35,326 bases of DNA, taken from positions 1-35,326 of the forward strand of contig NZ_MPPI01000047.1 of the NCBI RefSeq assembly GCF_001895925.1. The letters are read 5' to 3'. Each line of letters opens with the position of its first letter. Position 1 is the stretch's first letter. Source of the stretch: Phormidesmis priestleyi ULC007 (lineage in GTDB: Bacteria > Cyanobacteriota > Cyanobacteriia > Leptolyngbyales > Leptolyngbyaceae). Shown piece by piece: positions 1-35,326 of this stretch. Under the pieces are notes generated by a model. It searched no databases, was not told the origin of the DNA, and was given only the letters and a program-made list of their open reading frames with translations. The position numbers and the translations under genes are program-made.

Positions 1-1
1 A

Positions 2-740
2 ATTTCAACGGTGATAGAGACGGCTCCTATTGACAAACACGACAAGCTAAAAAGCCTGATGAGTTGGAAGTTTCAATCCTTCAAAAAAGTCCAGCTCTTA
101 GCCGATTAGAGTATAGTCGCTGTTAATATATCTAACTTCCAACCGGAGCTAGAATTAAAGGGTCGCTGGTTGACTCTCAGAGTTCCAACTTTTTACTTTG
201 AGGGATCTGTCAATCAAATGCTTGCAGGCTATGCTGGTCGGCAAAAAGATACCGAGTTCAACAGGGTTGACATCAGCGGTCTGCGTGTGTCCTTTCAGAA
301 TGGTGGACTGACCGTGAATGGTAACTGGCAGATGCCATCGTGAGCGTATTGGGTGTATTGCTGGCAAATGCAAGCACACACCCTGGACATCTGTAAGTGG
401 AACCTTCTCACAACCCTTTAGCGTGGCTTTAGTGGGCGACAGATTCAAAATCAGGGCTAATACTATCTCAATTCGCTCCGCCGATAAATGGTATCAACTT
501 ATCGTCGATTCTCTCATACCCCTTTTTGTTGATAGAGGAGCTATCAGTGCTGATATTAATACCCAACTTGCTACGATTAATAATGCAAGCCTGAGAGAGT
601 GGATTATTCCAAAGGGCGCTGAGTTCATGTCCCAAAATCTTGGGATATCTTACACACAGGCAAAGTCGTTGATTGTTTCAATATTGGCTCAATGGAAGGG
701 GTTATCAGTAACGGTTATGTCGCAGTCGCAGTACGTGTGA
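2..740 (+). pseudogene. Decayed gene of unknown family, 5' end outside the window
   Basis: Frame 2 reads as credible protein from the window edge, with an in-frame TAG at 107-109, then continues (motifs such as LELKGRWLTLRV and VDISGLRVSFQNGG) to a TGA at about 341-343. Protein-like sequence then resumes in another frame (VSGTFSQPFSVALVGDRF, then SLREWIIPKGAEF) and stops at 738-740. The two halves read as one beta-rich protein broken by a nonsense change and a frameshift near 340. A conventional 140-residue reading frame starting at ATG 318 covers only the second half. I do not recognise the family and infer no function. The missing N-terminus lies to the left of the window. Sequencing error is possible but would need two separate events. 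Confidence 0.5.
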
Positions 741-755
741 AATAGTCACGGTTGC

Positions 756-814
756 TGCTTTGATTCCCGATTAGCTTTTTGGCAGAGCTACAGAGCTAAT
801 TAGGAATCGAAGCA
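756..814. repeat. Imperfect inverted repeat between the decayed gene and the MSQIQVL pair
   Basis: Arms 756-776 and 794-814 are complementary over 21 positions with three mismatches, around a loop containing TTTTT. It could be a terminator-like hairpin for the gene to its left or a small palindromic repeat. There is no T-run after the right arm, so a classic rho-independent terminator on the plus strand is not supported. Confidence 0.5.
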
Positions 815-926
815 GGCAATCATGGCAAAATTGTGGCGGGCAGCTTCGCTGTGCCGAAGGCAACGACTCAAACCGTAGTGATTGAAAGTAAAATTGAGCC
901 TCTAGTTTCCATAGGACAACGCCGTT

Positions 927-1496
927 TTGAGCCAGATTCAAGTCTTAAACTTACAGAGCCTTGACCGAGGACTTCCCGCCATTACACCCGCTTTTGGGGC
1001 GGCGATCGCAGAAGCAGGTGCGATTTGTCTAACCGAGGAAGCTCATAAACCGGGAGCAGCACTCGAAGTCGAAGGAGAATTTTCTACCACATTCAAATTG
1101 GATTGGCAGCCAGTCACAGAACAAACACGGCGATGTTGGAATGACGAAGAATACACGACCGAGCAAGCTGCTTATGGAGTCGCATTTCTGTTAATTCTTC
1201 AATTAACAAATTTCACGGTCATTGAACGTTCTCGCAAAGGAACTGGATTTGACTACTGGTTAGGAAGTCAAGATTCAACCGCCACGCTGCCATTTCAGCG
1301 AATGGCACGTCTAGAAGTCTCTGGAATTCGTAAAGGTAATCGCAGTCAAATCAATGCCAGAGTCAAGCAGAAAACTGAACAAACTCGCGCATCTGATGCA
1401 CAGGGATTGCCAGCGTATATCATTGTGGTAGAGTTCAGCCGCCCAATTTCCATCATGAGTGCGAAACATAACCCCGAAGGAACCCTACTCCAATGA
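927..1496 (+). CDS. Conserved-looking hypothetical protein, first of a coupled pair
   Basis: A 189-residue soluble protein of unknown function, with no signal peptide or membrane segment. The start is taken at TTG 927 because in-frame TAG codons at 903 and 912 exclude an upstream start and AGGA at 913-916 is a plausible ribosome site. The first seven residues (MSQIQVL) are the same as those of the next gene, and the underlying bases are nearly identical, so either the start regions were duplicated or the two proteins share an N-terminal tag. Its stop overlaps the next start as ATGA (1493-1496), which implies translational coupling and probably a joint function. The middle of the protein (FTVIERSRKGTGFDYWLG) looks like a folded alpha/beta domain. 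I do not recognise the family. Confidence 0.75.
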   Translation: MSQIQVLNLQSLDRGLPAITPAFGAAIAEAGAICLTEEAHKPGAALEVEGEFSTTFKLDWQPVTEQTRRCWNDEEYTTEQAAYGVAFLLILQLTNFTVIERSRKGTGFDYWLGSQDSTATLPFQRMARLEVSGIRKGNRSQINARVKQKTEQTRASDAQGLPAYIIVVEFSRPISIMSAKHNPEGTLLQ

Positions 1497-1882
1497 GCCA
1501 GATTCAAGTGCTCCACCAACAAGCAATGGATTTAGCCGAAGCCGCAGCAGTCGCCCGTTTAAGAGGCGCTCCAGAACAGGCTGCACAATTAACGCGCCAA
1601 GCCTTTGAACAAGAAACGCAAGCCGTCGCCTTAATCGCTAGCACTCTTGATGCCGAACCCACTCGTTCTGTACTCTACCGCAGCGCAGCATCTCTCGCGA
1701 TCGAATGCGGTGAATTACGAGCCGCAGAACGGCTGATCGCAAACGCATTATCTGGCAATCCGCCCCCAGAGATTGCCGAAGAACTCAAAGATTTATTCAT
1801 CCAGATCAACTTGAGCCAATATCTGAAGCGTCAAGGAATCCACATGGATATTAACGAACTGCAAGGACTGGTAAATCAATAG
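1493..1882 (+). CDS. Small alpha-helical hypothetical protein, second of the coupled pair
   Basis: A 129-residue protein, predicted almost entirely helical and rich in Ala, Glu and Leu. Its helix pairs (EAAAVARLRGAPEQAAQLTR, then LYRSAASLAIECGELRAAER) look like TPR-type repeats, which would suit protein-protein binding. It starts within the stop of the preceding gene (ATGA), so the two are probably co-translated. Its own TAG stop at 1880-1882 overlaps a GTG at 1882, possibly the start of a third gene now disrupted by the group II intron that begins 19 bases downstream. The function is unknown; the repeat assignment is by eye. Confidence 0.75.
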   Translation: MSQIQVLHQQAMDLAEAAAVARLRGAPEQAAQLTRQAFEQETQAVALIASTLDAEPTRSVLYRSAASLAIECGELRAAERLIANALSGNPPPEIAEELKDLFIQINLSQYLKRQGIHMDINELQGLVNQ

Positions 1883-1937
1883 TGCTCGTCTCCCCGTCTA
1901 ATCGGGTCGAGGAGAGCATTTAACTCTCCCCTCCCAC

Positions 1938-1971
1938 ACCACCCATCATGCGGGTTCGCAATGGGCGGTTC
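1938..1971 (-). ncRNA. Group II intron domain V catalytic hairpin
   Basis: On the minus strand 1971 to 1938 reads GAACCGCCCATTGCG, a small turn, CGCATGATGGGTGGT. It folds as a two-part stem (ACCGCCCAT with ATGGGTGGT; GCG with CGC) of about 34 nt, with the terminal loop and internal bulge expected for domain V. Its place just downstream of the maturase gene and just before the domain VI stem supports the call. The RNA part of the ribozyme appears intact even though the maturase gene is not. Confidence 0.75.
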
Positions 1972-2001
1972 ATGAAGACGCGCAGACAAAACACTGATAA
2001 C

Positions 2002-3336
2002 CTAAGCGTAACCCTGCACTCTCATCCAGAGTTGGCGAATCGATAACAATCCCTGTTGTTCTAACCACTCATTGGTCATTCCCGTTTGCGTTGCGAGTGT
2101 CTTTGACAAACGCCAGTAGCCTTTGCGACTGATGCCGGTCAAAATCGCATGACGCTTACTTGTCCCCAACCTGAGCAGGTTGGCAATGCGCGTTCTCGGT
2201 CTGCGCCACTGTTTCCAGTAGCACATGCGAATTCGTCGCCTTAACCACCCATCTAGCTCTTCTATTGGGGTGTAATGCTGAGAGATGCCGAAGTAGTTCA
2301 TCCACCCTTGCACGTATCGGTTCAATCGCTCGAAGCGCTCTGCCATTGAGACTCCCCAACTGCGCGACGTGAAGCCCCGCAACCGATGCTTGAAGTCTTG
2401 CAGAGCTTGCTCAGAGACGAAGATGCGAATCCCTCGGAAGGTAAAACCGAGATAGTTCAACTCTTCAATCTTGACCACTCGGCTCTTTTCTCGATTGACG
2501 TTGAGCTTCAGCGCTTGGGTTAAGTAACGGCTAATCTTTACCATCACTCGTCGCCCTGCTCGTCTGCTTTTGACCAAGATTACGAGGTCATCGACATAGC
2601 GAACAAAACGATGCCCTCACGCTTCTAGCTCCTTGTCCAAGTCATCTAGAAGAATATTGGACAACAAAGGTGAAAGGGGAGACCCTTGTGGAGTCCCCCA
2701 TGCAGTCGGTTCAACAGTACTTCCAACCAACACGCCTGCTCGCAGGTAACGACCGATTAACCCCAAAAGCACCTTGTCAGAAACTTTCCGAGCGACGCGG
2801 GACATCAAGACATCGTGATTGACCGTATCAAAGAATTTCTCTAAATCTAAGTCAACCGCAATGCGATGCCCTGCTTTGACCATCGTTTTCACCTGTTGGA
2901 TCGCTCCATGAGCCGAACGGCGCGGTCGACTGCCATAGCTTGACTCAGAGAAGTCTGGGTCAAAGATTGGCGTAAGCACCTGCAAGATGGCTTGTTGGAT
3001 CACTCGGTCAATGACACAAGGAACCCCCAACTTACGCTCTCCTTTGCCTCTCGGCTTCGGAATCGACACCCGTCGCACTGGGCGCGATTGGTAGCTGCCA
3101 TCAAGCAGGGATTGGCGAATCTCTTGCCAATGTTCGCGGGCATGGGCAGGAAAGTCTTCTAAAGTCATCCCGTCACTGCCGGGAGCACCTTTGTTCGACT
3201 TCACCCGTTTCCAGGCTGTTTGAACATTGTTGCGCTCTAAGATTCGCGCCATCAAGTTGTCTAAGGCTGGCTCTCTGTCAGCACGCCAAACCGTATCTCC
3301 CCCGTCCGGGTTCATCGATAGGTCTGAGTTGTTCAT
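2002..3336 (-). pseudogene. ltrA: Group II intron reverse transcriptase/maturase, one in-frame TGA
   Basis: Reads from ATG at 3336, with a strong AAGGAGGAG ribosome site just upstream, to a stop at 2002, about 444 codons. The first 239 residues carry the N-terminal RT region (TAWKRVKSNKGAPGSDGMT), the IPKPRGKGERKLGVP and YGSRPRRSAHGA blocks, the catalytic DLDLEKFFDTVNHD and GTPQGSPLSPLLSNILLDDL. A TGA at 2617-2619 then interrupts the frame. Without a shift it continues GHRFVRYVDDLVIL, which carries the catalytic YVDD, and on into the maturase X domain (GWMNYFGI; LDGWLRRRIRMCYWKQW). No HNH endonuclease follows. The stop probably replaced an Arg codon (CGA to TGA). The product lacking YVDD should be inactive, so mobility would depend on readthrough or on a maturase supplied elsewhere. 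Confidence 0.9.
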
Positions 3337-3829
3337 CGCTCCTCCTTAGGTCGTTCATGTTCGTCCCTTCGTTCTCAAACGAACTACTATGGACTCGGCT
3401 GACTTCTGTACGATTAACCCTTGAAATTACTTCCAAAGGGGCTGTCTCATCAACTTTAGGGTTCTGTGGCTCCCTCGCCGTTTCCCGCGAGACCTCAATC
3501 AGACTCCCTTGGTTGACAGACCGCAGCCGTACAGATCTCCCCAGATAAGACCGTGATCTCTCCCGCCGCAACCGCGTCATTTACTGCACCCCTTGAACCA
3601 AGGGTTTCGTTGTGTTGTGCCAACTCACCCAGAGGTCTCAGCCTTCTATGACGTTTCTGTTCGTCGGCTCGTCGGTTTGCCGCTGGCTTCCTCCAGACCT
3701 TCCCTCGCGAGAACGCCCTTGCCTTAAGCTAGTGGTTATCGTCACTCGGAACTTTTGGGTTCATTTGGACGCTGGTTCCACCACAGGGGACTTTCACCCC
3801 ATCAGATCACGCCCATGCTGGGCGTACAC

Positions 3830-4068
3830 AATTCAAATGCACCGGACGGAAAAATTCGCTGGTGCTGAGTTTGAGTTTATCTGCCGCCGCTGATTTGAGC
3901 CGTTAGCTCTCACTATCACGCTGGACATGGTTTTTGAGATGTGGCGTAAGTTGGTGGGTGAATCATATTGGGATATATCGGATTGCCTCGGAGCTGGCGA
4001 TCGTGAACGAAGAAATCAGGAAAATTGAGGCGATCTCACATCGCTACGGTCTGGAAATTCCTGCCTAA
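3830..4068 (+). pseudogene. Decayed 3' part of a gene abutting the group II intron
   Basis: Two segments right of the intron read as protein in adjacent frames: MVFEMWRKLVGESYWDIS (about 3929-3982), and IASELAIVNEEIRKIEAI followed by SHRYGLEIPA with stop TAA at 4066-4068. If the intron is removed, bases left and right join in one frame that starts at a GTG (1882) overlapping the preceding gene's stop, but it meets TAG at 3904-3906. The simplest reading is a third gene of the 927-1882 operon, broken by intron insertion, a stop and a frameshift. The segments are short, so this is tentative. The family is not recognised. Confidence 0.35.
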
Positions 4069-4077
4069 CGAAAAAAT

Positions 4078-4113
4078 GCCCTCTCAGAATCCCCTCGGAG
4101 GGCTTTGTTTTTT
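4078..4113 (+). terminator. Rho-independent terminator
   Basis: GCCCTC (4078-4083) pairs with GAGGGC (4098-4103) and is followed at once by TTTGTTTTTT (4104-4113). It lies ten bases after the TAA at 4066-4068, so it probably once closed the operon that began at 927. It insulates the pentapeptide-repeat gene downstream. Confidence 0.85.
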
Positions 4114-4131
4114 GATCGGTACTGGGAGGAT

Positions 4132-4157
4132 AATTATGGAAAACAATTATGGAAAAC
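4132..4157. repeat. 13-bp tandem duplication at the start of the pentapeptide gene
   Basis: AATTATGGAAAAC occurs at 4132-4144 and again directly at 4145-4157. Each copy carries an ATG (4136 and 4149). The strong ribosome site GGGAGGA (4124-4130) is properly spaced for the first ATG, but that reading frame closes after 20 codons. The second ATG opens the real gene and is about 19 nt from the ribosome site. Because 13 is not a multiple of three, the duplication moved the well-placed start out of frame. Confidence 0.9.
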
Positions 4158-5725
4158 AATGCCCCACAGCAGATTGCACATCAATCGACTCTTATTGAGC
4201 AACTGAAAAGACGTAGACCAGTACTGATAAAAATCCTTGTTGCTGGCAGCGTGTTTTTTGTGATGATCAGCCTTTATCGCGTGGACTGGTCAGAATTTGG
4301 GGGAAGTCAGGATCAAAACGTTTTGACTGTGCAAGAGGATATTACTCAGGGAGGTGAGACAACGCATAAGACAACGATAACTACCACCGACAAGCTGACC
4401 CCTGGGAAAAGTCTTTGGGACTGGATGACTTTGTTGCTTGCACCCGCAACGTTGGCAGGATTAGGGTTTTTATTTCAATCTAATCAGGAGAAAACTAAAG
4501 CAGAGAAGGCAGAAGCTGAACAAAATCGGGAGAAGGCACAGCAGGAAGCCGATCAAAAGCGGGAGACTGAACAACAGCATCATCAGGCTCTACAAGACTA
4601 CCTAGCTGAGATCTCAGCGTTGCTGGTAGACAAAAAACTGAAGACCATGTTGCCTAAAAAAAATCATCATCAAGCACAAACTGAACACGCAAGTGATACA
4701 GCATCTGATACAGAACCAGCGCAATCTGAAACATCAATAATTCCATCTATTGATCCGCAAGCGGCATTACAGGTTGTCAAAGCAAGAACACTATCACTAC
4801 TACGCCTGTTTGACGAGGATATGCCACGTAAATCAAGTGTTCTTCATTTCTGGGCGATACTGCACTTTTAACGGCGCTAGACTTAGATCTATCATCTTCT
4901 GATTTGGAAAAAGCCGATTTCCACAGGGCTAATCTCAGCGGTGCTAACCTCAGCCTTGTCCACCTCAGCCGTGCCGACCTCAGCGGTGCCGACCTCAGCA
5001 ATGCCGACCTCTGGTTTGCTAATCTCAGCGGTGCTAACCTCACCGGTGCCGACCTCAGCAATGCCGACCTCAGCAATGCCGACCTCAGCGGTGCCGACCT
5101 CAGGGGTGCCCACCTCGGTGGTGCTAACCTCACCGATGCCGACCTCAGCAGTGCCGACCTCAGGGGTGCTAACCTCAGCAATGCCTACCTCCACGGTGCC
5201 GACCTCAGGGGTGCCGACCTCAGGGGTGCTAACCTCAGCAATGCCTACCTCCCCCGTGCCGCCGACCTCACCGATGTCTTACTCAGCGGTGCCTACTTCA
5301 GGAGTGCCGACCAAATGTTTGCCAAACTCAGGGGTGTCCAACTCAGCGGTGCCTACCGCGCGCATCCCCGCGCCGATGCCCAAATCAGCTCCATCCACCC
5401 CCGCGACCTCAGTGGTGCCGACCTCAGTGGTGCCGACCTCACCGATGCCGACCTCAGCGAGGTAATACTTTGGTGTGTCGATCTATCATCAGTCAAAGGA
5501 CTAACCCCCAAACAGCTATTCCATTCATTCCTGTGCAATGTCCTCTTGCCTGACGATGTACTGGACCCGAATCGTCACTTCTTGTCTGAGGATATAAAAC
5601 CGGACTCGAATCGTGACTGTGAAAAGTTGCCAGAACTATTAGTAGAGAGGTATCCCGAAGAATATGAAACTTTGGAAAAAGCAAAGGAGTTTGTAGACCG
5701 CTTAAAAAGTATAAAAATCAAATAG
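4149..5725 (+). pseudogene. Membrane-anchored pentapeptide-repeat protein, frameshifted
   Basis: Residues 1-240 have a membrane helix near 26-43 (KILVAGSVFFVMISLY), a second near 90-110 (MTLLLAPATLAGLGFLF), and a charged coiled coil near 112-150. They lead to KARTLSLLRLFDEDMP, after which the frame ends at 4869-4871. The adjacent frame continues LGDTALLTALDLDLSSSDLE into about 35 A(D/N)LSG-type pentapeptides and a C-terminal helical tail, stopping at 5723-5725. A lost T near 4850 (TTCTTGGGC to TTCTGGGC) explains the break; a -1 ribosomal shift would also restore the frame, but no slippery heptamer is visible. Pentapeptide repeats form a right-handed quadrilateral beta-helix. With the 13-bp start duplication this makes two lesions, so the gene is probably inactive; sequencing error at the shift cannot be excluded. 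Confidence 0.85.
4913..5462 (+). repeat. 15-bp tandem repeat array coding pentapeptides
   Basis: Units close to GGTGCCGACCTCAGC repeat about 35 times, each coding one pentapeptide. The array is disturbed twice: an extra GCC codon near 5260 (PRAADLTD) and a degenerate stretch near 5355-5400. Because the unit length is a multiple of three and contains no stop in several frames, long false reading frames appear on both strands. Such arrays expand and contract easily by slippage or recombination. Confidence 0.9.
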
Positions 5726-5763
5726 ACAGCTCGTTACAGTCTTGAAGTCCCCGCATGATCTAA

Positions 5764-5928
5764 AACGACACATCCCGCTACGATGGACAGCCGATACCCA
5801 ACCCGATCCCTAATACTCACCCGATATTTACCCAGCGTTGTCCAGACTGCGAACTGCCGCTCCTGGCAGCAACGGGGCGAGTGTGTCGGTGTGGTGATTG
5901 TGGGTGGGTGGATGAATCCGGGCAATGA
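5764..5928 (+). pseudogene. Zinc-ribbon fragment without a usable start codon
   Basis: The frame running to TGA 5926-5928 encodes RCPDCELPLL, an eleven-residue spacer, then CRCGDCGWVDESG. The two CxxC knuckles and the CGW ending are typical of small zinc-ribbon proteins. Between the in-frame TAA at 5761-5763 and the first cysteine there is no ATG, GTG or TTG. The only nearby ATG (5783) opens a different frame. Either the start was lost by a one-base indel or a rare start (ATA, ATC) is used. The region has no clear partner gene. Confidence 0.45.
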
Positions 5929-6244
5929 TCGTAGGGTGGGCATTGCTCACTACCAGCCAGCTAACAACGCCCATGCACACCGACCGCTGAGAGTCGTTCA
6001 GTTGTGATGCAAAGGTTATCTGCGGCGGGTGATGGGCAACGTTAGCGACACGTTTGTGCAATTGTTGCGATCGCGTAAAGTAGAGCTAATCCAAACAGCA
6101 GCGTAAGATTAGATGGGGTCGATCGCCGTCAAACAAACCGATTGCGGCGGTGCTGAACGAATGAACAATTGGGGTGACAATCCCCCCGTGGTTGCCCTCT
6201 TCGCGCAATGGGTAGGCACGGGGGCGCTACCCCTACGATCATCC
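5929..6244. other. Non-coding stretch with repeat remnants
   Basis: No credible gene is visible. It holds a GTAGGGTGGGCATTGCTCAC motif resembling a common cyanobacterial dispersed hairpin (5931-5950), the attC-like palindrome described separately, and a GTAGG...CCCCTAC palindrome near 6210-6236. Short reading frames here lack coding character. Confidence 0.6.
5960..6046. repeat. attC-like imperfect palindrome
   Basis: GCTAAC (5960-5965) and GTTAGC (6041-6046) face each other across 87 bp. The arms pair as GCTAAC, then three unpaired bases on each side (AAC against AAC), then GCCCAT with ATGGGC. Simple boxes separated by a mismatched spacer and an imperfect inner stem are the layout of integron attC sites (RYYYAAC / GTTRRRY). 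The inner part could equally belong to a small palindromic mobile repeat. No integrase gene or second copy was seen in the window. Confidence 0.4.
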
Positions 6245-6592
6245 TTAATCAGGATCGATCGTTTCTGGTTGCCCCGACTCGCGTGTCGGAATTTTGGACG
6301 ATCGCCAAATCCACCAGCCCGCGATCGCTAATGTGAAATTTCCGACCAGTGTCATCGCAGCTTGCACCGTCACGACCCAACTCAGCGAGGCGGGATTGTC
6401 GAAGAAATGCCAGGTGCAGGCACACATCGCGCTCACTAACGCAGGCAACATTCCCAACGAGAGCGATCGCCACGCCAGATTTCCGCTCACCTCGGCATAG
6501 CGCCAAATCAGCCAAATTGCCGCGACCCATTCAATCACACTAGAAACATGAATCACCCAAGTGGGAATCGAGAGAGCGTGCATAAAAATCAT
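6245..6592 (-). CDS. DUF2499 (Ycf49-like) membrane protein
   Basis: About 116 residues with four hydrophobic segments. The family signature is clear: LSIPTWVIHVSSVIEWVAAI near the N-terminus, then GMLPALVSAMCACTWHFFDN and a last helix with TLAIAGWWIWRSSK. Ycf49/DUF2499 proteins occur in cyanobacteria and plastids; the biochemical role is unknown to me, but conservation in phototrophs and membrane location suggest a thylakoid-related function. I start at ATG 6592, after a weak TTGGA; ATG 6583 is equally possible, and a TTG at 6634 would add an N-terminal extension not expected for the family. It is divergent from csaB, so the two share the 6593-6689 promoter region. Confidence 0.85.
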   Translation of the reverse strand: MIFMHALSIPTWVIHVSSVIEWVAAIWLIWRYAEVSGNLAWRSLSLGMLPALVSAMCACTWHFFDNPASLSWVVTVQAAMTLVGNFTLAIAGWWIWRSSKIPTRESGQPETIDPD

Positions 6593-6689
6593 TTGTCCAA
6601 TGAACGTTGAATTTGCAGCGATCGCGGATCGCAAGCTCTAGTCTAAATTGACTTGCCGCTATAGAATTGGCTGCAACCTAAAATCTGAA

Positions 6690-7742
6690 ATGAACAAGCT
6701 TCGAGCAGTGTTGTGTGGCTACTATGGCATGGGTAACGGCGGCGATGAGGCCCTGCTGGCTTCTTTGCTGCAAATGTTGCCCCCCCAAATAGAGCCGATC
6801 GTTTTGTCAGGCAATCCTCAGCAGACCCGCGATCGCTACAAGGTGACAAGCTGCGATCGTAAGTCCCTAACATCCGTTGTTCAAGCATTGCGTCAGTCGG
6901 ATATTTTTATCTGGGGTGGCGGCAGCTTAATGCAGGATGCGACGAGTCCCTATAGCGCTTTTTATTATGGGGGCTTGATGAAACTTGCCCAAGTGATGGG
7001 GTTGAAGACGATCGCCTGGGCGCAAGGCATCGGGCCCTTGAATCGATCAGTGACTTGCTGGCTGACTCAACAAGCGCTTAAGAATTGTGTTGGGGTGAGT
7101 GTGCGCGATCGTGGCTCGGCGGCTTTATTGCATCAGTGGAGAATTCCGTCGGTGCTGGCTCCCGATCCCGTTTGGGCAATGGAGTCGGAAGCCGTACCGG
7201 GATTGTGGGATTTGCCTGCGCCCAGAGTTGCCGTGAATCTCCGATCGCATCCGCTTTTAACGCCCGATCGGTTGACTGTTCTGACTCGTGCCCTAATCGA
7301 TTTCCAAAAAGCGACTCAGACCTGTTTATTGCTGTTGCCATTTCAGGCGAGTCAAGATTTGGCGATCGCTCAAACTATTCAGCCACAACTTCCAGGGTTT
7401 AGCAAAATTCTAATGTTAGAAAACCCGCAGGAACTAAAAGGGGTGTTTCGAGGCGTAGAGATGGCGATCGCGATGCGATTTCATGGGCTGATTATGGCGG
7501 CGGCTGAAGGGTGTCGGTGTTTTGCGTTGAGCTATGACCCCAAAGTCACCCACCTGATGGATGAGCTAGAGATACCCGGATGGGAACTGACCGATCTGCC
7601 GCCAGACTCGCACCAAATCAGTCAAACCTGGCTAGAGCTTTATGCCAATGGCGAAGCGCTTTCAACCGATCAAATTCATTCGCTGGTCGATCGGGCGTTG
7701 ATGCATCAAGACGTGTTGCGAACAGCCTTGAGAAAGCTTTGA
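6690..7742 (+). CDS. csaB: Polysaccharide pyruvyl transferase CsaB
   Basis: A 350-residue cytoplasmic enzyme expected to transfer a pyruvyl group from phosphoenolpyruvate onto a cell-wall or surface polysaccharide, a modification used elsewhere to hold S-layer proteins. The N-terminal GYYGMGNGGDEALL loop, the IWGGGSLMQD block, KTIAWAQGIGPL, and a C-terminal AMRFHGLIMAAAEG match the pyruvyl transferase fold. ATG 6690 is chosen over an upstream TTG (6648) because family proteins begin at about this point (MNKLRAVLCGYYG). The stop is followed after four bases by a family A MITE whose GC-rich palindrome may serve as its transcript end. Confidence 0.9.
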   Translation: MNKLRAVLCGYYGMGNGGDEALLASLLQMLPPQIEPIVLSGNPQQTRDRYKVTSCDRKSLTSVVQALRQSDIFIWGGGSLMQDATSPYSAFYYGGLMKLAQVMGLKTIAWAQGIGPLNRSVTCWLTQQALKNCVGVSVRDRGSAALLHQWRIPSVLAPDPVWAMESEAVPGLWDLPAPRVAVNLRSHPLLTPDRLTVLTRALIDFQKATQTCLLLLPFQASQDLAIAQTIQPQLPGFSKILMLENPQELKGVFRGVEMAIAMRFHGLIMAAAEGCRCFALSYDPKVTHLMDELEIPGWELTDLPPDSHQISQTWLELYANGEALSTDQIHSLVDRALMHQDVLRTALRKL

Positions 7743-7745
7743 AAA

Positions 7746-7905
7746 TACGCAAATTCGACGACTTCATTACAGCCCACCGCGCCCCTAAATCCCCCAAATT
7801 GGGGAACTTCAAGCCAAACTTTCCGGTTCAAAGTCCCCCAGAATGGGGGATTTAGGGGGCATAAGCCGCCCACAACGAAGTGAAAAAACTCGTCAATCTG
7901 ACGTT
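7746..7905. repeat. Family A MITE-like element, copy 1
   Basis: Shares with the copies at 20738-20910 and 28603-28776 the inner palindrome CCCCTAAATCCCCC ... GGGGGATTTAGGGGG and the right end CGTC(G)AA(C)TGACGTT (here AATCTGACGTT at 7895-7905). The left end is worn: TTCGACGACTTC survives at 7753-7764, but the terminal AACGTCAG has decayed. It starts within about four bases of the csaB stop. A-rich flanks (GAAAA, AAAAA) fit a 5-bp target duplication but are not conclusive. No coding capacity. Confidence 0.75.
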
Positions 7906-8183
7906 AAAAATAGAATTTTTTTAGCTTCCAAGTTTAGGGAATCAATTTTATGTGGTAAAAAGTTGTTTTATAAGGTTGATTTGTTAGTAACATTCTCTAG
8001 AATCAATGTTTCTTCAAGCTCCGATCGCACGACAGAAATCTCAAATCGTTGGTTCAATTTTAAGCAACTGTCGGTATAACTAAGTCTAGAGAACTTAAAC
8101 TTTGACTTGAGTTCTAAACGCTCCGTCAAAAAACGCCAAAACACGATCGTCAGGTTCCTTTCTTCTAGGGTAAATAAATCGCG
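7906..8183. other. Intergenic region upstream of the coiled-coil gene
   Basis: AT-rich sequence with no gene that looks real. It must hold the promoter of the gene at 8184, but no -35/-10 pair stands out convincingly by eye. Confidence 0.5.
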
Positions 8184-9791
8184 ATGAATGAAGCTGAAAA
8201 TTCAAACAATAATCCCAGCTTGTTTGAGTCCATTCCCCAGTCTGCGTCTGAACCAGCCGAGCCAGACTCTCTTGCAGAAGAGTGGACAACGGTCGATTTC
8301 CCCAATGCGCTGCCCGTTGATGAAATTCCTCATGCGGAGCCTGTCACCTCTGACCCCGATAACTCACTGCAAATTCTGAGCGATCGCGTCTGCAAATTAG
8401 ACCAGCAAAATCAAGAGCTTCGCCACCAAAAAGACGATCTAATTGGCGTGTTAGAAAAGCAAGACCAAGAATTTCACGCGCAGATTGCAAACTTAACGAA
8501 AGCGCTGCAACAAACTCGCAACATGCTGCGGCTAGAGCGACGAAACTGGGAGTCACAATCGCGGCAGATTAAACAGCGATCGTACGAGCAAACCGCTCAC
8601 ATCGCTCAACAGACTCAAGAATTGACCACCACTCAAGAACAGGTCGTGAAGCTGTTTCGAGAGTTAGAACAGGCTCAACAAACAGCCCAACGTCAGCAAA
8701 TCTTGGTTGAAACGCTGACCCATCAGCTAGAAGCCAGTCAAGAACAAGTTGCTCTGCTAGAGCGCGACTGTGCCCACACTCAACAGCGATATAGTGACCA
8801 GACGCAACTCGTTCATCAAACCGAAAACGCTTGCAAAGACCTGCGATCGCGGCTTCTGCGTCAACAGCGCTACACCATGCAGTTTAAAGCAGCTTTAGAG
8901 AAGTGTCTGGAGGTTCCTGCTAAAGCTGATAGTTTAGATGACTTGCTGCTAGAGACGGGTACAGGTGTCATCAGGCAGGATGTGATCAACTATGCCTCTG
9001 ATTTGTTAGCGCCTAAAGCTCAACCCGTTCAGCCCTGGTCAGCGCAACCCGAATTTTCAGAACTCGACCCTCTGCCAGACCCGCATTCATACATTCCGTC
9101 TCCTTGGGATGAAGATCCTGAGCTTGAGGAGTCTGAAGATCTGATCTTCCCAAGCCAAGATTTTGACAGCACTTCTACAGAAGCGATCGTCGATGAGCCA
9201 TTTGAGACTTCTGTAATCGTCCCTTCCAAAGTCGATCCGCCAATGGTGAGCTACACGATTCAACGATCGCAGGAGTCATCAGACGCGTCTCTACCCGAAA
9301 TTCAGCTATTTACACCCGACGAGATGTCTGCGATCGCAGAAGAGACTTCAGCAGAGAACGAATGGGCGATCGTAGACCCAACCTCGCTTGAGATCGAATC
9401 AGATTTAGAACAAAAATTTGACACCGCTCTGCAAGCCCTTGGCGATCCGGTTGAGTCGTTCGCCTGTGAGCTTGAAGACTCGCTGCGAGATGATCAAGAG
9501 ATTCTGAACGAGATTCATGCGATCGAGGAGTTTGCCGATCCAGCGCCAGAGCTTGACTTATTTGAGCCTGAAGCGATCGATCCGACACCCAACTCAGTGC
9601 AACCTTCATCGCCCTTTATCACCTTGCGATCAAGAACAGCCAATGATCTTGATTTGCAGAATGTGCCAGAGGATGAGGTGCCTCTTTTAACAAACGGGCC
9701 TTCTCCGATCGTCTATCCGCTGCGATCGTCTAGAAAGCTGAAGTCTTTGGCTGCCGTTGACTTACCCTCTTTCCCACGTCCAGGCAAATAG
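8184..9791 (+). CDS. Long coiled-coil protein with acidic C-terminal half
   Basis: 535 residues, no signal peptide or membrane helix. Residues 1-60 are acidic and Pro-rich, about 60-245 form a long coiled coil rich in Gln, Glu and Leu, and the rest is low-complexity and very acidic, ending with a short basic-hydrophobic segment (SSRKLKSLAAVDLPSF) that may be a binding motif. A structural, scaffold or division-related role is possible, but nothing in the sequence proves one. The start is ATG 8184, with a poor ribosome site (TAGGG at 8167-8171). It looks like a cyanobacterial family protein of unknown function and stands alone between repeats. Confidence 0.8.
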   Translation: MNEAENSNNNPSLFESIPQSASEPAEPDSLAEEWTTVDFPNALPVDEIPHAEPVTSDPDNSLQILSDRVCKLDQQNQELRHQKDDLIGVLEKQDQEFHAQIANLTKALQQTRNMLRLERRNWESQSRQIKQRSYEQTAHIAQQTQELTTTQEQVVKLFRELEQAQQTAQRQQILVETLTHQLEASQEQVALLERDCAHTQQRYSDQTQLVHQTENACKDLRSRLLRQQRYTMQFKAALEKCLEVPAKADSLDDLLLETGTGVIRQDVINYASDLLAPKAQPVQPWSAQPEFSELDPLPDPHSYIPSPWDEDPELEESEDLIFPSQDFDSTSTEAIVDEPFETSVIVPSKVDPPMVSYTIQRSQESSDASLPEIQLFTPDEMSAIAEETSAENEWAIVDPTSLEIESDLEQKFDTALQALGDPVESFACELEDSLRDDQEILNEIHAIEEFADPAPELDLFEPEAIDPTPNSVQPSSPFITLRSRTANDLDLQNVPEDEVPLLTNGPSPIVYPLRSSRKLKSLAAVDLPSFPRPGK

Positions 9792-9863
9792 TCGAAACGG
9801 CCCTGGCGCAGGCACATTCACCCGTCGCTGCCCTCGATTCCCATACCGATGTTTTGCCTTCAT

Positions 9864-9916
9864 AGGAGTAGTCAGAACGCCTCTAGGTTTAGCCTAAATT
9901 CGTTCTCGCTACTCCT
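9864..9916. repeat. Long hairpin upstream of the DUF938 gene
   Basis: AGGAGTAG (9864-9871) pairs with CTACTCCT (9909-9916). After a two-base mismatch AGAACG (9874-9879) pairs with CGTTCT (9901-9906), and inside that TAGG (9884-9887) pairs with CCTA (9893-9896). It ends 26 bases before ATG 9942. It could end the preceding transcript or act in the leader of the methyltransferase mRNA. No T-run follows. Confidence 0.6.
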
Positions 9917-9941
9917 TGACATTAGCCCTAATGTGATCTTA

Positions 9942-10565
9942 ATGAACGAGCCGCCCGACGATCGCCAGTTCGCCCCCGCGACTCAACGCAATCGAGAGCC
10001 GATTCTTGACGTGCTTTTGCAAGTGTTGCCGCCGACAGGCACCGTGTTAGAAATTTCCAGCGGCACCGGAGAGCATGCGGTTTTTTTTGCGCCTCGACTC
10101 GCGCCTCGTCGGTGGTTGCCGTCTGACCCTAACCCGATCGCACGAGACAGCATCGCAGCCTGGCGAAACCACTGCCCCGCCGAAAATTTAGACGCCGCGA
10201 TCGCCCTAGATGCTCGTGATCCCATTTGGACGATCGTGCCCGATCAGCAAAACTCGATTACGGCGATCGTCAATATCAACATGATTCATATTGCCCCCTG
10301 GACAGCTTGTTTGGGGTTGATGAGCGGAGCCAGAAGACTGCTTCCGGTGGGTGGAGTTTTGTATCTGTATGGCCCGTTTAAGCAGAATGGCAGACACACG
10401 GCACCCAGCAATGCGGCGTTTGATCAGAGTTTGCAGGCACAGAACCCAGAATGGGGAATTCGAGATCTTGATGCGGTGATCGCGATCGCTCAGGCGCAAA
10501 ATTTGGCGCTCTTAAAAACCTATGAAATGCCAGCCAATAATCTTTCGGTGGTTTTGCGACGATGA
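9942..10565 (+). CDS. DUF938 SAM-dependent methyltransferase-like protein
   Basis: 207 residues from ATG 9942; an earlier in-frame ATG (9849) would read through the hairpin at 9864-9916 and is disfavoured. The FAPATQRNREPILDVL opening, the SAM-binding loop LEISSGTGEHAVFFA, the LPSDPN block and NINMIHIAPW are the marks of the DUF938/METTL26 family. The fold predicts S-adenosylmethionine binding; the substrate is not known for the family. No partner operon is visible; the next gene is 177 bases away. Confidence 0.88.
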   Translation: MNEPPDDRQFAPATQRNREPILDVLLQVLPPTGTVLEISSGTGEHAVFFAPRLAPRRWLPSDPNPIARDSIAAWRNHCPAENLDAAIALDARDPIWTIVPDQQNSITAIVNINMIHIAPWTACLGLMSGARRLLPVGGVLYLYGPFKQNGRHTAPSNAAFDQSLQAQNPEWGIRDLDAVIAIAQAQNLALLKTYEMPANNLSVVLRR

Positions 10566-10742
10566 AGATTGCAATTTGATGCGATGTTGCAAAACATATT
10601 TAAATATTGCGAAAGATTACCGATTGAAAACTTCCTCACAACTTCCTCATATTTCAATTCTATCGTCAAGGATAACGAAACGGTTACACAAGCTGGATCG
10701 CTAATAACAACCGTTCGTTAATAAGTTGGAAATTTAAAAACG

Positions 10743-10913
10743 ATGACTACATGCCCTTGTTGTTCTAATTCAATGCTGCGACACGTTCGACACGGATCGC
10801 TGTATTGGTTTTGCCGTACTTGCTGGTCAGAAATGCCAGATATTAATCATTCTGTGGGTCGATCTATTCACTCTGCGGCTTTACTAAATTTGAAAGCTCC
10901 AACCTATAGCTAA
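10743..10913 (+). CDS. Small zinc-ribbon protein
   Basis: 56 residues: MTTCPCCSNSMLRHVRHG, then YWFCRTCWSEMP and a polar tail. The paired CxxC motifs (CPCC; CRTC) would bind one zinc ion. This layout, a short protein with an N-terminal ribbon and a WxEMP segment, recurs in cyanobacteria, though I know of no assigned function. The start is ATG 10743, with no clear ribosome site. Codon use and the intact motif argue that it is a real gene. Confidence 0.7.
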   Translation: MTTCPCCSNSMLRHVRHGSLYWFCRTCWSEMPDINHSVGRSIHSAALLNLKAPTYS

Positions 10914-10983
10914 ACAGTGATTAGGCGATCGCTTCTTTCTCATCTGCTTCTCTTCTGAATCTACAAATGTTTGGAGGCTTGCG

Positions 10984-12540
10984 ATGAAAAGTTTTGACTA
11001 TGTGATTTTAGGTGCAGGACTCGGCGGACTCTCTGCCGCCGCCTGTTTATCTCGTCAGGGATATCGAGTTGCTGTGCTCGAAAAACACTATTTGCCGGGC
11101 GGCTGTTGTCATACATTTGACTATGGTGACTATCGCTTTTGTGCTGATGTGCACTACATTTCGCAGTGCAACGCCAATGGAACGATCGGGCGATTCCTAA
11201 AGTATATCGATCGCGAAGTGTCCTTTAATTCCCTCGATCCTGACTGCATCGATCGAGTGATTACGCCAGAAGCAGACTTCAAAATTCCGTTAGGGTGGGA
11301 AACATTTCGCGATCGGTTGATCTCGACGTTTCCAGAAGACGCGCAGCCGATTCGTCGCTATTGTGATGAGATCAAGCACTTGCATCAAGAAATGCACGAC
11401 CTGGTGCGAGATGTGCGTTGGTATGATCAAAAATGGTCAGATTGGTTCAAGCTGCCAAAATATTGGAACCTGTTTGTCAAACGCGGTTGGACGCTGCAAG
11501 ATCTTTACGATCGAGTTGGACTGTCGCCCAAAGTTCAGGCTGTGTTGGCGGGTCAAAGTGGTGACTATGCCCTGCCGCCTAACGAGATTGCATTGATGAC
11601 TCATACCTCACTGGTGTGGGACTATTCTGAGGGGGCTTACTATCCCAAACATCACTTTAAGCACTTTGTTGATACGATCGTCGATGCCATTACTGACAAT
11701 GGCGGCATTGTTCAGTTATCAACGCCTGTTGAGCATATCGAGGTCAGCGATGGTAAGATTCAAAGTGTCACGTCGGACAATCAAATTTATCTTGCAAGCA
11801 AGGCTTATATTAGTGATTTAGATCCCAAATTGACTGTTCAGTTGATGCACGGTTCTCAATCGTTAAGCGAATTGGAACAGCATCGTCTAACCCATTACGA
11901 ATATTCAGCGAGTGCATTCAATATTTATTTGGGTTTAGATCAGCGTTTCGATCCCAAAAGCTATGGAATCGGAAACTGGAATATCTGGTACTATCCAACC
12001 GGAGATCTCAATCAAGAATATCAGCAACAGCTACGCGATAACTTAGACCACCCGTGGGTTTTTATATCTTGCCCAACCACCAAATCTGATCAGCCAGGAA
12101 TGGCTCCAGAAGGGCACCACGTCTTAGAAATTGCCACCGTGTGTTCTTATAAATCCTTTAAGCAATTGCATGAGTCTGATCCTAAAGCTTACAAAGCTAA
12201 AAAGCGGCAGATCTATCAGAACGTTATGACTAGTGTGCGAGATTTGATTCCTGATGTCGATCGCTACACTCGCATGAAGGTTTATGGCACACCCACCACC
12301 AGCGAATATTATCTGGGACAACCTCAAGGAAACATTTATGGTGCCAAGCTGGTGCCCTCTCAAGTCGGACTCAATCGCTTGGGCTATATGACTGAGTTGC
12401 CCAACCTGTTTTTTGTGGGGGCAAGTGCAGGATATCCCAGCGTTCCGGGCGTGATCGGCAACGGCATGGATGTGGCTGAACTGGTGACAGGTCAGTCAGT
12501 TTGGGATCGAGCTAAATCTCCTGAGTTAGTGAAGGTTTAA
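10984..12540 (+). CDS. FAD-dependent carotenoid isomerase/retinol saturase-like oxidoreductase
   Basis: 518 residues starting at ATG 10984 behind a GGAGG ribosome site. The N-terminal VILGAGLGGLSAAACLSRQG is a dinucleotide-binding loop, and VAVLEKHYLPGGCCHTFDYG is the block typical of the CrtISO/RetSat branch of the phytoene-desaturase superfamily. The C-terminal FAD-contact segment (LFFVGASAGYPSVPGVIGNG) is present. Family members isomerise, desaturate or saturate polyene chains at membranes. It converges with crtW (34 bases between stops), which supports a carotenoid substrate, but whether it isomerises or reduces cannot be read from the sequence. It does not resemble a CrtO-type ketolase. 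Confidence 0.82.
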   Translation: MKSFDYVILGAGLGGLSAAACLSRQGYRVAVLEKHYLPGGCCHTFDYGDYRFCADVHYISQCNANGTIGRFLKYIDREVSFNSLDPDCIDRVITPEADFKIPLGWETFRDRLISTFPEDAQPIRRYCDEIKHLHQEMHDLVRDVRWYDQKWSDWFKLPKYWNLFVKRGWTLQDLYDRVGLSPKVQAVLAGQSGDYALPPNEIALMTHTSLVWDYSEGAYYPKHHFKHFVDTIVDAITDNGGIVQLSTPVEHIEVSDGKIQSVTSDNQIYLASKAYISDLDPKLTVQLMHGSQSLSELEQHRLTHYEYSASAFNIYLGLDQRFDPKSYGIGNWNIWYYPTGDLNQEYQQQLRDNLDHPWVFISCPTTKSDQPGMAPEGHHVLEIATVCSYKSFKQLHESDPKAYKAKKRQIYQNVMTSVRDLIPDVDRYTRMKVYGTPTTSEYYLGQPQGNIYGAKLVPSQVGLNRLGYMTELPNLFFVGASAGYPSVPGVIGNGMDVAELVTGQSVWDRAKSPELVKV

Positions 12541-12574
12541 CTTATCCGTAAACACTGCAAAAGGTTGCTTGACG

Positions 12575-13363
12575 CTAGTCCGCATTTAGTTTGCGCTGAT
12601 GAAGCTCAGGCAACCTCCACCAAGGCACGTTTGGCTGCTCGTGGTGCTCTTCGTGATAGCCAAAGTGATAACAGGTGACAAATGACCAAAACACAGACCA
12701 ATTGCTGCTCTGGGCACGATTTTCATTGACATAGCCACCTTCAGGTTCGCGGTGAGGTAGGTAAGTGCCAAAGAAAAACAGTTGCAGAGAACTAGCGATC
12801 GCAGGTGCAACCCAAAACCAGTTTAAATTCACTTCTGGCACCTTTAGAACAAGGCTAATGATGTTGTAAATTGCCATCAACCCAAACAAACGCACCCAAC
12901 TCCAGTAGCGAAACATGAAGTAGCCATACCAAGCGAAAAAGTTTTTAAACTTGCCATTGTGAAAGTCTGGATCAACTTCACTTGCAGGCTGTTGATGATG
13001 TAACCAATGAGTTCTCATCATCTTTTTATAATCAAACAGCGCATACACAAGCAACGCAAACGATCCAATCCTTTGATTGAGTTTTGGATTGCTAGGAGCA
13101 ATTGCTCCGTGCATGGCATCGTGTGCAGTGATAAAAAGTCCAGTGTATAAGAATGTTTGCCAAATGGTTGCCGCGATTCGCCACCCGATCGCAAGCTGAG
13201 AGATATCGATCAACAACAAGACAATTAAGCTGATAGCCCAAGTTCCGATAATGCCAAAAGCAACCAAAACTCCTCGATTGCGGGATAAGATTCCTTCACC
13301 TCGTTTGACAGTGGTGTTAGAGATGTGCGCTGATGGCGCAAAAGTTTGGCTAAATTGAGTCAC
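12575..13363 (-). CDS. crtW: Beta-carotene ketolase, CrtW type
   Basis: 262-residue membrane di-iron enzyme expected to add a 4-keto group to beta-ionone rings, making echinenone or canthaxanthin. The histidine boxes are intact: HDAMH, HWLHHQQP with SEVDPDFHNG, and HFGYHEEHHEQPNVPWW. The rest matches CrtW (FFAWYGYFMFRYWSW; SSLQLFFFGTYLPHREP) rather than the CrtR hydroxylase. I take GTG 13363 as the start, with GGAG eight bases upstream, because it gives the usual length; an ATG at 13462 would add 33 residues unlike the family. It converges with the FAD oxidoreductase, and its promoter lies in 13364-13688. Confidence 0.9.
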   Translation of the reverse strand: MTQFSQTFAPSAHISNTTVKRGEGILSRNRGVLVAFGIIGTWAISLIVLLLIDISQLAIGWRIAATIWQTFLYTGLFITAHDAMHGAIAPSNPKLNQRIGSFALLVYALFDYKKMMRTHWLHHQQPASEVDPDFHNGKFKNFFAWYGYFMFRYWSWVRLFGLMAIYNIISLVLKVPEVNLNWFWVAPAIASSLQLFFFGTYLPHREPEGGYVNENRAQSSNWSVFWSFVTCYHFGYHEEHHEQPNVPWWRLPELHQRKLNAD

Positions 13364-13688
13364 GCAGTTACTCCACAAAACGGCAAACGGATATGAGCAA
13401 GATTCAGTAACTCTGATCTTGAAACCTTTACAAATTTTAACAAACGCTTCGTTACTATACACCTCTCTAGAGGCTTATAGCTATCGCTTGAAAATCATCG
13501 ATAGTTTTCGTGTAATCATTCAGTTACGATTTCTTTAAACTCACTTGTTCTTTTACAGCTTTCATACTAGGGAGTTCATTGTTCCTCGCTATCCATCTCT
13601 AGAACTAATCTATTTGCGATTCTAAAGACTGATGTTTTAGTGAGTTTGACAAATAGACTCCTTCAAAATGAACATTTAGGTGAGACTT
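13364..13688. other. Upstream region of crtW
   Basis: AT-rich region that must hold the minus-strand crtW promoter. No coding sequence of quality, and no palindrome stands out until the multi-hairpin element at 13689. A minus-strand reading frame from ATG 13462 continues into crtW but lacks family similarity in its first 33 codons. Confidence 0.5.
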
Positions 13689-13862
13689 AGATCTTGCACC
13701 TCTCGCAACAACCGCCCAGAACTGAAGTTCCTGGCTGATCGCTCAAACCCATTGAAATGGGTTGAAACCTCTTCTCAGTCCTCTTCAGAGGACTTTGGCG
13801 ATCAGCCCGAATTTTAATTCAGGGTGGGTGATTGGGAAATCGTTGAGACTGGTGCAAGATCT
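13689..13862. repeat. 174-bp multi-hairpin element with inverted ends
   Basis: Ends AGATCTTGCACC (13689-13700) and GGTGCAAGATCT (13851-13862) are perfect inverted repeats, with partial pairing continuing inward (TCTCGCAAC against GTTGAGA). Inside are four hairpins. H1 is 13716-13734 (CCAGAACT/AGTTCCTGG). A closing stem, CTGATCGC (13735-13742) with GCGATCAG (13798-13805), encloses H2 at 13746-13763 (AACCCATT/AATGGGTT) and H3 at 13777-13794 (AGTCCTCT/AGAGGACT). H4 is 13806-13824 (CCCGAATT/AATTCAGGG). H1, the closing stem and H4 abut without gaps. It has no coding capacity. It may be a palindrome-rich mobile element or a structured RNA upstream of the SDR gene. Confidence 0.8.
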
Positions 13863-13990
13863 GAGGAGAGCTACTTTTCAACACCTTTGCCAAGTCGGCG
13901 AAGTATGCCGCGAATATCCAACAAAAGTCAGACGACTTTCAAACTCGATCGCGCACACTAAAAGACAGTCCCTCTCAAACGGCAAAACTG

Positions 13991-14830
13991 ATGGCTCCCA
14001 CCGTTTTGATCACAGGTGCCTCTCAAGGCATCGGCAGAGCAACCGCGCTTTTGTTTGCTCGTAATGGTTACAATCTTGTCCTAGCCGCGCGTCAACCCGA
14101 TCGTCTAGAAGCTTTTGTCCAAGAACTTAAAAGCCTCAGCTATTCAGCGATCGCCATTCCTACAGACGTTAGAGATCCGCAACAGGTCAAAAATTTAGTG
14201 CAGCAAGGATTGGCAGAATATGGCTCGATCGAGGTGCTGATCAACAACGCCGGAATTTATGCGTCTGGCCCGGTCGATAGCTTCTCATTAGAAGATTGGC
14301 ATCAAACGATCGACACCAATCTCTGGGGTTATATTCACACCATTCATGAATTGTTGCCACATTTTATCGAGCGAAAGAGTGGCACGATCGTTAACCTCAG
14401 TTCGATTGGCGGCAAAGTTCCTGTGCCTTATTTGGTGGCTTACAATACTAGCAAATATGCCGTTACTGGCTTGACCCAATCGCTGCAATCAGAGCTTGCG
14501 CCCAAAGGAATTAGCGTGTGTGGCATCTATCCCAATCTGATTAGAAGTGATTTGATGGAGCGGGCAATTTTTAGAGGCAAAACTGAGGACGATGTAGCGG
14601 CGCGTCGTCAACAGCTTGAGCAAGTTCTCAGCGTGCCAGTAGTTGAAAAGCCCGATGATGTTGCCAAAGCAATTTGGGATGCTGTAAAACACAAACGCGC
14701 TGAGACGATCGTCGGCTCTGCCAATTTATCGATCGCTTCTAATCGGCTGTTTCCCGATCTGATGCAGTGGGTATTTAGACGCACCTTCAAGAACAAAGAT
14801 CAGGATTATGGCACCTCGATCGAGGGATGA
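13991..14830 (+). CDS. Short-chain dehydrogenase/reductase
   Basis: 279 residues, soluble, classical SDR. The Rossmann loop TGASQGIGRA lies at residues 8-17, NNAG follows in the middle, the catalytic Ser is in VNLSSIGG and the Tyr/Lys pair in YNTSK. The LVLAARQPDRLE segment, with Arg after the second strand, suggests NADP(H) preference. The C-terminal extension (residues 230-279) resembles SDRs acting on lipophilic alcohols or ketones. Its position near crtW and the polyene oxidoreductase makes a carotenoid or retinoid-like substrate conceivable, but this is inference. The start is ATG 13991, without a good ribosome site. It is separated from crtW by the multi-hairpin element. Confidence 0.9.
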   Translation: MAPTVLITGASQGIGRATALLFARNGYNLVLAARQPDRLEAFVQELKSLSYSAIAIPTDVRDPQQVKNLVQQGLAEYGSIEVLINNAGIYASGPVDSFSLEDWHQTIDTNLWGYIHTIHELLPHFIERKSGTIVNLSSIGGKVPVPYLVAYNTSKYAVTGLTQSLQSELAPKGISVCGIYPNLIRSDLMERAIFRGKTEDDVAARRQQLEQVLSVPVVEKPDDVAKAIWDAVKHKRAETIVGSANLSIASNRLFPDLMQWVFRRTFKNKDQDYGTSIEG

Positions 14831-14888
14831 TGTGTGGAGTTTTTGAGTAGCGATCGGTTTTAGAACGCTGTATCTTAAAGTGTCCATA

Positions 14889-15110
14889 TCATAGCAAGTC
14901 AGCGAACTCGTCAACGGTCAAGCCTATTTGCCGAACGCTCGCACGCAAAGTCCCTCGGTCTAGCTCTTTGTGATCTGGTATCGAGACAGTTGCTCTAGGT
15001 TCTTCACGAACTAAAATGATGTGGCTTCCACGCTGTTGATCGACGACAAAGCCTATTTGCTCAAGTGTTCTAACACATTCTGCGCCTGAGATAACAGGCA
15101 GCTTTCTCAT
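14889..15110 (-). CDS. hicA: HicA-family toxin
   Basis: 73 residues of the HicA/YcfA mRNA-interferase fold: MRKLPVISGAECVRTLEQIG, then the catalytic GSHIILVRE block (His of the dsRBD-like fold) and VSIPDHKELDRGTLRAS. HicA cleaves mRNA when not held by HicB. The start ATG (15110) overlaps the HicB stop by four bases, the usual coupling. The order antitoxin-first is common in cyanobacterial copies. The gene looks intact. Confidence 0.92.
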   Translation of the reverse strand: MRKLPVISGAECVRTLEQIGFVVDQQRGSHIILVREEPRATVSIPDHKELDRGTLRASVRQIGLTVDEFADLL

Positions 15111-15334
15111 ACCAGCACAACCTCGACCTGATCGTCTGGAATAGACTCACCCCGATCGTGCAGAACCTCAATATAGAGAGTAATTGCTTCTTCAATATTC
15201 GCTAGAGCTTCGTCGCGAGTTTTTCCCTGACTGATACAACCTGGCAAACTTGGTACTTCAACAACAAAATAGCCGTCTTCGCCAGGGTATAGCAGCACTT
15301 TACGTTTGGAATTAGCCTGCTTTACCACAGTCAT
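15107..15334 (-). CDS. hicB: HicB-family antitoxin
   Basis: 75 residues. The partial RNase H-like HicB fold is evident: GYFVVEVPSLPGCISQGKTR followed by DEALANIEEAITLYIE. This short form lacks a C-terminal DNA-binding domain, as is usual for UPF0150-type antitoxins, so autoregulation may need a different mechanism. It binds and blocks HicA, encoded directly downstream with a four-base overlap. Start ATG 15334. Confidence 0.92.
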   Translation of the reverse strand: MTVVKQANSKRKVLLYPGEDGYFVVEVPSLPGCISQGKTRDEALANIEEAITLYIEVLHDRGESIPDDQVEVVLV

Positions 15335-15640
15335 TGCTTAATATCTATTGGGTCATCTTGTTCAAATAATAACACTCTGTTCAACAAGTGTTTGGAGCGA
15401 TCGCCTGTTGCTAGGAAAAGAACTCGTGTCTTGTTAGATGGTTGCTCAAGCTTTTGCAGGCTTCAAAACCAGCTACCAAAAAAGAACGACGCAGTAAACA
15501 ACTGTACAATCTCTAGCGCAGAAAGATAGCCATCCGAGAGAGCCGCGATCGCATTAGCAACAGTTTTAAGACGGTCAGTGGGTGCCGAGTGAATCGGCTA
15601 TGTTTGAGAATGAAACCCCTTTCCACGTTAGAGTTCCCCA
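15335..15640. other. Intergenic region between hicBA and the AF2212-like gene
   Basis: No complete gene. On the minus strand about 15465-15582 a stretch reads DRLKTVANAIAALSDGYLSA and on to a stop, which looks like a protein fragment with no start codon, perhaps gene debris. Promoters for the divergent toxin-antitoxin genes should lie here, but none is convincing by eye. Confidence 0.4.
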
Positions 15641-15883
15641 ATGTCTTATGCACTGAAGGCGATTTATCGTAACGGAGCATTTATCCTACAAACAGCTTGC
15701 GACTTGCCCGAAGGATCGGAGGTTGAATTATTGATTCAAGCACCTCAAATTATCTCTCCGCCCATTTCCGATGCGGAGACGAAGAAGCAGTTTCTAGAGT
15801 TGTTGGTCGATCGGATGCAACAAAACCCAATCCCACAAAATGCGCCTCGCTTTACACGAGATGGATTGCATGAACGCTGTTGA
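15641..15883 (+). CDS. AF2212/DUF104-like antitoxin
   Basis: 80 residues. The beta-rich N-terminus (LKAIYRNGAFILQ, then DLPEGSEVELLIQ) is the AF2212-like/DUF104 antitoxin signature; the C-terminal tail would wrap a PIN toxin. The usual partner would begin inside the end of this gene, and a reading frame there starts MNAVDTN, as PIN toxins do, but is broken. This antitoxin may therefore be an orphan. Confidence 0.75.
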   Translation: MSYALKAIYRNGAFILQTACDLPEGSEVELLIQAPQIISPPISDAETKKQFLELLVDRMQQNPIPQNAPRFTRDGLHERC

Positions 15884-16028
15884 TACGAATGAGATTCAAA
15901 TCGCCAAACTCATGCCAGAGATAGCGCCGATCGACGGCATCCGTGTATGTTTGTTGCACGATCGCAGCAGGCAAAAATGCAGTCAGCAAATCGAGATGAC
16001 TCGCTTCGGGTTCATGCAATCTGCGTAG
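15870..16028 (+). pseudogene. Remnant of a PIN-domain toxin
   Basis: ATG 15870 overlaps the antitoxin gene by 14 bases and starts MNAVDTN, matching the first beta strand and first catalytic Asp of PIN ribonucleases. The following residues (EIQIAKLMPEIAPIDGIRVC) do not look like the family, and the frame stops after 52 codons. Family members are normally about 130 residues with three or four acidic catalytic positions. The sequence next to it belongs to an IS630-like remnant, so a transposition-related deletion probably removed most of the toxin. Confidence 0.5.
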
Positions 16029-16049
16029 AGAAATTATCGTTACTTCAGT

Positions 16050-16601
16050 TTAATTTTGAGGCGTAGTTTCAGAACGCCAATCTGGAGCAGCCCAACGACC
16101 AAGCTCACCGGGCGCAGATAACCGCACCATCATTAAATTCACACCGGTCTCATCAATGAAAACCAAGTCTTCTGGACAGATGTCTCAAATCTCTTCCCGA
16201 TACTCCCGTCGCAACAACTGAACTCGGTCTGTTTCAGCTTGACTGGCCTGCAACGGTTTTTTTCGAGTCAAATTCAACTGTTGTAAGGTACGGCAAAGCG
16301 TACTTGGACTGACCCGAATCTTAACTTGTTGTTCGAGTTGAACACACAATTCTTCTAGCGTTGCCTCATTATCTTGTTCCACCAACTGCTGAACCCGGTC
16401 GAGATGATTCGCCAACTTGCTGTCAAATCCACCGGTATGAGGCTTTGGCTCAATCGTCTCTTCTGTTTGATGCTGTTTGAGCAACAGTCGCACAAAATTA
16501 GGACTGACCTTGAACCGTTTGGCTAATTCCCGCTGCGATCCTTCTTGTTGTTCATAGGCATCCACAACTTTCTGACGCAGGTCTAGAGAGTAAGCTTTCA
16601 T
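16050..16601 (-). pseudogene. IS630-like transposase remnant
   Basis: From ATG 16601 residues 1-138 form an HTH DNA-binding region of IS630/Tc1 type (MKAYSLDLRQKVVDAYEQ; GSQRELAKRFKVSPNFVRLL; SPSTLCRTLQQLNLTRKKPL), closed by TGA at 16185-16187. Without a shift the frame continues DICPEDLVFIDETGVNLMMV, which holds the second Asp of the DDE triad, then leaves the family after MVRLSA and stops at 16050. The last third, with the final catalytic residue, is missing. A nonsense change plus a 3' deletion make it inactive. TAGCAATC just upstream (16603-16610) recalls the ends of the small element at 18840-18931. Confidence 0.8.
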
Positions 16602-16755
16602 CTAGCAATCATTAAGGGTATTGATAGATCAAGGTCATATTGATTTGATTTGTGATGACAGATTCGCAGTAGGGGCATGACACGTCGTGCCCTCTCGCGA
16701 TCGTTCAAGCCGTCGCAATTATTGTTGAAATCGGTATGAGCTTACCGCGATCGCA

Positions 16756-16790
16756 GATTGTTTGCATGTAAACAATCGATGTGTTATCTT
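16756..16790 (+). promoter_or_regulatory. Promoter of the pirin gene with overlapping palindrome
   Basis: TTGCAT (16762-16767) and TATCTT (16785-16790) are separated by 17 bases, a good sigma-70-type promoter. The inverted repeat GATTGTTT (16756-16763) / AAACAATC (16770-16777) overlaps the -35 hexamer, the expected place for a repressor or redox-sensor operator. It lies 75 bases upstream of ATG 16865. The regulator is not identifiable from the window. Confidence 0.6.
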
Positions 16791-16864
16791 AGATTCATAA
16801 AGTACGAGTTAGAACATTCTTCACTCAAACAAGTTTTTCTACGAGGGGTTGCTCAGAGGAAATT

Positions 16865-17563
16865 ATGATTACGATTCGTAAGGCGAACGATCGCGGACAC
16901 GCCAATCATGGCTGGCTAGACTCTTATCACACCTTTTCCTTCGCTGACTACTATGACCCCAAGTTTATGGGCTTTCGCAGTTTGCGAGTGATCAACGAAG
17001 ATCAGATTGCAGCAAAGCGCGGGTTTGGCACCCATTCTCACCGAGATATGGAGATCATTACCTATGTGTTAGAAGGTGCGTTAGAGCATCAGGACAGCCT
17101 GGGCAATCGATCGGTGATGCGTCCAGGAGAGGTGCAGCGCATGACGGCGGGAACTGGGGTGAGTCACAGCGAATATAATCACTTCGATCGAGAAGCCACT
17201 CATCTGCTGCAAATCTGGATTTTGCCTGAGACGCAAGGGTTAAAGCCTGGATACGAACAAAAGGCATATTCAGACGCAGAAAAGCGCGGAAAGCTTTGCC
17301 TGATTGCGTCTCAAGATGGTCGCGATGGCTCGGTTAAAGTGCATCAAGATCTCAACCTTTACGCCACGGTGTTAGGTGAAGGTGAGCAGGTGAATTTCTC
17401 AGTTAAGGACGATCGTCAGATCTGGGTTCAGGTTGCGCGTGGCTCTGTGATGCTCAACGGTCAACTTTTAGCGCCAGGTGACGCAGCCGCCGTTAGTCAA
17501 GAAACCTTACTCGATCTAACAGGTAAAGAACTCGCCGAAGTTCTGGTATTTGACCTTGTTTAG
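16865..17563 (+). CDS. Pirin family protein (YhhW type)
   Basis: 232-residue bicupin. The metal-binding residues of the N-terminal cupin are present (HSHRDMEI and the later Glu/His around GTGVSHSEYNH). The conserved opening ANDRGHANHGWLDSYHTFSF and FADYYDPKFMGF identify the YhhW branch, some of which oxidise quercetin. In cyanobacteria pirins respond to stress; the substrate here is unknown. AGAGGAAATT ribosome site before ATG 16865. Its TAG stop (17561-17563) is the first three bases of a family B repeat end, so the element defines the C-terminus (VLVFDLV). Two GST genes follow on the same strand. Confidence 0.9.
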   Translation: MITIRKANDRGHANHGWLDSYHTFSFADYYDPKFMGFRSLRVINEDQIAAKRGFGTHSHRDMEIITYVLEGALEHQDSLGNRSVMRPGEVQRMTAGTGVSHSEYNHFDREATHLLQIWILPETQGLKPGYEQKAYSDAEKRGKLCLIASQDGRDGSVKVHQDLNLYATVLGEGEQVNFSVKDDRQIWVQVARGSVMLNGQLLAPGDAAAVSQETLLDLTGKELAEVLVFDLV

Positions 17564-17663
17564 GATCGTGAATTAAATCAATACCCAAATCTGCGTCCGG
17601 GCATGGCACGGCAGTGCCCCTTGCCTCTGCAAAGAACCAATATTATTCAATCCACGATCCTTA
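17561..17663. repeat. Family B repeat, copy 1
   Basis: Left end TAGGATCGTGAATTAAAT (17561-17578) faces right end ATTCAATCCACGATCCTTA, an imperfect inverted pair. The centre has GGGCATGGCACGGCAGTGCCC-like sequence that folds on itself. The same arrangement recurs at 20726-20998 and, truncated, at 31858-31927. The first three bases are the stop codon of the pirin gene. Confidence 0.75.
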
Positions 17664-17765
17664 GGATTCTGGATTAAATAATGGGGGACAGCCGTCTCGG
17701 CTGTTTAAGTCAGGCAAGATGCCTGACCCACAAAGTTTTCGGAGTTATTTAATTCACGATCCTTA
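17661..17765. repeat. Second element with family B-type ends
   Basis: Ends TTAGGATTCTGGATTAAATAA (17661 on) and TTATTTAATTCACGATCCTTAA face each other and share TTA with the neighbouring copy. The inside differs: two perfect hairpins, ACAGCCG/CGGCTGT (17688-17704) and GTCAGGCA/TGCCTGAC (17709-17727). The ends, not the core, are therefore what the two elements have in common, as expected of MITEs mobilised by one transposase. Confidence 0.7.
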
Positions 17766-17777
17766 AACAAAAACTAT

Positions 17778-17826
17778 GAGTTTTGAGTGATGAGTTTTAC
17801 ATCAAGAACGCATACACTCAAAACTC
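17778..17826 (+). promoter_or_regulatory. Leader palindrome upstream of the first GST gene
   Basis: GAGTTTTGAGTG (17778-17789) and CACTCAAAACTC (17815-17826) are perfect 12-bp inverted repeats ending 38 bases before ATG 17865. A similar 13-bp pair, GAGTTTTGAATAA/TTATTCAAAACTC, precedes the paralogue. It may be an mRNA leader hairpin, or a dispersed GAGTTTTGAG-type cyanobacterial repeat. Confidence 0.55.
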
Positions 17827-17864
17827 ACAAATTCAAACCTTAAAATTCTTTCAAGGAGATCACA

Positions 17865-18833
17865 ATGGCACTGGGAATGATGGTCGAAGGCAAATGGACA
17901 ACCGATTGGACAGAGCGAGACGAAAAAGGTCAGTTTAATCGAATGCCGACTCACTTTCGCGATCGCGTCACCGCCGACGGGTCAAGCGGCTTTAAAGCTG
18001 AAGCAGGACGCTATCACCTCTATATCTCGCTGGCGTGCCCTTGGGCGCACCGAACCCTAATTATGCGCCAACTTAAGGGACTAGATGAGGCGATCGGGCT
18101 GTCGATCGTCGATGCCGTTCTCAGCGACAAAGGCTGGATATTTTCGGAAGCACCGGGGGCGATTCCTGACTCGGTAAATCACGCTGAATATCTGCAAGAG
18201 ATTTATCTCAAAGCCGATCCAAAATATACCGGGCGAATTACCGTTCCGGTGCTGTGGGATAAAGAAAAACAGACGATCGTCAATAATGAGTCTCGCGAAA
18301 TTATTCGGATGTTTGATGTCGAGTTTGACGCGATCGCTCAGTCAGAGCTTGATCTCTATCCAGCAGATTTGCGCGAAACGATTGATCAGACGATCGATGC
18401 AATTTATATGCCGATTAATAACGGTGTCTACCGATCGGGGTTCGCTACCACTCAAGCAGCGTATGAGGAAGCCGTTACAGACCTGTTTGAAAATCTCGAT
18501 CGCTGGGAATCTGTTTTGAGTTCACAGCGCTATCTCTGTGGTGATCAACTCACCGAAGCTGATATTTGTCTGTTTACAACACTATTGCGATTCGACTCGG
18601 TTTATCACGGTCACTTCAAATGCAATCTCAAACGCATTGTTGACTATCCCAATCTCTGGAATTATCTCAAAGATTTATACCAGCATCCACCCATTAAAGA
18701 AACCTGCAATCTCGATCATATCAAGCGACACTATTATATGAGTCAGACACAGATCAACCCTAATCGCATTGTGCCCAAAGGCCCAATCATTAACTTTGAA
18801 GAGAAGCACGATCGCGATGGCTTTGCCGCATAG
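17865..18833 (+). CDS. Xi-class GST, glutathionyl-hydroquinone reductase type
   Basis: 322 residues, usual for the YqjG/ECM4 (xi) class, which reduces glutathionyl-hydroquinones back to hydroquinones. The catalytic Cys58 lies in LACPWAHRTLIMR; the thioredoxin-like N-domain continues to RITVPVLWDKE and NNESREIIRMF, the glutathione-binding block; the helical C-domain holds the family Tyr in FDSVYHGHFKCNL. ATG 17865 follows an AAGGAG site. The next gene is a close paralogue, so this is a tandem duplication. Context with pirin suggests defence against quinones or other electrophiles (inference). Confidence 0.92.
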   Translation: MALGMMVEGKWTTDWTERDEKGQFNRMPTHFRDRVTADGSSGFKAEAGRYHLYISLACPWAHRTLIMRQLKGLDEAIGLSIVDAVLSDKGWIFSEAPGAIPDSVNHAEYLQEIYLKADPKYTGRITVPVLWDKEKQTIVNNESREIIRMFDVEFDAIAQSELDLYPADLRETIDQTIDAIYMPINNGVYRSGFATTQAAYEEAVTDLFENLDRWESVLSSQRYLCGDQLTEADICLFTTLLRFDSVYHGHFKCNLKRIVDYPNLWNYLKDLYQHPPIKETCNLDHIKRHYYMSQTQINPNRIVPKGPIINFEEKHDRDGFAA

Positions 18834-18839
18834 ATCTTT

Positions 18840-18931
18840 TATAGCAATCCTATTTCAGTTGTGAGAGTGGGACAAGTTTCCAGCCTATACGGGCAAGATG
18901 CCCATCCCACAATTTACTTAGGATTGCTATA
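18840..18931. repeat. 92-bp inverted-repeat element between the GST genes
   Basis: Perfect 13-bp ends TATAGCAATCCTA (18840-18852) and TAGGATTGCTATA (18919-18931), with an inner pair GTGGGA/TCCCAC. Ends that start with TA would fit target choice by an IS630/mariner-type transposase. It has no coding capacity and lies within seven bases of the first GST stop, so it may act as that gene's transcript terminator. Confidence 0.75.
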
Positions 18932-18932
18932 T

Positions 18933-18995
18933 GAGTTTTGAATAACAGACGCTTAAGCCCAAAATTTAGAACGTGTAACTTATTATTCAAAACTC
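18933..18995 (+). promoter_or_regulatory. Leader palindrome upstream of the second GST gene
   Basis: GAGTTTTGAATAA (18933-18945) and TTATTCAAAACTC (18983-18995) are perfect inverted repeats. The right arm ends two bases before the GGAGG ribosome site of the GST gene, so folding could hide or expose that site. Confidence 0.55.
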
Positions 18996-19007
18996 TTGGA
19001 GGTCAAA

Positions 19008-19970
19008 ATGGCAGCAGGAATGATGGTGGATGGTAAGTGGGCAACTGAACGGACTGAGCACGATCGCAGCGGCAAGTTTAAGTCAATCCCGACTACGTTT
19101 CGCGATCGCGTCACCGCCGATGGTTCGAGTGGCTTTAAGGCAGAGGCGGGGCGCTATCACCTCTATATTTGTTTGGGGTGTCCTTGGGCGCATCGGACGC
19201 TGATTATGCGAAGTCTGAAAGGATTGCAAGAAGCGATCGGGCTGTCGATCGTCGATCCCATAATGAGCGACAAAGGTTGGGCGTTTTCTGAGGAACCGGG
19301 CGCAATTCCTGACGCGGTGAACCACGCTGAATATCTGCAAGAAATCTATCTCAAAGCCGACCCAAAATTCACCGGGCGAATTACCGTTCCGGTGCTGTGG
19401 GACAAAGAGAAAGGCACGATCGTTAACAATGAGTCTCGCGAAATCATTCGGATGTTTGATGTAGAGTTTGACAGTCTTGCTAAATCCCAGACAGACTTTT
19501 ACCCACAGGAATTGCGGACAAAGATTGACGAGACGATCGATGCGATTTATGTGCCGATTAACGCTGGCGTGTATGGAGCCGGATTCGCCACCACTCAAGC
19601 AGCGTATGAGGAAGCGGTTACCGAACTGTTTGAGAACCTCGATCGCTGGGAATCTGTTTTAAGTTCACAGCGCTATCTCTGTAGTAATCAACTCACCGAA
19701 GCGGAGGTTTGTCTGTTTGTAACACTACTCCGATTTGACTCCGTGTATTATGGGCATTTCAAATGCAATCTTCGTCGGATTGTAGATTACCCCAACCTCT
19801 GGAACTATCTGAAAGATGTTTATCAATATCCAGGCATTCAAGAAACCTGCAATTTAGATCACATCAAACGCGGGTATCACATGAGTATGATAGAGATTAA
19901 CCCCAATCGAATTGTGCCCAAAGGCCCGATCATCAACTTTGACGAAAAGCACGATCGCAATCGATTTTAA
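19008..19970 (+). CDS. Xi-class GST, tandem paralogue
   Basis: 320 residues from ATG 19008, chosen because GGAGG at 18998-19002 is well placed and it matches the paralogue's start; an in-frame TTG at 18996 is rejected since it lies in that ribosome site. It shares most residues with the previous gene, including Cys58 in LGCPWAHRTLIMR, the NNESREIIRMF block and FDSVYYGHFKCNL. Differences cluster near residues 150-190, where the C-domain begins, so substrate range may differ. Same predicted reaction as the paralogue. It converges with ppgK (stops one base apart). Confidence 0.92.
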   Translation: MAAGMMVDGKWATERTEHDRSGKFKSIPTTFRDRVTADGSSGFKAEAGRYHLYICLGCPWAHRTLIMRSLKGLQEAIGLSIVDPIMSDKGWAFSEEPGAIPDAVNHAEYLQEIYLKADPKFTGRITVPVLWDKEKGTIVNNESREIIRMFDVEFDSLAKSQTDFYPQELRTKIDETIDAIYVPINAGVYGAGFATTQAAYEEAVTELFENLDRWESVLSSQRYLCSNQLTEAEVCLFVTLLRFDSVYYGHFKCNLRRIVDYPNLWNYLKDVYQYPGIQETCNLDHIKRGYHMSMIEINPNRIVPKGPIINFDEKHDRNRF

Positions 19971-20693
19971 CTAATCTCGCCAGAGTACAATTCCGCCTAA
20001 CAACCCCGATATATTGGGAACAATTTTGACATTGGGCGGCAACTCGATCGTGATTTTGTTGGTGTTGCCGCCCCCGATATAGAGCCGATCGTAGTTGAAG
20101 AGTTTTCTCAGAGACTCGATCGATTGTCCTAATCGTCGGCTCCACTTTTTTTGACCGACGCGGTCTAAAGCGGCTCGTCCTAATTGCTGCTCATAGGTTT
20201 CCTTATTGCGAAACTCGTGGTGTCCCATTTCTAAATTGGGCACAAGTTTGCCGTTGAGAAATAAGGCAGACCCAAAGCCCGTGCCCAGCGTGATCACCAG
20301 CTCAACGCCGTGCCCTGCAATCGCGCCCATACCTTGCATATCAGCATCGTTTACCACCCGGACAGGCTTTTTTAAGCGATCGCTTAACGCCTTTGCCAGA
20401 TCAAACCCAACCCAATCGGGGTCAAGATTGACTGCCGTTTCGGTGACTCCTGCCCGCACCACACCCGGAAACCCTGCCGAAACGCGATCGAACTCGCCTT
20501 GCTGATTTGCCAGAGACACGATCGCGTTAACGACGAGATCAGGCTTTGCAGGTTGAGGCGTTTCGGTGCGAGAACGTTCGGTCTGAGGCTGCCCTGATTC
20601 ATCTAGCACCAGGGTTTTAATCCCACTTCCGCCAATGTCGATCGCTAGCGTTCTCACCACCGTTTTCACCCTCTGTCGTTTGTTCTGCACCAC
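19971..20693 (-). CDS. ppgK: Polyphosphate glucokinase (ROK family)
   Basis: 240 residues. The ATP/polyphosphate phosphate loop AIDIGGSGIKTLVLDE, the catalytic Asp in VVNDADMQGMGA and the LGTGFGSALFLNG block identify a ROK kinase. The short length and the GHHEFRNKETYEQQLG region, where larger ROK kinases carry a zinc motif, point to polyphosphate glucokinase, which phosphorylates glucose with polyphosphate or ATP. GTG 20693 is used here; GTG 20663 (VKTVVRTLAIDIG) would give a slightly shorter protein and is equally credible. It converges on the second GST gene. Upstream lies the nested repeat. Confidence 0.88.
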   Translation of the reverse strand: MVQNKRQRVKTVVRTLAIDIGGSGIKTLVLDESGQPQTERSRTETPQPAKPDLVVNAIVSLANQQGEFDRVSAGFPGVVRAGVTETAVNLDPDWVGFDLAKALSDRLKKPVRVVNDADMQGMGAIAGHGVELVITLGTGFGSALFLNGKLVPNLEMGHHEFRNKETYEQQLGRAALDRVGQKKWSRRLGQSIESLRKLFNYDRLYIGGGNTNKITIELPPNVKIVPNISGLLGGIVLWRD

Positions 20694-20725
20694 TACTTAT
20701 TTTTGCAGCTAACTCACTGAAAATT

Positions 20726-20998
20726 GTGAATTAAATTAACGTGAATTCGATGAAGCTTTTCGCTGCGGTTGCCAATCCGGGTTGCCCCCCAAATCCCCCA
20801 AGATTGGGAACTTTGAACCTAAATTCTGGGCTTAAAGTCTCCCAGAACTGGGGGATTTAGGGGGTTGAAGCGCTGAAGAACGAAGCGAAAGAACTCAGCG
20901 AACTGACGTTAAATTAAGATCAGAATTTGCGTATGGCCATAGCACGGCAGTGCCCATTAACCTTGCAAGTGACCGACATGATCTAATTCACGATCCTA
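20726..20998. repeat. Family B repeat, copy 2, interrupted by a family A element
   Basis: The left piece GTGAATTAAATT (20726-20737) and the right piece 20916-20998 (AATTTGCGTATGGCCATAGC, then ACGGCAGTGCCC, ending AATTCACGATCCTA) line up without gaps against copy 1 at 17567-17663 once the 20738-20910 insertion and one AAATT are removed. The right end supplies the TAG stop of the coiled-coil gene to its right. Confidence 0.75.
20738..20910. repeat. Family A MITE-like element, copy 2
   Basis: 173 bp, starting AACGTGAATTCGATGAAG and ending AGCGAACTGACGTT, with the inner CCCCCCAAATCCCCC / GGGGGATTTAGGGGG palindrome. It is flanked by AAATT at 20733-20737 and 20911-20915, a 5-bp target duplication. 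It sits inside a family B element, so it is the younger of the two insertions. Confidence 0.85.
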
Positions 20999-21694
20999 AT
21001 CAAACCAGCCAATATCTTGATCTGAGAAACTGTTTTGCATCGGATCATTGGGGAAAACCGGACGGGCAAGGGTCGCTGCCTGATGTCTGCGAAGACTGTC
21101 TTGTCTGCTCTCAGCGGCAGGCTGTGCAGGGCTAGGCTGAACCGTTAGCTGTGCAGATTTTGCTTTGGTTGCGAGTTCTACTTTCAGCGTTTGCTGTTCT
21201 TGCTTGAGGGCTTTATTTTCGTCAATCAGTGCTTGATTCGATTCGGCTAATTTCAGCGCTTCTTTTTGAGTTTTATCTAGCTCTGACTGAATTTTATTTG
21301 CCTTGTCTAGATTGGTTTGCAGATTTTGCACCAGCATTTTTTGCTCATCAAGCTGCGATCGCAGGTCTTCAACGCTTTTTTGCAGAAGCTGCTCTTTTTG
21401 ATTTGACTGCTCTAAAGACTCTTTGAGCGCCATCAGATTTGCTTCTAACGCAGGGACGACAGTGGTTTCAAGCTCAGGCTCTGCTGGGGTCGAAGGGGCT
21501 GGCTCAGATGCAATGACTTCAGAAACTTCAACATCAACGGGTGCGCTCGCCCACTCATCTTTCAACTCCAGATCATCTGGCTTGATGACTGTCTTCGCGT
21601 CTTCAGGCAGCAATTCCGCATCTACGACAGGAGTCTGGGGCGGCTTGCGAGGAGTTGTCTTGCGGGAATTAGCGGCGGGTTGTCTTCTGACCAT
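20996..21694 (-). CDS. Coiled-coil protein of unknown function
   Basis: 232 residues, soluble. A basic N-terminal tail (MVRRQPAANSRKTTPRKPP), an acidic Pro-rich segment, a coiled coil at about residues 85-170, and a basic region ending NSFSDQDIGWFD. The acidic final motif looks conserved-type and could be a docking tag. Domain order (acidic linker, coiled coil, terminal motif) resembles the larger protein at 8184, but I see no real homology. The TAG stop (20996-20998) lies in the end of a family B repeat. Confidence 0.75.
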   Translation of the reverse strand: MVRRQPAANSRKTTPRKPPQTPVVDAELLPEDAKTVIKPDDLELKDEWASAPVDVEVSEVIASEPAPSTPAEPELETTVVPALEANLMALKESLEQSNQKEQLLQKSVEDLRSQLDEQKMLVQNLQTNLDKANKIQSELDKTQKEALKLAESNQALIDENKALKQEQQTLKVELATKAKSAQLTVQPSPAQPAAESRQDSLRRHQAATLARPVFPNDPMQNSFSDQDIGWFD

Positions 21695-21787
21695 TACTCT
21701 CTCCTAGACGATTGCCCAGTAAAAAACTGCGAGGCAAACGCCTCTGCCGTGACTATAGCGTGTTGGCTGACACAAAAAATAGATTTG

Positions 21788-22768
21788 TTACGGTTCGTTT
21801 GCCAATGTCTGCCGAAAGTGAGAGCAGCCCATCGGCAAGTCAAACATGTGCAACTCAAACTCACGCGCCAAGTCTTCGCAGACTTTAAGTCCACGGACGC
21901 TACTGCCGTGTGCATCCAACGGCGGCGAAAAAACCGCGATGCCGACTTGATTAGGAACCACTGCGATAATGCCGCCCGAAACCCCACTCTTGGCAGGAAT
22001 TCCAACTTTATACGCCCATTCACCTGCAAAGTTATACATTCCGCAGGTGTACATCACCGACAACACATCTCGAATGTAGTGAGACGGGATGGCGCGATCG
22101 CCCGTCATCGGATTCACGCCTTTGTTGGCTAAGGTTGCCGCCATCACTGCCAGATCGCGACAGTTGACCATCAGCGAACATTGCTGAAAATAGAGATCGA
22201 GCGCTTCGTCGATTTTCTCGTCGATCATGCCAAAATGCCGCATCAAGTGGGCCATGGCTCGGTTACGGTGCCCCGTCGATCGCTCCGACATAAACACCGA
22301 CATATCGATATAGACATCCCGCCCGATATAGTGCCGAAACATATCGAGCATTCGGTTTAAACGCTCTGTGGCTCCGGTGCCTTTGATCAGACTGGTGGTG
22401 GCGATCGCGCCCGCATTCACCATTGGGTTATCGGGTCGCTTCGACGATTCATCCAGTCGAATCAGCGAGTTAAACGGGTCGCCCGTAGGCTCAACGCCCA
22501 CTTTAGCCAGCACTTTGTCGCGCCCGTGTTCTGCCAGCGCCATGCCATAAACAAACACCTTTGAGATCGACTGAATCGTGAATAGCTGATCAGCGTCTCC
22601 AACTTCAAAGATCCGACCGTCTACTGTGACGACACAAATGCTGAAGCAGTCAGGATCAACCTTCGCCAATTCAGGAATATAGCTGGCAAGCGCCCCGTCG
22701 GTTAAAGGCTTATATTTGAGGTAAAGCGCGTTGAGGAACGACTGAAATGGGTGTTCTAGATCTCCCAT
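21788..22768 (-). CDS. glsA: Glutaminase A
   Basis: 326 residues, a serine-dependent beta-lactamase-like fold that hydrolyses L-glutamine to glutamate and ammonia. The catalytic Ser-x-x-Lys is in [32 protein letters not shown], the [20 protein letters not shown] region and [20 protein letters not shown] are the other family blocks. The C-terminus ends after the catalytic domain; STAS or cyclic-nucleotide domains seen in some relatives are absent. ATG 22768 is used. It is divergent from prfB, sharing 22769-22855 as promoter region. Confidence 0.93.
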
Positions 22769-22855
22769 GTTTGTGGCTGAGTGCTGATTAATGACACAAC
22801 TCTAATCGAACTGCCGCTAAAATAAACAATACTGTTCAAGGAAACGATCGATCGT

Positions 22856-23969
22856 ATGGATACTGTAGAACTAAAGCGTGACGTTGAAGTGTTATCTGAG
22901 CGCCTGGGTAAAACTCAGGAGTATCTTTGACGTTCCTGCCCTGACCGCAAAAATTCAAGATTTAGAGCAAGTCGCCGCCCAACCCGAACTGTGGGAAGAC
23001 CAGACAAAAGCTCAACAGATTTTGCAAGAACTCAACGACTATAAATCGCATCTTCAGCAGTTTCAGCAATGGCAAACTCACCTCGTCGATGCCCAGACGA
23101 TTCTAGAATTGCTGGAGCTAGAAATGGATGACTCGCTGCTCGAAGAAGGCCAGCAAAAAACTCGCCAACTCAAGCAAGAACTCGATCAGTGGGAGCTTCA
23201 GCAAATGCTCTCAGGCACCTACGATGCTAAGGGTGCCATTCTCACGATTAATGCGGGGGCTGGCGGCACTGACGCTCAAGATTGGGCAGAGATGCTGCTG
23301 CGAATGTATACCCGCTGGGGTGAATCTCACGGCTATAAAGTGCATCTTACTGAAGAATCAGAGGGCGACGAAGCAGGCATTAAGTCCGCCACATTAGAGA
23401 TTGACGGCAACTATGCCTACGGTTATCTCAAGGTCGAAAAGGGCACCCATCGCCTCGTGCGAATTTCGCCATTTAACGCCAATGACAAGCGGCAAACCAG
23501 CTTTGCTGGGGTGGAAGTGATGCCGATGATCGATACATCTGTGAAGTTAGACATCCCCGATAAAGATTTGGAGATTACGACTTCTCGCGCTGGCGGCAAG
23601 GGCGGACAAAACGTCAACAAAGTTGAAACTGCTGTGCGAATTACTCACCTGCCGACGGGGATTGCAGTGAGGTGTACTGAGGAGCGATCGCAGCTTCAAA
23701 ACAAAGAAAAAGCCCTCGTCATTCTCAAAGCCAAGCTGTTGATCATCGCTCAAGAACAGAAAGCCAAAGAAGTCGCTGACATTCGCGGAGACATTGTAGA
23801 AGCAGCTTGGGGCAACCAGATTCGCAACTATGTGTTTCACCCCTATCAGATGGTAAAAGATCTCCGCACAGGGGTCGAAACCACCGCCATTCAAGATGTG
23901 ATGAATGGAGAATTAGATGTCTTTATTGAGGCGTGTTTGCGGCAAGACAACCAGCTAGTTGAGGTTTAA
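22856..23969 (+). CDS. prfB: Peptide chain release factor 2, programmed +1 frameshift
   Basis: About 370 residues after frameshifting. The first 24 codons (22856-22927) end CTT, TGA, C; reading resumes at GAC 22929. RF2 stops translation at UGA and UAA in the cytoplasm. The [17 protein letters not shown] block carries the GGQ peptidyl-hydrolysis motif and [15 protein letters not shown] holds the SPF stop-codon-recognition tripeptide that marks RF2 rather than RF1. AAGGAAA (22838-22844) is the ribosome site. Starting at 22878 in the second frame would be an artefact. Autoregulated: low RF2 favours the shift at its own UGA. Confidence 0.95.
22917..22931 (+). promoter_or_regulatory. Programmed +1 frameshift site of prfB
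   Basis: AGGAG (22917-22921), three bases, CTT (22925-22927), TGA (22928-22930), C (22931). The internal Shine-Dalgarno sequence three bases before CTT UGA C is the same arrangement as in E. coli prfB. It keeps RF2 at a level set by its own termination efficiency at UGA. Confidence 0.95.
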
Positions 23970-24012
23970 AAAAGCTGAGGAATTGTGAGTTAAAACAATT
24001 CACAACTCATGT

Positions 24013-24147
24013 GATGTGCGACTAAGAACCCTCACCCCAAACCCCTCTCCCAGGAGAGGGACTTTCAAGTAGTCTCTGGTTCCCTCTCCTGTGGGAGAGG
24101 GCTAGGGTGAGGGATGCTTTTGGGCAATTTTAGGAAAGTCGCACATC
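24013..24147. repeat. 135-bp inverted-repeat element
   Basis: GATGTGCGACT (24013-24023) and AGTCGCACATC (24137-24147) are perfect inverted ends. The core is a long palindrome of CCCTCACCCCAAACCCCTCT type paired with GGGAGAGGGCTAGGGTGAGG, a sequence style known from dispersed cyanobacterial repeats. AACTCAT occurs on both sides (24004-24010, 24153-24159), possibly a target duplication, though a few bases separate it from the ends. It lies 43 bases after the prfB stop. Confidence 0.75.
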
Positions 24148-24243
24148 GCGTTAACTCATCAGTTTTTAGTTTTAAAAATTGGCTTGATTGGGTCTAAGTT
24201 TGGGTGCTTGTAATGCTTAGAGCAACTTTCATTAAAAGCTGCC

Positions 24244-24273
24244 TTGACAGTAAGACATCGAGTTTGGTAGAAT
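24244..24273 (+). promoter_or_regulatory. Sigma-70-type promoter
   Basis: Consensus TTGACA (24244-24249) and TAGAAT (24268-24273) with an 18-base spacer. It would drive the micro-ORF and small gene at 24368-24723, leaving a leader of about 90 bases that includes the inverted repeat TGAGCGTCA (24341-24349) / TGACGCTCA (24373-24381). Confidence 0.6.
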
Positions 24274-24367
24274 CCGCACTTTTTTGAGGTATAGTAAAGA
24301 ATATGTTACTTAACTCAATGCAATATCCAGTGTCAGTTTTTGAGCGTCAGAAGAAATTAGCTACACA

Positions 24368-24475
24368 TTGAGTGACGCTCAGAAAAAGCAACTAGCCCAT
24401 TACATAAGCCTCCCAGCAGAAGCTCTAAATGCAACTGCCTGGAGTAATTCACTACAAAGGTTGAGTTTCCATTGA
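24368..24475 (+). CDS. Possible 35-residue upstream ORF
   Basis: TTG 24368 opens a frame reading MSDAQKKQLAHYISLPAEAL and then NATAWSNSLQRLSFH, ending in TGA 24473-24475. Composition is protein-like, with an amphipathic helix and few rare codons. The stop overlaps the next gene's TTG start as TTGA, so translation may be coupled. No ribosome site is evident, and the right arm of a leader palindrome (24373-24381) lies in its first codons. It could be a leader peptide or a chance frame. Confidence 0.35.
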   Translation: MSDAQKKQLAHYISLPAEALNATAWSNSLQRLSFH

Positions 24476-24723
24476 AAATTCAAGCAAATGATATCCAGTC
24501 GGGCGATCGCATCATTGCTTACTGCAATAACAAGATGCAAATTTGTACAGTGAAACGGGTTATAGATCCGGATCTGAGTAACATCACCCTATCCGTCTTT
24601 ACCTCTGAGAGTTCGCGAAATTCACTGTCTCGCGTGTTGCGGTTTCAGCGGGATGCTTTGGTTGAACTACATGCCAAAAACCCCACTGAAACAGATATCG
24701 ATTCTCTCTGTGAACAACCCTAA
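24472..24723 (+). CDS. Small hypothetical protein
   Basis: 83 residues, soluble: MKIQANDIQSGDRIIAYCNN, then QICTVKRVIDPDLSNITLSV and a helical end. The opening resembles small cyanobacterial beta-barrel proteins that begin KIQxxxIQxGDxI; function unknown. TTG 24472 is taken as the start since it directly precedes KIQAND; there is no good ribosome site of its own, which fits coupling to the upstream micro-ORF. It converges with the S9 peptidase gene, three bases from stop to stop. Confidence 0.7.
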   Translation: MKIQANDIQSGDRIIAYCNNKMQICTVKRVIDPDLSNITLSVFTSESSRNSLSRVLRFQRDALVELHAKNPTETDIDSLCEQP

Positions 24724-24726
24724 AAC

Positions 24727-26667
24727 TCAGGGAAGGTTGTCGATCGTCACCGCATCAATGTGTTCGGCTGGGTAAAACTTAAACACTCGCGAGTAAAAGT
24801 AAAACTCCCCATCTAGTGCCCGCTTGATGTTCTCAGCCTTGCGAAAGCCGTGCTGCTCTCCTTCAAACAGCACATAAGCGACGGGAATCCCTTTGTCACG
24901 AAGTGCATTCACCATCATTTCGGCTTGGTTGGGCGGCACGATCTTGTCTTCGTCACCCTGGAAGAAGATTACCGGGCAGGCGAGACGATCGACAGCGCTG
25001 ATGGGCGATCGCTGATCATACAAGTCCTTTTGTGCAGGATAGGCACCTATCAAACTATCTAAATAGCGCGACTCAAACTTGTGGGTGTCTTCTGCTAATG
25101 CTTTGAGATCGCTCACCCCATAATAGCTCGCTCCTGCCTTAAAAGTGTTGCGGAAGGTGAGGGCACAAAGGGTTGTGTAGCCGCCTGCACTGCCGCCTGC
25201 AATGACTAAGCGATCGCCGTCAACTTTGCCTTGCGCTGTTAAATATTTGGCACCGTTGGCGCAGTCGTCAACATCGACAATGCCCCATTGGTTGTTGAGG
25301 CGTTGCCGATAAGCGCGACCATAGCCTGTGCTACCGCCATAGTTGACATCAAGCACGGCAAATCCGCGACTTGTCCAATATTGAATGCCTAAGTTTAAAG
25401 AGGCAGACGTAGATGCCGTAGGGCCGCCGTGACTTTTGACCAAAAGTGGAGGACGTTCGCCGTTTGGAGCGGTGTAGTCACGATTTTTAGGCGCATAGTA
25501 AAGGGCGTAAGCGGTTAAGCCGTTTTCAGTCGGAAATTCGATCGCTTCAGGAGCCGAGAGATAACTGGCATCGATCGACAACTCGCTGGCGCGCTGCAAG
25601 ACTTTAAAGGTTTTAGCGGTGAGATCCAACTGCACGATCGCAGACGGTTCTGTCGCTGACCCGCCCACAAAAGCAGCTTGACCTTGATTAACTTGCAGCC
25701 CTGCAATGCTGGTATAAGGACAATCAAGGGGTGCAAGCTCACGAGTGGTTAAGTCCAGAATTGCTAAGTGGCTGATACCGTTTTGAGTGTAGGTGCAGAG
25801 AATTTTATCGCTGTCAGCAAACCCATAAGTAGACATGCCAAACACCCACTGGGGCAAGCCAAATTCTGCTTCTAACGTCAGGACAGACTCGACTTCACCT
25901 TGAGGATGCCAGCGATCGAAGTTCCACCAACCTGCGCGATCGCTGACAAAATAAAGCACACCATCGGGCGACCATTCAGGCTGAAAAATTGATTCTTGTT
26001 TGCCGCCTGCAATATGTTGAGGGTCGCTCAGACTGCCATCTGACTGAACGTGAGCCACCCATAAGTCAGTGCCATCCCACGGCATGTTGGGGTGATTCCA
26101 CGAAATCCAAGCGAGAGATAAACCATCAGGGCTGAGGCGCGGAGAGGCGTAGAAATCATGTCCAGATGCGAGAATCGTCTGCTCGGCTTCGGCTTCGCCC
26201 AGCGGAATAGCAACGATCGTATTAACAGCTTCGCGATCAGCAACTTGATGATCTTCTCTCACGCAAATTAAGCGATTGTGAGCGCGATCGAACACGGCAT
26301 CTGCATAGCGTAACGATTCAGCCGACGTTAAAGGCAGAGGAGCGGCATCACCAGATTGACGATAGAGACGCTGATCGGAGAAGTTAGAGAAATAGACTAC
26401 GCCATCGGCAGCTAAAAACGCTCCGCCTCCATATTCATGCACACGAGTCCGGGCGTTGAAGGGGAGCGGCGTTTTCTCAGTGGTGATTCCTTCTGGTGAG
26501 CGGTGCATGATTACATTGCGTCCGCCTTCACTAGGGCGTGACTCGCTCCAATAAATGTCTTGACGATCGAGCTTGATTTGCCCTAGCCCGATCGAGCCAG
26601 CGACAATCAAATCTGAGGTGATTGGCGATTTCCAAGATCCATAAGGGGAAATTTGTGGGGCAGTCAT
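24727..26667 (-). CDS. S9-family prolyl oligopeptidase-type peptidase
   Basis: 646 residues from ATG 26667. An earlier start at 26793 would add 42 residues unlike the family. The N-terminal two thirds is a beta-propeller of WD40-like blades ([40 protein letters not shown]). The C-terminal alpha/beta hydrolase carries SHGGPT, the nucleophile Ser in [12 protein letters not shown], the Asp in [12 protein letters not shown] and the His in GEQHGFRK. It should cleave short peptides in the cytoplasm; there is no signal peptide. Oligopeptidase or acylaminoacyl-peptidase activity cannot be told apart by eye. The gene looks complete. Confidence 0.92.
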
Positions 26668-26827
26668 AAGCTTTTCTAGAGTCTCTCTTAGTAGTGTGCC
26701 ACGGAGCGCGTGATTTAACTTTAGACGTTCGATTAGTAATACTTCAGACAGGTTGCATAATCTCCGATGCCCAAGTGTGAAATAGGCTAACACCGCTTCA
26801 GTCGTCTATTCCACACGGAGTCTAACC

Positions 26828-27004
26828 ATGTCTCAACTCATCGTTCAATCTCCTGCGATCGCTGCTCCCGATAGTCAAGCTCAATCAGCAAACACTTCGT
26901 CGATTGATCGCGCTCATGAATCAGCAGTTCAAGGCAAATTAGTGGCTCAATGGCTGCTAGATGAGAATTCCAAGCTCTACTGTCGATGGGTTAAGGCGAA
27001 TTAA
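26828..27004 (+). CDS. Small conserved-type protein, 58 residues
   Basis: ATG 26828, with GGAG seven bases upstream, encodes MSQLIVQSPAIAAPDSQAQS and ends KLVAQWLLDENSKLYCRWVK-AN. The N-terminal half is polar and probably disordered; the C-terminal half (QWLLDENSKLYCRWV) is a compact hydrophobic-aromatic motif that looks conserved. No membrane segment. Unknown function. It is divergent from the S9 peptidase, sharing a 160-base upstream region. Confidence 0.65.
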   Translation: MSQLIVQSPAIAAPDSQAQSANTSSIDRAHESAVQGKLVAQWLLDENSKLYCRWVKAN

Positions 27005-27116
27005 TTTTCATCTTGCACCTAGCGATCGCCCATGATCTTTCTGCGCTTGTCGCGATCGCTGGCTATGAAACTACCAGCTATGGCACGGTTACAACACCAT
27101 CAGCGAGGGAATCACA

Positions 27117-27794
27117 ATGGTAGCCTTTTTCACAAATCTCCCAGACATTATTGCAGCAGCGTCAAAATCCCCATTAGGCATCAGTGCTTTAACCGTAGCC
27201 GCACTTTCGTTTATTAGCTTCTTCTTTTTTCGTCGATCGTCTGAGTGGACGAGGATTGCAGTCTTTTTCCTGATGGGAATTGGGGCTTTTATCATCACTG
27301 TCATTGGAATCGGGGCTTCTAGCATAACTGACATGACGAGGCAGCGATCTGATCCAAAAACTTGGAACTCTCCTCCTCCAGTTCCTACTCCCATTCCTAC
27401 TACGCCCTCCGTTCGACTCTCTCTTTCAGTTCCTACTCCCATTTCTACTCGGCCCTCCGTTCAACCCTCTCCTGCTCCGATACGCCTAGTGGCTGGTACA
27501 TGGAGAGCGCAAATGGCATCTTCAGTAATTATGACCATCACAATTGATTCAGATGGAACATACACGAAGAAGTGGCATTTCCTCAAAAAGAATGTCGAGG
27601 TTGAAATGTGGGGAAGTTATTATATGTATGGCAACTACATCGACCTAAACTGCGGAGATTTTTCACCTCGTAATACTGTGTTTGATTCTGTACTTAGTCG
27701 TTGTTCTGGAAACCTAGACCAGCTCAGGATTCTAGATCAGAATCATCTCAAAAGCACAGGCACAAAGAGTACAGATTTATATCGAATTCGTTGA
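27117..27794 (+). CDS. Membrane protein with Pro-rich linker and beta-rich C-terminal domain
   Basis: 225 residues. Two membrane helices (about 20-38 and 45-68) are followed by a Pro/Ser/Thr linker (residues 85-120) and a C-terminal domain starting VAGTWRAQMASSVIMTITID, with SDGTYTKKWHF and GSYYMYGNYIDLNC. This is the pattern of small lipocalin-like sensor or binding domains (GTW ... G.Y). The linker is built from two 48-bp direct repeats. ATG 27117 follows GAGGGAA. Function unknown. The charge pattern suggests that the C-terminal domain lies outside the cytoplasm, but this is not certain. Confidence 0.75.
   Translation: MVAFFTNLPDIIAAASKSPLGISALTVAALSFISFFFFRRSSEWTRIAVFFLMGIGAFIITVIGIGASSITDMTRQRSDPKTWNSPPPVPTPIPTTPSVRLSLSVPTPISTRPSVQPSPAPIRLVAGTWRAQMASSVIMTITIDSDGTYTKKWHFLKKNVEVEMWGSYYMYGNYIDLNCGDFSPRNTVFDSVLSRCSGNLDQLRILDQNHLKSTGTKSTDLYRIR
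27381..27476 (+). repeat. Two 48-bp direct repeats in the linker
   Basis: GTTCCTACTCCCATTCCTAC at 27381 and a near copy at 27429, each followed by CCCTCCGTTC. They code VPTPI(P/S)T(T/R)PSV. The unit is in frame, so copy number can change the linker length without breaking the gene. Confidence 0.8.
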
Positions 27795-27933
27795 AAATCT
27801 GTACTATTGCGATTAGGTGATTTGTGTTAAAGTCAAGAAGGGTGTTAAATCCGGTTGACAGCCTTGTTTTCCTTAACAAGCGCATCTCCGAATCTAACGT
27901 CTCTGCAATTTCTGGTTCTGGAGATTTCCTTCG

Positions 27934-28221
27934 ATGTCGATTTATGTTGGTAACCTTTCTTACGAGGTTACGCAAGAAGATCTTTCTACTATCTTTTCGG
28001 AATATGGCGCAGTAAAGCGGGTTCAGCTTCCGACCGATCGTGAAACGGGTCGTATGCGTGGGTTTGGGTTTGTTGAAATGGAAACAGACGCTCAAGAAGC
28101 GGCTGCGATCGAAGCATTAGACGGTGCAGAATGGATGGGTCGTGATTTAAGAGTCAACAAAGCGAAGCCCCGTGAAGACAATCGTGGCGGTGGGCGGAGT
28201 AGTTTCTCTGAGCGCTACTAA
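27934..28221 (+). CDS. RRM-type RNA-binding protein
   Basis: 95 residues: one RNA recognition motif with RNP2 IYVGNLSY (residues 3-10) and RNP1 RGFGFVEM, then a short Gly/Arg/Ser tail (NRGGGRSSFSERY). These are the cyanobacterial Rbp proteins, often cold-induced and able to bind mRNA. GGAG sits ten bases before ATG 27934, and the roughly 130-base leader after 27800 is long for the window, as in cold-regulated rbp genes. The tail is of the short-Gly type. The gene is complete. Confidence 0.93.
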   Translation: MSIYVGNLSYEVTQEDLSTIFSEYGAVKRVQLPTDRETGRMRGFGFVEMETDAQEAAAIEALDGAEWMGRDLRVNKAKPREDNRGGGRSSFSERY

Positions 28222-28242
28222 AGCAATCTTTATTGAGTATGA

Positions 28243-28290
28243 GACCTTGAGCTTAGGCGACAGCAGTCTGCTAGTTCAGGGTCTTTCTGA
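28243..28290 (+). terminator. Probable terminator of the RRM gene
   Basis: GACCTTGA (28243-28250) pairs with TTCAGGGTC (28275-28283), with a smaller AGCA/TGCT hairpin inside, followed by TTTCTGATTT. It is 22 bases after the stop. The T-run is imperfect. Confidence 0.45.
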
Positions 28291-28298
28291 TTTAAATC

Positions 28299-28595
28299 AT
28301 GAGAGCCAGACTTGAAGACGAGATTGTTTTGCTGCATCACGAAGACGTTCCCCCGTTTAAAAAGGGTGGATCGGTGGTGCGAAATAGCTATTTTTGGGCG
28401 CTGAAATCGATCGCAGGACGAGCCAGCCGGGGGAGGGATTGGGAATATGAACCAGAGGTTTGGCTTGCCCTGCAACGAATGCTGCTTTCGTTTTCGGAAT
28501 CGGGTTATTTGGGGTTGTCGGAGACGATATTAGAGTTTCCGGCAGACACCGAAGAGATTCCGGCAGTTTTGCGCCCGGTAGCGACTTGGCAATAG
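28299..28595 (+). CDS. Small hypothetical protein
   Basis: 98 residues: MRARLEDEIVLLHHEDVPPF, then SVVRNSYFWALKSIAGRA and WLALQRMLLSFSESGYLGLS. A soluble, helix-rich protein with no known motif; the composition and length look like a conserved cyanobacterial family of unknown role. No good ribosome site lies before ATG 28299. The stop (28593-28595) precedes a family A MITE by seven bases. Confidence 0.6.
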   Translation: MRARLEDEIVLLHHEDVPPFKKGGSVVRNSYFWALKSIAGRASRGRDWEYEPEVWLALQRMLLSFSESGYLGLSETILEFPADTEEIPAVLRPVATWQ

Positions 28596-28602
28596 CTAGG
28601 TT

Positions 28603-28776
28603 AACGTCAGTTCGACAGAAGTGATTGGCTACGGTTGTGAATCCGGGAAGCCCCCTAAATCCCCCAAAATTGGGGGACTTTGAGCCAAGAGTTCCGATTC
28701 AAAGTGCCTCAGAATGGGGGATTTAGGGGGCTGAAGCCGCTCAAAACGAAGTGAAGAACCTCGTCGAACTGACGTT
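28603..28776. repeat. Family A MITE-like element, copy 3
   Basis: 174 bp with ends AACGTCAGTTCGAC (28603-28616) and GTCGAACTGACGTT (28763-28776), perfect inverted repeats, and the CCCCCTAAATCCCCC / GGGGGATTTAGGGGG core. AGGTT flanks it on both sides (28598-28602, 28777-28781), a 5-bp target duplication. It is the best preserved copy of the family. Confidence 0.9.
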
Positions 28777-28865
28777 AGGTTAGTGGGGTTGAATTCTGCA
28801 GCCTGAATTGGGGATGGGGATTTCTGGTAGCTTTTTAACCAGAAATCCCGCAGTTTAGCAACGCT

Positions 28866-31802
28866 CTATTTAGTGTCCATCCAATTTTGACCTGCGCGGA
28901 TTTCGACCAGCAACGGCACACTTAACTGAACTGCGGTTTCCATTTGAGATTTGATTTGAGGCTGCAATTCTTCCCACGCGTCGGGGGCAACTTCAAACAC
29001 CAGTTCGTCATGAACTTGCAGCAGCAGTCGCGCCTCATATTGCTTTAACAACTCGTGCAGCGTCACCATCGCAATCTTGATAATGTCGGCGCTAGAACCC
29101 TGAATTGGAGCATTGGCGGCAGCTCTTAAAAGCTGCGCGTCGAACTGGTCACGAGTTTTGACTTTGCTCAGGTCGATCGAGCTTGGATCAACGCCGCGCA
29201 ACTGCTTCAGCGAATCGCTGGCAAAGTTGAAATAACGACGACGACCGCGAATCGTTTCGACATAGCCATTGGCGATCGCTTCTCGCTGCATTTGCTGCAA
29301 ATAAGCAAAAACGCGGGAGTAGCGATCGTTAAACCGCTCAATAAATTCTTTGGCGACTGATGATCTAACCCCAGCTTCTCTAGCAAAACGTTGGGCACCC
29401 ATGCCATAGATTACGCCGAAGTTGATAATTTTGGCTAACCGCCGTTCTTCAGAACTGATGTCATCTTTTTCGAGCAATAATTTCGCCGTCAGCGTGTGCA
29501 CGTCTTGATTATTTCGATAAGTCTCGATCAGAATAGGTTCTTGACTGAGATGTGCCAGAATTCTCAACTCAATTTGTGAATAATCTGCCGCTACCATCAG
29601 CCAGCCTTCAGCAGGGATAAATGCTTTGCGAATCTGACGGCTAAATGCAGTCCGAATCGGGATGTTTTGCAAGTTGGGGCTAGACGATGACAGCCGACCC
29701 GTCGAAGTTGCCGCTTGGTTAAAGTCGGTGTGAACCCGATGCGTATCGGGGCGTACCAGGTTTGGCAACGCATCCACGTAGGTAGATTTTAACTTTGAGA
29801 GCGTCCGATGTTCGAGAATTAAATCAACTACAGGATGATCGCCTTGTAGTTTTTCTAGCGTTGCCGCATCGGTTGAGAATCCGGTTTTAATTTTGCGAGA
29901 TTTCTTGCGATCGAGTCCTAGCCGATCAAATAACAACTCACTCAATTGTTTAGGAGAAGCGAGACTAAATTTTTCTTGGGCAGCTTCATAGGCGCGTTGC
30001 TCAAGTGATTGCAAATCGTGTTCTAACGTTTTTGAAAAGTCATTCAAATACTGTTCATCGATCCGCACTCCACAGGCTTCAGCCTCAGCTAAAACGGGTT
30101 CTAATGGCTGTTCGATTTCTAATAATAAACGGTGTAATTGAGGAATGGGTTCAAGGAGCGATCGCAGCTTGGGCACGAGATGAAACGTGCTATAAACATC
30201 CATGCCGCAATAGTCGGCGACCGCAGCAATGTCAATCTCTGGCAGGGTTTTGCCTTTAGTCACAAGGTCAGTATAGTCAAGCGCTCGAATGCCTAAATAA
30301 GTTTGACTGAGATCGCCAAGTTTGTGACTGCCTTCGGGATTAATGACATAACTCGCCAGCATGGTGTCAAAGACCACACCCGCGAGGTGAATGCCTTGGA
30401 ATCGCAGCACTAAGCGATCGAACTTGGCATTCTGCAATGATTTGGGATAGTCAGCACTTTCTAGAATTGGACGCAGCGTTTCTAACACGAGAGCTTTGTC
30501 TAAATTCTTGCCGGATAAGTGTCCGATCGGAATATACGCCACCGTATCTTTTTCGGGTGCCCAGCAGCAGCCGATGCCAACTAAATCTGCATCTCGTGGC
30601 TCTAAAGAAGTGGTTTCAGTGTCCCAAGCAACGGGGGTTTTTGCATCGGTGCAGGTTTGCAGAATGGCGACCAGTTCGCTGAGTTTTTGAGGCGTGTTGA
30701 TGATCCGCGGCGCGAGAATGACGGGCTGAATTTTTTCAGCATTGGCGGTGTCTTCGGCACTAAAAAACCACAGATCATCACTTTCACCATAGCGAGGAAC
30801 TGGTTTTTGGGTGGGAGTGGTTTCTGCCGCCTTCGCACCTTCGTCAGACAACTCGGTGCCATCGCTGGTGAGTTGAGAACGCCATTTTTTAACTTTGTTG
30901 AGGAACGATCGAAACTCAAACTTTTCTAGCAGTGCGGTGACGTGTTCTTCATCAAAGCCCTGAAGCTTGCAGGCAGCCGGATCAATGTCGATCGGCACAT
31001 CCAAATGAATTTGCGCCATCCACTGCGAATGACAGGCAGCATCGCGTCCGTCTTCGAGTTTTTTCTTGACCGCACCTTTAATGTCAGTGATCGATTCATA
31101 AACTTTCTCTAACGATCCGTAAGTGGTAAGCAGTTGCACCGCCGTCTTTTCACCAATGCCTTTCACACCGGGAATATTGTCAGACGGATCGCCGCACAGC
31201 GCCTTAAAGTCAACGACTTGCGAAGGCAACACGCCCATTTTGTCTTTGACTTCTTGCACCCCAAACTCTCTGGGAGGCTGAACCCCTTTGCCATAAACGG
31301 TGCTGAGATAGAGAATTTTGATGTGATTTTCGGCATCAACTAGCTGAAATAAATCACGATCGCCGCTCAAAATCTTGACATCAAACCCAGCCCGTCGCGC
31401 TTTGTGTGCCAAAGTGCCGATCACATCATCTGCTTCATAGCCGGGAGTGACGACGATCGACAAATTCATCGCCCTGAGCAACTCTTGAAGATTTTCTAAG
31501 TCGGGCATAAAATCTTCGGGTGTTTCGGGGCGATCGGCTTTATAAGTGTCGTCTGCCTCATGGCGAAACGTCGGCCCGCCCAGATCGAACGCGATCGCAA
31601 GATAGTCTGGCTTTTCTAACTCCACCGTTTCTAACAGCGCTTTGAGAAACCCATAAGACACGCTCGTCGGAACGCCCGTTGAGGTGCGAAGCCCGCCGTC
31701 TCGCCCTTTAGCAAAGGCAAAATAGGCCCGAAACGCCAGCGAGTGACCATCAACAAGAACGATTTTGGGAAGCTTTGTCACAGAACGATCGAAAGGGGAC
31801 AT
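28866..31802 (-). CDS. polA: DNA polymerase I
   Basis: 978 residues from ATG 31802; an extension to 31868 would run into a family B repeat and is rejected. Three domains are visible: a 5'-3' flap nuclease (residues about 10-290; VLVDGHSLAFRAYFA, GYEADDVIGTLA, GDPSDNIPGVKGIGEKTA), a DnaQ-like 3'-5' exonuclease with acidic residues kept in WDTETTSL, NAKFDRLVL and YCGMDVYSTF, so proofreading is likely active, and a family A polymerase with VAADYSQIELRILAHL, RRLAKIINFGVIYGMG and LLQVHDELVFE. It removes RNA primers and fills gaps during replication and repair. A single gene, with no obvious operon partner. Confidence 0.97.
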   Translation of the reverse strand: MSPFDRSVTKLPKIVLVDGHSLAFRAYFAFAKGRDGGLRTSTGVPTSVSYGFLKALLETVELEKPDYLAIAFDLGGPTFRHEADDTYKADRPETPEDFMPDLENLQELLRAMNLSIVVTPGYEADDVIGTLAHKARRAGFDVKILSGDRDLFQLVDAENHIKILYLSTVYGKGVQPPREFGVQEVKDKMGVLPSQVVDFKALCGDPSDNIPGVKGIGEKTAVQLLTTYGSLEKVYESITDIKGAVKKKLEDGRDAACHSQWMAQIHLDVPIDIDPAACKLQGFDEEHVTALLEKFEFRSFLNKVKKWRSQLTSDGTELSDEGAKAAETTPTQKPVPRYGESDDLWFFSAEDTANAEKIQPVILAPRIINTPQKLSELVAILQTCTDAKTPVAWDTETTSLEPRDADLVGIGCCWAPEKDTVAYIPIGHLSGKNLDKALVLETLRPILESADYPKSLQNAKFDRLVLRFQGIHLAGVVFDTMLASYVINPEGSHKLGDLSQTYLGIRALDYTDLVTKGKTLPEIDIAAVADYCGMDVYSTFHLVPKLRSLLEPIPQLHRLLLEIEQPLEPVLAEAEACGVRIDEQYLNDFSKTLEHDLQSLEQRAYEAAQEKFSLASPKQLSELLFDRLGLDRKKSRKIKTGFSTDAATLEKLQGDHPVVDLILEHRTLSKLKSTYVDALPNLVRPDTHRVHTDFNQAATSTGRLSSSSPNLQNIPIRTAFSRQIRKAFIPAEGWLMVAADYSQIELRILAHLSQEPILIETYRNNQDVHTLTAKLLLEKDDISSEERRLAKIINFGVIYGMGAQRFAREAGVRSSVAKEFIERFNDRYSRVFAYLQQMQREAIANGYVETIRGRRRYFNFASDSLKQLRGVDPSSIDLSKVKTRDQFDAQLLRAAANAPIQGSSADIIKIAMVTLHELLKQYEARLLLQVHDELVFEVAPDAWEELQPQIKSQMETAVQLSVPLLVEIRAGQNWMDTK

Positions 31803-31857
31803 GACTTTATTGTAGCGAGTGAGCGCGATCGAGATCGGGTTCGGGGTGTCAAGTCGT

Positions 31858-31927
31858 TGTAGGGGCATGGCACTGCTGTGCCCGTAGGCATTAGCAAGTA
31901 ACCGATATTGTTTAATCCACGATCCTA
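31858..31927. repeat. Family B repeat, copy 3, left end missing
   Basis: TAGGGGCATGGCACTGCTGT through GCAAGTAACCGATATTGTTT and ATCCACGATCCTA matches the right two thirds of copies 1 and 2. The GGGCATGGCAC half-hairpin is present, but the left inverted end is absent. The right end supplies the TAG stop of the Ca2+/H+ exchanger, and the left side reaches into polA's upstream region. Confidence 0.75.
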
Positions 31928-33004
31928 AGCAGGTTGAAAATAAAACGCCGCGCCCAAGATCACGTAGGTTGCCAACAAAAGTACGCCTTCTAACCAGTTC
32001 GATCGTCCGTCTAAACTAATCAGATTGGCAACCACCACTGCAACAGTGACAGCCACCACCTCAAACGGGTTAAAGCTGAGATCCATCGGTTGTCCGATCG
32101 CTTGCCCCACTAACACCAACATCGGTGCCATTAACAATGCAACAAGCAAACTAGAACCCATTGCAACCGATACCGATAAATCCATATTATTTTTAACCGC
32201 AACGCCAACAGCCGTCACATACTCGGCGGCACCTCCTACCAATGGTAAGAGAATCACTCCAGTAAACAAAGGCGTTAATCCTAACCCTTTGGTCGCTTCT
32301 TCAACCACACCTACAAAAATCTCAGACTCATAAGCAACTGCCACCGTCGAAGCGAGTAAAACGCCGAGCCAGAGCCGCAAATTAGGCTGGTGTAGGGTGC
32401 CGTCACTGTCTGCTTCGAGTTCAGAGATGCCGACCTCATATAAATAGTTGTGCGTTTTGAGCGAGAAAATCAGCGTCATCACATAAACCGCAATCAACAC
32501 GATCGCGACGGTGGTTGAGAGTTCTTTAACGGGCAAGGTATCGACTTCTCCAGCAAAATAAAACGCCATTGATGGCAGCAAAATCGCAATCACCGCCAGC
32601 GTCATTGACGAGCCATTGACTCGCGCCACGATCGGCTTAAATTCTTGCTCTTTAAATCGCAGTCCGCCAAAAAACATTGACATCCCCATCGCTAGCAGCA
32701 AGTTGCTAATAATGGTTCCGGTAATGCTAGCTTTTACGATGTCGATCAGCCCGGCTCTGAGGGCCACTAAACCAATAATCAGTTCGGTGGCGTTGCCAAA
32801 CACAGCATTGAGCAACCCGCCAACCGACGGGCCTGTGACTACAGCAACTTCTTCAGTCGCGGTGCTTAACCAAATGGCAAGAGGCACGATCGCCAGTGCC
32901 GAAGTCACGAAAACCGTCAGGGTTCCCCATTCTAATTTCTCGGCCGCGATCGAGATCGGGACGAAGATGAGGAGTCCGATCGATAAAATCTTTTTAATGG
33001 ACAT
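31925..33004 (-). CDS. cax: Ca2+/H+ antiporter (CaCA/CAX family)
   Basis: 359 residues with about 11 membrane helices, in the inverted two-repeat layout of the CAX group. The two ion-binding alpha motifs are seen: VFGNATELIIGLVAL in the first half and LPLVGGAAEYVTAVGVAV in the second, each with the essential Glu. The acidic linker is VGISELEADSDGTLHQ. It should export Ca2+ in exchange for protons at the plasma or thylakoid membrane. The ATG at 33004 is used. The TAG stop (31925-31927) comes from the family B repeat end. Regulation is unknown. Confidence 0.92.
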   Translation of the reverse strand: MSIKKILSIGLLIFVPISIAAEKLEWGTLTVFVTSALAIVPLAIWLSTATEEVAVVTGPSVGGLLNAVFGNATELIIGLVALRAGLIDIVKASITGTIISNLLLAMGMSMFFGGLRFKEQEFKPIVARVNGSSMTLAVIAILLPSMAFYFAGEVDTLPVKELSTTVAIVLIAVYVMTLIFSLKTHNYLYEVGISELEADSDGTLHQPNLRLWLGVLLASTVAVAYESEIFVGVVEEATKGLGLTPLFTGVILLPLVGGAAEYVTAVGVAVKNNMDLSVSVAMGSSLLVALLMAPMLVLVGQAIGQPMDLSFNPFEVVAVTVAVVVANLISLDGRSNWLEGVLLLATYVILGAAFYFQPA

Positions 33005-33040
33005 AGAAAATCGCCTAACGTCAAAAACTATAGCGATCCT

Positions 33041-33280
33041 ATGTCAATCACGCAAAAATGGCTCGAAAACTGTGGCGATCGACAGTTAGTCAATTTTCTT
33101 CTGTTTGTGTGGCTCGATCGTGCAGCAGTTCAAGAATTTTGGGATGGGTATGATCGTGGGTATAGTTTAGAAACTGCCCCAAGCAAGGGAATAGTCTGTC
33201 TGCCATTCTCAAACCCTGCGGCCGGCCATTACTCATTGTACGCAATCGGGCGATTCCTTCAGAGTTGGCAAAACTTGTAG
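33041..33280 (+). CDS. Possible small hypothetical protein
   Basis: 79 residues: MSITQKWLENCGDRQLVNFL and on to RFLQSWQNL, divergent from the Ca2+/H+ exchanger. The first half looks like a soluble alpha protein (WLDRAAVQEFWDGYDRGYSL), the second less so. No ribosome site is evident, and the sequence belongs to no family I know. It may be a real short gene, a fragment or a chance frame. Confidence 0.35.
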   Translation: MSITQKWLENCGDRQLVNFLLFVWLDRAAVQEFWDGYDRGYSLETAPSKGIVCLPFSNPAAGHYSLYAIGRFLQSWQNL

Positions 33281-33340
33281 AAAGCTGAGAGTACCAATTT
33301 TTGTCAGCAGGACAAATTAGGGGTAGGTTGAACGCAGGAA

Positions 33341-33408
33341 CGATCGCATGAAAACTCAACCCTGGCAGATGGCAGCCGCGATCGGTTTGGGCATAAGTGG
33401 GGCGATCG
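33341..33408 (+). repeat. 68-bp direct repeat, left copy of the haemagglutinin gene start
   Basis: Matches 34146-34213 at 66 of 68 positions, including the ATG (33348) and the first 20 codons (MKTQPWQMAAAIGLGISGAI), after which similarity ends and the frame closes soon after. It is a partial duplication of the signal-peptide-coding start of the gene at 34153. The toxin-antitoxin pair lies between the two copies. Confidence 0.9.
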
Positions 33409-33428
33409 GGCAGTATTCAATAGATCGC

Positions 33429-33782
33429 TTATTCAGGTTCCAAGGGGTCTGTCAATAGCCGAATTCCTTCCAGAATTTGACGGATGCGCTCGATCGAAAG
33501 CGTACCAATTTTCTCTTCAAGTTGTGACTTATCAACAGTAAAAATCTGGGAAACGTTGACAACGCTTTGATCTGGCAAATCTGCCTCTCCTAGTTCAAGC
33601 AAAACGTTTCCTGGAGCCTTTGCACGTCTCAGATTTGTTGTTAATGCACAAACAATCACAGTGTTAACCTGGCTATAATTCATTCGATCATTTTGAATCA
33701 CAACGTGCGGACGGCGATAGCCAGGACTGGAGCCAACTGGTTCTTCCAGGTCAATCCAAAAAATATCTCCTTGCTGAATCAA
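33429..33782 (-). CDS. MazF/PemK-type toxin
   Basis: 117 residues, an SH3-like endoribonuclease: QGDIFWIDLEEPVGSSPGYR then RPHVVIQNDRMN, VIVCALTTN and DQSVVNVSQIFTVDKSQL are the strand motifs of the family. It cleaves mRNA when free. The start is TTG 33782, which overlaps the antitoxin's TGA stop as TTGA; GGAG lies nine bases upstream. The catalytic Arg (YRRPHV) and Thr (ALTTN) are present, so the toxin should be active if expressed. Confidence 0.92.
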   Translation of the reverse strand: MIQQGDIFWIDLEEPVGSSPGYRRPHVVIQNDRMNYSQVNTVIVCALTTNLRRAKAPGNVLLELGEADLPDQSVVNVSQIFTVDKSQLEEKIGTLSIERIRQILEGIRLLTDPLEPE

Positions 33783-34039
33783 ACGTCATTCTCCAATACT
33801 TGTCGATGTAGACGGCGCATTCCCGCCAGAAGCCGCTGATCATCTGGATCAGGAGCGTCAGTATAGGCCTCGTTAACTTTTTCCAGGTTTAGCGATTGGC
33901 GAACTTGATAGCGCTGGACAAACTCTGCTATAGCCATTTCTAATAGTTGGCTGCGGGAAATATTCATCTGATGGGCAATCGCTTCTGCATCTTCCAAAAG
34001 TGATTGTTGTAGCACGATCGCCGTTTCAATGGTTGCCAT
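33779..34039 (-). CDS. Ribbon-helix-helix-type antitoxin of the MazF-like toxin
   Basis: 86 residues from ATG 34039; an earlier frame start at 34126 would add residues of poor quality. MATIETAIVLQQSLLEDAEA then MNISRSQLLEMAIAEFVQRY is a CopG/RHH DNA-binding strand-helix-helix, and the C-terminal tail should occupy the toxin's RNA site. The TTGA overlap with the toxin gene is typical. It probably represses its own operon from the AT-rich region 34040-34095. Confidence 0.85.
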   Translation of the reverse strand: MATIETAIVLQQSLLEDAEAIAHQMNISRSQLLEMAIAEFVQRYQVRQSLNLEKVNEAYTDAPDPDDQRLLAGMRRLHRQVLENDV

Positions 34040-34145
34040 GATCAATGCCTGGTGAAATGTAACATTATATCGATCTGAGCCTATTATACAATCGCCTGTT
34101 CTACTGGTACGATGGCAGCAATTCACCGGATTGAGGTAAGGAGGG

Positions 34146-34213
34146 CGATCGCATGAAAACTCAACCCTGGCAGATGGCAGTCGCGATCGGTTTGGGCATG
34201 AGTGGGGCGATCG
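34146..34213 (+). repeat. 68-bp direct repeat, right copy
   Basis: Parent copy of the repeat at 33341-33408, 805 bp away. It covers the translation start and signal peptide of the haemagglutinin-type gene. The two mismatches are at 33376/34181 and 33394/34199. Confidence 0.9.
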
Positions 34214-35319
34214 TGATTTCCATACTTCCCGCTGTTGCCCAAAGTGTGATTGTGCCAGATGAGACGTTGGGGAATGAACGATCGGTGGTTTTGCCGCTGG
34301 ATGCGAATGGATTTCCAGTAGATGCGATCATCGGCGGTGCCCAACGCGGACAGAACTTATTCCACAGTTTTCGCGAGTTCAATGTCAGTGCGGGGCGCGG
34401 TGCCTATTTCTTTAATCCAGATGCGACAATCCAAAATATTCTGGCACGGGTGACAGGTAGCAATGCTTCGACAATTCTGGGCACGCTCGGCACATTTGGG
34501 CAGGGTAGTCCAAACTTGTTTTTGATTAATCCCAATGGCATGATCTTTGGTGCCAATGCGAGTTTGAACGTACAAGGGTCGTTTGTGGCGACGACGGCAA
34601 ATGGGGTGAAATTTGGCGATCGGGGGATATTCAGTGCGACACAACCAGAGATACCTTCAGCCTTACTGACGATCGATCCTTCGGCATTTCTGTTCAATCA
34701 GATTCCGGCTGGGAATATTGTGGTGCAGGCTAATCAGCCGATTTCGCCTGATAGCGACACTTTGGGATTGCAGGTTCCAAATGGGGAGTCGCTTTTGCTG
34801 TTGGGGGGAAATGTCACGATCGATGGTGGACAGTTGAATGCGTGGGGAGGACGAGTTGAGTTGGGGGGATTGGCAAAGCCAGGAATTATTGGTCTGAATG
34901 AAAACTGGAGTTTGCGATTTCCGGATGGAATAGCAAGATCGGATGTATCCGTTACCAATCAAGCTTTCATTGATGTTCAGGCTGCAAATGGTGGCAATAT
35001 CTCCATTTATGCCCACAACTTAGGAATATCTCGCAATAGTTATCTATTTGCTGGGATTCGTGAAGCACTAGGAAATCAGGAAAGTCAAGCCGGAGATATT
35101 ATTCTGGATGCTATAGGTGAGATTCAGGTTAGAGACCGAAGCTTTGTTTCGAACTTTATTGATACTGGCTCTACAGGAAATGGTGGCAATATCAATATTG
35201 TGGCTGATTCCTGGGAGCATCCCACCTTTGCGATGAGTATTCATACTCAGTGCCAACCTCGCCATTCAATTGGACAATCTAATAGAAGTCGTTCTGAGAA
35301 CCCGCGAAATGACCCCTGA
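34153..35319 (+). CDS. Filamentous haemagglutinin N-terminal domain protein, truncated
   Basis: 388 residues, probably a broken two-partner-secretion exoprotein (TpsA). The first 30 residues are a signal peptide ending AVAQS. The TPS domain follows, with the NPNGMIFGANASLNVQGSF motif and a beta-helix (ALLTIDPSAFLFNQ; LLGGNVTIDGGQLNAWGGRV; GNGGNINIVADS). Whole family members are usually 800 residues or more, so the stop at 35317-35319 is premature. After NIVADS (about 35205) the sequence no longer resembles a beta-helix. AAGGAGG precedes ATG 34153. No TpsB partner is in view. The break may be a deletion or rearrangement. Confidence 0.85.
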   Translation: MKTQPWQMAVAIGLGMSGAIVISILPAVAQSVIVPDETLGNERSVVLPLDANGFPVDAIIGGAQRGQNLFHSFREFNVSAGRGAYFFNPDATIQNILARVTGSNASTILGTLGTFGQGSPNLFLINPNGMIFGANASLNVQGSFVATTANGVKFGDRGIFSATQPEIPSALLTIDPSAFLFNQIPAGNIVVQANQPISPDSDTLGLQVPNGESLLLLGGNVTIDGGQLNAWGGRVELGGLAKPGIIGLNENWSLRFPDGIARSDVSVTNQAFIDVQAANGGNISIYAHNLGISRNSYLFAGIREALGNQESQAGDIILDAIGEIQVRDRSFVSNFIDTGSTGNGGNINIVADSWEHPTFAMSIHTQCQPRHSIGQSNRSRSENPRNDP

Positions 35320-35326
35320 ACAAGGG
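35233..35326 (+). pseudogene. Possible start of a small gene, frameshifted, at the window edge
   Basis: From ATG 35233 the codons read MSIHT; with a one-base shift near 35245 the sequence continues LSANLAIQLDNLIEVVLRTR and EMTPEQG, which looks like a small helical protein. Unshifted, the frame is the tail of the haemagglutinin ORF and not protein-like. It extends past the window, so it cannot be judged fully. Confidence 0.3.

Follow-up and report, generated by a model that had tools for sequence, protein, structure and literature searches.

We found that a 180-bp structure at 13686–13865 of the window (the whole stretch of DNA that was analyzed, 35,326 nucleotides of contig NZ_MPPI01000047.1 from Phormidesmis priestleyi ULC007) is a MITE, ordinary apart from its core. 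Taken as a whole, it is very probably explained by a MITE with IS701-like ends that is moved in trans and carries a cyanobacterial passenger core, which has been recombined with the ends of unrelated insertion sequences. The usual view takes MITEs to be reduced copies of a single parent insertion sequence. The presence of one structured interior under unrelated ends, with different duplication lengths and in many cyanobacterial genera, makes the exchange of transposon ends directly testable. Within the open-licence literature, the MITE that carries the core belongs to what is known, and the widespread passenger core under unrelated ends appears new; judged by title or the start of the abstract, that literature yielded no description of a hairpin core common to different MITE families.

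Limits and Parts of the Element

The original prediction, made from the sequence alone, had placed four hairpins with inverted ends at 13689–13862. All of the named parts were present at the checked coordinates (Table 1), and the element proved to be slightly longer. Its terminal inverted repeats are 15 bp with one mismatch (written as ends CTTAGATCTTGCACC and CTCAGATCTTGCACC), and the 12-bp perfect ends AGATCTTGCACC and GGTGCAAGATCT are located at 13689–13700 and 13851–13862, respectively. The target-site duplication GAGA is found on both sides, and the 180 bp contain neither a transposase gene nor any other gene of their own. The element is situated between divergent genes, a minus-strand gene with a fatty-acid-desaturase domain (initially read as crtW) and a plus-strand SDR gene. 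Its core is quasi-symmetric and consists of H1, a closing stem holding H2 and H3, and H4. The stems had been described as directly abutting; H1, the closing stem, and H4 do adjoin, but two bases of the closing stem also belong to H1 and two to H4, and the helices therefore compete as well as abut.

Table 1. Parts of the 180-bp element and its flanks, in window coordinates
Feature	Position	Strand	Basis
Left target-site duplication GAGA	13682..13685	+	Flank comparison; only one (A/G)AGA at this place in sister genome G001
Left terminal inverted repeat CTTAGATCTTGCACC	13686..13700	+	Common to the IS701-like element in L059 and other copies
Four-hairpin core (model R1)	13712..13828	+	117.8 bits, E 3e-29; the sequence itself is in the R1 training set
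Hairpin H1	13716..13734	+	Coordinate check; conserved arm hairpin
Closing stem, 5' side	13733..13742	+	Coordinate check; four of its pairs nearly invariant in the alignment
Hairpin H2	13746..13763	+	Compensatory changes (helix 3 of the alignment)
Hairpin H3	13777..13794	+	Compensatory changes (helix 4 of the alignment)
Closing stem, 3' side	13798..13807	+	Coordinate check
Hairpin H4	13806..13824	+	Coordinate check; conserved arm hairpin
Right terminal inverted repeat GGTGCAAGATCTGAG	13851..13865	+	First 24 bases inward identical to the IS end in L043
Right target-site duplication GAGA	13866..13869	+	Flank comparison

Dispersed Copies, an Empty Site, and a Partner Element

A BLAST search of the same genome with the 174-base query gave 24 matches, which were dispersed. 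Seven copies, including that in the window, cover 169–174 of the 174 query bases at 89–100% identity, with an eighth match reaching 133. Contigs C62 and C69 hold two of the seven; their flanks are identical, and they may represent a single locus that was assembled twice. An exact 4-bp duplication was present in 13 of the 22 copies of the window end type (CTYAGATCTTGCACC), counted as listed loci with both ends found at no more than 3 mismatches; the other nine have no exact 4-bp duplication, one showing 5 bp and one 6 bp. When the flanks of the window copy were joined, they matched sister genome G001 in one piece (query positions 16–766, 76% identity), and the junction there carries no insertion and a single AAGAGCT where the joined window reads GAGAGCT, that is, an empty site. 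The element is thus short, has terminal inverted repeats and a target duplication but no transposase gene, and occurs in dispersed copies with an empty site, as a MITE does. The suggestion of a tandem-hairpin mobile repeat, one of three readings offered at the outset, is borne out by these dispersed copies, many with target duplications, and by the empty site.

An autonomous partner with the same ends, apart from one end base, was found in the same genome: the 1295-bp element at locus L059, with ends CTCAGATCTTGCACC and CTCAGATCTTGCACT, nearly identical to those of the window element. The Pfam model DDE_Tnp_1 hits its 398-aa protein above the cut-off (44.8 bits). Among NCBIfam models, this transposase scores best with IS701, at 65.7 bits against a curated cut-off of 150, so the family name is provisional. 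The partner is flanked by GTAA and TTAA, with no exact duplication; the IS701 family has a YTAR target preference. In addition, the right end of the window element is identical to the IS end at locus L043 over 24 bases, nine of them beyond the inverted repeat. With the IS701 family the window element thus shares its ends and the 4-bp duplications (13 of 22), and it differs in lacking a transposase gene and in having a partner transposase that scores below the family cut-off. Judging from the ends and the duplications, the IS701-like DDE transposase of the same genome most likely moves the 180-bp element in trans, with a 4-bp duplication. Four contigs of this genome (C8, C59, C68, and C73, at loci L043, L055, L061, and L064 of G000) have the IS701-like end at a distance of some 470 bases from the contig start, as expected where a repeated IS breaks an assembly, and copies of the IS701-like element are probably collapsed and undercounted in the draft.

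Spread of the Core in Cyanobacteria

Many of the matches cover only about query positions 24–140 and have different flanks. We built a covariance model of this shared core, R1, from 32 aligned sequences; 36 cores were picked from 84 loci, and L086, L099, L123, and L125 were dropped from the alignment as near-duplicate or degenerate. In its own genome, R1 gave at least 60 matches over both strands, corresponding to about 30 places, among the best 150 of 1770 candidates scored. Whether copies are dispersed or tied to one locus had been named as a check, and the core is dispersed. In a class-wide sample, R1 matches at E ≤ 0.001 were present in at least 56 of 145 genomes and at least 38 of 87 genera, with at most 25 candidates scored per genome. 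A phylum-wide sample, which overlaps the first, had matches in 44 of 194 genomes, and the one match labelled outside the class was weak (E 4e-4). A pattern scan of GTDB contigs listed at least 80 loci; of these 80, 79 were titled cyanobacteria and one an Anaerolineales MAG. The R1 model lets a large class of cyanobacterial intergenic repeats be named and counted.

At L278 4061–4219, on the contig titled as an Anaerolineales MAG, an element with ends AGCACGCAAATGTTGTCA encloses a GC-rich core relative (66.7 bits), which reflects either horizontal spread or a binning error. A core-like stretch also occurs at L533 1501–1605 on the Allocoleopsis franciscana plasmid pMIC7113.01, with 78% identity over 91% of a core query. 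This plasmid is typed as conjugative and is a possible route for the core between strains. One query of phage records did not find the core. Tandem, closely spaced copies of the core were seen at L110 (genome G022) and at L168 and L121 (G016).

Unrelated Ends around the Same Core

The core is located inside MITEs with at least five end sequences other than those of the window element. For five of the six end types, target duplications of 4, 9, 5, 3, and 9 bp were found, and these differing lengths imply different transposases. Counting the listed loci with both ends found within the mismatch limit, the CTGRTTGACTGACAAA ends show an exact 9-bp duplication in 11 of 25 elements, 22 of which contain the core (9 of the 22 exact); the elements without the core are two MITEs and one 1287-bp IS4-like element. 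The TAGGACTTACGCA ends show a 5-bp duplication in 19 of 32 elements, 28 with the core (15 of 28 exact) and four with other interiors (all exact). A 3-bp duplication accompanies the GAGRRTGTTTGAAAAGT ends in 3 of 6 elements, and a 9-bp duplication the CATTGGTGTCAACTTAA ends in 2 of 4, three of the four having the core. The CTACCGTGTACACACAAGTC ends occur at five loci in three genomes with no clear duplication, and further ends were seen at single loci (L262, L263, and L278). Other cores lie without ends that could be recognised. Of the end types around the core, only two yielded an autonomous partner whose transposase frame is open; the TAGGACTTACGCA ends yielded none, the candidate at L494 having no ORF of 90 aa.

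The TAGGACTTACGCA and CTGRTTGACTGACAAA ends also enclose other palindromes (L499–L502), and because the same ends surround other palindromes, these mini-elements look generally modular. Elements of 93 bp with TAGGACTTACGCA ends, exact 5-bp duplications, and other palindromes inside were observed at L501 66–158, L502 73–165, L495 153–245, and L496 48–140.

We then compared 45 hand-picked cores (a set that excludes L232), and these sorted by their ends only in part. In the Pseudanabaena genome UBA1465, the core with TAGGACTTACGCA ends (L290) is 88% identical to the cores with GTGTACACACAAGT ends (L286 and L317), and it is 87–89% identical to cores with its own end type in three other genomes, which is as close as to the GTGTACACACAAGT cores. 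The core under CTGRTTGACTGACAAA ends in genome G014 is closest (78%) to cores of the window genome that lie under other ends. Other pairs do sort by ends (L310/L264, 88%; L318/L323, 85%; L167/L171, 90%), and in several genome pairs core and ends stay together. From these sequences, core and ends appear to keep company for a while and then swap partners. The core would thus be a cyanobacterial passenger module that has repeatedly been combined with the ends of unrelated insertion sequences, and different transposases would spread the same core. The simplest and likeliest route for the exchange of ends would be template switching or gap repair at the palindromic core.

Conservation of the Hairpins

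As RNA, the 174 bases fold at -85.5 kcal/mol compared with a mean of -48.5 (sd 4.2) for shuffled sequences (z -8.8; 0 of 200 shuffles as low); as DNA, the fold has a z of -8.0 against shuffles. The minimum-energy fold that was computed forms a single long, imperfect hairpin that holds two inner ones, unlike the separate hairpins that are conserved across relatives. In the hairpin comparison, the H1 arm taken alone formed a hairpin that outdid at least 99 of 100 shuffles in 66 of 81 cores, and the H4 arm did so in 60. One long stem was rejected as the conserved structure, since the arms pair better with each other than with those of other cores in only 43 of 81 (p 0.08). Because H1 and H4 each fold alone and the arms are not clearly paired together, the description as four hairpins represents the conserved state.

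In the MAFFT alignment, 96.0% of cells were paired compared with 88.5% in shuffles, and cells changed on both sides numbered 62 compared with 19.0 (0 of 500 shuffles as high), where the shuffling leaves relatedness in and the structure was partly derived from the same alignment. Sliding the partners by one column lowered the pairing to 44–49%. The number of pairs with a change on both sides (nine, reached in 75 of 500 shuffles) and the number of pair types (80 of 500) were not exceptional. The changes fall mainly in H2 and H3. As the closing stem barely changes, it is uninformative either way. The covariance search across cyanobacterial genomes, the first check named with the original prediction, found the core in many of them, and the alignment of cores shows compensated changes in H2 and H3.

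These compensated changes support the earlier view that the near-perfect stems imply selection on structure, although template-directed palindrome correction could also leave this pattern. A related alternative takes the hairpins as by-products: such correction would keep the palindromes of mini-elements perfect, and the shared core would mark common descent only. G-U intermediates are rare beside the compensated changes in H2 and H3, as this alternative expects, and other palindromes occur between the same ends. That G-U intermediates are rare agrees with a DNA structure, with a need to fold on both strands, or with the correction of palindromes. Against the by-product explanation, many genera have kept the architecture as well as some of the sequence, which goes beyond what the correction of palindromes would need by itself, and we regard this explanation as somewhat unlikely.

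Possible Effects of the Core on the Host

The core may also affect the 3' ends of host transcripts. The core might be a structured RNA or a 3'-end element with a host function, such as a bidirectional end signal or a transcript stabiliser, that was picked up and spread by MITEs; we consider this unlikely. To compare gene orientation, we removed the repeat entries of L202, L205, and L206, which left 96 placed copies and six without usable flanks or inside an ORF. Of the copies without ends, 7 of 62 lie between divergent genes; the figures are 11 of 34 where ends are present and 22 of 77 among the remaining gaps of these loci (p 0.015 and 0.020, uncorrected). In these counts, copies with ends too diverged for a score of 20 count as end-less, gene orientation rests on an ORF heuristic, and the copies are not independent. 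That end-less copies are rarer between divergent genes is suggestive only of a role for the core, and the purging of insertions from promoters accounts for the bias without any function.

Over six orthologous sites, 53 of 996 core positions differ, against 162 of 1666 and 151 of 1793 in the two flanks, totals that leave out one repeat comparison (L400 and L275 are the same genome); but core divergence was lower than in both flanks in four of the nine distinct comparisons and intermediate in the remaining five. The core at site S173 is located between convergent stop codons, and among five relatives one has the core, three have a short hairpin, and one has neither. Intrinsic terminators are likewise hairpins, and at this one site the core sits where relatives have a short one. 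The window copy itself, however, lies between divergent genes, no terminator was called in its region (0 sites at 13450–14010), and the element has no T-rich tract.

A fuller version of this proposal holds that the core is an independently selected module, found with at least six sets of ends and outliving them, that hosts keep as a strand-symmetric hairpin at transcript 3' ends in bacteria without Rho; we hold this to be distinctly unlikely. According to a 2026 study (PMC13289151), hairpin-plus-U-tract ends are found at only 22% of transcription units in cyanobacteria. If hosts do keep end-less copies, this would bear on how cyanobacterial transcripts end.

Could the Core Move by Itself?

We also considered that the core is itself mobile and enters the middle of existing MITEs, perhaps with palindromes as its targets, which would make the end types hosts and not vehicles. 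In the Pseudanabaena-type genus, most of the listed matches resemble the query in the core and hardly anywhere else; this, together with the cores that lack recognisable ends and the short core-less elements enclosed by TAGGACTTACGCA ends, is what such mobility would produce. However, at the sole clean empty site resolved for an element with ends, the ends are missing together with the rest of the element. One of the relatives at site S231 retains a right end similar to TAGGACTTACGCA, an indication that copies lacking ends are MITEs that have decayed. Moreover, no duplication was seen by eye at the core's own borders, and no enzyme has been linked to the core. Movement of the core by itself is accordingly improbable, and a passenger carried by different MITE ends remains the preferred reading.

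For end-less copies in the Pseudanabaena-type genus, the empty-site comparison was not clean, and at L174 the relatives differ by a fuzzy intergenic stretch; the search with joined end-less sites covered the first six of 14 built sites plus 21 bases of the seventh (1989 of 4592 bases). At site S229, the orthologs within one genus (L406, L396, L397, and L398) carry either the core or long palindromes of a quite different kind, as though such sequences gather at the site.

Relation to Known Elements

Two further identities offered for the structure lack support. Palindrome-associated elements of the IS200/IS605 type are not known to have inverted ends or to make a target duplication, so a mover of that type is not supported for an element with inverted ends, a 4-bp duplication, and ends shared with a DDE (IS701-like) element. 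A structured RNA bound to the SDR leader is not supported either, since the SDR locus of the sister genome lacks the element and the core occurs at many other places in the genome. An Rfam search of window positions 13500–14000 gave nothing above the gathering score, its one match reaching 18.9 bits against 95.

REPIN/BIME sequences (PMC3733652) are likewise dispersed intergenic palindromes in inverted pairs and have been reported in cyanobacteria too, but they have a tagged hairpin foot. We rejected this identity because neither the GTAG nor the CGTC tag, nor their complements, is found in the 180 bp, which have DDE-type ends and target duplications instead.

MITEs with structured interiors are already known, as stated in a review (PMC10969869). 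The cyanobacterial MITEs Nezha and those of Anabaena sp. 90 (PMC3542288) are, like the window element, short and non-coding, with inverted ends, many copies, and strong secondary structure. In the description of the Anabaena sp. 90 elements, with which we compared ours by description only, an interior common to different end types is not mentioned, and the MITE ends are said to have no evident match in the insertion sequences of that genome (PMC3542288). One MITE group is drawn there with three sets of inverted repeats (PMC3542288), and the Anabaena sp. 90 MITEs could contain the core described here.
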